Under the pieces are notes generated by a model. That model had not been told where the DNA came from. It worked only from the letters and a program-made list of their open reading frames with translations, and did not search any database. 64,000 nt of DNA from Bacteroidota bacterium (lineage in GTDB: Bacteria; Bacteroidota; JABWAT01): assembly GCA_023151185.1 (NCBI GenBank), contig JAKLJL010000001.1, positions 434,001 to 498,000 of the forward strand. The letters run 5' to 3'. The position numbers and the translations under genes were made by a program. Positions 1 through 64,000 of this stretch are shown here, piece by piece. Each line of letters starts with the position of its first letter. The first letter of the stretch is position 1.

Positions 1-329
1 TTTTTCTTTTCGGCAGCAGCCCGGGCCAGTTTTTCTTTTTGTCCGGCAAATTCCTTCAGGTAGAGTTCCAGTTCAGCGAGCTTGTCTTTGGCTGGCTGAT
101 ACTGGAAGGTTTCAGCCAGAAAGGTTAGTTCCCGGCGGGCCTGACTGAGCAGTTCAGGATCCGGGATTTTTTTTCCGTCCTGAATCCATTTATCTGCCCG
201 GGTCATGGAAACCTGCATTTTCTGGTCCTTGGTAAACCGCCCGGCCCAGAGTTCATCGGCTGTCGGGGCACATCCGGTCAGAAGCCAGATCAAAAGAAGT
301 CCGGCAGATGCCGGGATAAGTTTAGTCAT
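1..329 (-). CDS. Putative lipoprotein, partial (runs off left edge)
   Basis: Only the first 109 or so residues lie in the window. The start (ATG ending at 329) overlaps the stop of the upstream cyclase gene by 8 bp, so the two are translationally coupled. The N-terminus is a lipoprotein signal: a hydrophobic stretch, then the lipobox LLTGC with the lipidated Cys near residue 20. The rest is charged and helical, ending in Lys/Ala/Glu-rich sequence that may be a coiled coil ('ELELYLKEFAGQKEKLARA'). I recognise no family. Cotranscription with the adenylate cyclase suggests an envelope role, but function is unknown. Confidence 0.6.
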   Translation of the reverse strand, partial: MTKLIPASAGLLLIWLLTGCAPTADELWAGRFTKDQKMQVSMTRADKWIQDGKKIPDPELLSQARRELTFLAETFQYQPAKDKLAELELYLKEFAGQKEKLARAAAEKK

Positions 330-1725
330 AAATCACCCTGAAAATCTGCAACTGAACCTGTTTGTTTTTCATGGGAACGGTAAACGGATCACTGAGTTTG
401 AATTCCCCCTGGGGGAGTGAAGAAGAGACGGCTTCGGTGATCAGGACTTCTTCGCCTGCCGCAGCAGAACATAATCTGGCCGAAGTATTGACCACATCAC
501 CAATCGAGGTATAATCCATCCGGTCATGACTCCCGATATTTCCTGAGACAACTTCACCGGAGTGCAGACCGATTCCCAGTCTGAGCCGGTTAAACTCCGC
601 ATCTGTTCTGGCGAGTGTTTTAAAATGCTCCTGGATTTCGACGGCTGCCCTAACCGCCCTAACTTCCTTGCCGTCTCCCTGGAAAACCGCCATGATCTCG
701 TCGCCGACGAATTTGTCAACATCCCCGCCGTTTTTCCGGATAAAACCGACCTGCATGTCGAGAAGCTGGTTCAGAAACTCAACTACCCGGGCCGGACTGT
801 TTCCCTCAGAAAAGGCAGTAAAGCCCCGGATATCCGAAAAGAAAAAGCAAAGTTCATTCCGTGATCCGCCAAGCTGATGTTCTTCGGGATTTCCGGTTTT
901 GATTGCTTCAATGGTCGAATCCGATACATATTTCCCCATCAGAATCCGTTCTTTTACAGACTGGGTCATCTGATTAAAGGCCTCGGTCAGGTCGCCGAGT
1001 TCATCATTTCCCGAGACAGGGACAACCGGAAAGCGGCCTTCGGTAACTTCCTTTGCAGCAAGGTGCAGCCGTTTGATCCGGCGGATAATGATGGCAGTAA
1101 CCGTAACGATAATGAGAAGGGCAAGAAAAAAGCCGGTCAGACCGGTCAGAAAGACCTTTTCCTGTTTGGCCGAAATCAGTTCTCTGATCGGGGCAAGAGA
1201 ATAGGTCAGACGGGTATATCCAAGAAAAATCTTCTTTCCGGCAGCTTCGTAAGTGATCTTTTTAACCAGGGTAACCCGTTCAGATTCAATCCGGCGTAAG
1301 CCTGACTGGGCTTCAAGCTGAACGAAAGCCGGTTCTGCCAGCACCGAGTCCGCCGGGTGGATCCGGCCGGGAATTGCATGGACGAAAAGAATCCGGTTCC
1401 GGTCAACAACAGACACCGACTCAAGCCCGGTAATTTTCTGAGAGACCAGGTCTGCAACAACCGACCTCAGCGCAACTTTATCAGTTTCACCGACCGAAAG
1501 AGCTTCGGTTGCAGAGGTTGATAGGGTTTGGAAAAGGGCATTGAACTGCTGATGTGACAGTTCTTCAAGATCTTCCTTTTCAGATTCGAACATGCTGGTT
1601 ACAATAAACAGAAGGACTGAGAGAAAGACCAGTCCGAATACCAGGGTATATTTAATCTGGAGAGTTAACCGGAACCGGAATTCCGGGGTTGGACGGGTTA
1701 CTTCTGCCGGCTGCTCTGTTGACAT
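322..1725 (-). CDS. Membrane-bound class III adenylate/guanylate cyclase with HAMP domain
   Basis: A 467-aa receptor cyclase, probably making cAMP from ATP. I chose ATG 1725 (MSTEQ...) because AAAGGA lies just upstream; the frame is open 18 codons further. Layout: cytoplasmic N-terminus, TM1 about 27-46, a periplasmic sensor segment of roughly 140 residues, TM2 about 191-214, HAMP about 215-265, catalytic domain about 290-435. Catalytic residues are all visible: metal-binding Asp298 (SDIRGFTAF) and Asp342 (KFVGDEIMAVF), base-selecting Lys338, and the transition-state pair Asn413/Arg417 (VVNTSARL). Asp404 and Thr406 lie in the second base-recognition region and fit an adenine-specific enzyme. 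The stop overlaps the start of the downstream lipoprotein gene. A cyclic-nucleotide-binding antiporter lies about 5 kb away; a link is only speculation. Confidence 0.92.
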   Translation of the reverse strand: MSTEQPAEVTRPTPEFRFRLTLQIKYTLVFGLVFLSVLLFIVTSMFESEKEDLEELSHQQFNALFQTLSTSATEALSVGETDKVALRSVVADLVSQKITGLESVSVVDRNRILFVHAIPGRIHPADSVLAEPAFVQLEAQSGLRRIESERVTLVKKITYEAAGKKIFLGYTRLTYSLAPIRELISAKQEKVFLTGLTGFFLALLIIVTVTAIIIRRIKRLHLAAKEVTEGRFPVVPVSGNDELGDLTEAFNQMTQSVKERILMGKYVSDSTIEAIKTGNPEEHQLGGSRNELCFFFSDIRGFTAFSEGNSPARVVEFLNQLLDMQVGFIRKNGGDVDKFVGDEIMAVFQGDGKEVRAVRAAVEIQEHFKTLARTDAEFNRLRLGIGLHSGEVVSGNIGSHDRMDYTSIGDVVNTSARLCSAAAGEEVLITEAVSSSLPQGEFKLSDPFTVPMKNKQVQLQIFRVIYD

Positions 1726-1995
1726 AAAATCCTTTAGTTTGGATCCGGTAAAAATAGAAGAAAAGAACACCCGGAACAAGACAGATGAATGCGCCAGTCA
1801 GGATTACTCAAATCCGGAACCACCTTTCGGGAGGCGAAGGAATCAACAAAAAGAATTTCCCCGGTTCTTTTTAGTGAAAACTCCGGTTTCTTACCTCCGG
1901 ATGTGTTAATTTTGAATTTCCAAGCCGGAACATTTTCCCGAACCGGGCTGTTTCCCGGCAAAGAAACGGACTGTAAATGCCAAACCCACTCTTTC

Positions 1996-3045
1996 ATGAA
2001 AACCACTAGTTACCTTTCCGGCCTGCTTTTCCTTCCTCTTCTGTTTACCTGTTCCGAAAAGAAAGCGGGAGGCGGCCCTTCCGGCGGGCCAAGAGCCACC
2101 CCGGTTGAAGTGATGGTTCTGACTCCGGCAGAACTGACCGATACGTACACCACTCCGGGTGTTCTGATGGCCAATGAGGAAGTTGACCTTCACCCCGAAA
2201 CATCAGGCAGAATTTTAACCATCCTGTTTACTGAAGGGAAATCAGTCTCAGCAGGTGACCTGCTGATAAAAATCAACGATGCCGATCTTCAGGCCCAACT
2301 CAAAAAAAACCAATCCCAGATCGCGCTTGCGGCTTCGGTTGAATCGAGAAAAAGGGAGTTGCTTGCCGCTAATCTGATCTCACGTGAAGACTATGACAAT
2401 TCACTGACTGCACTTGAATCTCTGAAAGCTGACCAGGATCTGTTAAAAGCCCAGATTGCCAGGACGGAAGTCAGGGCACCGTTCAGCGGGATTGCCGGAA
2501 TCCGGTCAGTCAGTCCCGGATCTTATGTCACACCGGCAACCGTGCTGGTAACTGTCGTTGACCTGACGCCGGTTAAAGCCGGATTTTCTGTTCCTGAACG
2601 TCTTGCGGCGTCTGTAAGTCCGGGAAAGACGGTATCTCTGGAACTGGGATCAACCGGAGAAACGGCCCGAGCAGTTATTTATGCTTCAGATTCCAAAATT
2701 TCCCGTGAAACCGGCAGTCTGGCGGTAAGGGCCCGGCTGAATGAAAACCGTCCGGGATGGCTGCCGGGTACACAGGTCTCGGTAAAACTGGGGCTAACCC
2801 GCCTTGAAAATGCACTTTTACTGCCCGCAGAAGCAGTTGTCTCGGATATCACCGGGCAGATCGTGTACCGGGTGATCAACGGCAAGGCAGATCCGGTCAT
2901 AGTGAAAACTGGCGTCCGGACGGAAACCCGGATTCAGATTTCGGAAGGTCTTTCTGAAGGGGATTCGGTGATTACCTCGGGGCTGATGCAGATCCGGAAG
3001 GGAACTCCGGTGCAGGTCCGTTTGGCTGCCAAATCCCAAAAATAA
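1996..3045 (+). CDS. RND efflux periplasmic adaptor (membrane fusion) lipoprotein
   Basis: A 349-aa adaptor that would connect the inner-membrane RND pump encoded immediately downstream to an outer-membrane channel. The start is the ATG giving MKTTSYLSGLLFLPLLFTC, a lipoprotein signal with lipidated Cys19; the open frame extends further upstream but without a signal peptide. Seen in order: lipoyl-like half-motif (EVDLHPETSGRILTILFTEG), a short helical hairpin (AQLKKNQSQIALAAS...), second lipoyl half (VRAPFSGIAGI), beta-barrel and membrane-proximal domains ending near 'SEGLSEGDSVITSGLMQIRKG'. This is the AcrA/MexE/HlyD_D23 family. It lies 12 bp before the permease gene, so they form one operon. 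No TolC-type channel gene is visible here. Confidence 0.92.
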   Translation: MKTTSYLSGLLFLPLLFTCSEKKAGGGPSGGPRATPVEVMVLTPAELTDTYTTPGVLMANEEVDLHPETSGRILTILFTEGKSVSAGDLLIKINDADLQAQLKKNQSQIALAASVESRKRELLAANLISREDYDNSLTALESLKADQDLLKAQIARTEVRAPFSGIAGIRSVSPGSYVTPATVLVTVVDLTPVKAGFSVPERLAASVSPGKTVSLELGSTGETARAVIYASDSKISRETGSLAVRARLNENRPGWLPGTQVSVKLGLTRLENALLLPAEAVVSDITGQIVYRVINGKADPVIVKTGVRTETRIQISEGLSEGDSVITSGLMQIRKGTPVQVRLAAKSQK

Positions 3046-3057
3046 TCCGGAGCCGGT

Positions 3058-6000
3058 ATGAAATCCTCTCTTTTTATTACCCGCCCGGTCCTTTCATCTG
3101 TTCTCTCCATATTGATTGTCCTGTTCGGAATTATCGGGTTTTTATTTCTCGGAGTCCGGGAATATCCCAGTGTGGATCCGCCGGTCATTACCGTTTCAAC
3201 TTCCTATCCGGGCGCCAATGCCGATGTAATTGAATCCCAGATCACCGAAATTCTGGAAGAATCCATCAATGGAATTCAGGGGATCCGGACACTGACGTCA
3301 ACCAGCCGTGACGGCGTCAGCACCATAACGGTTGAATTCAATGTGGGAGAAAATATGGAAGCGGCGGCCAATGATGTCCGGGACCGGGTTTCCCGTTCCA
3401 TCCGGTCACTTCCTGCCGATGTCAATCCGCCATCGGTAACCAAATCGGATGCCGATGCCAATCCGATTTATACCCTGACTGTTCAAAGTCCGTCCAGATC
3501 TCTTCTGGAACTTTCGGATATCGGGAATACGGTTTTTAAAGAACGGCTGCAGACCATTCCGGGTGTCAGTGAAGTCAGAGTGTGGGGCGAGAAAAAATAT
3601 TCCATCAAACTGAATCTTGATCCGGGGAAACTCGCCGGGTACGGCCTGACGCCACTTGATGTCCGGGCAGCCCTGAACAATGAGAACCTTGAGTTGCCTT
3701 CCGGCCGGATTGAAGGCTACCGGGCAGAACTTTCCATCCGGACCTTCGGGCGGTTGTGGACCGAAGACCAGTTCAATGATCTCATTATCACACAGAAAAA
3801 CGGGAATCTCGTCCGTCTGAAGGACGTTGGCCGTGCCTTGCTGCTGCCGGAAAATGAACGGGGAATTCTGCGGGGCAGGGGGATGCTGCCTATGATCGGC
3901 ATTGCCATCACCCCGCAGCCGGGAGCCAATCATATTTCCATTGTGGATGAAGTGTACAAACGGGTTGAACGGATAAAAAAAGATCTTCCGGATGACGTGA
4001 TTCTGGGGGTTGTTCTCGATTCAACCCTGCCAATCCGGAAAGGGATCAGTGAAGTCGGGGAGACAATTCTCATCGCCTTCGGCTTGGTCATCCTGATTAT
4101 TTTTATTTTTCTGAGGCATTGGCGGACGACCCTGATCCCGGTTTTTGCTATTCCGATTTCACTTATCGGCTCCTTTTTCATTATGTACCTTGCCGGATTT
4201 TCGATCAATATTCTGACCCTTCTGGCTATTGTTCTCGGAACCGGTCTTGTGGTGGATGATGCCATTGTGGTTCTCGAAAATATCTACAGCAAAATTGAAA
4301 AAGGAATGCCACCAGAGGAAGCCGGGCATAAAGGGACTTCAGAAATCTTTTTTGCCATCCTTTCCACTACGATAACACTTGCAGCCGTTTTTCTTCCGAT
4401 CATCTTTCTTCAGGGATTAACCGGTCAGCTTTTCAGGGAATTCGGAATTGTAATGGCCGGTTCCGTTATCATTTCTGCCTTTGTTTCCTTGACCCTTACC
4501 CCGATGATGAGCACTCGCTGGCTCAGGCACCATGATCATGAAAACAAGGCATTTGTCTGGTCTGAAGAAAAATTCGGTCAGATATCGGCAGGTTATTCCC
4601 GTCAACTGACTCGGTTTCTGAACCGGAAGTGGGCAGCACCGGCCCTGATGCTGGCATCCCTTTTGCTTGCTGCAGGCTTATGGTCTCAGATTCCTTCCGA
4701 ACTTGCCCCGCTTGAAGATAAAGGACGGGTTCAGGTCACCAGCACCGCACCCGAAGGCACATCATATGAAATGATGGATCAGTTCATGAAAAAGCTGATT
4801 CTGATGGTGGATACACTTCGTGAACAGCGGGCCTATATGGCAATTACTGCACCGGGCTTCGGTTCCAGCGGATCCGTGAATTCAGGGTTCATCCGTCTGA
4901 CCCTTTCTGACCCGGATGAAAGATCCCGAACCCAGCAACAAATAGCCGATGACCTGACCCAGGTTTTCCGGAAGGATCCGTTTGCCCGGACTATTGTAAC
5001 TCAGGAGCAGACGATCGGGACCGGAGGCGGCCGTGCAGGGCTGCCGGTTCAGTTTGTCATCCAGGCACAGGAAATGGATGAACTACGGACAGTAATTCCG
5101 GAGTTTATGGCACGGGTTCAGAATGAAAAAGCATTTCAGGTTTCAGATCTGAATCTGAAATTTACCAAACCCGAAATGGTGATTGAAATCGACCGGGACA
5201 AAGCCCGGACACTTGGGGTTGACGTCAGGGATATAGCAGAATCCATCCAGCTCTTGTACAGCGGTCAGCGGTTTGGTTATTTTATTCTGAACGGCAAGCA
5301 GTATCAGGTCATCGGGCAGGCAGACCGGGAATTCCGGGACGATCCATCAGATCTGAAGTCTGTCTTTGTTCGAAACAGTTCCGGTGATCTGATCCCCATG
5401 GATAACCTGATCCGGATTTCCTACCGGTCCAATCCGCCGCAGCTTTTCCGGTTTAACCGATACGTTGCCGCTACGGTTTCGGCAGCGCCGGCAGAAGGTG
5501 TCTCGCTGGGTGAGGCGATCCAGAAAATGGAAGAAATCGCCGATTCGGTCCTTGATGACCGGTTTTCTACAAGTCTGACCGGTATCTCACGGGATTTTAC
5601 AGAATCCAACAATACCCTGTTGTTTGCTTTTATTCTGGCACTGATCCTGATTTATCTGATTCTTGCAGCCCAGTTTGAAAGTTTTAAGGATCCGCTGATG
5701 ATTATGCTGACGGTTCCGCTGGCAGTTGCAGGAGCCGTCCTGTCCTTGTGGATCACCGGACAAACCCTGAATATTTTCAGTCAGATCGGGATGATTATGC
5801 TGATCGGCATTGTAACCAAAAACGGGATTTTAATTGTTGAATTTGCCAACCAGAAACTGGCGGCGGGACAGAGCCGGAAGGAAGCAGCTATTGATGCTGC
5901 CGTTCAGAGGTTTCGTCCAATTCTGATGACCAGTCTGGCCACGATTCTGGGGGCAGTCCCCATCGCCTTTGCTTTGGGAGCCGGGGCCGAGAGCCGGGTT

Positions 6001-6090
6001 GGAATGGGAATTGTGATAATCGGCGGACTTCTTTATGCCCTGGTTCTGACCCTGTTTATTATTCCGTCCCTGTTTGCCTTGCGGAAGTAA
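3058..6090 (+). CDS. RND efflux permease, HAE1 (AcrB/MexF) family
   Basis: A 1010-aa proton-driven inner-membrane pump, slightly shorter than AcrB (1049). It starts with TM1 (SVLSILIVLFGIIGFLFLG) followed by the family motif 'REYPSVDPPVITVSTSYPGA'. The proton-relay Asp pair of TM4 is present at about Asp400/Asp401 (GLVVDDAIVVLENI), as is the TM10 Lys at about 921 (IVTKNGILIVEF). Two large periplasmic loops and 12 predicted TM segments match the duplicated RND fold. It is cotranscribed with the upstream adaptor (12 bp gap). Substrate cannot be told from sequence; HAE1 members export hydrophobic or amphiphilic compounds. The stop faces the convergent lipoprotein gene 22 bp away. Confidence 0.95.
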   Translation: MKSSLFITRPVLSSVLSILIVLFGIIGFLFLGVREYPSVDPPVITVSTSYPGANADVIESQITEILEESINGIQGIRTLTSTSRDGVSTITVEFNVGENMEAAANDVRDRVSRSIRSLPADVNPPSVTKSDADANPIYTLTVQSPSRSLLELSDIGNTVFKERLQTIPGVSEVRVWGEKKYSIKLNLDPGKLAGYGLTPLDVRAALNNENLELPSGRIEGYRAELSIRTFGRLWTEDQFNDLIITQKNGNLVRLKDVGRALLLPENERGILRGRGMLPMIGIAITPQPGANHISIVDEVYKRVERIKKDLPDDVILGVVLDSTLPIRKGISEVGETILIAFGLVILIIFIFLRHWRTTLIPVFAIPISLIGSFFIMYLAGFSINILTLLAIVLGTGLVVDDAIVVLENIYSKIEKGMPPEEAGHKGTSEIFFAILSTTITLAAVFLPIIFLQGLTGQLFREFGIVMAGSVIISAFVSLTLTPMMSTRWLRHHDHENKAFVWSEEKFGQISAGYSRQLTRFLNRKWAAPALMLASLLLAAGLWSQIPSELAPLEDKGRVQVTSTAPEGTSYEMMDQFMKKLILMVDTLREQRAYMAITAPGFGSSGSVNSGFIRLTLSDPDERSRTQQQIADDLTQVFRKDPFARTIVTQEQTIGTGGGRAGLPVQFVIQAQEMDELRTVIPEFMARVQNEKAFQVSDLNLKFTKPEMVIEIDRDKARTLGVDVRDIAESIQLLYSGQRFGYFILNGKQYQVIGQADREFRDDPSDLKSVFVRNSSGDLIPMDNLIRISYRSNPPQLFRFNRYVAATVSAAPAEGVSLGEAIQKMEEIADSVLDDRFSTSLTGISRDFTESNNTLLFAFILALILIYLILAAQFESFKDPLMIMLTVPLAVAGAVLSLWITGQTLNIFSQIGMIMLIGIVTKNGILIVEFANQKLAAGQSRKEAAIDAAVQRFRPILMTSLATILGAVPIAFALGAGAESRVGMGIVIIGGLLYALVLTLFIIPSLFALRK

Positions 6091-6112
6091 CTTTTTCCCC
6101 GGATAAAGGGAA

Positions 6113-6664
6113 TTATTTCTTCATCAGGTCCGAAATTGCCTGTTTTTTCTCAGCAGGCGATTTTCCGGCCAGTGATAAGGTGGTCTGCAAAGGGTCAGAG
6201 TTTGTTAACCGGATGTACTCCCCGGTAAAATATCCCAAAGCAGCACCTGCCGCCGCACCTGTAAGTCCGGCTACGACTTTCGTATTGTCAGATTTGCCGT
6301 CTGTAAGTGCCAATGCAGCAGAGGAGCCCACTATCCCGCCGAGGAGCAAACCGCCTTCTTTTTTCATCGAAACTTCTGTAACCCTGGTTTTCTCAAAATT
6401 AAAATCCAGAATCCGGGTTACCGAAGTAACGGAAGAAAGAGGCCTTGATGCCGTTCCCAGATTGCCTGTGATCTTGATGGAGTCGTCCATAACTTCCAAA
6501 ATCTTATTTCCGCTGACCTCTGGGTACCCCTGGGCAGTTATCTTCCACGAGTCGGTCATAGAAAGGGGATCAGAAAGGGTTACCGAATTATCGTACAGTT
6601 TTAAGGTACCGCAGGAGGAAAAAAGGAAACCCGTTGCAAGAAGGATGGGAAGGGAAGTTTTCAT
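6113..6664 (-). CDS. Glycine-zipper lipoprotein of unknown function
   Basis: 183 aa starting at ATG 6664 (MKTSLPILLATGFLFSSC): a lipoprotein signal with lipobox FSSC and Cys18. A longer open frame exists upstream but would bury the signal. The middle is beta-rich (SWKITAQGYPEVSGNKILEVMDDSIKI). Residues of about 110-160 hold a Gly/Ala-rich membrane-like segment (GGLLLGGIVGSSAALA and VAGLTGAAAGAALGYFTGEY) that looks like a glycine zipper, as in SmpA/Lpp-like and OmpA-linked proteins. It may sit in the outer membrane. It converges on the RND permease gene. No specific family recognised. Confidence 0.7.
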   Translation of the reverse strand: MKTSLPILLATGFLFSSCGTLKLYDNSVTLSDPLSMTDSWKITAQGYPEVSGNKILEVMDDSIKITGNLGTASRPLSSVTSVTRILDFNFEKTRVTEVSMKKEGGLLLGGIVGSSAALALTDGKSDNTKVVAGLTGAAAGAALGYFTGEYIRLTNSDPLQTTLSLAGKSPAEKKQAISDLMKK

Positions 6665-6764
6665 GGAAATACAATCCGGTTTTAGTAAAACCCAAAAATA
6701 AGTCAAACCGGATGCATTTTCACCTTCCTGCTGCCGGGTTCCCCAAAACTGCCCTGATTCAGAC

Positions 6765-8389
6765 TCAGTTCGAGTAGGAAAAAAGGAAATATAGAAGCAG
6801 GATGTAAATGCCTGTCATGCCGGCGGCATCCAGATTATTAACAGTTTTATCCTGTTCCAGATATTGGATCAGGCTTTGGAAAAGCGGATAAAGAAAAAGC
6901 ATCAGCAGGATGGTTCCGACATTGATCGGGATTGAATAAACCGGATTTCCCGTTGCAAATCCTGCAAGGCCGATGACAATCATTCCGAACGGGAGCAGTA
7001 GGAACATGACCTGAGTCAGACCACCGAAGACATTGCTCAGGGCAATTCCCAATTCACCCCGTTTGTGGGATTTGAACACAATAATGTATTCACTGATGCC
7101 GGCAAAGAAAGCCAATGCTGCAGCCGTTGGAATCGTTGGAAGTCCCATTTTTTTGATTGCCGTTTCAGCAAAAGCCCCAATTGATTCCCCGCCGATATAA
7201 GCCCCGCCGATACCGACAAGGAACATGACACCGATCCCTGTCCAGGATGTATTGTGCCCCAACCGGTCAGGATCCGGTGGCAGGGTTCCTTCCTCATCTT
7301 TTCCTTCACTGTAATACCTTACGAGCATGAGAAGGTAAAAGCCGTAAATCATGATAAGAATCAGCCCGATCAGGATCAGATTGGGCCCGGTTAGGACTTC
7401 AGAAATATGTTCAGCCCGCAGAACCAGCATCAGGAGGCCGGCGATCAGGGCAATGGCACTTCCCGCAATCAGGATTTCGTTCCCTGCTTTGGTCATTGAC
7501 CGGGGCATTGTGAAAGCACCTTCCTTGTTCTTCGGCAGGAAAAAGGAATAAATTGAAAAGGCCAGTGCATTGTTGAAAATAGTCACCATAGCCGTAACAT
7601 AAGCTGCAACCGGGTCAATCAGAACCAGGAAGGCAATAACGACAAACTCCGGAATGGTACTGAGCAGGGAACCCACTGTTCCCGAAATAAAACCATCCCA
7701 TTTGTACCGTGCGCCCAACCGTTCGACACCAATCAGAAAGCCTTCACAGGACCCCTGCAGCGTCAGCAGACCGGCAAGCAGCATCCAGACTGCATAAGCC
7801 AGTTCGTGGTCGGCGGGGTTTACAACAGGGTACCAATGGTTTACCAGACTTCCGGCCCAAAGCAGGATGCCGATTCCGGTTAAAAGCTGCCAGACTTTGA
7901 TTCCTTTTGCCTGGGCTTCGACTGCACGAAGGGCCGTTGAAATCCAGATCTGGCTTTCAGGTAAAACCGGGCGGATTCCCTTTTTCCGGTCTTCAGAGAG
8001 GGCGTCCAGACTTTTTTTCAGTCCGGGTGATTGTTCAAGAATGGATTCGAAACCTGCTTTTGCCAGTTTCCAGCCGGAAACCGCAGTTTCAGAAGTAATC
8101 GTGGCAGTCCGGGGTGCGCCGTTCAGAAGAGACATTTCGCCGAGAACACTGCCCTCTTTTACCGGAATGGGGTCTGATCCGTTTTCCAGATTAACCGAAA
8201 CGGTGCCCCTTTCAGAAGAAGGAGGCTGTCGCCGGGATCCCCTTTTTGCATCATCCGGGTTCCCGCCGGAAAGTGGAATGGTTCCAGAAAGGGGATGAGA
8301 GATTGAACTTCTTCCGGCGGAAGTGCCCGCAGAAATGTGATTGAACTCAGTTGCCTGAGTAATTCAGGTCGTTTGGCTGATCTGGACAT
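6765..8389 (-). CDS. Cyclic-nucleotide-binding domain fused to a CaCA-type cation antiporter, interrupted by a -1 frameshift
   Basis: Two frames together encode one protein of about 540 aa. The first (start ATG 8389, strong AGGAGG site 5 bp upstream) gives the first half of a cNMP-binding beta-barrel: 'FLRALPPEEVQSLIPFLEPF', then 'GDPGDSLLLLKG'. After that the meaningful sequence continues in the other frame ('TVSVNLENGSDP...GEMSLLNGAPRTATI'), the end of the same barrel, and runs through about ten TM segments to 6765. The antiporter half carries both CaCA alpha-repeat signatures (SLLSTIPEFVV and FFAGISEYI...SNVFGGLTQ). The break maps to a run of four G on the coding strand (8206-8209); one extra G would restore the frame with 'KGGTVSV'. 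It could be a sequencing error, a real mutation or a phase-variable tract. Predicted role: ion exchange gated by cAMP/cGMP. Confidence 0.75.
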
Positions 8390-8446
8390 GCAACCTCCTG
8401 GCGAAGTTGCAATATACAGAATTTACCCAATTGTATTCAGAAATTT

Positions 8447-10462
8447 TTATTTCTTTGCAGGGTGGTTTTTTAACTCGTCAAACAGACGGGCAATAACCGG
8501 TTCCAACTCTGCAACCGGTTTGGAAAGGCTGGCGATTTCTGTTTCTTTGGCTTTTGTTTCACCGGTGGTTTTCCCGGATGCGAAGGCTTTCAGCCGGCTT
8601 TTAAACAGGACCCCAAGCCGGGATACCGATCCGGCCAAAGGAACCAGTTCCCTGACTGCCGGTGAGGATTCTGCCAGTTTTTTTATTTTGGGTCCGGTTG
8701 AAATCCAGGCATCTGCAAGCCCGGTTAATTCAGCCAAAGCAGCGGCAGAACCGGTTTTTTTATAGTTCCGGATCAGGAGGCGGGCTTTGATGACATCCGG
8801 GGCATCAGAAAGGGCACAATCGACTCCGCGTGAAAACGGAGAGAAGGTGGTATATCCTGGTTTGGTACTGTGGCGCTTGTATCCTTCGATCGGTTCAACT
8901 GCATTCAGAAGGGTCTTCAGCGCCTGAATCTGATCGGTTCCGGCAAGCCGGCGGAGCATTTTATCCCGGTTCGTAACCGGATTCAGTCCGGTTTCTTCGA
9001 GACGCCGGGTAATTTCGGGAAGCCTGCGGTACATCTCATCCGGGTCGGTAACGGAACCCGGTGACCACAGTCTTTCTGCAATTGCCGCAGTCCTTGGCCA
9101 GATTCTCATATCGAGGGTTTCTTCATCCACCAATTCAGCCCACATTGTGGCTTCACCACCCAGAATTCTGGCTTTTTCGGTATCGGTTAAGGTACTGGCG
9201 GCGGGTACCGGGTCGTTCAGATAATGTTTTTCTGCCGGATAAAAAAGGTCAATGTAATACCCGTTCGACAACACACTCCGGTATCCGTCCCGGGCCGAGT
9301 TTTCCATGTAATCCCGGCCCCGCCAGGAATGGATGACAATATTCCTGGGAAGTGACGGCTGATAAATTTCATCCCACCCCATCATCTTTTTCCCGTTCCG
9401 GGTCAGAATATCCAGAATTTTTCCGTTGAAATAGGCCTGAAGGTCATGGTTGGTTGCCAGGTTGTTTTCTGTTTTGAATTTCTGAATATCCGGATTGGCG
9501 TCCCATTGTTCTCCATTATTTTCATCACCGCCGATGTGAAAATACTCATCCGGGAACAGTCCGGACATTTCAGTCAGAAAGGTGTCCAGAAAAGTATAGG
9601 TTTCGGGTTTAGCCGGGTTCATGGTTGATCCAAAAATGCCGTACCTTTTTTCGGGCTTAACCGGCCCGGGAACCGATCCCAGTTCCGGATAACCGGCCAT
9701 CCAGGCAGTGGTATGCCCGGGCATATCAAATTCAGGCATCACCCGGATTCCCCTCAGGTCTGCATACCGGATCAGGTCCCGCATTTCATCCTGGGTAAAA
9801 TACTGGCCATTTGAACCGAGTTCATGCAGTTTGGGGTAGGTTTTGCTTTCAATCCTGAATCCCTGGTCTTCACTGAGATGAAGATGGAGAACATTCAGTT
9901 TGACGAGTGACATGGCGTCTATCTGGCGTTTAACAGTTTCAGCAGTGAAAAAATGGCGGCAGACATCCAGCATCAATCCGCGCCACGGGAAACGGGGAGA
10001 ATCCGAAATACTTACTGACCGGAAGAAGAATCCGGCACTGCTCCGTTCGGTAAGCTGATACAGGGTTTCCAGTCCGTGAAGGATTCCCAGATCGGTTTCT
10101 GCAGAAAGAGAAATGGAATTCCGGGTAATGTTTAGCTGGTAGGATTCTGATTCACCGGGAGTTAATTTTCCCGCCCGCTGAAAGGAAATCTGCAGGGACG
10201 GGGTTTGAACCGGGGTTAAAACAGTGTCGGGATCAAACGTCAGGGTAGTCATTTTGCTGAGCCGTTTCAACAGACGGCTGACGGCAGGTAGCACCCGTGA
10301 TTGATCAGTACCGGATATGCTGCATGAAAAATCAGAAGTCAAAAGAAACCGGTCCTGTCCCGGTTTTATTTCTGAGGGAACCGGCATCAGGTTTTCGGGT
10401 TGGGCAAATAAAGCAGTAGCCGTCAGGGCAGAGAGAAGGAAAGTCAGAAGAAAAGAGTTCAT
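8447..10462 (-). CDS. Beta-N-acetylhexosaminidase, GH20 family, exported
   Basis: A 671-aa enzyme that would release terminal GlcNAc/GalNAc from glycans or chitin oligomers in the periplasm or outside. Signal peptide residues 1-20 (ends TATALFA-Q). A GH20b N-terminal alpha/beta domain (about 22-155) precedes the TIM barrel, which begins at 'SPRFPWRGLMLDVCRHFF'. The catalytic Asp-Glu pair is Asp313-Glu314 in FHIGGDENNGEQW; 'HLHLSEDQGFRIE' and 'MPEFDMPGH' are also GH20 hallmarks. The C-terminal 170 residues are helical and not needed for the call. It is a stand-alone gene whose upstream neighbour is a tRNA followed by a terminator. Confidence 0.95.
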   Translation of the reverse strand: MNSFLLTFLLSALTATALFAQPENLMPVPSEIKPGQDRFLLTSDFSCSISGTDQSRVLPAVSRLLKRLSKMTTLTFDPDTVLTPVQTPSLQISFQRAGKLTPGESESYQLNITRNSISLSAETDLGILHGLETLYQLTERSSAGFFFRSVSISDSPRFPWRGLMLDVCRHFFTAETVKRQIDAMSLVKLNVLHLHLSEDQGFRIESKTYPKLHELGSNGQYFTQDEMRDLIRYADLRGIRVMPEFDMPGHTTAWMAGYPELGSVPGPVKPEKRYGIFGSTMNPAKPETYTFLDTFLTEMSGLFPDEYFHIGGDENNGEQWDANPDIQKFKTENNLATNHDLQAYFNGKILDILTRNGKKMMGWDEIYQPSLPRNIVIHSWRGRDYMENSARDGYRSVLSNGYYIDLFYPAEKHYLNDPVPAASTLTDTEKARILGGEATMWAELVDEETLDMRIWPRTAAIAERLWSPGSVTDPDEMYRRLPEITRRLEETGLNPVTNRDKMLRRLAGTDQIQALKTLLNAVEPIEGYKRHSTKPGYTTFSPFSRGVDCALSDAPDVIKARLLIRNYKKTGSAAALAELTGLADAWISTGPKIKKLAESSPAVRELVPLAGSVSRLGVLFKSRLKAFASGKTTGETKAKETEIASLSKPVAELEPVIARLFDELKNHPAKK

Positions 10463-10543
10463 GGCGGTCCGGGGATGTGAAAATGAGAGTCAAAGATACA
10501 CCCACCGGCAGGAAAAGAAAACAGGGACCTGAGAGAATCAAAT

Positions 10544-10580
10544 AAAAAAGCCCCTTAGAAGTTCATCCAAGGGGCTTTTT
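10544..10580 (-). terminator. Rho-independent terminator after tRNA-Lys
   Basis: A perfect 12-bp inverted repeat (AAAAAGCCCCTT ... AAGGGGCTTTTT) with a 12-nt loop. It lies 4 bp past the tRNA-Lys 3' end and would end the secG/tRNA transcript on the minus strand. The A-run and T-run flank both sides, so it could work in both directions. Confidence 0.85.
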
Positions 10581-10584
10581 GAAG

Positions 10585-10657
10585 TGCACCATTAAGGACT
10601 CGAACCTTAGACCCACTGATTAAGAGTCAGTTGCTCTACCAACTGAGCTAATGGTGC
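10585..10657 (-). tRNA. tRNA-Lys (anticodon CTT)
   Basis: Folds as a full cloverleaf on the minus strand: acceptor GCACCAT/ATGGTGC, D-arm with AGCTCAGTTGGTAGAGC, anticodon stem ACTGA/TCAGT with loop CTCTTAA (anticodon CTT), T-arm with GGTTCGAGTCC, discriminator A. The 3' CCA is not encoded. It is 73 nt long and lies directly downstream of secG. Confidence 0.95.
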
Positions 10658-10668
10658 AGGGTAAAGGA

Positions 10669-10977
10669 TTACTTTCCGGGTTGGGCAGGAGCTGAAGCCG
10701 GAGCCTTGTTTCCTGCTTTATCAATAAAGGATCCTTCTGAGGTTCCGCTGCGCGGAATCAGAAAATTGGACAGAATGCAGAGTACAGCAATCAGAACAGC
10801 AAGAACGGTGGTAGTCCTGCTCAGAAGATCAGCAGTTCTGCGAACACCCATTACGGCAGAGGCTCCGCTTCCGAAAGCAGACCCGGCCAAACCGGTTCCT
10901 TTTGAGCTTTGAAGCAGAATGGAAATGACCAGAAAAAAGGCCAGAATCAGGGTAATGGTAATAATGGCTGAAAACAT
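10669..10977 (-). CDS. secG: Protein translocase subunit SecG
   Basis: A 102-aa inner-membrane protein with two TM helices (about 3-22 and 56-74) separated by the SecG hallmark loop 'ILLQSSKGTGLAGSAFGSG'. SecG assists SecYEG in moving proteins across the inner membrane, which fits a genome that exports many signal-peptide proteins. The C-terminal tail is Ala/Pro/Lys-rich, as is common. The gene sits between two tRNA genes on the same strand (18 bp after tRNA-Arg, 11 bp before tRNA-Lys), which suggests one transcript released by tRNA processing. Confidence 0.93.
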   Translation of the reverse strand: MFSAIITITLILAFFLVISILLQSSKGTGLAGSAFGSGASAVMGVRRTADLLSRTTTVLAVLIAVLCILSNFLIPRSGTSEGSFIDKAGNKAPASAPAQPGK

Positions 10978-10995
10978 AAACTCTCCGGTATTTTG

Positions 10996-11069
10996 TACAC
11001 CCGTAGGGAGTCGAACCCCAAACCTTCTGATCCGTAGTCAGATGCTCTATCCAATTGAGCTACGGGTGC
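10996..11069 (-). tRNA. tRNA-Arg (anticodon ACG)
   Basis: Cloverleaf on the minus strand: acceptor GCACCCG/CGGGTGT (first pair G-U), D-arm AGCTCAATTGGATAGAGC, anticodon stem TCTGA/TCAGA with loop CTACGGA (anticodon ACG, read as ICG after deamination), T-arm with GGTTCGACTCC, discriminator A, CCA not encoded. It is 74 nt long and precedes secG by 18 bp. Confidence 0.94.
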
Positions 11070-11200
11070 ATGATGAATCAAAACTGGTATTTTTTGATTT
11101 AAGGACTACAAAGGTAGACGATGGAATTTCTGAAATCAAGTCAGACTGGGTTATTTTCCGTAAAAACCGCCGGTACCGGAAGGTCCCGGCGGGTATCCCA

Positions 11201-13909
11201 TCACCGGATTAAGGACATTTTGCCGTTCAGGGTTTTTCCGGAAAAAGTGACCCTGTAAAGGTAAACTCCGGAAGCCAGTCCGTCGCCTTTAAATGAAACC
11301 GACTGTACTCCTGCATCCAGTTTATTCAATTCAGTTTTATGAACAAGCTGGCCGGTTACCGAATAAACAGCCAGAGTCACATCCCCGGGAACAGGAAGGG
11401 AAAACCGGATTGCTGTTTCAGGATTAAAGGGATTCGGATAATTTCCGGATAATTCAAACCGGACAGGAACAGCCTCTGCAACTGCGATTCTGCTGAAAGA
11501 TTCCCGGCCATCCAGATCCTGCTGGCGGAGGCGGAATGAAACCGTCCCGGCAGAAGGTCCGGCAGTAAATAAATACCGGGAAGGTGCCGAAACTGTTCCT
11601 TTTCCGGCCACAAACCCGATGGTTTCCCACTGACTCGTTTCTGTGGCATACCCGGCGGCTTTCTGAATATCCCAGCCATAATTCCCGGTCTCGGTCTGGG
11701 TTTCCCAGGTCAGGAGCAGCCCCGATCCGGTACGGCTGACTGAAAAAGAGGATAATTCAACCGGAACCGTTCCCGAAATTTCCTGAGCGCCGATAGTTGG
11801 TGCTTCACTGCTGCGGGAAGTCCCATCAAAGTCAGTTTCAATGCCCAGCGGAGTTCCTGCAAAATCAGGGTCCCCTCCATGTACTTCATCCGGTACCAGA
11901 AAGTAATCATTAAAGCCTGTATGTTTGAAATGGGAAGCTCCGTTTGTCCCCGTTCCGGTCTGGAAGTCACCAAAATTCAGATAGTTTGTCCCTGCAACTG
12001 AGGCCAGGGTATCAAATACCGACCAGAACAGGTTATAATCCGAATTTTCGATTGCCCCTTCAGAGTACAGAGAAATTCCGTTTCCGCCATCAATAATATT
12101 GTTCTTTACCGAAAGAACTGCATTTGTTCCGGTCAGAGCAAGGGCTGGCATTACAGAAACTGAATGCTGATGAACCAGAGAATTGTGATAAATATCCAGT
12201 TCACTCATATTCCGGATGAAAAGTGAGGAAGAGAACTGCGGGCTTTCAGTTACCGAGGTGTACAGAATGTTATTGATGACCTGGTTTTTGGAGTAAGCCG
12301 GAAGAGCCGGGAACCGGTGGAGCTGCCTTTTTTCCCACATGGATTTAAACTCCTGGCGGGTTAACTGGTTTTCCGCAGATCCGGGATGTTTCTTCCGGGC
12401 CCGGTCTGCCTTGAGGGGTTCCCGGCTGAGTGTGCTCCCCCATGACCGGGTTGGTGCAGCAGATTCTGAAATTCCGTGAACTGAAAGTCCGACAGCAGCC
12501 TGAGGCAAATAGTCCAGCGACTGGTGGATCAGATTTTCCTTAATGGATACGGAATCTGCGTTTTCAGTATGAATAGCCACAAGGCGGCTGTTGAACAGGT
12601 AATTTTGATGAATTGACAGTCCTTCGACCTCAAACTGTGCTGGAACTATCTGATTTGAGGCCACATAGATTCCGGCATTTCCGTTGTTAAACAGGTTTCC
12701 TTCAATCCGGATCCCGGAAACCGGAGCCAGTGAGGTGGTTTTCTGACGGTTACCTGAAAATAGGCTTGAAGGTGCTGACCGGGCGGATCTGGAATCGGAT
12801 GCAGATACTGAAGGTCCGCTGACGGAAGAGAAAAATCCAGGACTTGCCCCGATCCGGATTCCACTTGAATATTCCCACCGGTTGGTGTAGAACTCCGAAG
12901 GCCCTTCGAAAACGGAATTTCGAATGGTAATGTCCCGGCTGTTTACGATCTGGATTCCGCCAGGTGCCCCGGTCTGGTAATAGACTGAAATGCCGTCAAG
13001 GATCAGATGGTCAGTTTCCTCAATGTAAATAACCGGAACCAGGTCACCGGGTTCACCCTGATAGAAGTAATGGGAGGTCATTGCAAATTCTGCATTGCTG
13101 ACACCTTCTGCCTTTTGAACAGTTACCGTGTAAGTACCTTCTGAAGGCTGGAACGATCCATAAATCCGTACCGGGTCATTATATTGGTAATTCAGCAGGT
13201 TCAGCGTTACATCGCCGCTGACTTTCAGGGTGTACAGGGCACTCCAGGCCTCATCCAGGGAGGAAAAATCTCCACCAGTCCCCACGGTATAGCTGCCGTT
13301 CATCGGGTTCAGAGGAAGAGATTCAACCCGGATATCATCGATCATGATCGGCTGCGGATCCAGTTCCTCGGTGTCTCCGTAATAGCAGCAGTCATCATTG
13401 TTCCAGCGGAAGTTCAGAAAAACGGCTGTATCTGAAATCTGGGTATTGTAATAAAAAGTCCAGCGGCGTGCGGTTTCATTGCCTGAAATCCACTTGTAAT
13501 TGATAAACTCAGGTGAGGTTCTCGACAGTACGGACTCTCCGCCTCCGCCACTGCCGCCGGTTCCAGTATCAATCAGAAGCTTCAGATCATCCCAACTGGG
13601 TTCTCCCCGGCCTTTCCAGGTCAGCGAAACCTTGAGGACCGGTTCACCGGAAGGAATGTAAATCGGGGCACGAAGACTGGCTTCTGAGTTGGTGTTGGGA
13701 TTATATCCCCAGGACTCACCGGTATTGGTAATCATGGCGCTGAAACTTCCGTTTATGGCCGATGTTCCCAGAACAGTCCAGTAATTCGCCGGGCTGCCGT
13801 CGGTCAGCCAACCGGAGGGAAGGCTTCCGGATTCAAAATCTTCGGTCAGCAGTGTTGTTTGAGCATTCAGGGAAAAGGGAAGCAAAACCAGCAGGAGCAG
13901 TTTATTCAT
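11201..13909 (-). CDS. T9SS-exported parallel beta-helix protein
   Basis: A 902-aa secreted protein. Signal peptide 1-16 (MNKLLLLVLLPFSLNA). The first 190 residues look like a beta-sandwich ('LLTEDFESGSLPSGWL...' is typical of T9SS cargo with choice-of-anchor domains). From about 205 to 660 many short hydrophobic/Asn-rich turns ('NSRDITIRNSVF', 'RIEGNLFNNGNAGIYVASN') mark a right-handed beta-helix. The C-terminus (about 825-902) is a type A T9SS sorting domain: NYPNPFNPETAIRFSLP, then GLASGVYLYRVTFSGKT...MSLIR. No catalytic residues identified; beta-helix proteins are often polysaccharide lyases or adhesins. A low-complexity Ser-rich loop sits near 365-390. Confidence 0.8.
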   Translation of the reverse strand: MNKLLLLVLLPFSLNAQTTLLTEDFESGSLPSGWLTDGSPANYWTVLGTSAINGSFSAMITNTGESWGYNPNTNSEASLRAPIYIPSGEPVLKVSLTWKGRGEPSWDDLKLLIDTGTGGSGGGGESVLSRTSPEFINYKWISGNETARRWTFYYNTQISDTAVFLNFRWNNDDCCYYGDTEELDPQPIMIDDIRVESLPLNPMNGSYTVGTGGDFSSLDEAWSALYTLKVSGDVTLNLLNYQYNDPVRIYGSFQPSEGTYTVTVQKAEGVSNAEFAMTSHYFYQGEPGDLVPVIYIEETDHLILDGISVYYQTGAPGGIQIVNSRDITIRNSVFEGPSEFYTNRWEYSSGIRIGASPGFFSSVSGPSVSASDSRSARSAPSSLFSGNRQKTTSLAPVSGIRIEGNLFNNGNAGIYVASNQIVPAQFEVEGLSIHQNYLFNSRLVAIHTENADSVSIKENLIHQSLDYLPQAAVGLSVHGISESAAPTRSWGSTLSREPLKADRARKKHPGSAENQLTRQEFKSMWEKRQLHRFPALPAYSKNQVINNILYTSVTESPQFSSSLFIRNMSELDIYHNSLVHQHSVSVMPALALTGTNAVLSVKNNIIDGGNGISLYSEGAIENSDYNLFWSVFDTLASVAGTNYLNFGDFQTGTGTNGASHFKHTGFNDYFLVPDEVHGGDPDFAGTPLGIETDFDGTSRSSEAPTIGAQEISGTVPVELSSFSVSRTGSGLLLTWETQTETGNYGWDIQKAAGYATETSQWETIGFVAGKGTVSAPSRYLFTAGPSAGTVSFRLRQQDLDGRESFSRIAVAEAVPVRFELSGNYPNPFNPETAIRFSLPVPGDVTLAVYSVTGQLVHKTELNKLDAGVQSVSFKGDGLASGVYLYRVTFSGKTLNGKMSLIR

Positions 13910-14065
13910 TTGGATATCCAGTTGTTAGTTAAAAAGAGTGGGTTTCTGGGAATTCAGAAAACTTAATACTCTGAACCGGAAGTCAGTTTAGCAAACTGGA
14001 ATAAGGCGGCAGGCAATTTTCGTGAGAGAACGCACATTCAGGAACCCGGAGCCAGAGAGGGAGAA

Positions 14066-14094
14066 AAAGGGCCGGGTAACCGGATGGTTACCCG
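14066..14094 (-). terminator. Terminator overlapping the stop of the beta-aspartyl peptidase gene
   Basis: On the minus strand CGGGTAACC/GGTTACCCG forms a 9-bp stem with a 4-nt loop, followed by GGCCCTTTTTC. The stop codon of the upstream peptidase gene lies inside the hairpin. Confidence 0.6.
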
Positions 14095-14942
14095 AAAATC
14101 TCTTCACTTCCTTCGTTTTTCAGGGCATAGACAATGTGGGGATGGGAATCTTTCTGAATCATGTTTCCGAAATGGTCAATGGCCACAATTCCGGCAAATC
14201 CGTCGAAGGGTTTCAGTTCAGCAAATGTTTTTTCAACGGCTTCCTTCAGCGGCATTCCGTCGGTGACCCGGGTTACAATTTTGGCTGCAACGGCACCATT
14301 CACAATATCCTCACCAACTCCCGTACAGGAAACTCCGCAGAACTGATTGGCATAATTCCCGGCTACGGTTGCAGAATCACTGACCCGTCCCACAATTTCA
14401 AATCCTTTCCCGCCGGTAGAAGTAGCTGCAGCAAGCCGGCCCTCAGAATCCAGTGCCACACAGCCAATCGTTCCCGTTTTGGAAGCTGCCTTTTTTCTGG
14501 CTTCATAATCCTGAATCCGGATGGGAATCCGGGGATCATAGTAACCGAAACCGTGCGACCGGGCAAACCGCAGGGCCCCTTCGCCGGCCAGAATCCGGTC
14601 TTCACAGTCAAGCAGTTTTTCTGCAACGAGAACCGGGTTTTTTACATCCTCCAGATTAATCACTCCCGAAAATTTCTGGGTTTCGCCGTCACAGATCGAA
14701 GCACTCATCCGGATGACGCCGTCACTCTGAATCTGCGATCCGGTTCCGGCATTGAATAGGGGGTCATCCTCGAGCAGGGTACAGGCATAAATAGCTGTCT
14801 GCAGGGCAGAATGGGTTTGCAGAAAGTCCCAGGATTTCCGGATAATGAACCGGAGGGCCTCCTGTTTTGCCAGTTTGGTTTCCGGGCTGGTAGTCAGTTC
14901 AGAAAAAAATCCGCCGTGAATGGTTATGGCCGGCTTTGTCAT
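14088..14942 (-). CDS. Isoaspartyl peptidase / L-asparaginase, Ntn-hydrolase family T2
   Basis: A 284-aa zymogen that autocleaves before its catalytic Thr to give alpha and beta chains; it hydrolyses beta-aspartyl dipeptides and often L-Asn. The cleavage site is recognisable as 'KTG-TIGCVALDSEGRLAAATSTGG', making Thr158 the nucleophile. N-terminal 'AITIHGG' and 'FNAGTGS' are family hallmarks. It has no signal peptide, so it is probably cytoplasmic. ATG 14942 is preferred over a TTG two codons earlier. It is divergent from the YfcC transporter gene (about 295 bp shared upstream region). In cyanophycin breakdown this family performs the last step, beta-Asp-Arg to Asp and Arg, which fits the two S51 genes in the same region. 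Confidence 0.92.
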   Translation of the reverse strand: MTKPAITIHGGFFSELTTSPETKLAKQEALRFIIRKSWDFLQTHSALQTAIYACTLLEDDPLFNAGTGSQIQSDGVIRMSASICDGETQKFSGVINLEDVKNPVLVAEKLLDCEDRILAGEGALRFARSHGFGYYDPRIPIRIQDYEARKKAASKTGTIGCVALDSEGRLAAATSTGGKGFEIVGRVSDSATVAGNYANQFCGVSCTGVGEDIVNGAVAAKIVTRVTDGMPLKEAVEKTFAELKPFDGFAGIVAIDHFGNMIQKDSHPHIVYALKNEGSEEIFG

Positions 14943-15237
14943 GATCAATCCATGAAAAAATATTCTCAGTTCAATATCAGAAGAATCCGCTTTCTGGTCA
15001 AGATCACGGGGATATTTTTTTGGAAAGATTAAAGGGAAAAGACTCTGAAGTATTTTCTATGTTCATAACAATCAATCGCTTAGGTGGCACCAGGCTGGTT
15101 TCACGGCAGGGAAGGTCTGTCTGAAACAGGTGGCTGTGAGAATGAGAAAAAGTTTTCACTACCTCTTGAAATTGGATCGGTTTTTACTCATCATTGCAGG
15201 GTTTGCACCCTATTCCAAACCCTCTGCAGGAGTAAGT

Positions 15238-16629
15238 ATGACCCGGAAAATACCGGATACAATTGTGATCCTTCTGTCTATCTTAGTTGTCTTTATACTG
15301 TTAACCTGGCTGCTGCCGGCCGGTGAATTCCAGCGCACGGAACGGAACGGGATCAATGTCGTGGTTCCCGGATCATACACACCGGCCGAACCGAATCCGC
15401 AGGGTCTGGGCTCGTTTCTGTCTGCCCCGATCAAGGGATTTATCAGTGCAGCCCAGATCATCGGATTTTGTTTTCTCATCGGCGGAGCTTTTACAATTGT
15501 GACCCGAACCGGTGCCATAACGGCAGGTTTGGAAGCCATTCTGGATTTTTCACGCCGGCATCCCAGATATAAGGAGTGGATTTTACCGGTTGTGATGGTT
15601 GTCTTTTCCATCGGTGGAGCCACCTTCGGGATGAGCGAGGAAAATCTGGTTTTTATTCTGATTACCATTCCGCTGGCCATTTCACTGGGATATGATTCGA
15701 TCGTCGGGGTTGCAATTCCGTTTGTTGGCGCCGGGGCGGGATTTGCAGGTGCCGTCCTGAATCCGTTTACCATCGGGGTTGCTCAGGGAATCGCCGAACT
15801 TCCGCTGTTTTCGGGATGGGAATACCGTCTGATTGTCTGGCTGATCATCACGGCGATTGCCATCATTTTTGTCATGCTGTATGCCCGCAAAATTCTGAAA
15901 AATCCCGATCTGTCGCCCGTCAGGGAACTCGATAAAACCCGGATTTTTGACAATCAATCCGGAGAAAGAACCGAACTTACCTTCAGCAGGAAACTGATTC
16001 TCTGGCTCCTGCTCGGAACGCTGGTTGCCCTGATTTTCGGGGTAACCCTTTATGAATGGTATATCAATGAAATTGCAGGACTTTTTGTCGGACTCGGGAT
16101 TTTAGCTGCACTGGTTTACCGGCTTCCGCTTCAAACCTCGATTGATGCGTTTAAGGATGGCGCCCGGGATATGATGACAGCAGGACTTGTCATTGCCCTG
16201 TCCAAAGCCATTCTGATTGTGGCCCGTGACGGAAAAATCATTGATACCATGCTGAATTCAGTCACCGGAATTGCCGGCGATTTTCATCCGTTTGTTTCGG
16301 CAAACCTGATGTTTGCAGTTCAGTATCTGATCCACTTTCTGGTTCCCTCAGGGTCCGGGCAGGCGGCTCTGACCATTCCGATCATGGCACCGCTGGCAGA
16401 TCTGCTGGGAATTACCCGGCAGACAACCGTACTGATTTTCCAGTTCGGCGACGGACTGAACAGCATGATTTTACCGACATCCGGTGTAACGATGGGAATT
16501 CTTTCCATTGCCCGGATTCCCTTTAACGTCTGGCTGAAATGGATTGCCCCGCTGATGATCTGGTTTTATCTGGCAGCCATTCTGCTTCTGATTCCCCCGA
16601 TCTTTTTCTTCTTCTACGGACCTAACTGA
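15238..16629 (+). CDS. YfcC-family amino-acid/C4-dicarboxylate-type carrier
   Basis: A 463-aa inner-membrane protein with about 11-12 TM helices. ATG 15238 is chosen because AGGAG lies 5 bp upstream; the frame is open earlier but starts poorly. It begins 'KIPDTIVILLSILVVFILLTWLLPAGEF', the typical YfcC/DcuC start, and contains 'GGATFGMSEENLVFILI' and 'VPSGSGQAALTIPIMAPLADLLG', conserved transport motifs of the family. Members are annotated as basic amino-acid (arginine/ornithine) or dicarboxylate carriers. The RpiR regulator starts 4 bp after its stop. The divergent beta-aspartyl peptidase suggests it carries Asp, Arg or small peptides; substrate is inferred only. Confidence 0.88.
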   Translation: MTRKIPDTIVILLSILVVFILLTWLLPAGEFQRTERNGINVVVPGSYTPAEPNPQGLGSFLSAPIKGFISAAQIIGFCFLIGGAFTIVTRTGAITAGLEAILDFSRRHPRYKEWILPVVMVVFSIGGATFGMSEENLVFILITIPLAISLGYDSIVGVAIPFVGAGAGFAGAVLNPFTIGVAQGIAELPLFSGWEYRLIVWLIITAIAIIFVMLYARKILKNPDLSPVRELDKTRIFDNQSGERTELTFSRKLILWLLLGTLVALIFGVTLYEWYINEIAGLFVGLGILAALVYRLPLQTSIDAFKDGARDMMTAGLVIALSKAILIVARDGKIIDTMLNSVTGIAGDFHPFVSANLMFAVQYLIHFLVPSGSGQAALTIPIMAPLADLLGITRQTTVLIFQFGDGLNSMILPTSGVTMGILSIARIPFNVWLKWIAPLMIWFYLAAILLLIPPIFFFFYGPN

Positions 16630-16633
16630 CCGC

Positions 16634-17437
16634 ATGCAAGGCAAAGGCGGTTCTTTCCGGACTCTGATAGCCGGCCACTACAGCCGGCTTTCTGCCAATC
16701 AGAAAAAAGTAGCTGACTTTCTCCTGCAGAATATGCGGGAGGCTGCTTTTTTGTCTGTTACCGAAATCGGCGCCCGGTGCGGTGCCAGCAAGGCAACGGT
16801 TGTCCGGTTTGCCCAGGAACTGGGATTTAACGGGTTTATGGATCTGAGAGACCGGATGGCGGAAGCAGTTAACTCGGAATATGCCGTTTTTTCCCAGGTA
16901 CCTCCCGGCGGTCTTGGTTCCGGGTTTGATTCTCTTTTTCAGGTGGCCCGTCTGGATGTTGAAAATATCAATGAGACCTTCAGTCAGCTTGACCGGACTG
17001 TATTTCTGGCGGTTGTCGAATCGGTTCAGTCTGCCGGACTGGTTTATTCGGCCGGGTTGGGTATTTCCTATCTGCTAGCCGAGATTCTGGCTTACACTCT
17101 GGTTCAGGTGGGGCTGAAAGCTGTATCACTGCGGCAGGGATATCAGACGTTTCCGGATCAGATTCCGCTGATGTCTGAACGTGATGTGCTGCTGGTTTTT
17201 TCCTTTCCGCCCTATTCCGAAGAAACCCTGACTCTTGCAGCCCGGGCAAAATCAGCCGGGATTCCGGTTATCGCCGTTACAAATTCCCTCACGGCGCCGG
17301 TTGCCGCTTCGGCCAGCCTCGTGTTGCCGGTCAGAAGTGAGAATCTGATTTACTGCAATTCGATTGCTTCATCTCTGGTTGTCATCAATGCACTGGCAAC
17401 CGAAATCGCCATCCGGAAATCAGGAAACCCGGTCTGA
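16634..17437 (+). CDS. MurR/RpiR-family transcriptional regulator with SIS domain
   Basis: A 267-aa regulator: N-terminal winged HTH_6 (about 10-85, 'LSANQKKVADFLLQNMREAAFLSVTEIGARCGASKATVVRFAQELGF') and a SIS domain (about 105-250, 'LVYSAGLGISYLLAEILAYTLVQVGLKA...VLLVFSFPPYSEETLTLAARAKSAGIPVIAVTNS'). SIS domains bind phosphosugars or related effectors. It lies 4 bp after the YfcC gene and very likely controls that operon and perhaps the divergent peptidase. It resembles the second RpiR at 28827-29693, including the unusual 'FSFPPYS' segment, so both may sense the same effector. Confidence 0.92.
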   Translation: MQGKGGSFRTLIAGHYSRLSANQKKVADFLLQNMREAAFLSVTEIGARCGASKATVVRFAQELGFNGFMDLRDRMAEAVNSEYAVFSQVPPGGLGSGFDSLFQVARLDVENINETFSQLDRTVFLAVVESVQSAGLVYSAGLGISYLLAEILAYTLVQVGLKAVSLRQGYQTFPDQIPLMSERDVLLVFSFPPYSEETLTLAARAKSAGIPVIAVTNSLTAPVAASASLVLPVRSENLIYCNSIASSLVVINALATEIAIRKSGNPV

Positions 17438-18547
17438 TCAGGCAGTAAAATACTGCCGGGTTACCGTAACCCGGTCCAGGTTCTTCATATTGACTTCAAC
17501 CCCGATGCCTGGTCCCGTGGGTACGGTCATGGTCCCGTCGGGATTTACGGTAAACTCCGGATCGACAATGTCAAAAGCATAGTATTTTTTTGAAGCTGAA
17601 ATATCACCCGGCAGGGTAAACCCCGGCAGGGAAGCCAGTGCCACATTTCCGGCCCGCCCGATTCCCGATTCCAGCATACCACCGCACCAGACCGGAACGT
17701 TCCGGCTCAGGCAGAGATCATGGATTTTCTTCGATTCCGAAAAGCCGCCGACCCGTCCCGGTTTAATATTGATTATCCGGCAACTGTCGAGTTCAAGGGC
17801 TGCCAGTGTATCGGCTTCTGAATGAATGCTTTCGTCCAGACAGACCGGTGTCCTGAGTTCCTTCTGAAGTTTGGAATGGAAGTAAATGTCATCGTATCCC
17901 AGCGGTTGTTCAATCAGGATAAGGCGGTCGTCATCCATGGCTTTGAACAGGGGAATATCCGCCAGGGAATAGGCTGAATTGGCATCCACCTGCAGGCGGA
18001 TGTCCGGAAATTCTTTCCGTATTCCTTTTACCAGGTCCAGATCCTGCCCGGGAGCAATTTTTATTTTGATCCGCTGATACCCTTCTTTCAGGTAACCATC
18101 CACTTTTGACAGCAGATGCGGAACGGAGTCCTGAATCCCGATTGATACCCCGACGTCTACCCGGTCCTTTTTACCTCCCAGCAGAGAAGCCAGAGACCGT
18201 CCTTCTGCTTTGGCAAACAGATCCCACAGGGCTGCTTCCAGTCCGGCTTTGGCCATCCGGTGTCCTCTGACTTTTTCCCAGGACTGAATGGCGTCACCCA
18301 CCGAGGAAAAGGTCTTTCCCAAAGTCCAGGGAATCAAAAAACCGGACAGAACCGGCCAGGCCGTCGAGACAGTTTCGTAGGAATAAAACGGAGTTCCTTC
18401 GGCAACCGATTCACCCCAACCTGTCACTCCCTCTCCATCTACCCGGATGATAATGTGCTCCTCATCCAGTTCAACTCCCATCGAGGTCACAAAGGGAGAA
18501 ACCAGCACCAGTTTTACATGAATCAATTCAATCCGGTCAATCCGCAT
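17438..18547 (-). CDS. Enolase-superfamily N-acylamino acid racemase / o-succinylbenzoate synthase-like enzyme
   Basis: A 369-aa member of the muconate-lactonizing subgroup. All catalytic residues are seen: Lys161-x-Lys163 (RIKIKIAPGQD), metal ligands Asp188, Glu213 and Asp238 (LQVDANSAY, LIEQPLG, CLDESI) and Lys262 (NIKPGRVGGFSE). 'WCGGMLESGIGRAGNVALASLPGFTLPGD' is the NSAR/OSBS signature. An AAAGGA site precedes the start. No other menaquinone genes are nearby, and it is the last gene of an operon with an S51 protein and an M14 carboxypeptidase, so racemisation of N-acyl amino acids or a dipeptide seems more likely than OSB synthesis (inference). Its stop abuts the stop of the convergent regulator gene with no gap. 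Confidence 0.9.
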   Translation of the reverse strand: MRIDRIELIHVKLVLVSPFVTSMGVELDEEHIIIRVDGEGVTGWGESVAEGTPFYSYETVSTAWPVLSGFLIPWTLGKTFSSVGDAIQSWEKVRGHRMAKAGLEAALWDLFAKAEGRSLASLLGGKKDRVDVGVSIGIQDSVPHLLSKVDGYLKEGYQRIKIKIAPGQDLDLVKGIRKEFPDIRLQVDANSAYSLADIPLFKAMDDDRLILIEQPLGYDDIYFHSKLQKELRTPVCLDESIHSEADTLAALELDSCRIINIKPGRVGGFSESKKIHDLCLSRNVPVWCGGMLESGIGRAGNVALASLPGFTLPGDISASKKYYAFDIVDPEFTVNPDGTMTVPTGPGIGVEVNMKNLDRVTVTRQYFTA

Positions 18548-18558
18548 AACAGGTCCTT

Positions 18559-20097
18559 TCAGTTTTGAGCCGGTGAACTGGATGCAGGACGAATGACCCG
18601 CAGAACCGGATACAGGGTTCCCTTTTCAAGCAGGTGAGCAAACTGCCGGTAGGTATGAAGTCCGAGGGTGGATTTCGGTTCAAGGGCAAGCACGATCAGA
18701 TTATTTTTCAACTGCCGTGTCGGGAGAAAAACATAGTCATCCGGGTTGATTTTCCCGGTCAGGGTTCTGGTTTCAACTGAAGGATTGACGGTCGGATCGC
18801 CTTCAAAATCGAGACTGTCGGTTCCGGTTATCCAATATCCCTCGGTTTGGTAGGTCTGTGTTCCGGGAAACGGTGCTTTTTCAAGATGATGCCGGTCTGC
18901 CCATTCGATGAGTTCCGGCTTTGATTTGGGGATCAGGTACCCTTCGGGACGAGTTACCGTACAGGAACTCTGAACCACAGGCCGGAAATTCCGAACTGTA
19001 ATCACCGTATCTCTGCCGGATTTCAGGGACAGCAGCGGCATGGAAAGAGACTTACCGTTGGGTACATGGTCCATCTGAATGGCCACGGTTGGCGAAACTT
19101 CCCCGGAAACCAGCTTCCGCCGTTCCTCTGCAACCAGAGATTTGATTTTGGTATGATGGGAGTAAATAAACTTCAGCAGGGACATCATGGCTGTTTTCTG
19201 CCCCTCTGCCCGGCGGGCAATCCGGTCTTTGAAATTGTCTTCACCGTTCAGCCCTTCCAGAATAAATGAAAAAGAATTCTGAATGCCGGGGCACTGCCGG
19301 CCGTCATTGATATCGTAGGTGCTGTACCGGATGTAGTCTTTTTCAGGTGGTCCGCCGGGACTGTAAATAAAGAAGGAAAATCCCTTCTGGGTGACTTCCT
19401 TTTCTATAGGGGGAACGGCTTCCTCTGCCTGGAAGTTTCGGATGGATTCTGCAACATTGGGATTGCTGAGGTATCCCAGTTGCTCATCGAAGTTCCGCCG
19501 GATTCCCAGAGTTTCCCATTCACCGCCATACGGTGCATATTCATGAACATCGAGGGTTGCCTCAAATTTCCACCGGTCAAACAGACCTTCAACAATCCGG
19601 GATTCCGGCTCGGTCAGGATCAGGTGATTCCGGTTCAGATCCATGTTGTTACCGTTTCGCCTCTGGTTCTGTTCTGATCCGTCCGGATTGACCTGAGGAA
19701 TGACCATCAGATCCACCCGGCTGAACAGATACCGGTTTTCCGGGCTTAGAAGATCCCTGATCAGCAGAAGTGCACCCTGTTTTCCCGACTGTTCATTTCC
19801 GTGCTGCTGGGCAAAAAACAGAACTTTCACTTTTTCCGGATCCGATCCGAACCCATCTTCAGAAAAGGTGGCGGTGAACAGGTTTCTTCCCTGAACTGAC
19901 TTCCCTGCCGGGCTTACGGTCAGCAGGTCAGAGGCCTGATCTGCCGTCCCGAGCCAGGCGGTCAGTTCAGAATAGGTCACAGGCCGGTCCTCAGCCGGAA
20001 GAACAGGGAGAACGGCAGGAGGGGCAGATGCACAGGAGGCCAGAAAGACAGGAAGCAGGATTCGGGTTACGGGCAGAAAAGCAAAGGTCAGTTTCAT
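18559..20097 (-). CDS. M14-family zinc carboxypeptidase lipoprotein
   Basis: A 512-aa exported metallopeptidase. Lipoprotein signal with 'PVFLASC' (Cys22). The M14 zinc site is seen as His99-x-x-Glu102 (QQHGNEQSG) and His185 (LDVHEY); 'NPDGSEQNQRRNGNNMDLNRNH' carries the substrate-binding Arg147/Asn-Arg pair; Glu281 (FILEGLNG) is the catalytic acid/base. The C-terminal about 190 residues form a beta-rich domain usual for this subgroup. Its start is 2 bp from the stop of the S51 gene and it is 11 bp before the racemase-like gene, a three-gene operon. It probably trims C-terminal residues from peptides in the periplasm. Confidence 0.9.
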   Translation of the reverse strand: MKLTFAFLPVTRILLPVFLASCASAPPAVLPVLPAEDRPVTYSELTAWLGTADQASDLLTVSPAGKSVQGRNLFTATFSEDGFGSDPEKVKVLFFAQQHGNEQSGKQGALLLIRDLLSPENRYLFSRVDLMVIPQVNPDGSEQNQRRNGNNMDLNRNHLILTEPESRIVEGLFDRWKFEATLDVHEYAPYGGEWETLGIRRNFDEQLGYLSNPNVAESIRNFQAEEAVPPIEKEVTQKGFSFFIYSPGGPPEKDYIRYSTYDINDGRQCPGIQNSFSFILEGLNGEDNFKDRIARRAEGQKTAMMSLLKFIYSHHTKIKSLVAEERRKLVSGEVSPTVAIQMDHVPNGKSLSMPLLSLKSGRDTVITVRNFRPVVQSSCTVTRPEGYLIPKSKPELIEWADRHHLEKAPFPGTQTYQTEGYWITGTDSLDFEGDPTVNPSVETRTLTGKINPDDYVFLPTRQLKNNLIVLALEPKSTLGLHTYRQFAHLLEKGTLYPVLRVIRPASSSPAQN

Positions 20098-20099
20098 GG

Positions 20100-22097
20100 T
20101 TACCTGATCAGAGTCATTTTGATGGTTTCAGTGAATTGGCCGGTGGACACCCGGCAGAAATAAAGTCCGGAAGCAGCATCGGGAAGTGAGACGGGAAGGT
20201 GATGAGTTCCGGCAGGGAAGTCCTTCCGGAAACGGATCAGTTCACGACCCAGCAGATCGGTGATAAAAAGAGTCACCCGGCCGGCTGCCGGCAGTGAAAA
20301 CCGGATCACCGTTCCGGAATTGAACGGATTCGGATAAGCCGAAAGTAGAAACGGGGCAACCGGTTCTGCAGCCTGTACCCCCACCGGATCGGTTTCCAGA
20401 AACAGGCCGGTGGTAAGATTGACTGTCCGGTTTAAGGTGGATACAGTCAGCCTGAGGTTTTCAAAGGCGGCGATCTGGCGGGGACCCCGGCCACCGGAAG
20501 CTTTGTACGTTGAGGAATCTGACCAGGCAGAGGCAGACCCATCCAGCCAGAACAGGGGAGAAGCTCCCTTTACTGTCAGGGTTCCCTTTTCCGGGTCAGC
20601 AACGGCAAAGGACTGGGAGTTCAGATAAAGTCCGCCTGCCAGCCTGGCCCTGTGCATCAGCCAGGGTACAGCCGTGGCCCGGTTTTCATAAAAGTCATCG
20701 GTTTCAAAAACCATAGGCTGAAGCCCTGCCAGGGGAAGAAGAGCCAGCCCGGGTGAAACCGTCATTTTTCCATACCAGGATGCCAGATCATCGGTGTCTG
20801 TACCGTTGACGAATCCGGATCCTGCAATCCGGGAAACGGTTCCCAGGGCATAAACGGGAGTGCGTGAGGTGATTTTTTCAAGGAAAACCCGGCCGGCTCC
20901 GGTCAGGGAATCCCTGAGCAGGGACAGGTTACCCAGATTCTTGCCGGTCAGAAGAAAAACATCTGCGGCCAGAATGGCGGCAGCCGAAAGCTCCAGGTTT
21001 AAGGTGGCCGCCGAAACCTGAAGAATTCCGGGTTCACAGCCGGAAGCCAGCAAAACGGCAGAAAGAGAATCGGTTGCAGCACCAGGCGGATCACCTGTCA
21101 GAATCAGTCCGGTTGCCGGGTGATGGCGGGAAAGAAACGCCTCAAGGCTTTGGGTCTGGTTGAAGCGGATGCTGCCGGAACCGGTCATCCAGAGTTCAGT
21201 TTGGGGAAGTCCTGGTAGTGCGGCGGATCTCGGTTTGGCAGAAGCGGGAATGACGGAAATTTTCCTTGCGGTCAGATCATATTCCCAGCCGGCAGTTAAC
21301 TGATCGCATTTTAACCGGCTGACAGACCACCCCGGCTGACTGATCTGAATCCGGGTTTCAGAATCCGGCTGCAGAATAGTGACGGCGCCGGAACCCATGA
21401 CTGCTGCCTTCCCGTCCGGAGAAATACAGAAGGCCGTACGGTCATCTATCCCGACGATCACCGGCTGGGGTTTGAGTTCAGACAGGCGGATCAGAAACGG
21501 AACCATCCGGCCGATCCGGGCCCGTTCAGCTACGTGAGTGTCGAAGAGCACGCCGGGAATGAGAGATAGAAAATCAGTTTCAAACTGCATCGAAGAAAGC
21601 CAGGGATTTTTTAAAGCTTCGGCCGGATAAACCGATCCGTTCTTTGCCGAAAAAACCAGTTCCCCTAATATCATGGCCCCGGCACTGGTCCCCGAAACCA
21701 CCCCTCCGGTTTCCCAGACTTTCCGGATGGCCTCTTCGGTTTTTGTTCCTTTCCACAGACTGACGTAATCCCACTGATCACCGCCTTTGATGAAAACAGC
21801 CGATGCTGAGGTAATGGCATCGTAGGTGGATTGCAGATCGGCGGTTGTCCGGGAGGCAATTTTCAGGTTTACAGCCGAGGCGGCACCAAAAGACTTAAAG
21901 TAATCGGGGATCCACTCGGTTTCCGTATTGGCAGAGAGAATGATCACGGGGCCTTTTCCGGACTTCTCCACAATCCACTGATAGGGCTTATCACTCCAGG
22001 AACTGTAATCCTCGCCGCCACCGCCAACCGCACACAGATATCCCTGTGCAAAAACGGCCGCCGGAAGCATCAGAAATATAAAAATCAGTTTCAGCAT
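20100..22097 (-). CDS. T9SS-exported peptidase S51 (cyanophycinase-like) protein
   Basis: 665 aa: signal peptide 1-17 (ends AAVFA), S51/class-I GAT-like domain about 20-240, a second domain of unclear type, and a T9SS sorting domain from about 585 ('AYPNPFNSGTVIRFSLP'). Key residues are present: Gln108 in the GGDQ motif, nucleophile Ser138 (GTSAGA), and Asp186-Thr-His188 followed by Arg192, Arg194 and Arg197. True cyanophycinases have Asp-Gln-His here, so the Gln to Thr change may alter substrate. The segment at about 330-440 ('GLILTGDPPGAATDSLSAVLL...AADVFLLTGKNLGNL') looks like a second, degenerate copy of the fold. It is the first gene of an operon with M14 peptidase and racemase. Confidence 0.82.
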   Translation of the reverse strand: MLKLIFIFLMLPAAVFAQGYLCAVGGGGEDYSSWSDKPYQWIVEKSGKGPVIILSANTETEWIPDYFKSFGAASAVNLKIASRTTADLQSTYDAITSASAVFIKGGDQWDYVSLWKGTKTEEAIRKVWETGGVVSGTSAGAMILGELVFSAKNGSVYPAEALKNPWLSSMQFETDFLSLIPGVLFDTHVAERARIGRMVPFLIRLSELKPQPVIVGIDDRTAFCISPDGKAAVMGSGAVTILQPDSETRIQISQPGWSVSRLKCDQLTAGWEYDLTARKISVIPASAKPRSAALPGLPQTELWMTGSGSIRFNQTQSLEAFLSRHHPATGLILTGDPPGAATDSLSAVLLASGCEPGILQVSAATLNLELSAAAILAADVFLLTGKNLGNLSLLRDSLTGAGRVFLEKITSRTPVYALGTVSRIAGSGFVNGTDTDDLASWYGKMTVSPGLALLPLAGLQPMVFETDDFYENRATAVPWLMHRARLAGGLYLNSQSFAVADPEKGTLTVKGASPLFWLDGSASAWSDSSTYKASGGRGPRQIAAFENLRLTVSTLNRTVNLTTGLFLETDPVGVQAAEPVAPFLLSAYPNPFNSGTVIRFSLPAAGRVTLFITDLLGRELIRFRKDFPAGTHHLPVSLPDAASGLYFCRVSTGQFTETIKMTLIR

Positions 22098-22106
22098 AAG
22101 GGGGAA

Positions 22107-22334
22107 AATCAGTAGTCAGTAGACAGAAGTCAGTAGTCAGTAAACAGTAGACAAAAGACAGAAATCAAAAGGCAAAAGACAATAATTGCAAAACAGAAGT
22201 CAGAAGTCAGAAAACAGAAGACAGAAGACAAAAGTCAGTAGACAGTAGACAAAAGACAAAAGACAGAAATCAAAAGGCAAAAGACAATAATTACAAAGCA
22301 GAAGTCAGAAGATAGAAGACAGAAGACAGAAGAC
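22107..22334. repeat. Degenerate 7-bp tandem repeat tract
   Basis: About 230 bp made of units close to AGWAGWC (AGAAGAC, AGTAGTC, AGAAGTC...). This fills most of the 328-bp gap between the PorV-like gene and the S51 gene. Two 36-bp blocks inside it (22166-22201 and 22271-22306) share the irregular interruption GACAATAATTRCAAARC, and a near-identical block recurs inverted at 54808-54843. No coding potential. Confidence 0.9.
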
Positions 22335-22425
22335 AACTTCAGGCTGTTGAGTGACCCGGTGAACCGGCCAATCCGGTGGCGGGTTTATTTCCCGGTTTCC
22401 GGATCGGCGAAGTTGGTCTTCCGGA

Positions 22426-23424
22426 TTAAAACCGGATCCCGACGGTGAACCGGTTTATGGCCGGCAGAATGTCATAGGCTGAATAGGCATAGTCAATTTC
22501 CACCCGGATGGCCTCCAGTTCAAAATTGGTTCCGGCACCAAAAGACAGGTTTTCGTCATCCGCATTAAACTTATACCCGCCCCGCAGGAAGAACCGGTCG
22601 AATACGGCCACTTCTGCGCCGGTCAGAATCTGTTCGACGTTGTCGTTCGGGTGAAGGGCATCCAGTCCGCCCCTGATTTTCACAAACTCCGAGGTCCAGA
22701 GATCCAGTCCAATTCCGACCTGGAAGTTCAGCGGCAGGGCATACTCATCAGTTACGAGATGTGCCGGAGTTAGCCGGTTCAGCGGAAGTCCTGAACTTTT
22801 ATCATAAATAACGTTCAGATCTTCGCCTTCAAACCGCAAATCCTGCCCGAAGTTACTCATCCGCATGGCAATGGTCAGGTTCTGGAAATCCAGCCGGTAC
22901 ATTGTTCCCACATCGAGGGCAAACCCCGAAGCAGTTTCATTCCAGATTTTCTGCTGGATGTACTTTCCGGTCACACCAAAAGAAAACCGGTCGGTTAAAA
23001 ACCGGGAGTAGGTAAGTCCGACTGCCAGGTCCTGTGCTGTGAAAAACCGCCCGGTTCCATTGGGTTCTTCCTCGGTTGTGATTTCCTGTTTATCCATTCC
23101 GAAGACAATCAGGCTGGCGGCAAAGGTTCCGATGTTTTCATAGTAAACCGCTGTCTGAACCGCATCAAAGTCAAACTGATCCATCCACCGCATGTGAGAA
23201 AACTGAAGGGAAGTCCGCTCGACTGCGGCCAGACCGGCCGGGTTCCAGAAAACTGCCGAAATATTCCGGGTCAGTCCTACGACGGCGCCGCCCATCCCGG
23301 CCTCCCGGGCACTGACCGGAATTTTCAGGAACTGGGCACCCGATGTTCCCAGATTCGGATTTTGACCACCCATTGCGGCTCCGGCAAGTGCCAGGCAGAC
23401 AGAAAAAAGAAGAGTCTGTTTCAT
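22426..23424 (-). CDS. PorV/PorQ-family outer-membrane beta-barrel protein
   Basis: 332 aa: signal peptide 1-19, then the family opening 'GTSGAQFLKIPVSAREAGMGGAVVGLTRNISAVFWNPAGLA', repeated amphipathic beta-strands and a terminal Phe ('RFTVGIRF'), as expected for an outer-membrane barrel. PorV is the T9SS shuttle that takes cargo from the translocon to the attachment complex; PorV/PorQ-like paralogues are often encoded next to T9SS cargo and TonB receptors. Here it is the last gene after a TonB receptor and a T9SS-sorted protein on the same strand (18 bp gap to the latter). Confidence 0.88.
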   Translation of the reverse strand: MKQTLLFSVCLALAGAAMGGQNPNLGTSGAQFLKIPVSAREAGMGGAVVGLTRNISAVFWNPAGLAAVERTSLQFSHMRWMDQFDFDAVQTAVYYENIGTFAASLIVFGMDKQEITTEEEPNGTGRFFTAQDLAVGLTYSRFLTDRFSFGVTGKYIQQKIWNETASGFALDVGTMYRLDFQNLTIAMRMSNFGQDLRFEGEDLNVIYDKSSGLPLNRLTPAHLVTDEYALPLNFQVGIGLDLWTSEFVKIRGGLDALHPNDNVEQILTGAEVAVFDRFFLRGGYKFNADDENLSFGAGTNFELEAIRVEIDYAYSAYDILPAINRFTVGIRF

Positions 23425-23442
23425 TTTCGTTTTCCGTCCTTC

Positions 23443-26199
23443 TTATTTAATAATGGCGAAACGGCTTTTGAATTCTACACCGTCAGCTTTTACCACGTAC
23501 AGGTAAACCCCGGGGGCAACTTCACGCCCGCCTTCGGCTTTCAGATCCCAGATCTCCGTTCCGGTCAGCGACTGGTGATGAAGTGTTTTGACCAGATCTG
23601 CTGCAACCGAGAAGATGTATATAGTACAGGAATTGGGCAGGTTGATAAACTGAATCTGCCGGAGAGGTTCCTTCCGTAATTCACCGAATTCTGGTTCATA
23701 CAGAGAAGATACAACGTACGGATTCGGGACCACCTTTATATCCGCCATTTCGGCTTTCAGTCTGTCACGCAGAACCGCAGAACCTGCAATTGAGAAATTC
23801 CATTTGTCCCTGAGTGTTGGATCCTGAATTTTCTCAATCTCCGCAGAAAAGATTGTTCCGGGAGGAGGGGGAGTTGTTTTTGGAAATTCAAGTGACCCTT
23901 CCAGCCCCAGGAAGGCAAAAGTATCACCAGAAAAGAGAGAATCAATCCGGACCACAACGGTGCCGCCAGCGTCCCGGATCAGAAGATGAGTGAACCCTTC
24001 ACCGTCTTTGAACCCCGTGCCGTCAGTTGAGAGCAGGTAAGTTCCGTTTTTGATGGCGGCAGTATCACTGGTTGCTGTCAGGTTCAGGGTGACAGGATCC
24101 GTTCCGCCCACCCGGGTGAGTTTACGAACAACCGGCTGCGGGGCTGCCGTAATGATGACGCCGTCCTGAGTTGCAACCGGCTTTCCGTACAGGAAAGGTC
24201 GGGGTGATGCAACCGTATCGGTCTGGTTCCGCACAACCAGGCTGCTGAAATTGACCGAAAGATAATCGCCGGGCTGCGGTTTCCTGAGGACATTGGTGGT
24301 TGTATCGGTCAGTTTTACTGAAAGTCCGGAGTTGAAATTATACTGGGCACCTGACCGGTACAGTTTCGGAGTCGGCGGAATTTCATCACCGGTTGCCAGA
24401 TTGATCAGCCTGATCTGGTCAACATCAAGCCATTCCACGGCATAATTTCCGGAACCTGCCTTAGTTGAATCCTTGATCACCACCTCAACTTTTGTATCCA
24501 GATCACCCAAATCCTTTCGGGTCGTGTAGGTAAACCGGACCTGATAGGAATTGCCGGTCAGGGTTTCCTGATCAGCAGGTGAAACCAAAAGCGAATAATT
24601 GGATTTACCGGTTCCGGCATGCACAATTCCGGTTCCTGAAACCGGACGGTACCCGGCTGCAGCAGAAGAAGGTGTTACCGCCTTCAGGTTTTTGGCATCG
24701 GTGGTTGTTCCTTTCGGACTTTCCAGCGAAGCGGTCACAGAATCTCCCCGGTCGTAAGCGGTTACTGAATACCAGTACTCGAAACCGTTGGTGACTTTGG
24801 TATCAGTATAACTGTATTGAAGTCCGGTGTTCAGACCGATTTTATTGACAGCGTCAAAATCAGCCAGATTTTCCCAGGACACACCTTTATTTTGTGACCG
24901 GTAGACCCGGTATCCTTCAAAGTCATATTGCCCGGAAAAAGAATCCCGTGATTTCTCGGCAGCATTGTCCCAGTACACCGTTGCAGATCCGTCGTTTCCG
25001 GTTACTGAGACCGTTGGGGTAACAGGTGGTTTGCTGATTTCGAAATCAAAACCAATCATTTTCAGTGAGTTTTCCTGGTATTTAATCAACTCAGGAAGGT
25101 TATCTCCGGCCAGCATGGCCGTGTAAAAGGTCAGCACCTGACCGGGTTCAAGGGTATAAGGCCCGGCTGAAATAAAGGCCCCGACATCATGCCCTGCAGC
25201 CGGCTGCTTTGCCGGATCGTCATAATGCAGATCTGATGGGTTGGTCACATGGAAAAATTTGGATCCAAGAGCCGAGTTGTACAGAATAGGTGAGCTGGAA
25301 ATCCGCTGATAATGCAGGGTATCGGTATCCACAATGTCGTCATCATTGTACAGGAAGTAGTGCATATCGGTCACACCGGTTTTCCCCTCATCGGTTGCCG
25401 GAGTCTGAACAAAGGAGAACCCGAAATAGCCGGTTTTGCTGTCGGGCCACTCCTTCGAGTATCCCTTTGAATCATAGAAATAAACGAGGTTTTTTCCTTT
25501 GTCAAACCCGATCAGATCATCGTTGTACTCCGGATCACCACCCGAAATGTTTCCGACATCCACATCACAATACAGGGCAAAGTAAACACTGTCCTGTTTT
25601 TTGGTGGATTTATTTTTCAGTTCAAATTTGTAAAAAAGGATGTTTTTGGCGAATGCAGAGCCGTAGGCATACCCGGTCTGGGCAATCTCAAATCCCAATA
25701 CTCCCCGGGTGTTTTTACTGTCATCATACACGCAATAACTGTCCTGATCTGATTTGATGACTGGATTTCCCTGTGCATCTGTCACCGGCCATTTCCCGGA
25801 AGGCCAGGTTCTGGGATTATCGCTGAAGGCAATCTGAGTATACTCCGGATTGTGAAATCCGCCGACAGCTTCCCATTCTTCATTGGTGGAATACCGGCCC
25901 TGAATCACATTTCCCGGAATCCCGACATACGGATTCACCCGGTAAATATAGTGCTTTCCGCTGTTGGTGGGGAATTCCCCCGACGGCCCCTGAGTCAGGC
26001 GGCGGGGATACAGTTTCCCCCTGTTTTCAAAGAATAACCCAATGTTGCCGGTGTTATGGGTTCCGGCAGCCCGGTCACCGATTCCTGATTCTTTCTGCAG
26101 CGCCGGTCCGTCTTTATCTTTTTCGGATACCGCTTTATCCTGGGCAAAAACCCCCAGGCTGCTCATCAGAACAAGGGAAGTGAGAAAAGTCTTTTTCAT
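23443..26199 (-). CDS. Large T9SS-sorted surface protein with fibronectin-like domain
   Basis: 918 aa: signal peptide 1-19 (MKKTFLTSLVLMSSLGVFA), an N-terminal beta-rich region, a fibronectin type III-like domain about 395-480 ('TPTVSVTGNDGSATVYWDN...YWYSVTAYDRGD'), and a C-terminal sorting-type domain from about 820 ('VVPNPYVVSS...GREVAPGVYLYVVKADGVEFKSRFAIIK'). The 'PNPY' variant replaces the usual PNPF. Exact function unknown; such proteins are commonly encoded between a TonB receptor and a PorV-like gene, as here, and are probably surface-attached substrate binders or receptor partners (inference). Confidence 0.8.
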   Translation of the reverse strand: MKKTFLTSLVLMSSLGVFAQDKAVSEKDKDGPALQKESGIGDRAAGTHNTGNIGLFFENRGKLYPRRLTQGPSGEFPTNSGKHYIYRVNPYVGIPGNVIQGRYSTNEEWEAVGGFHNPEYTQIAFSDNPRTWPSGKWPVTDAQGNPVIKSDQDSYCVYDDSKNTRGVLGFEIAQTGYAYGSAFAKNILFYKFELKNKSTKKQDSVYFALYCDVDVGNISGGDPEYNDDLIGFDKGKNLVYFYDSKGYSKEWPDSKTGYFGFSFVQTPATDEGKTGVTDMHYFLYNDDDIVDTDTLHYQRISSSPILYNSALGSKFFHVTNPSDLHYDDPAKQPAAGHDVGAFISAGPYTLEPGQVLTFYTAMLAGDNLPELIKYQENSLKMIGFDFEISKPPVTPTVSVTGNDGSATVYWDNAAEKSRDSFSGQYDFEGYRVYRSQNKGVSWENLADFDAVNKIGLNTGLQYSYTDTKVTNGFEYWYSVTAYDRGDSVTASLESPKGTTTDAKNLKAVTPSSAAAGYRPVSGTGIVHAGTGKSNYSLLVSPADQETLTGNSYQVRFTYTTRKDLGDLDTKVEVVIKDSTKAGSGNYAVEWLDVDQIRLINLATGDEIPPTPKLYRSGAQYNFNSGLSVKLTDTTTNVLRKPQPGDYLSVNFSSLVVRNQTDTVASPRPFLYGKPVATQDGVIITAAPQPVVRKLTRVGGTDPVTLNLTATSDTAAIKNGTYLLSTDGTGFKDGEGFTHLLIRDAGGTVVVRIDSLFSGDTFAFLGLEGSLEFPKTTPPPPGTIFSAEIEKIQDPTLRDKWNFSIAGSAVLRDRLKAEMADIKVVPNPYVVSSLYEPEFGELRKEPLRQIQFINLPNSCTIYIFSVAADLVKTLHHQSLTGTEIWDLKAEGGREVAPGVYLYVVKADGVEFKSRFAIIK

Positions 26200-26357
26200 T
26201 TTAAATCCGGTTTGATTTTTAAAAATGGATACTTTTTAGAGTTAGGCCTTTGTTTTTTAATTCAGTCCCCATCTTTACCCAGGGAGGGACTTTATTCACG
26301 ATCCACTCTTTAGGATTAACCTTAAATCGAATGTCTCATACTCCAAACCGGTCCCGA

Positions 26358-28817
26358 TTAAAACGAGACCGTAAACCCCAGTCTGACTGATCTGGGCGGA
26401 CCAAAGTTGGACGGATCTTCCATGTATTCTTTCGATGGGGCCCCTTCATAGGAAACATCAGGTTCACCGGTGTCGCCATAGACATAGACCACATTTCTGC
26501 GGTCGGTTAAATTCAGAATCTCAGCAAACACCCGGAGTTTTGACCCGCCTTTAATCGTGAATTCTTTCCCGAAATCCAGGTCAACGGTATAACTGTAAGG
26601 CATCCGCTGGGAGTTTTTATTGACAAAGCCGACATCACGGCCGCTGGGGGTGTAAGGGAACCCGCTGCTGGCACGCAGAACCAGATTGGCATCCGTATTT
26701 TCGAATATCCGGACGCCTCTCCACTCCGGACCTTCCCCTTCAGGTAACCGGAAGCTGGCATTGGCATTAAACACATGGGTCTGATCAAAGTTCAGGTAGA
26801 AAAGTAAGGTGGCTTCATCGGTTCCCGGGTAGGTTTCGGTTTCGCTTGAGGCACTGCCTTTTGCCACTGAGTAGGTGTAATCAAATCCGTAGCTGAAATA
26901 CTGACTTAGCCGGGAATCGAAAGTCAGTTCAAGCCCTTTGATGTTTGAATAAGCTTCATTCACGTAAAGGGTGTATCCGGTATACCGTCCGTCAACATAG
27001 GGGAAAAAGTATTGTGTGCCGATGTTGCCGGTTACGTCCTTGTAGTAAAGTGTTGCATGAAGCGCCGTGGTTTCATTGAACTGGTGCGAAATCCCGAATT
27101 CGTAGGTAATCGTCCGTTCTGCATCCAGATTGGGCTGACCGAAGATGGGTTCCCGGACTTTCAGGTCATACTGGCTGTTCTCGTAGAAATACTCATAATC
27201 GGGGAACTGGAAGAAATGTCCGTAGGCAAAGTGAATTTTGGTGTTTTCAGAAATCGGATGGGAAATCCCGATTCTCGGACTGATCTGTGACCGGGATTTT
27301 ACTGTAACCGGTTTGCTGAGTGAATCAAGCGGATTCGACCGGTATTTCACATTCGCATTCATGTAATCATACCGGAGTCCCAGATTCAGAATCAGGTAGG
27401 GAAATTCAATTTTATCCTGAATATAGCCGGATGCTTCGAACGGTTGGGTGTCATAATTGTCCTTATAGGGGAAGTCCCGTTTCGGATCATAGATGTAATC
27501 GTACTTCAGCCAGTGGTGCTTGTACTGAAGCCCTGTCTTGACTTCATGAACATCATCAGCCTGCCAGGTTATGTCAATTTTTCCGTCGGCGGTTGCCGTC
27601 CGGCTGTCAATTTCTTCAGGCGGATCGGCTTTGGAATAGAACTCAAATCCGGTCCCGCGGTCTTCAAAATACTCCCGGTCGGTGGTAGCCAGATACTCAT
27701 GGGGTTTTTTATGAATTCCGGAATAATACCCCTGGTTGAAATAGGACACCCGGATGTCATAAAACAGATTGTTCAGAACCGTGTGGGTAAAGGTAAACGC
27801 CGACTGCCAGCTATCTTTATCGATCTGGAGAAACTGATCGGGGATGTATTTATAGGCATGACTGTACGGTTTCCGGTTTTCACTGCTTCCCCTGTTCGAA
27901 AACGTCAGTTTCATACCTTCCAGACCCAGATAGCTCAGTTTGAAAAAACCGGTTGAGTTCCTGGAAGACCCGAAGGGAAGATATGAGCCTTTGGCCTGAT
28001 GTTCTGCCGTTGCAAAAAACCGGAGGTTGGGCGTAAGGAGGGGTCCGTTCAGGTTTCCGGTAAAAAACCGTTCTTCCAGATCGCTGTACCGTTTAATTCC
28101 GAATTCACTCGTCCGGGTTTCAAATTTTCCGCCCAGTTTCTCTCCGCCATCCCGGGTAACGATATTGACCACACCTGAAAGCGCATTCCCGTATTCGGCG
28201 TTGAACGTTCCGCTGAGCAGGGTCATTTCCTCGATGGCGTCATTGCTGATGTTGGCTGCCATCCCGCCGAGCAGCGGATCCTGAACCAGCATCCCGTCGA
28301 CCATATAGGCGACTTCATTCGTTCTGCCGCCTCTGACGTGAATATTATCACCCGACCCCACCACACCTGCCTGCAGGGTCAGCAGTTCACTGAAATTGGC
28401 GACCGGCAGGGCCTCAATATTTTCCCTGGAAACAACCGACATGGTACTGGTCAGATCCTTCTGAATCATCGGCCGTTCTGCCTCGACAACCAATTCTTTC
28501 ATTTCCAGTTCGGTCGGATCCAGTTCCCGGCTGATCTGGGTGTTCCGGTCAACAACCACTTTCACATCATGCAGGATGACCGCATCATAGCCCACATAGC
28601 TGATTTTGATACTGTAGGTTCCCGGGGGGATGTTCAGAATAACATAATTCCCGTTCGGATCTGTGGAGGCTCCCATGCTGGTATTCAGAATAAAAACGTT
28701 AACACCCAGCAACGGTTCACGGCTTGAGGCGTCGGTTATCCGGCCGGTTATTTTGCCGGTTGTCCCGGCGAACAGAAGGCCGGGAATCAGGCAGAAAAGA
28801 GCGATGAGTGATTTCAA
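26358..28817 (-). CDS. TonB-dependent outer-membrane receptor with carboxypeptidase-like regulatory domain
   Basis: 819 aa: signal peptide 1-18, CarboxypepD_reg-like beta-sandwich about 20-105 ('GKITGRITDASSREPLLGVNVFI...NYVILNIPPGTYSIKISYVGYD'), plug domain about 120-225 ('NIHVRGGRTNEVAYMVDGMLVQDPLLGG'), then a long beta-barrel ending in a terminal Phe (SVRLGFTVSF). It imports a ligand across the outer membrane using TonB energy. It starts 9 bp after the RpiR regulator's stop, so substrate uptake is probably under that regulator. No SusD-like partner is encoded. With the cyanophycinase-type proteins nearby, a peptide ligand is plausible but unproven. Confidence 0.93.
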   Translation of the reverse strand: MKSLIALFCLIPGLLFAGTTGKITGRITDASSREPLLGVNVFILNTSMGASTDPNGNYVILNIPPGTYSIKISYVGYDAVILHDVKVVVDRNTQISRELDPTELEMKELVVEAERPMIQKDLTSTMSVVSRENIEALPVANFSELLTLQAGVVGSGDNIHVRGGRTNEVAYMVDGMLVQDPLLGGMAANISNDAIEEMTLLSGTFNAEYGNALSGVVNIVTRDGGEKLGGKFETRTSEFGIKRYSDLEERFFTGNLNGPLLTPNLRFFATAEHQAKGSYLPFGSSRNSTGFFKLSYLGLEGMKLTFSNRGSSENRKPYSHAYKYIPDQFLQIDKDSWQSAFTFTHTVLNNLFYDIRVSYFNQGYYSGIHKKPHEYLATTDREYFEDRGTGFEFYSKADPPEEIDSRTATADGKIDITWQADDVHEVKTGLQYKHHWLKYDYIYDPKRDFPYKDNYDTQPFEASGYIQDKIEFPYLILNLGLRYDYMNANVKYRSNPLDSLSKPVTVKSRSQISPRIGISHPISENTKIHFAYGHFFQFPDYEYFYENSQYDLKVREPIFGQPNLDAERTITYEFGISHQFNETTALHATLYYKDVTGNIGTQYFFPYVDGRYTGYTLYVNEAYSNIKGLELTFDSRLSQYFSYGFDYTYSVAKGSASSETETYPGTDEATLLFYLNFDQTHVFNANASFRLPEGEGPEWRGVRIFENTDANLVLRASSGFPYTPSGRDVGFVNKNSQRMPYSYTVDLDFGKEFTIKGGSKLRVFAEILNLTDRRNVVYVYGDTGEPDVSYEGAPSKEYMEDPSNFGPPRSVRLGFTVSF

Positions 28818-28826
28818 GAGCTTCTC

Positions 28827-29693
28827 CTACAGGTTTTTCAGATAATCATCAGGTAAAATCAGGTCATTTAAATTGGTCAGAGCATTCAGTTCGCTGACCA
28901 TCTTTTCTGATTTTTCCAGGTTCGACATGGCGCATTGGGTGGCAATTGCATTGATCATCACCGAGATGGCAGAGAAAGAATTGGTAAATAGAAGATTGTT
29001 GCTCTTTACCACCAGGTGCAGATCTGAGAAGGAAACCACAGGTGCAGTATCCTTATTGGTAATCGAGAGGATTTTTACTTTTCGGGATGCCGCAATCCGG
29101 GCTGTTTCGACGGTTTCTCTCGAGTAAGGCGGAAAGGAAAACGTAATCAGGAGGTCTGTTGGGCGAAGGAAAAGAACCTGTTCCTGAAAAGAAGACGGTT
29201 CATGATCGAAATGACGGGCATCAAGCCCGATCTGGGTCAGCAGATAGGCCATGGCCCGGGCCATAATGGAAGAAATACCGAGACCGGCAATGTAAATCCG
29301 GTCTGATTTACTGATCATGTCCACCGATTTTCTGAATTTGACCCGGTCAAAGTCCCGCAGGGTATCATTAATGTTGCTGATGTCCTGGTTGGCCACCGAA
29401 GTCAGCAGATCTTCCTGGGTCGAGGCTTCCAGAAGCGGAAAGACTTCCCTGCTGTGCATCTGCTGCTGCAGATCGGCGGATATCTTTTCCCTGAGTTCCA
29501 GATAGCCTTTAAACCCGACCCGCTGGGCAAACCGGACCACCGATGCCACACTGGTATCGGTCGCCACCGAAATATCCTGAACGTTCAGAAACGGAATCCG
29601 TGAGAAATTATCCAGCAAGTATTCCGCCAGAATTTTCTGGTTTCTCGGGAGTTTATGAAACTCCGACCGGATGAGCTGCTTGGTATCTTCCAA
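28827..29693 (-). CDS. MurR/RpiR-family transcriptional regulator with SIS domain
   Basis: 288 aa: HTH_6 domain about 10-90 ('LPRNQKILAEYLLDNFSRIPFLNVQDISVATDTSVASVVRFAQRVGFKGYLELREKI') and SIS domain about 120-260 ('DRIYIAGLGISSIMARAMAYLLTQIGL...DLLITFSFPPYSRETVETARIAASRKVKILSITNKD'). It is the first gene of the operon with the TonB receptor, T9SS protein and PorV-like gene, so likely a local regulator. It shares order and the 'FSFPPYS' segment with the RpiR protein at 16634-17437. Effector unknown; RpiR proteins usually sense phosphosugars, but the gene context here points to peptide use. Confidence 0.92.
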   Translation of the reverse strand: MEDTKQLIRSEFHKLPRNQKILAEYLLDNFSRIPFLNVQDISVATDTSVASVVRFAQRVGFKGYLELREKISADLQQQMHSREVFPLLEASTQEDLLTSVANQDISNINDTLRDFDRVKFRKSVDMISKSDRIYIAGLGISSIMARAMAYLLTQIGLDARHFDHEPSSFQEQVLFLRPTDLLITFSFPPYSRETVETARIAASRKVKILSITNKDTAPVVSFSDLHLVVKSNNLLFTNSFSAISVMINAIATQCAMSNLEKSEKMVSELNALTNLNDLILPDDYLKNL

Positions 29694-30127
<434 letters not shown>

Positions 30128-32080
30128 TTATTTCAGCAGAACCATCTTTCCGGAAACCCGTGAAGAACCCGAGGTAACCGTATACAGATAGGTTCCTGCA
30201 GCCAGATTTCCGGCAGCAAATTCAACCCGGTGGTCACCGGCTGTCAGTGTTGAATTGACCAGTTCTGCAACCTGCTGGCCCAGTGTATTGTACACTTTTA
30301 CCGTGGTGAATCCGGCGGAAGGCAGGTTAAACCGGATGACCGTCGACGGATTGAACGGATTCGGGTAGTTCGGATATAAGGTAAATCCGGATGGGGTTTG
30401 GGCAACCGGAGTAACCGACGTGAAGGTTCCTGTGTATTTCGTTTCAGCATCCTTGATACCGTTCAGGAGGGCAGCTTCATCAGCTCCGATTGCAACGGCG
30501 TAATAATAAGATTCTGTTGCTCCGGCATCCAGATTATACCGGTTGGCACTCATGAAGGTTACCGTTCCGTCAGAAGACGGTGTGGTGTATTCTGCTTCAA
30601 GGGATCCGGTGGTCATCCAGCCGAACAGGTCGGCATCAGATCCATTGTATCCATCAACCCAGTCAATGGTTTTCAGTGTCGTCATGTCATGCGACAGGAA
30701 CTTGAATCCGAGTTTGTAGGAGGCATCACCGGAAAAGATGGAGGCAACTTTGGCATCAGCCAGTAATTTGGTGGTTTCGAAGCCGTAATTCCCGTCAATC
30801 TGCGGCAGGACTTCCAGACCGAAGCGGGTTGGGGCCGTTGCTTCCTCTGTATTGGTTACATCCACCCGGACGAGCACCCAGTTCTGATTCTCCCAGCCCA
30901 GAACATGAATTTCTGCCACAACATTCGGAGGATAAACCGCTGTGGGTGGATCCTGATGGGCATTGTAGTTATTGTCGATGGCCACGATGGCTTCGTAATC
31001 ACTGTAGGCAGGTTCAGAAACGGCAAAAGCACCGCCGGCACCGGCTAAAGAATCGGCATCATTCCAGTAATCGAAAACTTCATTCGGATTTCCGGCAACC
31101 AGAACTGAAATGCGGTCAGCCATGCGGGTTTCATCATCTTCCTTGAAAATCCGGAGACGGCCGGCATTGCTCAGACCCACCCCGATTTTACCGGTATTGA
31201 AAAAGGGCGGTTGTTTTTCAGCAAACAGGGAATTGTACGCATCCTGTGCCCGGGTCATGCCGGAAAGCAGATCGCCGTCAGTAGCCCCGATGGCAACAGC
31301 AAAATAGTAATCGGCTGCAGCAGCGGGTTCTACGGCAGTTGCATCGGTTCCCAGGAAGGTGACAGTTCCGTCTGCGGAGGGAGAGGTAAATTCGCTTTCG
31401 AGGGTTCCGGTGGTCATCCAGCCATACAGGTCGGCATCAGATCCATTGTACCCATCAAACCAGTCAATGGTTTTCAGGGTGGTAAGACTTTGCGACAGCA
31501 GTTTAAATCCGATTTTGTAGGAAGCATCCCCGGAAAAAATGCTGGCAACCTTTTGCTCAGCAAAATATTTGGTCGTTTCAAAGCCATAATTTCCGTCAAT
31601 CTGGGGGATGATTTCAAGACCGAACCGGGCATCCAGGGTGTCGGTTTCCATGTTTTTTACTGCAACTTTCACGATTACAAACGGGTATCCGGTCCAGCCG
31701 TACACCCGGATGTCAGCCTGAAGATTCGGAGGAAAGACGTCTGATGGGGGATCCTGATGGGCATTGTAGTTATTGTCGATCAGGGCACCGACTTCAAAAT
31801 CACTTTTCAGCGGATTCTCGACGGAATAGGACCCGCCGGATCCGGTAACGGAATCAGCATCATTCCAGTAATCGAAAACTTCATTTTGCTTTCCGGCAAC
31901 CAGGATGGAAATCCGGTCAGTCATCCGCGTTTCATCATCTTCCTTGAAAATCCGGATCCGCCCGGCATTGCTCAGTCCGACACCGATCTTGCCGGTATTG
32001 AAAAATTGTGCGGACACCATATCGCTGTAAACCAGCGTGAAAACGAACAGAGTAAGACCAAGCCGTAACCAAGTTTTCAT
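30128..32080 (-). CDS. T9SS-exported protein with an internal tandem duplication
   Basis: 650 aa, start supported by GGAGG 6 bp upstream. Signal peptide 1-24 (ends MVSA-Q). Two copies of a domain of about 270 residues follow, each opening 'FFNTGKIGVGLSNAGR' and containing 'FKEDDETRM', 'EVFDYWNDADS', 'IDNNYNAHQDPP', 'PQIDGNYGFETTK' and 'KVASIFSGDASYK'; by eye about two thirds of positions agree. The C-terminus is a T9SS sorting domain ('NYPNPFNPSTVIRFNLP', then 'GNLAAGTYLYTVTSGSSRVSGKMVLLK'). The repeated Asp/Asn-rich strands suggest a calcium-dependent beta fold. No family recognised; single gene with its own upstream region. Confidence 0.8.
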   Translation of the reverse strand: MKTWLRLGLTLFVFTLVYSDMVSAQFFNTGKIGVGLSNAGRIRIFKEDDETRMTDRISILVAGKQNEVFDYWNDADSVTGSGGSYSVENPLKSDFEVGALIDNNYNAHQDPPSDVFPPNLQADIRVYGWTGYPFVIVKVAVKNMETDTLDARFGLEIIPQIDGNYGFETTKYFAEQKVASIFSGDASYKIGFKLLSQSLTTLKTIDWFDGYNGSDADLYGWMTTGTLESEFTSPSADGTVTFLGTDATAVEPAAAADYYFAVAIGATDGDLLSGMTRAQDAYNSLFAEKQPPFFNTGKIGVGLSNAGRLRIFKEDDETRMADRISVLVAGNPNEVFDYWNDADSLAGAGGAFAVSEPAYSDYEAIVAIDNNYNAHQDPPTAVYPPNVVAEIHVLGWENQNWVLVRVDVTNTEEATAPTRFGLEVLPQIDGNYGFETTKLLADAKVASIFSGDASYKLGFKFLSHDMTTLKTIDWVDGYNGSDADLFGWMTTGSLEAEYTTPSSDGTVTFMSANRYNLDAGATESYYYAVAIGADEAALLNGIKDAETKYTGTFTSVTPVAQTPSGFTLYPNYPNPFNPSTVIRFNLPSAGFTTVKVYNTLGQQVAELVNSTLTAGDHRVEFAAGNLAAGTYLYTVTSGSSRVSGKMVLLK

Positions 32081-32149
32081 AGAAGCCTCCAGGTGATAAG
32101 TTAGAACTGATTGAATTGAAATTGTTTTTTGCCTTTAACGACCCTGCCG

Positions 32150-32193
32150 ATCCCGAACGTTTTAAAACCCGGCTTTTGACGGGCTTTCGGGAT
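32150..32193. repeat. Palindromic dispersed repeat, copy 1
   Basis: 44 bp with outer arms ATCCCGAA/TTCGGGAT and a nested inner stem CCCG...CGGG around CTTTTGA. A near copy lies at 33875-33918 with the outer pair changed from A:T to G:C. It stands between the cyanophycinase gene end and the T9SS gene start and may act as a terminator or processing site. Confidence 0.75.
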
Positions 32194-32306
32194 GTATCGA
32201 AGTGCCCCATCCCGGTCACCCCGGTAAAAAACCGCCGGTTTCACTGAACGCCCGGGTTTGGCCCTTTACCCTTTACCCTTACGCCTAATGCCTTAACCCC
32301 GTCCCC

Positions 32307-33164
32307 CTACCTAATCACCCTGCCGGATTTCAGGTCGTATTTATCCCCGGCTTTCAGGACGTCCAGAGTCATCCCCTGGCCGGCATAGAGTCCGGAATCT
32401 GTTGTGGCGATATTTTTAACCCCGGTGGCATTGACAATAACGACATTCCGTCCGCCAAATACTTCAGCGGTATCATCCGGATAGACGATGAGCACAGTCG
32501 ATTCATCAATCCCGATCCCGATTTTACCGGGATGGTCTAGTAACGTGGAAATCAGCCGGTTCAGGCGTTTTCTCACGACAAAGTGCTGATCAATAATGAT
32601 ATTTTCACGGATGAGCCCGAATCCCTCAATGGCTTCGACGTTGTCTTTTTCAATCGTCCAGAAGGTGCGGGTGGAATCCTTATTGATTTTTTCTTCACCG
32701 GTGATCATTACCCGGCTCATAATGGCAGCTCCGGCACTCGTCCCGCCGATGCAGGCACCTTTCAGATACAGGGTTCTGATCCTGTCATACGCTTTCGTTC
32801 CCAGAAATATTTTGGTGAGGCGCACCTGGTCTCCGCCGGTAAAAAACACCCCTTTGGCGCCGTCAAGTTTGGCCAGGGTAGAATCGGCATCCGCACCGGC
32901 CCGGTCGGTAATCAGGGGGACGATATTGGTACAGCCCATTGCGGCAAACCGTTTTTTCTCGAACAGCCAGTCTTCGACGAAATCTTCTCCGGCCATGGGG
33001 ATGACGACTATCCTGGCATCCTTTCCGCCTGATAGATCCACGAATTTTGTCATTTCATTGACCCGGTCACCGCCCCCGATAATGAATAAAGTCCCTTTTT
33101 CCTCCGGTTCAGAAGAGAAAAGAGAAAGTAAAGCAAATAAGCCGACGGTTAACCCAGATGTCAT
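32307..33164 (-). CDS. Cyanophycinase (peptidase S51), probably exported
   Basis: 285 aa from ATG 33164 (a TTG two codons earlier is less likely). The full cyanophycinase residue set is visible: Gln113 in GGDQ, nucleophile Ser143 (GGTSAGAA), and Asp192-Gln193-His194-Phe followed by Arg198, Arg200 and Arg203 (DQHFVVRKRLNRL), the motif that separates real cyanophycinases from other S51 peptidases. The N-terminus is hydrophobic (MTSGLTVGLFALLSLFSS), suggesting export, though it lacks a basic n-region. It would cut the Asp-Arg polymer cyanophycin to beta-Asp-Arg dipeptides. With the beta-aspartyl peptidase, YfcC carrier and TonB receptor nearby it suggests scavenging of the polymer. No cyanophycin synthetase is seen. 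Confidence 0.88.
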   Translation of the reverse strand: MTSGLTVGLFALLSLFSSEPEEKGTLFIIGGGDRVNEMTKFVDLSGGKDARIVVIPMAGEDFVEDWLFEKKRFAAMGCTNIVPLITDRAGADADSTLAKLDGAKGVFFTGGDQVRLTKIFLGTKAYDRIRTLYLKGACIGGTSAGAAIMSRVMITGEEKINKDSTRTFWTIEKDNVEAIEGFGLIRENIIIDQHFVVRKRLNRLISTLLDHPGKIGIGIDESTVLIVYPDDTAEVFGGRNVVIVNATGVKNIATTDSGLYAGQGMTLDVLKAGDKYDLKSGRVIR

Positions 33165-33408
33165 AGCCAATACCCCGGAGGTGAAGTGAAAATGTAAATA
33201 ATGTTACAGAAAGTCTCGATGCTGTAAAACTAATTACTATTTATGGATAAATTTTGGGATTGTCAACAGGATCCCGTTTCCGGAGTCCTGATTTTTTGAT
33301 TTTGTGGATAAAAAGCCGAAGAAACCAATACAGAAAAGCGGTTTCACTTAAGTAAATAAAGATAAACCGGTGTGAAATGCTGGTTCAGTAAAGCGGGGGC
33401 AGGGGACA

Positions 33409-33720
33409 GAAGTTGGTAGGTAGTAGGTGGTAGGTAGTAGACAGTAGGTAGTAGAAATAGGTTCCCCTCTTTGTGCGGTGGCTTCGAGAACCTCAGCCAC
33501 CGGAAAAACCCGGACCCTGCTCTTCGACAGGCTCAGGGACCAAGGCTCTCTAATGGACCGGACCCAGAGGCTCTCGAAGGGACCGTGTCCATAGCACTCG
33601 AATAAACCGGACACTGAGGCTCTCGAAGTGTCCGGAAGGAGATGCCTACTGCTCCGGTGGCTTCGAGAACCTCAGCCACCGGAAAAACCCGGACTCTGCC
33701 CTTCGACTAAGCTCCGGGTC
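33409..33720. repeat. Composite dispersed repeat cluster (heptamer tract plus REP-like modules)
   Basis: A short heptamer tract (GTAGTAG-type units, 33413-33456), then GTTCCCCTC, CGGTGGCTTCGAG, and a REP-like module (33512-33538, inverted copy of the CTGAGCCTGTCGAAGG type), followed by further 'GAGGCTCTCGAAG' variants and a second degenerate set at 33655-33720. The module order is the exact reverse of the clusters at 50.3 and 54.5 kb. Confidence 0.85.
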
Positions 33721-33874
33721 TGTTACCGCCCTCCGTTCTGTGACTTGAAACAGGCACTTCGGCCCTGATCGAATCTGAACTCAATCGGTTCCGTTTCACG
33801 GGTCCTCCTTCAAACACAGAGTCGATTTAACCGGGACCGGAGAAGGTTGCTGAGACTGCCGAAGCATGGGTGCT

Positions 33875-33918
33875 GTCCCGAACGTTTTAAAACCCGCCTT
33901 TTGACGGGCTTTAGGGAC
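33875..33918. repeat. Palindromic dispersed repeat, copy 2
   Basis: 44 bp, arms GTCCC/GGGAC, inner stem CCCG...CGGG. Nearly identical to 32150-32193 apart from the paired change in the outer arms. Confidence 0.75.
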
Positions 33919-34410
33919 CCCTGGACTTCGTCGCGGGCAAACAGCTGACGGCGGGTTTATAATCGCATCTTTACTTGCACTGATTTTGGTTCAAATATTG
34001 GGGCTACTTCTTTCAGTCTTTTCCTTAAACCTTTAACCTTGTACCTTTCGCCTGTCTGTTTCACCGTGCGCCGGGCATCCGGAATCAGTGGCGGATCGCG
34101 TGTCGGGTAACATCCGCCAGCGTTCAGCCGCTGAAAGCGGGTGCGGCTTGTGCGGATGGCGGCGGATAGTGTGTTCTGATTCCGGTAAGGGTTTTACCCC
34201 CTTTTGCCCCGGAGAAAGTCTTAGATCCCGAACCCTTTCGGGAGGGGCCGTCGGAGACAAAGAAATGGGGTTTTAAAATGATTTCAAGGCTTTCGGGATA
34301 CCTCCCTCCGAAGGAAAGGAAGTTGAACAGTATTATACTCTTTTTGCGTTTTTCTAAAAGGAATTCTGCAGTTCCTAAATGAATTTTGCTTTTTTCCGAT
34401 CTTTGTAAAT

Positions 34411-34550
34411 TATACCTTAACGGGTATAAAAACTTTGAATAATGGTCAAAACATACCCGATAAGGTATAATATTAATAATTAATTGCAATACTATACCCG
34501 ATGAGGTATATTTATCAAAATAATTCCGTATTTACACCCGAAAAGGTATA
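34411..34550 (+). promoter_or_regulatory. Four evenly spaced operators TATACC-N6-GGTATA
   Basis: Palindromes at 34411-34428, 34452-34469, 34493-34510 and 34533-34550; sites 1 and 3 are perfect TATACC/GGTATA, site 2 has CATACC and site 4 TACACC. Start-to-start distances are 41, 41 and 40 bp, about four helical turns, so all face the same side of the helix. The last ends 4 bp before the ATG of the HTH gene. E. coli HipB uses a similar layout (TATCC-N8-GGATA, four sites), so these are very probably autoregulatory sites. Confidence 0.88.
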
Positions 34551-34554
34551 GGGC

Positions 34555-34857
34555 ATGACACTTAGTGAGTTTGTGAAAGAAAAACGAAATGCGGTTCGGC
34601 TTACCCAGCCTGAACTTGCAGAAAAAGCCGGGGTCGGACTCCGGTTTCTCAGGGAATTGGAGCAGGGAAAAGAAACCCTCCGGCTCGATAAGGTCAACCA
34701 GGTGTTAAACCTGTTCGGCCATGAAGTTGGCCCGGTTGAGTCAAAAAGAATTGAGGATATTATTGAACCCGTTTCTGAAATAAAAACAAGACGGGTTCGC
34801 TCGAAAAAAATTGAATTGGTGAAAAAAATCTATCTTTCTCTTGCAGGAAAAAACTAA
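34555..34857 (+). CDS. HipB-like HTH (Xre family) transcriptional repressor, orphan
   Basis: 100 aa. Residues 1-62 form a Cro/C1-type helix-turn-helix ('MTLSEFVKEKRNAVRLTQPELAEKAGVGLRFLRELEQGKETLRLDKVNQVLNLFGHEVGPVE') of the HipB/y4mF type. The remaining 38 residues are Lys/Arg/Glu-rich and extended. Four palindromic operators end just upstream, so it likely represses itself. HipB normally pairs with the HipA kinase toxin encoded downstream; here the next gene is unrelated and on the other strand, so the toxin is absent or elsewhere. Its start ATG is only 4 bp after the fourth operator, which leaves little room for a ribosome site (AGGTATAGGGC). Confidence 0.85.
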   Translation: MTLSEFVKEKRNAVRLTQPELAEKAGVGLRFLRELEQGKETLRLDKVNQVLNLFGHEVGPVESKRIEDIIEPVSEIKTRRVRSKKIELVKKIYLSLAGKN

Positions 34858-34873
34858 AAGCAGGATATTTACA

Positions 34874-34948
34874 CCCGTGCGGTTGCACCCGCACGGGCCT
34901 TGTTTTGAAAATAGAAAAAGCTCTGGCAGGTTCTGTCAGGGCTTTTTT
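34874..34948 (+). terminator. Tandem terminators after the HipB-like gene
   Basis: Two hairpins in a row: CCCGTGCGG/CCGCACGGG (34874-34897, 6-nt loop, then CCTTGTTTT) and AGCTCTGGCAG/CTGTCAGGGCT (34919-34943, 3-nt loop, then a T-run to 34948). The second overlaps the 3' end of the convergent gene by a few bases. Confidence 0.75.
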
Positions 34949-35565
34949 GTTGTTTTGGAGCCATTGTTTCTGACTACTTTTACCGGTGATTTGGTGAAAG
35001 AAACTACCTTTTCCGTCATGCTCACCATATTCAGGTTAACGGTAACGGTTTCACGGGTTCCCAATACTGATTTTTCAAAGTACAGGGAATAACTTCCGCC
35101 ATCCCGGTCATCAATATACATCCCCTCAGAAACCAGGACTGAGTTGTCAGTCACATCCAGAATCTGAGCTTCCAGTTCCATTAAAGCGACCGGGTGGTTG
35201 ACTACAACCACCAGTCTGAAGTCTTCTGGAACCGAACCGGTTCTGATTTCAACTGCTTCCACCTTAGGTTCATGATGAAAATCCTGAATCGCAAGCTGAT
35301 AAGCCGCAACTTTCCGGAAGCTGGCTTCTTCTTTGTAAAAATCAGTATCCTTGTGAATTTTCGCGTATGAAATGGCGTCTGAAAAGACTTCCCTGATCCT
35401 GACCTGTTCGGCAGAAAGGGGAAGATTCGGATTCCGTCTCCAGCGTTTTCTGAGAACAGTTTGTCCGTTTTTGCGGGTTTGAAGGGCATAATCCTGATCA
35501 ATGTTGGTATTCATTCCCTTGATGAGAACATTTGAATACAGCAATTTTGAGTTTGAACTACTCAT
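34936..35565 (-). CDS. Hypothetical protein (209 aa)
   Basis: Start at ATG 35565 (MSSSNSKLLYSNVLIKGMNTNIDQ), with AAAGGA 9 bp upstream; the frame is open further up without a better start. No signal peptide or TM segment. The N-terminal half is basic and helical ('TRKNGQTVLRKRWRRNPNLPLSAEQVRIREVFSDAISYAKIHKD'), the middle beta-rich ('DFRLVVVVNHPVALMELEAQILDVTDNSVLVSEGMYID'), and the end very basic (KVVRNNGSKTTKKP). I recognise no family. The basic ends suggest nucleic-acid binding, which is speculation. It lies at the edge of the defence island, with core-like composition. Confidence 0.6.
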   Translation of the reverse strand: MSSSNSKLLYSNVLIKGMNTNIDQDYALQTRKNGQTVLRKRWRRNPNLPLSAEQVRIREVFSDAISYAKIHKDTDFYKEEASFRKVAAYQLAIQDFHHEPKVEAVEIRTGSVPEDFRLVVVVNHPVALMELEAQILDVTDNSVLVSEGMYIDDRDGGSYSLYFEKSVLGTRETVTVNLNMVSMTEKVVSFTKSPVKVVRNNGSKTTKKP

Positions 35566-36342
35566 TTGAGTGAATCCTTTCTTAATGGTGAGCTTTATTT
35601 GTATCGGGAAAAATCCCGGGATCGTCCGGCTTTCACCGGCGAGGAAGCCGGTCAGGGCCGCCGGATACAAAGTTCCGGCAACCTCATTTTATTTTCAAGG
35701 GTTAAGTTATCGTAATATGTTATAAATAAATTAGAAAGACTTAGATAGTAAGGATAAAACTGGCATTAACTTTATAAATTATAATGAATACTTAATCAGG
35801 GTTGAATGATTAAACCCTGAAAAGAAGGACAAAAACGCCCTTTTCAGCGAAATTCTCTAAGTAACCGTTTGTCAAGCCCCTCTGTTTCTCTACTAAAAAC
35901 CGCGATTTCCCGATATTTCTCTATGGAGTTTTCTACTAAAACGCAGTTCTTGTCTATTGGTTTCGACTGTTTCCCCACTAATTCTCTACTAAATTGCTCA
36001 TCCATCCCCCAGGTTGGTTAGAAACTGGCTGGGAAATTCATGGAAACTGGATGGAAGGAAGGGTGCACCAGAGTGGGAAACCGGGCCGTGGGTTTTCCTG
36101 CAAAGTTGGCTTTTTCCTGATCGGTTATCCTCTACCCCTTAGACGGATCTAAGGTCCTCCTGAGCCTGAAACTAAGGTGCGAAACCGGCAAAAAATACAG
36201 GGTTTCCTGTATTGCCCGGAACCGGACTTTCTCCCGACCTTTAGAGTTGCGGATTCTGAGGGACTCCAACCGGTGGAATACGTGCAGGAAATATCACAGA
36301 ATTGGGTTCTGTTATCCTTTAAGTGGATTAGAGGAGTCTTAA
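35566..36342. other. 777-bp intergenic region at the left edge of the defence island
   Basis: No gene seen. Contains a hairpin TCAGGGTT...AACCCTGA (35796-35820) and three copies of TCTACTAAA at 35889, 35932 and 35985. Composition changes to A+T-rich around 35690. GAGGAG at 36330-36335 is the ribosome site of the next gene, which starts with GTG. I see no integrase, attachment-site repeat or insertion sequence. Confidence 0.5.
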
Positions 36343-36798
36343 GTGGTTGATTTTGAACAGGATCAAGACGAACTTAAAGTAATAGTTGACAAATTTCTCA
36401 ACAAGTTACCATTTTCTATTCATTCAAATCCTATGCCCACAATTGTAAAACGTATTTACGGAATACCCTATTCACAAAATAAAACCCGTGGAAATGTGTC
36501 AGCACCAATAGAATGGACAGAAACACTGATCAGGGAAACTTCGTCTTTAGGAAAGGTAAAAGAAGCATGTCACATGCGTGCTACCTTTTTTCTACCGGCA
36601 GATAAATTTCCAACGGACTTACCATTTGGATCAGATCTGGACAATCTGACAAAAAGATTGTTTGATGCCTTGAATAAAACTGTTTTTTCTGAAGCAAAAG
36701 GGATGGATTCCTGTGTTCTTTCAATGTACATTACTAAAACAAAAGAAAGTGAAAATGAACCGCCCGGGGTTTTAATTGAAATCCAGGAAGGAATCTAA
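36343..36798 (+). CDS. RusA-like Holliday-junction resolvase family protein
   Basis: 151 aa, GTG start with GAGGAG 7 bp upstream. The central 'FGSDLDNLTKRLFDALN' with Asp98 and Asp100 followed by Asp122 (GMDSCVLSMYITK) matches the RusA pattern (E. coli RusA uses Asp70, Asp72, Asp91 in DxDNxxKxxLDALN). RusA enzymes cut Holliday junctions and are usually prophage-borne. The N-terminal 60 residues are not typical of RusA and may be an added domain. It is the first gene of the island and sits 25 bp before the GmrSD-like gene, so may be part of the same defence operon rather than a phage remnant. Confidence 0.65.
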   Translation: MVDFEQDQDELKVIVDKFLNKLPFSIHSNPMPTIVKRIYGIPYSQNKTRGNVSAPIEWTETLIRETSSLGKVKEACHMRATFFLPADKFPTDLPFGSDLDNLTKRLFDALNKTVFSEAKGMDSCVLSMYITKTKESENEPPGVLIEIQEGI

Positions 36799-36823
36799 TT
36801 TTAAATATAAAGGGCAAGGTTTT

Positions 36824-38806
36824 ATGCAGGCAAAAGAAACAAAACTTCAGGATATTATTGAGGGAACAAAACAATATGTTGTACCCTTGTTCCAAAGGCC
36901 ATATTCATGGACAACACGTGAATGGGAAATGCTTTGGGACGATTTAGTCGATTTGTGTGGATCTGAAAACCCAAAACCGCACTTTATTGGTTCAATTGTT
37001 AATATGCCAACAACTTCGGTTCCTGAAGGTGTAGCCAAGTATTTACTGATTGATGGGCAACAACGTTTGACAACCATTTTCATTATTCTGACCTTACTAA
37101 GAAACAAAGCCAGAGAAACCCAGAATATCCGTTTTGCTGATGAAATTAATAATACTTTACTGGTCAACCAATATAAGGACGGGATTGACTATTTTAAATT
37201 ATTGCCAACCCAAACAGATAGAACTGCTTTCAAAAACTTAATTAATGGCGATAAAACTGAAGGTAAAAGTCAAATAATTGAAGCTTATCTTTTTTTTGAA
37301 AGAAAATATTTACAAAACAAAATTGAGCCTGAACTATTTAAAAAAACAATCACAGGATATTTTTCAGTAGTTAGCATAGTTCTAGGTAGTGATGACAACC
37401 CTTATCTTGTTTTCGAAAGCTTGAATGCCAAAGGACGCCCGTTAAACCAGGCTGATCTAATCAGAAATTTCTTTTTCATGCGAATTCACGTAGATCAACA
37501 GGAGGAAGTATATAAAAATGATTGGCTCCCCATGCAGGATGCACTAAATGATGATTTAACAGAATTCATTCGGCATTATTTAATGAAAGAGGGAAATATT
37601 GTAAGGCAAAATGATGTCTATCAGGCTTTAAAAGATTATGTTTCTAACAAAGAACCAATTTTATGCCTTAAAGATTTAAAGATATATTCTTCCTATTACA
37701 GAAAACTAAAGTATCCTGAATACGAAATGGATTTGGATTTAAAAAAGGGTCTTGTCAGATTAAACAGAATTGAAGTAACAACTGCATATCCTTTACTTTT
37801 AAATATTTACCATCAGTATCAGGAAAATCTACTTTCTAAAGAACAATTTGTTAGTATTCTTGAAATTTTGGAAAATTTTCTGATCCGACGGTTTATTTGT
37901 AACTATCCCAATAACCAGTATAATAAAATTTTCCCAACTGTTTTTTCATCTGTAATGGTTAAATTCCCAAATGATCTGGTATTAGGAATTAAAAATCATC
38001 TTCAGGCAAAGGGTTATCCAAAGGATGTTGAGTTTATTAAACGTTTTAAAGAGGTAAAACTTTACGGAAGTGGTGAAAGAAATGATAAAACAAAACTGAT
38101 ATTTGAGTCATTTGAAGAATTCTATGGTCACAAGGAAGTGGTTTTATCTGGCAATTTGACGATCGAACATGTTATGCCTCAAACACTCACAGATTGGTGG
38201 AAAGAGCATCTTGGTGAAAGTTGGGCTGAAATTCATGAATTGTCTCTGCATACCATTGGAAATTTAACATTAACAGGTTACAATCCAGAACTATCAAATG
38301 AGAATTACCCTGTCAAAAAGGGGACACTTACAAAAAGTAATTTGGTTTTGAATAAGTACTTTTCCAATATTGAGCAGTGGCGGGCAGAAGAAATTGAAGC
38401 CCGCGCAGTAAATTTATCGGAAATTGCACTTAATATATGGTCGTATTTTGGTGATTCAGATGCAAGATTTGAAGGAACTGCAGATGTTACAGGGACAATC
38501 CCCGTAAGTCTTAAAATACTGGGTCAATCCTTTGAAGTAAATTCGTGGCGTGACATTTTTGATAACACGTTAAATGTTATTGCTGATCTTGAACCAGAAA
38601 AATTTGAAAAAATTGCGAGTTATTTTCCAAGTATTTTAGGAAAAGATGAAAATAAATTCCGGGCGAAAAGGAAACTTAAAAACGGGTATTATATAGAAGT
38701 TAATTTAGCTGCAAACAGTATTGCAAAATATTGCCAGCAAATAATTGAACAAATTGAATTGAGCAATGAGGATTGGGTTATTGAATACAAAATGAAAGAA
38801 AATTGA
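36824..38806 (+). CDS. GmrSD-like DUF262/DUF1524 protein (modification-dependent nuclease family)
   Basis: 660 aa from ATG 36824 (AAGG 6 bp upstream). N-terminal DUF262 domain: 'YVVPLFQRPYSW' (about 18-30) and the NTP-binding/ParB-like 'LIDGQQRLTT' (about 75-84). C-terminal DUF1524 HNH nuclease: 'LTIEHVMPQTL' (about 445) and 'HTIGNLTLTGYN' (about 480-490), the His-x-x-Pro and Asn of the HNH fold. GmrSD-type proteins restrict phage DNA carrying modified bases, and related proteins act with phosphorothioate or BREX systems. It stands 8 bp before the methylase operon. The residues after 540 form an extra domain of unknown role. Confidence 0.88.
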   Translation: MQAKETKLQDIIEGTKQYVVPLFQRPYSWTTREWEMLWDDLVDLCGSENPKPHFIGSIVNMPTTSVPEGVAKYLLIDGQQRLTTIFIILTLLRNKARETQNIRFADEINNTLLVNQYKDGIDYFKLLPTQTDRTAFKNLINGDKTEGKSQIIEAYLFFERKYLQNKIEPELFKKTITGYFSVVSIVLGSDDNPYLVFESLNAKGRPLNQADLIRNFFFMRIHVDQQEEVYKNDWLPMQDALNDDLTEFIRHYLMKEGNIVRQNDVYQALKDYVSNKEPILCLKDLKIYSSYYRKLKYPEYEMDLDLKKGLVRLNRIEVTTAYPLLLNIYHQYQENLLSKEQFVSILEILENFLIRRFICNYPNNQYNKIFPTVFSSVMVKFPNDLVLGIKNHLQAKGYPKDVEFIKRFKEVKLYGSGERNDKTKLIFESFEEFYGHKEVVLSGNLTIEHVMPQTLTDWWKEHLGESWAEIHELSLHTIGNLTLTGYNPELSNENYPVKKGTLTKSNLVLNKYFSNIEQWRAEEIEARAVNLSEIALNIWSYFGDSDARFEGTADVTGTIPVSLKILGQSFEVNSWRDIFDNTLNVIADLEPEKFEKIASYFPSILGKDENKFRAKRKLKNGYYIEVNLAANSIAKYCQQIIEQIELSNEDWVIEYKMKEN

Positions 38807-38813
38807 GAAGTAG

Positions 38814-39458
38814 ATGCAAGTAAAATCCAAAAAGCGGGTTACTGACCACGGTGAAGTGTTTACTAACCAACGTGAAGTATGTGCTATGCTCGATTTGGTG
38901 AGACACGAAACGGAACGTATTGACTCTCGTTTCTTGGAACCTGCTTGCGGTAACGGAAACTTTTTAGCGGAAGTATTGAGACGAAAGTTAACAGTTCTGG
39001 ACATCCGATATAGCAAAAGTCAAGTGGAATGGGAACGCTATTCTGTTATTGCAGTTTCGAGCATTTATGGAGTTGATATTTTGGAAGACAACGCCCAGGA
39101 ATGCAGAGACCGTTTGCTTGGAATTTATACCGATTGGTATTCTAAAGTATTCAAGCAAGTTAAAAATGAGTGTATTCGTTCTGTTCGATTTTTATTGAGC
39201 AGAAATATACTTTGGGGTGACGCTTTAGACTTTACCAATCCCGAAACCAAACAACCGATTGTGTTTTCTGAATGGAGTGCCGTAAACGGCTCCATGCTGA
39301 AACGTAGAGATTATATGTTCAAATTTTTAGTGGAGAAAACGCACCAGTTTTCAATGTTCAATGACGAAGGCAATGCAGCAGCCATTGATGAACCGGTAAA
39401 AGATTTTCCGCTTATTCATTTCTTAAAATTGGGCGAAGATGATACAAACGAACTATAA
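38814..39458 (+). CDS. N6-adenine methylase-like small subunit lacking the catalytic motif
   Basis: 214 aa. Contains the SAM-binding motif I 'FLEPACGNGNFLAEVL' (about 40-55), preceded by 'TDHGEVFTNQREVCAMLDLV', the usual N6-MTase opening, but I see no NPPY/DPPY catalytic motif. Its 3' end overlaps the Eco57I-like methylase gene by 20 bp, so the two are translated together. It may be a SAM-binding partner subunit or the N-terminal half of a split enzyme. The last residues (FPLIHFLKLGEDDTNEL) are acidic. Confidence 0.7.
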   Translation: MQVKSKKRVTDHGEVFTNQREVCAMLDLVRHETERIDSRFLEPACGNGNFLAEVLRRKLTVLDIRYSKSQVEWERYSVIAVSSIYGVDILEDNAQECRDRLLGIYTDWYSKVFKQVKNECIRSVRFLLSRNILWGDALDFTNPETKQPIVFSEWSAVNGSMLKRRDYMFKFLVEKTHQFSMFNDEGNAAAIDEPVKDFPLIHFLKLGEDDTNEL

Positions 39459-40983
39459 CCCTGATGTACTCTCCTGCCTTGCCAATTTGAGCAATGACGA
39501 AGTGTTCACGCCACCGGGTTTGGTGAATGATATTTTGGACTTGCTCCCTGTCGAATTGTGGAGTAACCCAAACACAAAGTTTTTGGACCCCGTTTCTAAA
39601 AGTGGGGTGTTTTTGCGTGAAATGGCAAAGCGACTGATGAAAGGTTTGGAAACACAAATTCCCGACAAGCAGGAACGTATTAATCACATTTTTAGCCAAC
39701 AATTGTATGGCATTGCCATTACCGATTTAACAGCATTGCTTTCTCGCAGAAGCGTGTATTGCTCCAAAACTGCCAATGGTAAATACTCCATTTGTGACGC
39801 CTTTTATGATGAACAAGGAAACATTCGTTACAAACGAATGAAGCACACTTGGTCCCGCGATGACGGGAGAAAATGTACCTATTGCGGTGCAAGTCAAGAA
39901 GTTTACGACCGAGAAGAAGTCTTGGAAACATATGCTTACAATTTTATTCACACAGAAAAACCTGAAAAAATATTCAATATGAAGTTTGACGTTATTGTTG
40001 GAAATCCACCTTATCAATTAAGCGATGCCGGTCATGGAAGAAGTGCAAGTCCGATTTACCATAAATTTATTGAACAAGCAAAAAAGTTAAATCCAAGATA
40101 TTTAACAATGATTATTCCTGCTCGTTGGTATGCAGGTGGTAAAGGTTTAGATGATTTTAGAGCTGAAATGTTAGCAGACAAAAGAATCAGAAAGCTTGTT
40201 GATTTTGAAAATTCAAATGATGTGTTTCCGGGCGTTGATGTAGCAGGTGGTATTTGTTACTTCCTTTGGGATAGAGATAAAAAAGGTCAATGTGAAGTAA
40301 TAAATCTCATTGATGGAAAGCAAGTCAAATCTGAAAGAGCTTTAGATGAATTTCCAATATTAATCCGTCACAGCCAAGCAATACCAATAATACGTAAAGT
40401 AGTGGCAAAGAATGAAAATGGCGGTAAAAGATTGAGCGAAGTGGTTTCTTCAAGAAAACCATTTGGACTACCAACTAATTACAAACCCAAAAACAGTGGT
40501 GTTCCTTGTTGGTTTATTCAGAAAATTGGTTTGAAGTATGCTAGTAAAAGCGACATTTCTGATGACAACAAATTATTAGACAAATGGAAATTGTTAGTGC
40601 CACCAGCACCAATTGCAGGACAAACAGATTTTTCCAAACCTGTAGGCTTTTATTATGACGGTAATACAAGAATTGCAAAGCCGGGTGAATGTTGTACTGA
40701 ATCATTTATAGTTGCGGGTGCGTTTTCTACCGAGAAAGAAGTCCTTTCATTCAAAACTTATTTATTTACAAAAACCGTAAGATTCCTTCTGCTCCAAACT
40801 GTAGTGTCTCAACACGTAACAAAAGATAAATTTCATTTTATCCCTGACCTTGGAAAATATCAAGGCGAATACACAGATAGAATGCTCAATGAGAGATGGG
40901 GAATTACTGATGATGAATGGAATTTTATTGATTCCAAAATCAAGAATATTGGTGCAAACGAAACAGTCGAAGAAGATGAGTAA
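39439..40983 (+). CDS. Eco57I-like N6-adenine DNA methyltransferase
   Basis: 514 aa. Opening 'NDEVFTPPGLVNDILDLLP', motif I-like 'FLDPVSKSGVFLREM' (about 48-62), catalytic motif IV 'VGNPPYQLSD' (about 188-196), then a target-recognition-like C-terminal half. A cysteine pair 'KCTYCGA' (about 140) and another 'YCSK...SIC' suggest a zinc ribbon inserted before motif IV. It methylates adenine in a specific site so that host DNA escapes the downstream nuclease-helicase. The start overlaps the preceding gene by 20 bp and its stop overlaps the next gene by 8 bp. A+T-rich compared with the core. Confidence 0.9.
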   Translation: MIQTNYNPDVLSCLANLSNDEVFTPPGLVNDILDLLPVELWSNPNTKFLDPVSKSGVFLREMAKRLMKGLETQIPDKQERINHIFSQQLYGIAITDLTALLSRRSVYCSKTANGKYSICDAFYDEQGNIRYKRMKHTWSRDDGRKCTYCGASQEVYDREEVLETYAYNFIHTEKPEKIFNMKFDVIVGNPPYQLSDAGHGRSASPIYHKFIEQAKKLNPRYLTMIIPARWYAGGKGLDDFRAEMLADKRIRKLVDFENSNDVFPGVDVAGGICYFLWDRDKKGQCEVINLIDGKQVKSERALDEFPILIRHSQAIPIIRKVVAKNENGGKRLSEVVSSRKPFGLPTNYKPKNSGVPCWFIQKIGLKYASKSDISDDNKLLDKWKLLVPPAPIAGQTDFSKPVGFYYDGNTRIAKPGECCTESFIVAGAFSTEKEVLSFKTYLFTKTVRFLLLQTVVSQHVTKDKFHFIPDLGKYQGEYTDRMLNERWGITDDEWNFIDSKIKNIGANETVEEDE

Positions 40984-43525
40984 AAAAGAATTTTTTCCGC
41001 CCCGACCGTCCACTAATCCAATCATTTATGCCTATGAATTAGTAAATGTGGCAACTCACATGGGTTTGCTCAAAATCGGCTATACCGACCGTGATGCACA
41101 AATACGTATCAAAGAGCAGTTAGGCACTGCCGCCATTCCCTACAAAATTGTGTTTGAAGAATCGGCAATGAAGCGAGACGGCAGTTCGTTTACCGACCAC
41201 GAAGTACACCGATTGCTGCGAGAGTGGAAAGTTGTAAACGCCGGTGGTGAATGGTACAAATGCACCTTAAACGACTTGCGTAGAGCCATTCATCAAATCA
41301 AAACAGGCGAAAAAACAGAAGAAAACCGTGTGCTTACTTTCGGTATGCGACCCGAACAGGAAGCAGCCATTGACAAGACCATTTCCTATTTCAAAAGTTT
41401 CAAGAAAGAAAACAAAGACAGAACGCCCCATTTTTTGTGGAACGCTAAAATGCGATTCGGGAAAACCTTTGCCAGTTATCAATTGGCTAAAAAAATGGGG
41501 TGGAAAAAAGTGTTGGTGCTAACCTTCAAACCAGCTGTTGAAGATGCCTGGAAAGAAGATTTACTTTCTCACGTTGACTTTAAAGGTTGGCAATTTATTT
41601 CCAAACACGCTGATGAATTATCAAGCCAGGATATTGACACCCAAAAACCGTTGGTTTGCTTTGGTTCGTTTCAGGATTTTTTAGGCAAGAACACCAACAC
41701 AGGTGGTATTAAAACCAAAAACGAATGGGTACACGCCACCGTGTGGGATTGTATCATTTTTGACGAATACCATTTTGGTGCTTGGCGAGAAAACGCCAAA
41801 GATTTATTCGGTAAAGACTTAGAAGCCGAAAAAGAAATTGAAGAATACAAAAAGATTGAAAAAGAAGGTATTGCCGAAGAAGACAAAGCGGAACACTTAG
41901 AGAAGATTATCCCAATCAGCACCAATCACTATTTGTATTTGTCAGGCACTCCATTTCGGGCAATCAGTTCAGGCGAATTTATAGAAGAGCAAATTTTCAA
42001 TTGGACGTATTCCGACGAGCAAAGAGCAAAAGAAAATTGGGACGATTCCTTAGGTCCAAATCCTTATGCAGCCTTACCAAGAATGGTAATGCTTACCTAT
42101 CAATTGCCCGATTCCATTCGCCAAATTGCTATGCAAGGCGAATTTGACGGTTTTGATTTAAACATATTCTTTTCAGCAGAAGGGGAAGGACGAAAAGCCC
42201 GTTTCAAATACGAAGATGAAGTACAAAAATGGTTGGATTTGATTCGGGGTTCGTTTAGCGAAACCACCGTTGACCATTTGAAGATGGGTGCAAAAAAGCC
42301 GCCTTTGCCTTTTTCACACGCTCCTTTGCTCAAAGTACTGAATCACACTTTTTGGTTTTTGCCAACAGTTGCAGCGTGTAACGCAATGGCATTGTTACTT
42401 GAAAGACGACAAAATATATTTTACCACGATTACAAAGTGGTTGTGGCAGCAGGAACACAAGCAGGAATTGGAATTGAAGCATTACCGCCAGTATTAAATG
42501 CAATGACCGATAATCCATTGAAATCAAAAACCATAACGCTTTCCTGCGGTAAACTCACCACAGGTGTATCGGTAAAACCGTGGACAGGAATTTTTATGTT
42601 GCGTAATTCTTCCAGTCCTGAAACCTATTTTCAAGCAGCATTCCGTGTGCAAACACCTTGGGTAATTAAAAACCCCGACAGCAAATCTCCCAACAAAGAA
42701 GAAATTTTAAAGGAAGAATGTTACGTTTTTGACTTTGCTCCCGACCGGGCATTAAGACAAATTGCTGATTACAGTTGCCGACTAAATGTAAACGAATCAA
42801 ACCCCGAAGCAAAAGTTGCAGAGTTTATCAACTTCCTGCCAGTCTTAGCTTATGACGGCAGTTCAATGAAACAAGTTGATGCAGCAGGTATTTTGGATAT
42901 GGCAATGAGTGGCACAACCGCAACGCTTTTGGCAAGACGTTGGGAAAGTGCTTTGCTCGTAAATGTGGACAACAACACGCTTGCCCGTTTGATGGCAAAC
43001 GAAGAAGCCATGAATGCCTTGATGAGTATTGAAGGTTTCAGGAATTTGAATCAGGACATTGAAACGATTATCAATAAATCGGAAGCCGTTAAAAAAGCAA
43101 AGAAAGAAGCCAACGACCGAGAACTGACCAAGAAAGAGAAAAAGGAACTTTCAGACGAAGAAAAGGAATACAAAAGCCTTAGAAAGCAAATTCAAGAGAA
43201 GCTAATCAAGTTCGCAACTCGTGTACCAGTTTTTATGTACTTGACAGACTACCGAGAACGAAGTTTGAAAGACGTAATCACGCAGTTAGAGCCAGGATTA
43301 TTCAAAAAGGTAACAGGACTTTCTGTGAATGACTTTGAATTATTAGTAAGTCTTGGAGTGTTCAACTCTGCTTTAATGAATGATGCCGTTTACAAATTCA
43401 AACGCTATGAAGATGCAAGTTTGGAATATATCGGAATCAACAAGCACGAAGGTGAAGATGTTGGATTATTTGATACAGTTCTTAGTCGACAAGATTATGA
43501 AGAGAGTTTTGAAAATGAGCCGTGA
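40976..43525 (+). CDS. GIY-YIG (T5orf172)-SF2 helicase restriction protein
   Basis: 849 aa, ATG overlapping the methylase stop by 8 bp. N-terminal T5orf172 GIY-YIG-like nuclease (about 15-100: 'YAYELVNVATHMGLLKIGYTDRDAQIRIKEQLG...FTDHEVHRLL...GGEWYKC'). Superfamily 2 helicase core: Walker A 'AKMRFGKT' (about 155), motif II DEYH (about 261), motif III 'LSGTPFRAI' (about 321), motif VI-like 'TYFQAAFRVQTPW' (about 551). A Lys/Glu-rich coiled coil follows (about 700-745). It would translocate on DNA and cut unmodified sites. With the two methylase genes it makes a complete system that fits neither classical Type I nor Type III, because the nuclease is GIY-YIG rather than PD-(D/E)XK. Confidence 0.85.
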   Translation: MSKKEFFPPRPSTNPIIYAYELVNVATHMGLLKIGYTDRDAQIRIKEQLGTAAIPYKIVFEESAMKRDGSSFTDHEVHRLLREWKVVNAGGEWYKCTLNDLRRAIHQIKTGEKTEENRVLTFGMRPEQEAAIDKTISYFKSFKKENKDRTPHFLWNAKMRFGKTFASYQLAKKMGWKKVLVLTFKPAVEDAWKEDLLSHVDFKGWQFISKHADELSSQDIDTQKPLVCFGSFQDFLGKNTNTGGIKTKNEWVHATVWDCIIFDEYHFGAWRENAKDLFGKDLEAEKEIEEYKKIEKEGIAEEDKAEHLEKIIPISTNHYLYLSGTPFRAISSGEFIEEQIFNWTYSDEQRAKENWDDSLGPNPYAALPRMVMLTYQLPDSIRQIAMQGEFDGFDLNIFFSAEGEGRKARFKYEDEVQKWLDLIRGSFSETTVDHLKMGAKKPPLPFSHAPLLKVLNHTFWFLPTVAACNAMALLLERRQNIFYHDYKVVVAAGTQAGIGIEALPPVLNAMTDNPLKSKTITLSCGKLTTGVSVKPWTGIFMLRNSSSPETYFQAAFRVQTPWVIKNPDSKSPNKEEILKEECYVFDFAPDRALRQIADYSCRLNVNESNPEAKVAEFINFLPVLAYDGSSMKQVDAAGILDMAMSGTTATLLARRWESALLVNVDNNTLARLMANEEAMNALMSIEGFRNLNQDIETIINKSEAVKKAKKEANDRELTKKEKKELSDEEKEYKSLRKQIQEKLIKFATRVPVFMYLTDYRERSLKDVITQLEPGLFKKVTGLSVNDFELLVSLGVFNSALMNDAVYKFKRYEDASLEYIGINKHEGEDVGLFDTVLSRQDYEESFENEP

Positions 43526-43571
43526 AAGTTAATTTGATGAAAATGTTCAACGAAAAATTCAAGGGATTAAA

Positions 43572-45935
43572 ATGAAAACTTGTGAAGAAATTCTTTTAAC
43601 AATAGGTGCAAATAAAGTTGAGTTACTTAGTGAAAATGAACATTGGAATTTTTGGAAAGGAATCTACACTACACCTGCAGGTTCTGTTTCAGGTTTTTAC
43701 TTGTATTTATATTCAAAATGCCCTGGAAAGGAGGCAAATAGTGTTAATATTTCTTTATGGAAAAAAATTTCTGGCGAAAGCGGTTATGAAATTATTGTTT
43801 CCCCTGGGTGTGAGTTGATTAAAAATGGCGAAATATCAAAAAAAACACTCAAAGATTTTGCAGGAAAGGAAATCTACTCAACAAGAAGTTTCCTATATAA
43901 AAACTTAATATCCTCTCTTGAAATTTTAAACGGTTTAACGGAAACATACTATATCGAACCAACTCTTATACTTGAGGATGGCAAGTTCATTCAAGAGCCA
44001 AGTTTCTTTTTAGCTAACTGGTTAAAAGGTGAAAAATCAAATATTCAAAAAAGTGTTAATCTTCTCGCTATTATCGCTCACGGGGGTGTTGGTAAAACAA
44101 CATTGGTAAAGGAAGTAAATGATAGATTGAAAAATGATGATGGGCAATTTATAATTCCCCTATTAGTTGAATCAGAACAATGGCGTGGTTTATTAAGTAA
44201 TTCATTTTCACTTTCAAGTGTTTGGGAAAGTTCAATAGCTCGTCTATTCCAGAATCCCGCAAGATTAAAAATAAATGAGATGGCTTTTCGTGTTCTTGTC
44301 CGAGAAGGAAATTTTGCAATTATATTTGATGGCTTTGATGAACTTTGTATTTCTACTGTTTCACAAAGTCCTACAGAGATTATAAAAGAATTATTATTAT
44401 TAACCAATTCAGACGATGAAGAGGAATCAAATGCGAAAATTATAATAACCTCAAGAAAGAATTTTTGGGAATCAATTGAGGATAAAGAAAGTATTTCAAA
44501 AAATATTGAAGTGTTTCAATTACGGGGTTTTGATACTGATCAAAAACAGCGTTATTTCCAAAAAAGATTACAAGATCCAGTTGAAAGGACAAATGCATTC
44601 ATTTTATCGAGACGTGTTGGAGGACAAATATATGAGGGGATTCAAAATGAAGAGACTAACTTTGACCGGATCTCTGGTTCACCATTTATTCTAGATTTGA
44701 TTGCACGATATGTTCATGAAAACGATGATCCGAATTTAAACCCATATGAAACAGACCCACTTACTGCATTTTTAAATGATGTTTGCAAAAGAGAAAATGT
44801 TAGGCAAACATTATCAATAAGTCCTGAAAAACAATTTGAAATATTTGAGGAATTATTTAGGGAGTATCCAACGACATTTGATTTAGACAATTTGGAGATA
44901 ATGCTTGATATATTCTGTGGAATTAAAGATAAAAAAACTATTCAAAGGTTTTCTGAACACCATTTTATAACAAAATCATCCGGCTATAATTATGAACCTA
45001 GATACGAAGTATTAAAGGTATATTTTATCGCAAGGTTCCTTTTTAGAAGTTTAAAAGATTTGATAACACCAGGATATAGAAAGGAAGTAGCTAAAGTATT
45101 GGCGATGAATTCTACAGGTACAACTCAAGTAATTGAATGGTTGGTTTTGCAATTACAAAAGCTAGATAACATTGTATTGATTTCCGCTATTAAGCATGCA
45201 TTTGAAGTTTTAAATGATGATGAAAATATAAATTACAAGAAGGATGCACTTCAAGCCATTGGGTTGATATTAAATAATATTGTAAGCAAAAAACTTGATA
45301 AACAAGATCGAACGAGGAAATTAGGTCAACTTTCTCAATCTTATGAAAATGGGATTGTGATTTTCAGGGAGAAGGTATTTACTGATAACTACCAAAAATA
45401 TGATTTTAGCAATGTAAGTTTTTTAAATTGCAGGTTTAATAATATTCAATTTAAAAATTGTATTTTCAATTCAAATACTATCTTTTCGTCATGTACGTTT
45501 GAAGGATATATTGAGTTTCATAATAATACAGGACAAAATGAAGTAATTCATGTAAATAATGTTTATTCAAAAGAGTCTGAGGTTGTTTTTAGTAAAATAT
45601 TTAATAAAACAATTACCGAAGAAACAAAAATATTTTTCGCAGAAGATGCTCTTACCAAATCATTAAAAAAGTTCAAAAAGGGAAACCAATTATCATCAAT
45701 ACAATTTACATATAGGCAAACTGGTATGAGACCAGGTAATCCCTATAATGAAATAATATGGGAGGTGCTTTTAAAGCACCATATTATAGAAAAACATTCA
45801 ATTTCAAATGTAACTGACGGCGGTCTCAATGTTATTGGGAATAAAGAAATTAAAATAGAAATCTTAAATTATTTGCAAAATGGAGTTCCAGGTATATACC
45901 TTAAGAAAGTTATAAAAGATTTGATTAATAATTGA
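43572..45935 (+). CDS. NACHT/STAND-type ATPase with pentapeptide-like repeats
   Basis: 787 aa. Residues 1-130 form an N-terminal domain I cannot name. The NTPase core has Walker A 'AHGGVGKTTL' (about 168-178), Walker B 'FAIIFDGFDEL' (about 245-255, the NACHT-style double acid) and sensor 'KIIITSRKNFW'. After a helical region comes a run of pentapeptide-like repeats ('YDFSNVSFLNCRFNNIQFKNCIFNSNTIF', about 608-640), then a helical C-terminus. STAND ATPases of this layout act as phage sensors that trigger a toxic N-terminal effector. It lies 46 bp after the nuclease-helicase and 40 bp before the ATPase-cyclase gene. G+C about one third by eye. Confidence 0.75.
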   Translation: MKTCEEILLTIGANKVELLSENEHWNFWKGIYTTPAGSVSGFYLYLYSKCPGKEANSVNISLWKKISGESGYEIIVSPGCELIKNGEISKKTLKDFAGKEIYSTRSFLYKNLISSLEILNGLTETYYIEPTLILEDGKFIQEPSFFLANWLKGEKSNIQKSVNLLAIIAHGGVGKTTLVKEVNDRLKNDDGQFIIPLLVESEQWRGLLSNSFSLSSVWESSIARLFQNPARLKINEMAFRVLVREGNFAIIFDGFDELCISTVSQSPTEIIKELLLLTNSDDEEESNAKIIITSRKNFWESIEDKESISKNIEVFQLRGFDTDQKQRYFQKRLQDPVERTNAFILSRRVGGQIYEGIQNEETNFDRISGSPFILDLIARYVHENDDPNLNPYETDPLTAFLNDVCKRENVRQTLSISPEKQFEIFEELFREYPTTFDLDNLEIMLDIFCGIKDKKTIQRFSEHHFITKSSGYNYEPRYEVLKVYFIARFLFRSLKDLITPGYRKEVAKVLAMNSTGTTQVIEWLVLQLQKLDNIVLISAIKHAFEVLNDDENINYKKDALQAIGLILNNIVSKKLDKQDRTRKLGQLSQSYENGIVIFREKVFTDNYQKYDFSNVSFLNCRFNNIQFKNCIFNSNTIFSSCTFEGYIEFHNNTGQNEVIHVNNVYSKESEVVFSKIFNKTITEETKIFFAEDALTKSLKKFKKGNQLSSIQFTYRQTGMRPGNPYNEIIWEVLLKHHIIEKHSISNVTDGGLNVIGNKEIKIEILNYLQNGVPGIYLKKVIKDLINN

Positions 45936-45975
45936 ATATTCTTCTATAAATAAACCAAAAATAAATTTAATTGGA

Positions 45976-48051
45976 ATGAATATGGCAAATAATAATTGGA
46001 TTGTTGATGCTGATTCTTTTGATATTAAAAAAAATAATGATTTAATACTTTACACTGACAATATAATTGAGTTTTTAAATAATGAGAACACCGACGACTC
46101 ATTTATTGTTGCAACAAAAGGAATTGGTAAAACTTTACTCCTTAAAATGAAACGAGACTCTCTCAATTCTTATATTGTTATTCCTCAATCAGGTATTGAT
46201 AATTTTGTTACTCAAAGTACTCTGAGTAAAGAGGCCATAGATCTATTCAAAGATAAAAATAATATGGAAACTTTATGGACGATTTCCATAATTATAGCTA
46301 TAATGAAAAAAAGCGAATATAATTTAGGGAATGAAGATATTTCTCCTTTTATTTTAAAAATCTATAACAATAAATTAATAACACATGTTTCAGAAATATT
46401 TATTTCAATAATACACGCAAACCGAAGTGAATATTTTCGTTCAAAGGAGGACTTGGAAAAAATTCTTATACCAATTTATCGTAAAAATATAAGCGGATCG
46501 TTTGCCATATTTATTGATAATATTGATGAGTATTTTAAAAAACATCTAGATAAAAATAGTAAGGAAAGTCGATTCGGTGAAATTGATCCTGAAATTTGGT
46601 ATTCGTCTCAAATTGGACTAATGTTGAGCTATTTTAATTTAAGAAAACTCAATCATCATATAAAATTATATGCATCAATTCGCCAAGAAGCTTTTAATAG
46701 TTTCCAAGGAAACGAAGAACTTTTTCAGCAAATTAATGGTAAAGTATTTAAATTAAACTATAGTAAAAGTGATTTAGCTAATATTTTTATTAACAATTTA
46801 AAAAAAGAAAAAAAGAGTAATTACTGTGATCCAATAAATTATAAAAATAATATTGTTAGATCATTTTTTGGTTTTGAAAAAATATACCATAAACACTTAA
46901 AAAAGCACGAGCCTATTGTTGATTATATACTTAGACATACTTTGGGTAGACCTCGTGACTTAATGCAAATTGGTAAAGCCCTCGTCCAATTGACAACACG
47001 AGAAAGAGAACCAAATATAATTAGGCAACTTGTTCATAATGAGTCAAAGTCGATTCTTGATCATTATTTATCGATGGTAAATTCCCATATACCGCGATTA
47101 GATTTAAAAATAATATTTCAATTTATTGAAACAAATGCTTTAAAATATGATGATCTTAAAGCAATATGTGGGATTTATAACGATCAAACAAACTTTGAGT
47201 GCAACAGAATTACATGTTCAATGTGCAAAAAAACGCATATATTTTGTATTTTACATAAAATTGGTTTGCTTGGAACAATATATAATGATGGTATGCCAAC
47301 AAAAAGAATCCAAAAATTTATTACCCCTGGTGAAAAAACATTTTCTGAGGATCATTTTCTTCCCAATTCGGAAATATATATAATACACCCTGTTTTAAAT
47401 GCCTCAATAAAAGTGGAAAACTCAAAATATATGACCGGTAGAAACCAATATAATATTGTAGGTAATGATCTTGAATGGGTTTTTGGGAAAAATATTAATA
47501 AAACAAAAAAAACAAAAAAGGTAGGTGTACTTGTTGGGGATATAAAAGATTATGGTAAAACCATGACTAAATTGTCTGGTAAAAAGTTTATGAAATATCA
47601 ATCAATTGTCCGGAAAATTATAAATATCGAAAATCTGAAATGTGATAATATTGGCATTAAAGATGGTGATAAGGTAGTTATTTATGAAAAAAACTCAGTT
47701 AAATTAATTACAGCTGCGTTTAGAATTATTGACGAATTGAAAATCAATAATATCTTTATAAGAATTGGTATAGATTTTGGTAATGTTGAATTTTATGATG
47801 ATGACATTAAAAATGGTATTCCGATTCTGCAGGCGGCAAGATTAGAACCAATTGTAACTCCCTCACAAGTATGGTGTACAGAGAAATTTAAAACTGAATT
47901 GGAAAAAATCACAAACGCTTACAATTACGAAGATGTTTCCAATGAGCCATCTGACTCTTTTAAACAAAAAATACAAGATGGAAAAGTAATTGTAAATAAA
48001 GAAAGTCAGGATACAATAAAACTAAAAGTATTTAGAATAAAAAGAGAGTAA
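45976..48051 (+). CDS. P-loop ATPase (Sll1717-like) fused to a divergent class III nucleotide-cyclase-like domain
   Basis: 691 aa (a second ATG at 45982 has the better-placed GGA). N-terminal ATPase: Walker A 'ATKGIGKTLL' (about 46-55), Walker B 'FAIFIDNIDEYF' (about 175). A Cys cluster 'CNRITCSMCKKTHIFCILH' (about 408-427) looks like a zinc site. From about 514 to 640 comes a class III cyclase fold: 'VGVLVGDIKDYG' (first metal Asp), 'GIKDGDKVVIYE' (second metal Asp), 'IRIGIDFGNVEF' and 'ILQAARLEPIV'. Both metal Asp and the Arg of the Asn/Arg pair are present, but the Asn is replaced by Leu and the base-selecting Lys position is Ile. The cyclase may have unusual specificity, as in Pycsar enzymes, or be a nucleotide sensor. 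Very A+T-rich (under 30% G+C by eye). Confidence 0.7.
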   Translation: MNMANNNWIVDADSFDIKKNNDLILYTDNIIEFLNNENTDDSFIVATKGIGKTLLLKMKRDSLNSYIVIPQSGIDNFVTQSTLSKEAIDLFKDKNNMETLWTISIIIAIMKKSEYNLGNEDISPFILKIYNNKLITHVSEIFISIIHANRSEYFRSKEDLEKILIPIYRKNISGSFAIFIDNIDEYFKKHLDKNSKESRFGEIDPEIWYSSQIGLMLSYFNLRKLNHHIKLYASIRQEAFNSFQGNEELFQQINGKVFKLNYSKSDLANIFINNLKKEKKSNYCDPINYKNNIVRSFFGFEKIYHKHLKKHEPIVDYILRHTLGRPRDLMQIGKALVQLTTREREPNIIRQLVHNESKSILDHYLSMVNSHIPRLDLKIIFQFIETNALKYDDLKAICGIYNDQTNFECNRITCSMCKKTHIFCILHKIGLLGTIYNDGMPTKRIQKFITPGEKTFSEDHFLPNSEIYIIHPVLNASIKVENSKYMTGRNQYNIVGNDLEWVFGKNINKTKKTKKVGVLVGDIKDYGKTMTKLSGKKFMKYQSIVRKIINIENLKCDNIGIKDGDKVVIYEKNSVKLITAAFRIIDELKINNIFIRIGIDFGNVEFYDDDIKNGIPILQAARLEPIVTPSQVWCTEKFKTELEKITNAYNYEDVSNEPSDSFKQKIQDGKVIVNKESQDTIKLKVFRIKRE

Positions 48052-48406
48052 AAATAGGGTTTATTGTTGTTAGAGTAAAAATGAAAATAAACTAAAAATA
48101 TTTTATTTTACCTCAAATTGGGAATATTCCAATAACTGTGTCAGAGACAATATGACTTTTCCCGGGGAGAAATCCCCGCTCTGCCCCTTGTAAGGGGTCT
48201 AAATCAAAGAAAAAAATTCTGATTTTCTACAAAAAATCAAAGAACAATATTATAAAATCAAATTACTCTTAAATTAATTTACAAATTTGGTTTTTAGAGG
48301 TGGCCATAAATATTTAAATGAAGTTACAATTTCCTACAAAATAAAAAACAGACATCAAATGATAAAAAATAAAGTGTTTGAACGTTGAAATATTAATCGA
48401 AAAAAA
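48052..48406. other. 355-bp A+T-rich gap with two hairpins
   Basis: No gene seen. Two G+C-rich hairpins stand out: CGGGGA-GAAA-TCCCCG (48163-48178, a GNRA-type tetraloop) and CCCCT-TGTA-AGGGG (48184-48197). They may end transcription from the ATPase-cyclase gene or be parts of a small RNA. No ribosome site better than A-rich sequence precedes the PLD gene. Confidence 0.5.
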
Positions 48407-49330
48407 ATGCCCGAATTATTAACTACTCTAGGTATATCACACAGTATCGAAAAATTAATCAGAGAGGCAGAAGATGAAATCATTCTGGTTACTCCATATA
48501 TAAAGTTATCTAGGAATTTATATGAAAGGTTGAAACAGGCAAGTTCCCGTGGTATTGAAGTCTCAATTGTTTATGGTAAAAGTGATTTGGATAAAAAACA
48601 ATCGGACCTATTGGCTGAACTCGAAAATTTGAATCTGTTTTATCTGGATAAACTCCATGCAAAGTGCTATCTGAATGAAAACAGATTAATCATTGGTTCA
48701 ATGAACATGCATGAATATTCCGAACGGGAGAACAGTGAACTTGGTGTTGAGTTTAATAAAAGTGATGATGAACTGATCATTAACGAGGCACTGCTTGAAA
48801 TCAAATCATTCGTTCAAAATGCAGTATTGAAGAAGAAAAGCAGCCGTACTGACAAAGTTGGTTTTGTTTCAAATGTTTTAAATATAGGGAGCACCTTTCA
48901 CCGTGAATTGCAAAAATACCTGAATTCTGTTTTTAACCGTGAATTATTTAAAATTAAAACCCAAACAGGCTGGAATCGAGATCACGAATATTTGGAGGGA
49001 GAAAATATTTTATCCGGACTCAATGTTGAGATTGATGACAGGCTTGTTTTTGAATTTAAATTTGAGCCGGAAATTGTTCAAAAATTATCAGCATGTACAA
49101 GAATTACAGATCACAAGTTCGTAAAAAATAACCTACGAATATTCTATAGCGAAACAAGTATGCGAATCACTGTTTATAAAAGTATTAAAATACGGGATAA
49201 TTGGCTTAATTTGCCAAATGATGAAAAATTCAAGTATTACAAAGAGACAATTGAAATTCTTGTTTCCAGTTTCAGAGATGAAATTGCTGAAAAAGGATAT
49301 AAGAAAATGGATAGAATTATCAAGATATAA
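48407..49330 (+). CDS. PLD-family (HKD) phosphodiesterase/nuclease-like protein
   Basis: 307 aa. N-terminal half carries one HKD motif: His84-x-Lys86 then Gly97-Ser-x-Asn100 ('LHAKCYLNENRLIIGSMN'); the usual Asp is Glu91. Upstream 'EDEIILVTPYIKLSRNLYERLKQASSRGIEVSIVYGKSD' is typical of single-HKD nucleases such as Nuc/BfiI, which act as dimers. The C-terminal 150 residues are of unknown type ('VFEFKFEPEIVQKLSACTRITDHKFVKNN'). It may be the last member of the defence island or a separate gene, since 355 bp separate it from the ATPase-cyclase. Confidence 0.75.
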   Translation: MPELLTTLGISHSIEKLIREAEDEIILVTPYIKLSRNLYERLKQASSRGIEVSIVYGKSDLDKKQSDLLAELENLNLFYLDKLHAKCYLNENRLIIGSMNMHEYSERENSELGVEFNKSDDELIINEALLEIKSFVQNAVLKKKSSRTDKVGFVSNVLNIGSTFHRELQKYLNSVFNRELFKIKTQTGWNRDHEYLEGENILSGLNVEIDDRLVFEFKFEPEIVQKLSACTRITDHKFVKNNLRIFYSETSMRITVYKSIKIRDNWLNLPNDEKFKYYKETIEILVSSFRDEIAEKGYKKMDRIIKI

Positions 49331-49767
49331 AACCCCAGTTCAATGTGTTATGTGGTAATATCAAAATATTATTTAACACAAAATAAAACTCCACTACCTG
49401 GGTGATACCCCCGATTTCCTGAAATATTACCTCCTCAGGCAAGTTTCTACATCTCCGGCCGGATTGGCGTCATCTGGTTGCTGACGCCTGATGATCAGTC
49501 CAATGATGGGAAGGGTCAATCGGAATTTACAGAAACCTGAAAAGTATCAGACATCTCAAAATCCCTTTTGCTTTCTCTATCATGGATGAGTTTCGCAGAA
49601 ATTCGGTAGTCTGATCCCCGATCCCGGTCCCCTCAAGAGCTTTGGTCCCGGTCCCTTCGAGGACCTTGGTCCCTGAGCCTGTCGAAGGGCAGGGTCCGGT
49701 CCGGTTTCACTACCCGGTGGCTGAGGTTCTCGAAGCCACCGGGTGACTTTCAGGTACCGGTTGCAAC
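49331..49767. other. Intergenic region at the right edge of the island, with REP-like modules
   Basis: A+T-rich to about 49400, then core-like. GGCGTCA...TGACGCC (49466-49488) is a hairpin. REP-like modules occupy 49614-49753 (core CTGAGCCTGTCGAAGG at 49673-49688), ending in the inverted arms CGGTGGCTGAGG...GAAGCCACCG. No gene seen. Confidence 0.65.
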
Positions 49768-50154
49768 TCACGCGCGGGAGTGCAGCCCGATGGTGTTGCC
49801 TTCGGTATCCAGGACAATGGAACAGAAACCATGTTCACCCAGCGACATTTTGGGCTGAAGAACCTCGCCGCCGGCGGCTTTGACCCGGCTTTCTTCTACG
49901 GCGCAGTCCTCGCAGGTGAAATAAACCAGGGTTCCGCCGGAACCGGGTTTCATCGAGTCCATTTTCACCAGAGCGCCACTGATGTTTTCTTTTCCTTCAG
50001 CCCACGGAAAACTGACCATCTGGCCGAATTCTTCCGGCATTTCCATATCGGTCAGGGTAACCTTCAGCACCGATTCGTAAAATGCTTTTGCGCGTTTCAT
50101 ATCCTCCACGTAGATTTCCACCCAGGTGAACGGATTTTTTGTTTGTGCAGCCAT
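49768..50154 (-). CDS. VOC (glyoxalase/bleomycin-resistance) superfamily protein
   Basis: 128 aa, one VOC domain: 'PFTWVEIYVEDMKRAKAFYESVLKV' at the N-terminus, 'GTLVYFTCEDCAVEESRVKAAGGEVLQPKMSLGEHGFCSIVLDTEGNTIGLHS' at the end. The paired betaalphabetabetabeta modules and the final 'DTEGNTIGLH' with His and Glu-type metal ligands are typical. Such small proteins are annotated as glyoxalases but their substrates are usually unknown. Single gene on the minus strand flanked by REP clusters. Confidence 0.88.
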   Translation of the reverse strand: MAAQTKNPFTWVEIYVEDMKRAKAFYESVLKVTLTDMEMPEEFGQMVSFPWAEGKENISGALVKMDSMKPGSGGTLVYFTCEDCAVEESRVKAAGGEVLQPKMSLGEHGFCSIVLDTEGNTIGLHSRA

Positions 50155-50309
50155 GACGGATCCTTTCTGTTTTTTGGTAATGTCCTGTTAACTTTCTGAC
50201 CGGATTTCCAGTTCCGGTACGGTTCAGTTTCAACCTGGCTGATGACCGTGATCCCCGGACCCCGGGTGATTTTTCTTGCGGGATTTCTTAAAGTCCGGCC
50301 ACCGGAATG

Positions 50310-50706
50310 AAAACCACCCTGGCCCCCCGGTCCCTTCGAGGACCTTGGTCCCTGAGCCTGTCGAAGGGCAGGGTCCGGGACCCTTCAAGTGCTTTAGTCC
50401 CGGTCCCTTCGAGAGCCTCAGGGTCCTGGACCCTTCAAGTGCTTTAGTCCCGGTCCCTTCGGGAGCCTCAGGGTCCGGGACCATCGAGAGCTTGGGTCCC
50501 TGAGCTTGTCGAAGGGCAGGGTCCGGGACCACTCGAAGCCACCGTAAAAGGAGGGGAACTTATTTCTACCACCTACTATCTACTGTCTACTACCTACTAC
50601 CTACTACCTTCTGGCTTCCGTCTCCCGTCTCCTGTCTTCTGACTCCTGCCTTCTGACTCCTGACTCCTGACTTCTGTCTTCTGTCTCCTGTCCCCTGCCT
50701 CCCGTC
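50310..50706. repeat. Composite dispersed repeat cluster (REP-like modules plus heptamer tract)
   Basis: REP-like modules at 50324-50545 (cores at 50350-50376 and 50498-50524, joined by repeated 'CCCTTCGAGAGCCTCAGGG' spacers), then GAAGCCACCG, GGAGGGGAACTT, and a heptamer tract (CTACTAC/CTGTCTT/CTGACTC units, 50566-50704) up to the stop of the FG-GAP gene. Fills most of the 554-bp gap. Confidence 0.88.
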
Positions 50707-50708
50707 CG

Positions 50709-52442
50709 TCACTTCACCAGAGTAATCCACCGGGAATCCTGCCGGGTGCCGGAGGATAGGCGAACGAGATACGATCCGGAACTGAACTTTCCTGCGGAAA
50801 AAGTCCAGGAATAGGTACCGGCGCGGGGCACGGGAATCTGATCAGACTGAACCAGCCGGCCGGTCAGATCAAAAACGGATACCGACAGAGAACTTCCCTG
50901 AAGATCAGAATCAACTGAAAAACCGACGGTAGTTTCCGGGTTAAACGGATTCGGGTAAATCTGGTTAATCCGGAAGGGCCTCCCGGGTTGATCTGCCGGG
51001 ACTGACAGCGGTGAGGCGGATTCGGTTACAGAGAGAAGCTGATCGGCCTGCACCTGAATCAATGACTGTCTGATTCCCGATGGCCAGAAAATCACCAGGG
51101 AATCAAGAACCGTTGCATCCCCGAGTCCGGCATGGATGCGCAGGGTTTGCCCTGAGTATCCTGACTGTCCGGCCATCCGCCGGGTTTGGTGCAGAGTGGT
51201 GCCGTTGGTTTGTGAATACAGGTGAACAAGGGCTCCAATCCCCGACCGGTTGCTGAGTGTTCCGGTCAGATCCAGTTGAATCCAGTGATTGCCGTTACCG
51301 TCATTCCGGTACAACCGGTTATTTTCCGTTTTGCCGAAGCAGCCGGCAAGGGCTGCATCCAGGTCACCATCCAGATCATAATCGGCAAAAGCAGCGCCAT
51401 ATACCCAGCCTGAATCTGCCGGGAGTCCGGTTTCTGACCGGGTGAAGTTTCCATGACCATCATTCAGGTACAGATAATTGACGAGCCGTGATCCATCCGG
51501 AGCAAAAGCATTGGTGATCAGAAGATCCAGATCGCCGTCATTATCCACATCGCCGGGAGCCGTTCCGAAAGAATTGGCCGGATCTTCCGTCCAGGGTGCG
51601 GAGTCCTTTTTCACCCAGCCCAGGTTTCCGTCATGAATCAGCAGATGGTTCCGTTCGCCGTTGTAATTAGCCAGAATCAAATCAAAATCTCCGTCATTAT
51701 CGACATCTTCAATTGAACCGCCTGCTGTATTCCCGCCTAATCCGGAAAGGGACGGGGGAGCCGAGGAGGTAAATCCGGACGGACCGTTTAAAAAGAGGTT
51801 TTCTGCCTGTCCGTATTCGTTGGTAACCACCAGATCCTGCCAGCCGTCGGCATTCAGATCCGCAAAATCGGCATACCGGGAAGAGAGCCGGGGAGAAAGG
51901 GTTCCGGTAATGGATTGTTTGACCAGTCCGCCGGTTCCGTCATTCAGGTAGAGAATATTCCTCAGATTTCCGGCACTGATGGTCACATACAGATCCAGCC
52001 AGCCATCCCGGTTGGCGTCCCCGAATGTTCCGGTTTCGGCGTAAGTCAGGTCTTTCATGGCAGGTGAACTATCCTGCTGGATGAACAGTTTTCCCTGATC
52101 GTTCAGATAGAGAAAGTTTTTATACCCGTACCAGGTTGAAACGAACAGATCCGTGTAGCCGTCATTGTTGATGTCACCGGCTGTGGCGCCGTCTGAAGGC
52201 GATCCATCCTTGCAGATGATCAGGGAATCCACAAAAACAAAATTCCCGTTTCCGGTATTCAGGTAGAAGAAGTTATTTTCGCCACCGTCCTTCCCGTTTG
52301 AAATGAACAGATCAAGATCCTGATCCCGGTCGAAATCAAACCAGTTTACCGACCGGGAATCTCCGCCCATTGTCGTAACCGGCGACTCAGTGATTTTGCT
52401 GAACAGCGGAACCTGAATCAGAAGAAGCAGAAAATACAGCAT
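50709..52442 (-). CDS. T9SS-exported FG-GAP/VCBS repeat protein with UnbV/ASPIC domain
   Basis: 577 aa. A hydrophobic start (MLYFLLLLIQVPLFS) serves as signal peptide. About seven FG-GAP repeats with calcium-binding DxDxDG loops are seen ('DFDRDQDLDLFIS', 'DINNDGYTDLFVS', 'DANRDGWLDLYVT', 'DVDNDGDFDLILA', 'DVDNDGDLDLLIT', 'DYDLDGDLDAALA'), forming a beta-propeller. An UnbV/ASPIC domain follows (about 390-460, 'NRSGIGALVHLY...LVIFWPSGIRQSL'). The C-terminus is a T9SS sorting domain (IYPNPFNPETTVGFSV). CRTAC1-type proteins are surface-exposed; ligand unknown. Confidence 0.88.
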   Translation of the reverse strand: MLYFLLLLIQVPLFSKITESPVTTMGGDSRSVNWFDFDRDQDLDLFISNGKDGGENNFFYLNTGNGNFVFVDSLIICKDGSPSDGATAGDINNDGYTDLFVSTWYGYKNFLYLNDQGKLFIQQDSSPAMKDLTYAETGTFGDANRDGWLDLYVTISAGNLRNILYLNDGTGGLVKQSITGTLSPRLSSRYADFADLNADGWQDLVVTNEYGQAENLFLNGPSGFTSSAPPSLSGLGGNTAGGSIEDVDNDGDFDLILANYNGERNHLLIHDGNLGWVKKDSAPWTEDPANSFGTAPGDVDNDGDLDLLITNAFAPDGSRLVNYLYLNDGHGNFTRSETGLPADSGWVYGAAFADYDLDGDLDAALAGCFGKTENNRLYRNDGNGNHWIQLDLTGTLSNRSGIGALVHLYSQTNGTTLHQTRRMAGQSGYSGQTLRIHAGLGDATVLDSLVIFWPSGIRQSLIQVQADQLLSVTESASPLSVPADQPGRPFRINQIYPNPFNPETTVGFSVDSDLQGSSLSVSVFDLTGRLVQSDQIPVPRAGTYSWTFSAGKFSSGSYLVRLSSGTRQDSRWITLVK

Positions 52443-52531
52443 GGCAGACCTCCTTTTTTTTCAAAGATGCACCAAAAGGAGTGACCTCTGACCGGTGCCG
52501 GGATGAACTGTTCAGAGTTGGGGATGACCGG

Positions 52532-53245
52532 TTACACTTCGGGGATGCCGGGTAGTCCGGAGAGGACGGGGCGGTAGGTTCTGCCGGTGGGGATTTTTTT
52601 TCCGGTTGAAAGTGTGAGGATGAATTCGCCGTTGGGAAGCGGTTCAATTTCCTTCACTGCCTCTTTCCTGATCAGAAAACTTTTGTGTACCCGAAGGTAG
52701 TCACCGGCGGGAAGGGATTCTTCCATTGCTGTCAGGGTGGACCGCTGGATCAGGATGCCGCCGGTTGTACCGACTTTAACTTCATTGTGGTCGGACTGAA
52801 CCCAGAGCAGGTCTTTCAGCGGAATCAGACGGATTTTTCCGCCGGACTTCACCGGGTAGACATCCCGGTCTGCCGGTGCTGCATTCGGCCGGATTTTTTT
52901 GAGGGCTTTCAGGACAACAGCAATCAGGCGGTGGCGGTCGAACGGTTTCAGGAGGTATCCGACTGTGTTCACATCAAAGGCTTCAACGGCGAAAGAATCG
53001 AAAGCGGTAGTGAAAATTAGTGCCGGCGAGGGTTCGGGAAGTGCACGGGCGAGCTCCATGCCCGAAAGCCCGGGCAGTTGAATGTCGAGGAAAAGGAGAT
53101 CCGGAGTGTGGGTTTGAAGCCAGGATAAGGCTGTTCCGGCATCCGAAAACACACCGTCGATCCGGATACCGGGAAAATCCTTCAGCAGGAAAACGAGTTT
53201 TTCAGCGGCAAGAGGTTCATCCTCAACAATAATGGCCGAGATCAT
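52532..53245 (-). CDS. LytTR-family response regulator
   Basis: 237 aa. Receiver domain 1-118 with acidic pocket Glu8/Asp9 (VEDEP), phospho-acceptor Asp54 (LLFLDIQLPG), Thr79-type switch (IFTTAFD) and Lys101 (LLKPFD). LytTR DNA-binding domain about 135-232 ('LIPLKDLLWVQSDHNEVKV...LRVHKSFLIRKEAVKEIEPL'). Its start overlaps the stop of the LytS-type kinase gene by 4 bp (ATGA), so the two are a two-component pair. Confidence 0.95.
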   Translation of the reverse strand: MISAIIVEDEPLAAEKLVFLLKDFPGIRIDGVFSDAGTALSWLQTHTPDLLFLDIQLPGLSGMELARALPEPSPALIFTTAFDSFAVEAFDVNTVGYLLKPFDRHRLIAVVLKALKKIRPNAAPADRDVYPVKSGGKIRLIPLKDLLWVQSDHNEVKVGTTGGILIQRSTLTAMEESLPAGDYLRVHKSFLIRKEAVKEIEPLPNGEFILTLSTGKKIPTGRTYRPVLSGLPGIPEV

Positions 53246-54339
53246 GCGCCGGGGCCTTTCAATACCGGCAGCCTGATTTCAACCAGAAACAGGGAGTCAG
53301 TCTGATGGTGCGAAAGGCTTGCAGTCCCCGGGTATAAAAGGGCCAGCCGTTCCCGGATAAGGCCTAACCCGGTGCCTTCACGGGCATCCGGCGGGATGGA
53401 CGGCAGAGTATTGGCCATCTGTAAAATCAACTGGCCTTTCTCCCGGTAAATCCGCAGGGAAATCCTGGTTTGATCCGGATTCCGTTCGACGGCATGTTTG
53501 ATGGCATTTTCAAAGAGAGGCTGAAGCATAAAGGGCGGACAGAGCAGCGTCAGACAGCCGGGTTCTGTTTCTGAGGTGACAGACAATCTGGTGCCAAACC
53601 GGATCTGCTGAATGCTCAGGTATTTTTCTGCCAGTTCCAGCTCCTCACCGAGGGGAATGCGGGGCGTTTCAGCCATCCGGGCACTGGCTCTCAGCAGGTC
53701 GCTAAGGGTGGTGATCATCGTATCCGCGGAGGCCGGATCTTTGTATATCAGCATGGAAAGCCCCTGAAGGGCATTGAAAATGAAATGGGGCTGAAACTGG
53801 ATGGAAAGAGTCTGAAGGCGTGAATCGGCCAGATTCCGTTCAAGCTGAAGGGCCTGTTCCCGGACGGCGGATGTCAGTTTCCAGGCGGTTTCAGTCAGGC
53901 GTGCGCCGGTGATAAGAAGAAACACCAGATAACTGTCGAGGACATAGGCCAGAATCTGAAAAGCCGTTGCCGAAGTGATATCCAGGAAAAACTGGCTTGT
54001 GGTTCCGGTGACCAGGGCTGACAGAAATGAAGCCGCCGGGCGGTGGATCAGAGCCAGAACCAATCCGGCTCCTGCAAGCTGTAAAACAGCGGTGACCGAT
54101 AATCCGTGACGGGAGATCCGGTTCCGGATCAGGGTAAAAATAACCGGGATCAGGACCAGCCAGAGTCCGTAGGACGGGAACCGGGTCAGGAGGTGTTTTT
54201 CCCATTGGAAGTCATGATCAGTTCCGAGGTAATAGACCCAGGAACTGGTAACCGACATCAGGAAAAGGAGCACCACTCCGGCAGCGTAAACCAGCCATTG
54301 GATGACCTGCGGTGGAAGGGAATAAATCCGGTTTTTCAT
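53242..54339 (-). CDS. LytS-family sensor histidine kinase
   Basis: 365 aa from ATG 54339 (MKNRIYSLPP); the frame is open to 54648, but that part is translated repeat sequence. Four to five TM helices in the first 150 residues, then a coiled-coil linker and the His_kinase domain with phospho-acceptor His185 ('SIQFQPHFIFNALQGL'), and an ATPase domain with N-box 'PLFENAIKHAVERN' and G-box 'GTGLGLIRERL'. Paired with the LytTR regulator by a 4-bp overlap. Signal unknown. Confidence 0.9.
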   Translation of the reverse strand: MKNRIYSLPPQVIQWLVYAAGVVLLFLMSVTSSWVYYLGTDHDFQWEKHLLTRFPSYGLWLVLIPVIFTLIRNRISRHGLSVTAVLQLAGAGLVLALIHRPAASFLSALVTGTTSQFFLDITSATAFQILAYVLDSYLVFLLITGARLTETAWKLTSAVREQALQLERNLADSRLQTLSIQFQPHFIFNALQGLSMLIYKDPASADTMITTLSDLLRASARMAETPRIPLGEELELAEKYLSIQQIRFGTRLSVTSETEPGCLTLLCPPFMLQPLFENAIKHAVERNPDQTRISLRIYREKGQLILQMANTLPSIPPDAREGTGLGLIRERLALLYPGTASLSHHQTDSLFLVEIRLPVLKGPGA

Positions 54340-54998
<659 letters not shown>

Positions 54999-56552
54999 CT
55001 ACTCCCTCTTCATCTCCAGATCCTGAAAATCAAAACTGAAATCCGTGCCCGAAGAGACCGGTTCCAGGTTCACACCGGTGACTTTACCATCCGGACCAAA
55101 AGAAAAGGTGATGAACGCATCAGCACGAAGGTACCGGTGATCCCATCTGATCACAAAGGTGTCGTACTGCCAGTGTTCCAGTTTTCCGGTCAGGACCGGA
55201 CTTTTTTCAAAGGAAATCCTCAGTCCCGAGCTGGTTTCTGTCAGGTTCATTTTCCCCATCCATGCATCCGAATAGGACCCCGAAAGTTCAGAAATAGAAT
55301 GGGAAGGTTTTGAAGTCCGGTTCCTTCCGGTTTCCTTTTGTGCAAGTTCCCGGGTCAGCCGGGCTTCAGCACTGTCTTTGAGAGTTTTGAATTTCCCTGT
55401 CCAGTCCTCCGGCTTAAACCCGAGATACTGATTCAGCAAGGTAAACGTGACAGCGTTAAACGCCTCACCTGATTCCTGGTTGGTCAGCACCGCAATTCCC
55501 AGTTTTTTTTCAGGTATCAGGGTAATCCGGGAAACCATTCCTGTCAGCCCGCCCGTATGGGAGACCATCTGGTAGCCTCTGAACTGGCGGACCTGCCAGC
55601 CGAGGGCATAGCCTGAAAATTGGGTTTTCAGAGATTCAAATCCCGGAGGGGGAGGTCCGAATGGCAGTGGAGTTTGGGTGGACCAAAGCTGACGGTACTG
55701 CTTTTTACTGATAATCCGTTTGATTTTTCCATCCGGTAACACAACCCGGCCGGAATCCAGACAGAACATCATCCACCGGGTCAGATCCTGAGCAGAGGAA
55801 TTGATACCCCCTGCAGGCGCACAATTATCCATACTTTCAGCCGGAGTAACTTCCAGTTTGCCATCAACCAGAACGTGGTAGGAGGCCTGATCCGGCATCC
55901 CGGAAACGGCGGATTGAACCGTCCGGGTACGTGACATTCCCAGCGGGTTCAGAAACCGTGCAGTGATAAAATCACCCCAGGAAGAATCCGTCACTTCCTC
56001 AACCACGGTGCCGGCTACCAGAAAGGCCAGATTATTATAGGCATAGGTGCTCCTGAAACTGCTCGCCGGTTTGATGGCCTTCATATTTTCGATTATTTCC
56101 TTCGGTTTGAAGGACGCCGACGGAAACACCATCAGATCACCGGCGCCAAGACCCAGTCCTGACCGGTGACACAGCAAATCCCGGATGGTGATTTCCCGTG
56201 TGACCCAGGGATCATACAACTGAAACCAGGGGATATGTTTAATTACCGGGTCATCCCAGGAAATCCGGCCTTCATCGACCAGAATGGCCAGTGCAGATGC
56301 GGTAAATGCCTTGCTGTTCGATGCAATTCCGAAGACGGTATTTTCTGTGACCTTATCGGATTTATCGGCTGTCCGGATGCCGAATCCGCCGGCAAAAACT
56401 ACTTTACCATCCTGAACCACCGAGACGGCCAGTCCGGGAACCTGGAAGGTGTCAAGAATACGGGTGATCAGGGAATCGGATACGGGAGATTGTGCCCAAA
56501 GGCTGGTGAGGCAGGAAACCAGCCAGATGCCGGTCATAAGGAAAGATTTCAT
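54999..56552 (-). CDS. Serine beta-lactamase-like hydrolase (class C/S12 family), exported
   Basis: 517 aa from ATG 56552 (AGGA 8 bp upstream; open frame extends upstream without a signal). Signal peptide 1-20 (ends LTSLWA-Q). Catalytic motifs: Ser78-x-x-Lys81 (ASNSKAFT), Tyr172-Asn-Asn174 (YAYNNLAF) and HTGG ('VSHTGGLTG'). A beta-barrel C-terminal domain of the DUF3471 type (about 410-517) follows. Members are D-aminopeptidases, esterases or beta-lactamase-like; substrate unknown. It is divergent from the MacA-like adaptor gene. Confidence 0.92.
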   Translation of the reverse strand: MKSFLMTGIWLVSCLTSLWAQSPVSDSLITRILDTFQVPGLAVSVVQDGKVVFAGGFGIRTADKSDKVTENTVFGIASNSKAFTASALAILVDEGRISWDDPVIKHIPWFQLYDPWVTREITIRDLLCHRSGLGLGAGDLMVFPSASFKPKEIIENMKAIKPASSFRSTYAYNNLAFLVAGTVVEEVTDSSWGDFITARFLNPLGMSRTRTVQSAVSGMPDQASYHVLVDGKLEVTPAESMDNCAPAGGINSSAQDLTRWMMFCLDSGRVVLPDGKIKRIISKKQYRQLWSTQTPLPFGPPPPGFESLKTQFSGYALGWQVRQFRGYQMVSHTGGLTGMVSRITLIPEKKLGIAVLTNQESGEAFNAVTFTLLNQYLGFKPEDWTGKFKTLKDSAEARLTRELAQKETGRNRTSKPSHSISELSGSYSDAWMGKMNLTETSSGLRISFEKSPVLTGKLEHWQYDTFVIRWDHRYLRADAFITFSFGPDGKVTGVNLEPVSSGTDFSFDFQDLEMKRE

Positions 56553-56654
56553 AGAAAGGGTCCTGTGATGAAGGGTTAACACCTGCAAATTTAAAGGATA
56601 GTTTATCTTTTTGTGATCAAATCTGCAAAATCCGGCTTTTCTGAAGAAAAACCA

Positions 56655-56683
56655 TTGACAAATAGGCAGATTACCTGTATGCT
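56655..56683 (+). promoter_or_regulatory. Sigma70-type promoter of the ABC export operon
   Basis: TTGACA (56655-56660), a 17-bp spacer, and TATGCT (56678-56683), 87 bp before the adaptor ATG. Matches the sigma70 consensus closely; note that some Bacteroidota use a different promoter type. Confidence 0.6.
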
Positions 56684-56769
56684 TGTGCAGTCTATTTCGA
56701 AACTTTGGCATCCGTGAATCCGTAAACCGCCGTTTTTGTTACGGAACCAACCATCAGCTGAGAAAAAGT

Positions 56770-57990
56770 ATGTCATCTTCCCAACAGGATTTATCCTTTC
56801 TGAAAATCAATCGTGACGAAAAGCCGGCAGACCGGAACCGGTCTCTCTGGATCGGATCAGGTACCGGGGTTTTGGTTCTTGCAGCCGCTGTCTGGTTTTT
56901 TACGGCGTCCGGCACTGTTCATGAAGTTGAAACCGGACTCGCTGTTGTTTCGACCCCGGCCCAGGAATCGTCGATTCTGGTTTCTTCGGGGTATATTGTG
57001 GCCCAGCGCAAAGCTGCGGTGGCTTCCAAGGGAACCGGGCGTCTTGAAGCTCTTTATGTTATTGAGGGAGACCGGGTTCAGCAGGGGCAGGTGCTGGGAC
57101 GTATCGAAAGTCAGGATGTCGAAGCTGCGCTTCAGCAGGCACGGGCCAATCTGAAAATGGCTGAAGCATCTGTATTGACAGCCGAAACGGAACGGGATGA
57201 ATCGGGACTTGCACTGGAACGGGCAGAATCTCTGTTTCAGCGGAATCTGATCTCCAAATCTGAAATCGAAACCGCACGGTTCAGAAACCGGCGGGCTGTT
57301 TCGGCCTGGGAATCCGCCAAAGCATCCGTAGATATGGGGCAGGCCGGGGTTCGTTCTGCAGAAGTTGCCGTCGAAAGTACCAACATCCGGGCACCATTTA
57401 CCGGGGTGGTTCTGACGAAAAATGCCAATGTCGGAGAGGTGATTTCCCCGTTTGGCGCTGCGTCGGGTTCCCGGGGCAATGTGGTCACCATGGCCGATAT
57501 GACGTCTCTGGAAGTTGAGGCAGAGGTTTCGGAATCCAATATTCAGAAAATTACAGAAGGGCAGCCCTGCGAAATTATGCTGGATGCTTACCCCACACTC
57601 CGGTATCCGGGATTTGTCAATAAAATTGTCCCGACTGCAGACCGGGCAAAAGCAACTGTTCTCACCAAGGTTCGGTTCAGAACTATCGATGAAAAAGTCC
57701 TGCCGGAAATGCGGGCAAAAGTTTCTTTCATGAATGAAAAAGCATCTGCCGATACGGTTAAAGAAACTCCCCGGCTAACGGTTCCGGTTTCGGCCATTCT
57801 TTCGGATGAAGGCGGGAAGTTTGTCTTTGCCGTGAAAGGGGACAAAGCTGTTAAAACCGGGGTCACCCTCGGAAGCACCTTCGGCACCCGGACTGAAATA
57901 CGTTCCGGACTGGTTTCCGGTGACCGGGTTGTGCTGAAACCAGGTGAAGAGATCAAAGACGGTGATGTGGTCACTGCCAAAAAAGACTGA
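56770..57990 (+). CDS. MacA-like periplasmic adaptor of an ABC exporter (HlyD family)
   Basis: 406 aa from ATG 56770. One N-terminal TM helix (about 32-50, 'GSGTGVLVLAAAVWFFTASG'), lipoyl half (GTGRLEALYVIEGDRVQQGQVLG), long alpha-hairpin coiled coil (about 118-200), second lipoyl half ('STNIRAPFTGVVLTKNANVGE'), beta-barrel and membrane-proximal domains to the end. It bridges the inner-membrane ABC permeases encoded downstream to an outer-membrane channel. First of four genes (adaptor, ATPase, two permeases) spaced 2-35 bp. Confidence 0.92.
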   Translation: MSSSQQDLSFLKINRDEKPADRNRSLWIGSGTGVLVLAAAVWFFTASGTVHEVETGLAVVSTPAQESSILVSSGYIVAQRKAAVASKGTGRLEALYVIEGDRVQQGQVLGRIESQDVEAALQQARANLKMAEASVLTAETERDESGLALERAESLFQRNLISKSEIETARFRNRRAVSAWESAKASVDMGQAGVRSAEVAVESTNIRAPFTGVVLTKNANVGEVISPFGAASGSRGNVVTMADMTSLEVEAEVSESNIQKITEGQPCEIMLDAYPTLRYPGFVNKIVPTADRAKATVLTKVRFRTIDEKVLPEMRAKVSFMNEKASADTVKETPRLTVPVSAILSDEGGKFVFAVKGDKAVKTGVTLGSTFGTRTEIRSGLVSGDRVVLKPGEEIKDGDVVTAKKD

Positions 57991-58024
57991 TTGAAAATTT
58001 ACCAGAACAAATAAAGGAAAACCG

Positions 58025-58708
58025 ATGAGTGCACTGGTTCAGGTCAACAACATCTCCAAGGTCTATTACCGGGGGTCCATTGAGATCCCGGTTTTGCAGA
58101 ATTTATCCCTTGAAGTTCCGGAGGGTGAATTCCTGGCCCTCATGGGCCCTTCCGGTTCAGGAAAAACAACCCTGCTGAATCTGATTTCAGGAATTGACCG
58201 GCCGACAAGCGGCTCTCTGGTGATCGCCGGAACCGATATTGCCAAACTTTCAGAAAGCCAGCTTGCCAAATGGCGGTCCCAGAACATCGGGTTCATTTTT
58301 CAGTTTTATAACCTGATTCCGGTATTGACGGCCTATGAAAATGTCGAACTTCCGCTGGAACTGACTAATCTGACCAAAAAGGAAAAAAAACAGCGGGTTG
58401 AGGCCATGCTGAATATTGTAGGTCTTGGTGACCGGATGGATCACTATCCGAAACAGCTTTCCGGTGGCCAGCAGCAGCGGGTTGCAATTGCCCGGGCAGT
58501 CGTCACTGATCCGACCCTGATTATCGGGGATGAACCAACCGGTGACCTTGACCGTAAATCTGCTGAAGAAATTCTGGTCCTGATGGACCGGCTGAATAAA
58601 GAATTCAAAAAAACCATTGTCATGGTCACCCACGACCCGCATGCAGCAGAACGGGCCCAGACCGTTCTGCACCTCGAAAAGGGTGAACTCATTTCCGGCG
58701 GGAAATAA
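58025..58708 (+). CDS. ABC transporter ATP-binding protein, MacB/LolD type
   Basis: 227 aa. Walker A '[11 protein letters not shown]' (about 40-50), Q-loop '[18 protein letters not shown]', signature '[14 protein letters not shown]', Walker B '[12 protein letters not shown]', H-loop 'VMVTHD'. The sequence matches the MacB/LolD/FtsE class that powers FtsX-like permeases. 34 bp after the adaptor and 2 bp before the first permease gene. Confidence 0.95.
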
Positions 58709-58710
58709 CC

Positions 58711-59874
58711 ATGAGATTAATCAAACTAATTACCCGAAATGTGTTCCGCCATAAGCTGAGGTCCGTTCTGACGATCTTTGGTCTGGCGGTTGCGGTAATG
58801 GCATTCGGACTTCTCCGGACGGTCGTTACAGCCTGGAATTACGGTGTGGATGCCTCTTCGTCGAGCCGGATGATCAGCCGCCATGCGGTCAGTTTCATTT
58901 TTCCGCTGCCCTATGCCTACCGGGATCAGATTGCCCAGATTCCGGGTGTCAATACAGTCAGTTTTGCAACCTGGTTCGGTGGGCAGTACAAGGATAACAG
59001 CCCCGAGACCTTCTTTCCCAGATTTGCAGTTGATGCAGAGTCCTATCTGAAACTGTACAGTGAGTTTGTGCTTCCGCCCGATCAGTTCGAGGCGTTTAAA
59101 GCCCAGCGGAACTCCTGTATCCTCGGTAAAAAAATTGCAGCCCAGAATCAGTTAAAGATCGGGGACATCCTGACCATTAAAGGGGATATTTACCCGGGGG
59201 ATTATGATTTCGTAGTTGCCGGTATTTATTCCGGAAAAGACAAAACTGCCGATGAAACCCAGATGATGTTTCACTGGGACTATCTGGATGAACGGGTGAA
59301 AACTATCCCGGGATACCCATCCGGGATGGTGGGCTGGTATGTGATCGGGATTGATAAAGCCGATCAGGCTCCGGGAATTGCCCAGACCATTGACCAGATG
59401 TTTGCCAATTCGAATGCAAAAACCAAGACAGAAACAGAAAAGGCATTTCAGCAAAGTTTCGTCTCTCTGTCAAGTGCGATCCTGGTTTCTCTCGAAGTGA
59501 TCAGCTACGTAATTATCGGAATTATTCTGCTGGTTCTGGCAAACACCATGATCATGTCAGCCCGTGAACGGATCCGGGAATATGCGGTTCTTAAAACCCT
59601 CGGATTTACCGGGACGGCCATCGCCATTCTGATCATCGGGGAATCCATGGCCATTGCAGTTGGTGGCGGAGCCCTGGGAATGCTGATGACCTTTCCGCTG
59701 GCGAACGGATTCGGGGAAGCCTTCCCGACTATATTCCCGGTTTTTGAAGTGCAGACCTCGACACTTCTGCTGATGACAGGATTCTCACTGGTGGTTGGGC
59801 TTGCCGCCTCGGTGATTCCCTCCATCCGGTCAACCCGGATTTCCATTGTTGACGGTCTCAGGCAGATCGGGTAA
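58711..59874 (+). CDS. ABC permease, FtsX/MacB family (first)
   Basis: 387 aa. TM1 (about 12-35), a large periplasmic MacB-type core domain (about 40-240), then three C-terminal TM helices (about 255-275, 305-330, 350-370), the FtsX arrangement. Ends '[20 protein letters not shown]', the typical coupling helix motif. Pairs with the second permease; together with the ATPase they use ATP hydrolysis for mechanotransmission rather than moving a solute through the membrane. Confidence 0.92.
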
Positions 59875-59888
59875 GGAAAGGAATGATC

Positions 59889-61064
59889 ATGAAAATACCA
59901 TTAAGTTATAATTGGCGGAATCTTCTGGCCAGACGGCTTACGACCGGATTAACGGTAACCGGGATCTCACTGGTTGTTTTTGTTTTTGCTGCTGTTCTGA
60001 TGCTGGCCCAGGGCATCGAAGATACTCTGGTTGCAACCGGTTCAGAGGATAACGTTATTCTGATCAGGGAAGGATCCCAGTCCGAACTGATGAGTTCATT
60101 GACCCGGGAGCAGATCGATCTGGTTTCGACTTTCCCTGAACTCGCCCGGGACAATGACAATCAGCCTCTTCTGACGGCAGATGTGGTCACCATGATTAAC
60201 CTGCACAAAAAGCAGTCAGGTGATATGGGGAATATTGCAGTCAGGGGAATTTCACCCGGGGCCTTTGACCTCAGACCCCAGGTTCGTCTCGAATCCGGAC
60301 GGTGGTTTAAACCCGGCCAGCTTGAAGTAGTCATCGGGAATAAAATTGCTGAGCAGTTCGAAAACACCGCGGTTGGGGATCAGATCGAAATCGGGTCCAA
60401 AAAGTGGGAAGTGGTCGGAATTCTGGAGGCCGGGAAAACCGGCTTTGCTTCCGAAATCTGGGGAGATGCCGATCTGGTCCTAAGTGAATTCAACCGGCAG
60501 AATGTCTTTTCGTCGGCAACTTTCCGCCTTTCTGATCCGGCTGAATTTGAAATCATTAAAACCAAACTGGAGACAGAACGCCGGCTTCAGGAACTCGATG
60601 TCAAACGGGAGCAGACCTACTACAAGGAGCAATCTCAGTTTATGGCCACCTTTATCAGTGCTCTGGGTCTGGTAATTACGGTTATCTTCAGCTTCGGTGC
60701 GATGATCGGGGCCATGATTACCATGTACGCTGCTGTCGCCAACCGGACTGTTGAAATCGGGACCCTCAGGGCGCTTGGTTTCAGGAGAAGAAGTATCCTG
60801 ACTGCCTTTCTGATTGAATCATTGGTTCTCTCCTTAATCGGGGCAGGGATCGGACTGGGACTTGCCAGTTTCCTTCAGATGGTGTCATTTTCCACAACCA
60901 ATTTCGGCTCCTTCTCTGAACTTGCTTTTGGTTTCTCACTGAATCCGGTTATTGTTCTGAGTACAGTTGTTTTTTCTTTGGTAATGGGCATTTTTGGTGG
61001 GTTTCTGCCTGCTGTCCGGGCTGCCAGAATGGATATTGTGAATTCCCTCAGGGCAGGGGGGTAA
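59889..61064 (+). CDS. ABC permease, FtsX/MacB family (second)
   Basis: 391 aa from ATG 59889, where AGGA sits 6 bp upstream (a second ATG at 59883 is too close to it). Same 4-TM layout as the first permease: TM1 about 20-42 ('GISLVVFVFAAVLMLAQG'), MacB core, three C-terminal helices and the end 'LPAVRAARMDIVNSLRAGG'. Last gene of the operon; a terminator follows. Confidence 0.92.
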   Translation: MKIPLSYNWRNLLARRLTTGLTVTGISLVVFVFAAVLMLAQGIEDTLVATGSEDNVILIREGSQSELMSSLTREQIDLVSTFPELARDNDNQPLLTADVVTMINLHKKQSGDMGNIAVRGISPGAFDLRPQVRLESGRWFKPGQLEVVIGNKIAEQFENTAVGDQIEIGSKKWEVVGILEAGKTGFASEIWGDADLVLSEFNRQNVFSSATFRLSDPAEFEIIKTKLETERRLQELDVKREQTYYKEQSQFMATFISALGLVITVIFSFGAMIGAMITMYAAVANRTVEIGTLRALGFRRRSILTAFLIESLVLSLIGAGIGLGLASFLQMVSFSTTNFGSFSELAFGFSLNPVIVLSTVVFSLVMGIFGGFLPAVRAARMDIVNSLRAGG

Positions 61065-61074
61065 TTTTTTGAAG

Positions 61075-61099
61075 AAACGGGGTGAAAGCCCCGTTTTTT
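61075..61099 (+). terminator. Rho-independent terminator of the ABC export operon
   Basis: AAACGGGG/CCCCGTTT stem around TGAAAG followed by a T-run; 10 bp after the second permease stop. Confidence 0.85.
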
Positions 61100-61205
61100 A
61101 TTCCGGATCTTCCTATCTTTATCCCGGTAGTCAACGAAACACTTTATTTCCTGACCCGTAAACGACGGTTTTTTTTAGTTACTGACAATTTCCCGGGAGG
61201 TTAAA

Positions 61206-62297
61206 ATGAACCGATTTTTTTTCATGACCCTTTGTTTTCTTTCTCTGGTGCCGCTGGGCTGTTCTGAGGATGACAAGGCAGATGCGAAAGAAGATCCGGT
61301 TTTGACCTATGACCAGCAGAAACAGGCCGCAATGGACCTGATGGAAACCACCTTTGCCTCAATGGCCGGTTCTAATCTGACCGATCCTTCACAAATCGGG
61401 AATTTTGATTTTGAAACTGTTGCCGGGAAATTTGAAGACCTTGCTCATCAACGTCCCGATGACCGGGATGTCAGGGTGAGTCTGGGAATGTCCAGAATGC
61501 TTTCCCTTTACCGGGACCCGGTATTCCGCCACTATATGAAAGACCTTGAATCGGCTGCCGGTTTTGAAATCCCGGGTTCTTCCGGACCACTGACTCTGGG
61601 GTTTCTTCCGTTTAATATGGCATCGGTCCTGTCCCAGGAAATGCTGATCAAAACACTGATTCTGGTCGTAAAGCAGGGGCAGGAAAATCCGGATGAGGCA
61701 GCCTCCGTTCAGTCTCATTTGCTGACCGTTACACTTCCGAAAATTAAAAAAGCAATCACCGATTTTGAATTTGCAGAAACCCCTGTAGAAACCGGTGAAT
61801 ATTCTTATGCCCTGACCGGTAAAATGATGGGATTCCCATCCTTAGGTGCCAGATATCTGGATAAAACAGAGTTCCTCATGATGGATTCTTATTTGGAATA
61901 CCTCAGTTCGAATCTGTATCTGTTCTGCACAGTCGATTTTAAAACATCCGATTTTTCTTCAGTCGATCTGACCTCCCTTCCGGTCCCGGATCCGGAAAAT
62001 CCGGATGTAACGCCTTACCTTTTTCTGCTTACCAAGCTGAAATTCCGGGCTGATGCCCCTGAAAACGGGAGTCAATTCCTGAATCACCTTGAAGCTTCAG
62101 GTGCCGATATGGTTGCTTCTCTGCGGTACCTGCAAAGTGAAACGGATAACCAGGCGGATGATGTCATCCGGAAAAGTCCGGAATTGACGGATGCCGTTTT
62201 GAATAAGTTGATTCTGAAGGGGGAAAGCTTGCTGGGAGAACTGAAACTCCTGATTGAAAAATACCTCATTATACTGAATGAATCCCTTCCGAAATAA
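61206..62297 (+). CDS. Putative lipoprotein, helical, unknown function
   Basis: 363 aa, GGGAGGT site 5 bp upstream. Lipoprotein signal with 'SLVPLGC' (Cys at about residue 19). The mature part is mostly alpha-helical, with 'DPSQIGNFDFETVAGKFEDLAHQRPDDRDVRVSLGMSRMLSL' resembling a TPR-like segment. I recognise no family. Its 3' end overlaps the next gene by 20 bp, so the pair are probably co-translated and may act together in the envelope. Confidence 0.72.
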   Translation: MNRFFFMTLCFLSLVPLGCSEDDKADAKEDPVLTYDQQKQAAMDLMETTFASMAGSNLTDPSQIGNFDFETVAGKFEDLAHQRPDDRDVRVSLGMSRMLSLYRDPVFRHYMKDLESAAGFEIPGSSGPLTLGFLPFNMASVLSQEMLIKTLILVVKQGQENPDEAASVQSHLLTVTLPKIKKAITDFEFAETPVETGEYSYALTGKMMGFPSLGARYLDKTEFLMMDSYLEYLSSNLYLFCTVDFKTSDFSSVDLTSLPVPDPENPDVTPYLFLLTKLKFRADAPENGSQFLNHLEASGADMVASLRYLQSETDNQADDVIRKSPELTDAVLNKLILKGESLLGELKLLIEKYLIILNESLPK

Positions 62298-63714
62298 GTC
62301 CAATATAGGAAAAGCCCGGCCACAGAACCTGTTGCAGGTGTTCCGTGACCGGTTACTTTTTCCTGCACTGTTCAGTTTTTCAGCCTTGCTTCTCCTGTTC
62401 CTTTCCGTGCCTGCCATCGCCCAATCAAGCCTCCGTCTTTCTTCAAAGGTCAATCTCCTGTACCACGAATCCGGTGAAAAGCAAAGCTGGGATATTTATT
62501 CCCTGGAGACTGCATCCGAAGCTAATATTCCCGTGTTTGGCTCCGTTCTGAAAGTTTCAGCCGGTGGTGAGCGTGGAGTGATTTCTTTCGAAAATCACCG
62601 GGTGTCGCAGTCTGTACTCCTGGAGCAAAACACACTGTTTGCCGGGGTAGGTGCAGAACTCTTTTTTTCTGCGGTAAAATTAACACCCCAGATCCGGGTG
62701 TTTTCTGGAACTGGTTCATCCCGGCTTGGCTGGTCGGCCGATGCTTCCATTGAAACCGTTCCGGGGCTAACCTTTTCTGCCGGTTCCGGTCAGAGATATC
62801 AGCAGTATCTCCATCGCTGGAAAGTTGAAGATATCCGGCCGGAATTCAGTCAATGGAGTAAAATAACCGACTGGCGGGCAGGGGCAGAGTGGACTGGTTC
62901 GAACTGGGGAACCCTGAAAGCGGAGTATACGGGCAGCACGGCAGATGTGCAGCCGGTAACCAGTCTCTTCAGAGAGACCGGCTCTTTTCCTGCTGAAAAT
63001 CTGTTGCTTTCGGGATCAGTCTGGTTTCTGGAAAACTGGCGGATTACGGCTGATGGCACCTGGTATCAGGGGCAGGGGACTCCTGAGTGGGCCTTCAAGC
63101 GATTCCCGTTCGCCTCATTTACCGAAAGTGATTTCAAAAAATCAGACTTTTCGGGTGAACTGGCCTGGGCGGTGACACCCAACTGGGTGGTTTCAGCAAA
63201 AGGATTCCGGCAAAAACTTTCCCTGACTTCAGGTGCAGTTCTTCAAAGCTTTCCCTTTACACCGGCGGTTATTTCACTTCTGGGTGATTATTATTTTGTG
63301 AGTTTGGATGCAGCAGAAACTACCGCGGGAATTTCGGCAGCGGTTGAACGGAGTTCCGCCAGTCAATATCCATTTAAACTGAGTTTTGGGTGGCAGAGAA
63401 CCTGGCCGGAACTCGATCTGCAAACCTGGGAGCCGGTCTTTCTTCTCATCGGCCGAAGGAACGAACGGCTTACGGCATTTACCTACCGGTTTATTGATTT
63501 TGCTGCCATCCGGGTTTCGGGTTCCTGGTCGTGGGCATCGGTCAGACTTGAGGCAGAAGCCGGGCAGTTAATACCCGTTTATTCCGAAAGAGCAAAAAAA
63601 ACCTCCTCCGGTTCGGGAGGAGGTTCCGGCGGATCTTCAGGCGGATCCGCGGGGACGGATAAAACGATCTGGGGTGGTACGGATGGAACCATCCGGATTA
63701 CGTTTCAATTCTGA
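62278..63714 (+). CDS. Putative outer-membrane beta-barrel protein, with Gly/Ser-rich linker
   Basis: 478 aa; a late signal peptide (hydrophobic about 28-47, ending PAIA-Q) after a basic n-region. The rest is a series of amphipathic strands with Trp/Phe/Tyr turns ('WSADASIETVPGLTFSAGSGQRYQQYLHRWKVEDI', 'TAFTYRFIDFAAIRVSGSWSWAS') and it ends in Phe (TIRITFQF), as outer-membrane barrels do. The C-terminus has a run of Gly/Ser (about 440-460), coded by sequence that on the other strand forms a terminator. No family recognised. The stop overlaps the convergent AAA+ gene by 10 bp. Confidence 0.65.
   Translation: MNPFRNKSNIGKARPQNLLQVFRDRLLFPALFSFSALLLLFLSVPAIAQSSLRLSSKVNLLYHESGEKQSWDIYSLETASEANIPVFGSVLKVSAGGERGVISFENHRVSQSVLLEQNTLFAGVGAELFFSAVKLTPQIRVFSGTGSSRLGWSADASIETVPGLTFSAGSGQRYQQYLHRWKVEDIRPEFSQWSKITDWRAGAEWTGSNWGTLKAEYTGSTADVQPVTSLFRETGSFPAENLLLSGSVWFLENWRITADGTWYQGQGTPEWAFKRFPFASFTESDFKKSDFSGELAWAVTPNWVVSAKGFRQKLSLTSGAVLQSFPFTPAVISLLGDYYFVSLDAAETTAGISAAVERSSASQYPFKLSFGWQRTWPELDLQTWEPVFLLIGRRNERLTAFTYRFIDFAAIRVSGSWSWASVRLEAEAGQLIPVYSERAKKTSSGSGGGSGGSSGGSAGTDKTIWGGTDGTIRITFQF
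63594..63625 (-). terminator. Terminator for the AAA+ gene, inside the opposite coding sequence
   Basis: On the minus strand AACCTCCTCC/GGAGGAGGTT forms a perfect 10-bp stem with a 6-nt loop, followed by a run of T (63601 down to 63594). It lies about 80 bp after the AAA+ stop and inside the Gly/Ser coding part of the outer-membrane gene. Confidence 0.8.
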
Positions 63715-64000
63715 CTCTGACCCCGGACGCCAAAACCGATTTTCTTCTGCTTATCCTCGCCGAGTGAAATTTCTTCCCGGCAGAATTCCCTCACCTGGAT
63801 GGCATCAGGCCGGGATCCTTCAATCAGTTCATGCAGCACAATTTTCTTGACTACATTATCAATTTGTCCGCCGGAAAAAGAAAACTCAGAAGAAACTGAG
63901 GCAACCAGATCATCCGGCCAGTCTTTCAGCCGGGATGCCCAGATTTGTTTTCTGACGACCGGATTCGGCTTTTCGAATTTGATTTTAAACAAAAACCGCC
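63705..64000 (-). CDS. AAA+ ATPase, C-terminal part (runs off right edge)
   Basis: Only the last 97 or so residues are in the window, and the frame is open to the edge, so the gene begins outside it. 'RFLFKIKFEKPNPVVRKQIWASRLKDWP' is the post-sensor-1 region of an AAA+ module (the '...F.YVI.F..P....R..IW' pattern), and 'SSEFSFSGGQIDNVVKKIVLHEL' is the sensor-2 helix region (FSGGQIDNVV). C-terminal tail about 40 residues, charged. Its 3' end overlaps the convergent gene by 10 bp. Substrate unknown. Confidence 0.8.
   Translation of the reverse strand, partial: RFLFKIKFEKPNPVVRKQIWASRLKDWPDDLVASVSSEFSFSGGQIDNVVKKIVLHELIEGSRPDAIQVREFCREEISLGEDKQKKIGFGVRGQSQN

Follow-up and report, generated by a model that had tools for sequence, protein, structure and literature searches.

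What a P-loop ATPase and a nucleotide cyclase-like domain might do when joined in a single chain inside a bacterial defence island is the question raised by the gene at positions 45976..48051 of the window, i.e. the whole 64,000-nucleotide stretch of Bacteroidota DNA analysed here. This open reading frame, like all its features given below, lies on the forward strand; it starts with ATG and runs for 691 codons free of internal stops. The product combines an Sll1717-type P-loop ATPase (residues 1–505; 45976..47490) with a divergent class III cyclase-like domain, which HMM score and fold match place at residues ~510–660 and which was modelled to the C-terminus (47491..48048). The ATPase half contains a Walker A motif, ATKGIGKTLL (residues 46–55; 46111..46140), in which K48, G49, G51, K52 and T53 are invariant in its relatives, a Walker B motif, FAIFIDNIDE (residues 176–185; 46501..46530), in which I178, F179, D181 and D184 are invariant, and a Cys/His cluster (residues 409–424; 47200..47247) of the form C409-x4-C414-x2-C417-x3-H421-x2-C424. 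All five Cys and His residues of the cluster are invariant across four aligned proteins, and it is a probable zinc site. These three elements had been picked out in the initial annotation, and both their positions and their conservation in relatives are borne out. The whole 691-residue protein has no match in Pfam or in PADLOC, and at full length it finds no solved structure by sequence.

To assess the C-terminal part we used an HMM of class III cyclases built from 37 domains, mostly from genomes of the same phylum, with the fusion protein excluded. Against this model the last 196 residues reach 35.2 bits (E 5.6e-13 for one sequence), compared with a maximum of 10.4 bits among 10,000 shuffled sequences, and the initial annotation was right to align the C-terminus with the class III cyclase fold. 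The residues from ~510 onwards are a genuine class III cyclase-homology domain. The domain taken alone has no match to Pfam PF00211 up to E 10, and the only cyclase match for the fusion protein in NCBIfam is a weak one (19–22 bits) to the cyclase part of LipJ/Rv1900c. Structure prediction, the check that had been proposed for this region, recovers a class III cyclase fold after residue 510 from a seven-row alignment that includes six cyclase relatives (pLDDT 71.8, pTM 0.74). The best PDB match of this homology-assisted model is the cyclase domain of Rv1900c (E 1.9e-10, TM 0.72), and every one of the 50 top PDB matches listed for it is a class III cyclase. Without an alignment, AlphaFold models the C-terminal domain at a pLDDT of 35, too low to be of use, with cyclases among the weak fold matches. 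As the fold model is homology-assisted and not blind, the class III assignment rests mainly on the HMM test.

The active-site positions of this domain show a mixed picture. Both metal-binding Asp are retained, as D522 in the motif GDIKDYG (47536..47556) and D565 in the motif DGDKVVIYE (47662..47688), as is the Arg, R622, in the motif AARLEP (47833..47850), whose R, E and P are invariant in the divergent cyclase subfamily described below. The transition-state Asn is replaced by L618, the base-selecting Lys by I561 and the base-selecting Asp by I615. Thus, the residue calls made earlier (metal Asp and Arg present, Leu for Asn and Ile for the base Lys) are correct. The missing Asn does not set this protein apart, since ThsB1-like, NUDIX and TPR-S relatives also lose it while keeping the Asp pair and the Arg. 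We likewise gave up the idea that loss of the Asn is by itself proof of a dead enzyme, as Asn-less relatives keep all other catalytic residues.

A sharper clue than the missing Asn, and one out of reach of the initial annotation, comes from the relatives of the ATPase half. Residues 19–474 match almost the full profile of the NCBIfam family NF047389 (ATPase_Sll1717) with 64.5 bits, against a curated cut-off of 75 bits; the fusion protein is therefore related to this family and lies just outside its cut-off. The ATPase profile finds only chance-level matches among solved structures by sequence. The closest ATPase relative found, P0002, shows 28% identity over 529 columns, covering residues 8–502 of the fusion protein; the relatives comprise WP_013283038 of the Butyrivibrio proteoclasticus plasmid pCY186 and two proteins from clostridial metagenome-assembled genomes (MAGs; P0004 and P0005). 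The clostridial relatives score higher against NF047389 (P0002 130 bits, P0004 116 bits), and all three end in a C-terminal SEFIR/TIR domain, as indicated by the Pfam TIR_2 model for P0004 (33 bits, 8e-8), by the PADLOC bSEFIR model for P0002 and P0004 (95–103 bits) and by alignment for P0005. They share with the fusion protein the Walker motifs, a GRPRD motif and the Cys/His cluster at 28% identity, but where they carry SEFIR/TIR the fusion protein has its class III cyclase-like domain, and neither the fusion protein nor this domain matches PADLOC bSEFIR (PDLC03957). Judged by these alignments, the ATPase half is a divergent member of the scaffold on which the clostridial SEFIR/TIR proteins are built, and the cyclase-like domain occupies their C-terminal effector slot. 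The surroundings also differ: the clostridial MAG loci adjoin FRG-domain genes (L038:8901-10019 and L039:5114-5902, once downstream and once upstream of the SEFIR-ATPase gene), whereas the fusion gene adjoins a NACHT gene.

Within the same phylum, Sll1717 ATPases score above the cut-off in 13 of 394 genomes, and most are unfused proteins of ~500 residues. Fused versions include one with a TIR/SEFIR-like domain N-terminal to the ATPase (L018; PADLOC bSEFIR, 32 bits), another whose N-terminal TIR/SEFIR-like domain was judged by resemblance only (L019), and one with a nucleoside-deoxyribosyltransferase-like domain that scores below its own cut-off (L008). A weak match in the same phylum (L005) was rejected as a relative on inspection. 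As SEFIR/TIR-, deoxyribosyltransferase-like and cyclase-like fusions all occur, the Sll1717 ATPase is a carrier of exchangeable effector-type domains. At one locus (L080:7253-11455, reverse strand) the gene for a TIR/SEFIR-like Sll1717 ATPase adjoins one for a 592-residue RelA_SpoT-domain protein (47.7 bits), a possible alarmone-type partner.

The relatives of the cyclase half point in the same direction. The closest among the collected cyclases is no canonical cyclase; it is a 358-residue protein of the same phylum (L006, genome G115; 28.9% identity over 142 residues), the second half of which matches the C-terminal half of ThsB1-type TIR proteins (PADLOC ThsB1, 62.9 bits). Two plasmid-encoded ThsB1-type proteins match the ThsB1 model along their whole length (441 and 402 bits), each with a TIR domain at residues 1–105. 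Since full-length ThsB1-type proteins have their TIR there, the L006 protein has a divergent cyclase in place of TIR, a second and independent exchange. It shares with the fusion protein the R[IL]EP motif, the loss of the Asn and the retention of the metal Asp, but its cyclase domain has the ThsB1 C-terminal domain as its partner where the fusion protein has an ATPase, and it has no obvious defence neighbours. This protein, with its cyclase-like replacement of TIR, is located at L006:1477-2550 / L134:8428-9504. At L132:1551-3426 a reverse transcriptase (retron type VI model, 281 bits) directly precedes a full-length ThsB1-type TIR protein. From such domain comparisons, the data suggest that TIR and the divergent cyclase swap on two unrelated scaffolds, the Sll1717-type ATPase and the ThsB1-type protein.

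Further divergent domains of this kind are fused to a NUDIX domain in a Rhizobium beringeri plasmid protein (L073:2998-4071), with a separate NUDIX hydrolase gene downstream of it, and are found in cyclase-like/TPR-S proteins of Caballeronia and Priestia. A Priestia aryabhattai plasmid (L082:2118-10327) brings together a PycTM gene, a cyclase-like/TPR-S protein, an RyR-domain gene and a TIR gene. Across the divergent set the Asn is replaced by Leu, Asp or Val, but is kept in the Priestia protein, and the base Lys by Ile, Asn or Glu; both metal Asp and the Arg are unchanged wherever their columns are present, including in all the Asn-less domains.

The genomic context of the fusion gene is that of an island of ~14 kb with a GC content of 0.27–0.40, against ~0.50 outside. 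Its genes encode a GmrSD/DUF262 protein, two methyltransferases, a ResIII helicase with a T5orf172 domain, a NACHT protein, the fusion protein and a PLD protein. The fusion gene is absent from the two congeners and the one confamilial genome examined; in the empty-site comparison with one congener (G011) the genes flanking the island lie on separate contigs. The island is a horizontally acquired defence-gene setting, and its low GC, its defence-type neighbours and its absence from congeners agree with the setting proposed in the initial annotation. In its restriction-modification part (38814..43525), the methylase and helicase halves of the PADLOC type IIG model PDLC03626 are divided between two overlapping genes and stand in reverse order, the helicase gene bearing the T5orf172 domain and a small extra methyltransferase-like gene preceding them. 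The right edge of the island (49600..50532) has repeats of the type CCCTGAGCCTGTCGAAGGG, which also yield long, probably spurious open reading frames.

The NACHT gene (43572..45935, forward strand) encodes a 787-residue NTPase (Pfam NACHT, 38 bits) with a C-terminal pentapeptide-like stretch (Pentapeptide_3, 23.6 bits), and its stop codon lies 40 bp upstream of the fusion gene on the same strand. Its GC content is 0.301 (GC3 0.213) and that of the fusion gene 0.27, as against 0.37–0.40 for the restriction-modification genes. On just three grounds, the 40-bp gap, the common strand and the shared low GC, the two are probably operon partners that were imported as one two-gene unit; a scan for promoters and terminators gave no clear excess over shuffled sequences. 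The NACHT gene has one homologue among 296 genomes of the same phylum (27% identity; G029, L078:7260-10810), which contains the same pentapeptide-like stretch and is followed 15 bp downstream by a DUF4062 gene. DUF4062 proteins are TIR-like antiphage NADases (PMC13174449). Coming from one homologue, this pairing of NACHT with a TIR-like gene is a lead and not a rule. No second copy of the fusion turned up in pattern scans of IMG/VR, phage records and GTDB genomes, which reach close relatives only, and 391 clostridial genomes scanned with a profile yielded just a match that was already known and a weak one. We therefore regard the fusion, seen once, as rare, with lower confidence.

We favour, with about even confidence for and against, a reading in which the acquired AT-rich pair of NACHT and ATPase-cyclase genes works as a STAND/bSEFIR-like defence module, the cyclase-like domain being an effector that acts on NTPs. 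By analogy with SEFIR, TIR and STAND relatives, an infection cue, which the NACHT protein might pass on, would cause the ATPase to bind ATP and assemble, and the cyclase-like domains would thereby meet head to tail. Class III cyclase active sites form at the dimer interface, so that two chains are needed, and ATPase-driven assembly would therefore be a natural switch. The two metals held by the Asp pair might then act together with R622 on an NTP, giving another cyclised nucleotide or a hydrolysed one. The outcome could be a local signal, or a drain on the nucleotide pool that stops growth and would parallel the NAD drain by SEFIR/TIR relatives. Ordinary cAMP or cGMP is an unlikely product, given the replacement of the base-reading Lys and Asp and of the stabilising Asn. 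Pfam detects no known nucleotide receptor in the island, which counts against this reading. As a broader and more doubtful proposal, the Asn-less R[IL]EP cyclase-like domains might together represent distinct immune effector enzymes that replace TIR on several scaffolds (Sll1717 ATPases, ThsB1-type and TPR-S proteins), acting on NTPs either to deplete their pool or to make something that is not cAMP, cGMP, cCMP or cUMP.

The combined loss of the Asn, the Lys and the base Asp (L618, I561 and I615) counts against an effector, being the pattern that would be expected of a dead domain. The domain could instead be a pseudo-cyclase, a catalytically dead nucleotide sensor or dimerisation handle that gates the ATPase, with the killing done by the NACHT protein or elsewhere. 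Precedent for this comes from several cNMP cyclases fused to conflict-system components, which passages of PMC7159879 describe as inactive and perhaps only nucleotide-binding. However, the metal Asp pair and the Arg have been kept even though the domain has only ~20% identity to other cyclases, and the same slot is filled in the relatives by enzymes, namely SEFIR/TIR. The retained Asp are not decisive on this point because a dead sensor could hold metal-NTP with them, and we consider a pseudo-cyclase somewhat unlikely while still a possibility to be taken seriously.

Two readings would make the domain an enzyme of a more conventional kind. If it were a Pycsar-like or ordinary second-messenger maker, its cyclic mononucleotide would open a separate receptor-effector. 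The class III fold of the homology-assisted model would suit such a role, and a related TPR-S cyclase lies near the PycTM gene on the Priestia plasmid, but the C-terminal domain has no PADLOC PycC match, PycTM is absent from the island and from the whole genome, and a search with Pfam alone finds neither PycTIR nor a cyclic-nucleotide-binding, SAVED, STING or CARF domain among the island proteins. Moreover, V520, I561 and D563 differ from the base-choice residues of PycC (PMC11224242). We judge this reading improbable, and the link to Pycsar drawn in the initial annotation falls with the lack of a PycC match, of PycTM in the genome and of the pyrimidine-cyclase base residues. Still less probable, in our estimate very much so, is an ordinary cellular signalling protein, a soluble-adenylyl-cyclase-like NTPase-cyclase with no part in defence. 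Chains of cyclase and P-loop NTPase do exist both within the phylum and outside it (L053, L075), and six or more further class III cyclase domains are encoded in the genome. Yet the L053/L075 type differs in ATPase family and in domain order; the fusion gene, with its GC of 0.27 against ~0.50 around the island, is missing from the related genomes and has defence-type neighbours, and the nearest relatives of both its halves are SEFIR/ThsB-type proteins.

The preferred reading, with the cyclase-like domain as effector, bears on more than this locus, as the exchange suggests that bacterial immunity can use TIR/SEFIR and cyclase-like domains interchangeably. Should the exchange be real and the domain active, immune ATPases could be re-armed by a nucleotide-cyclase-type enzyme that takes the place of an NADase in the same slot, and there would be a group of 'cyclases' with a product that nobody has measured. 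A dead domain would be informative too, as a nucleotide sensor in the TIR slot.

Among known systems, Pycsar shares with the fusion domain the class III cyclase fold and serves in phage defence, but it consists of PycC with PycTM or PycTIR, whereas the fusion protein has no PycC match, no receptor gene was found for it and its cyclase-like domain is fused to an ATPase. The closest solved structure to that domain, Rv1900c/LipJ of Mycobacterium tuberculosis (TM 0.72), is an active adenylyl cyclase in which the cyclase domain is joined to a lipase-type domain and not to an ATPase. Cyclases of the soluble-AC type combine cyclase and P-loop NTPase in one chain. L053 and L075 resemble the fusion protein in this respect, but in them the cyclase leads and an NTPase of another type follows; the cyclase of L053 has the canonical residues. 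The core of the initial annotation, a single chain of ATPase and divergent cyclase-like domain encoded in a defence island, stands along with its setting, unlike the Pycsar link; its statement that no described system has such a layout was too strong, in view of chains such as L053 in the same phylum. Passages of PMC7159879 (eLife 2020) further report that, in NTPase-based conflict systems, a single effector slot is shared by cNMP cyclases and TIR/DRHyd domains; the systems treated there are vWA-MoxR ternary systems, and Pfam did not reveal their core components among the island proteins. In the openly licensed literature we found no description of a cyclase-like domain at the C-terminus of an Sll1717-type ATPase, and no paper on Sll1717. 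Cyclase-NTPase chains and the exchange of cyclase for TIR are thus already known, and what the present locus adds is an Sll1717-type ATPase that carries a C-terminal cyclase-like domain, seen here once.
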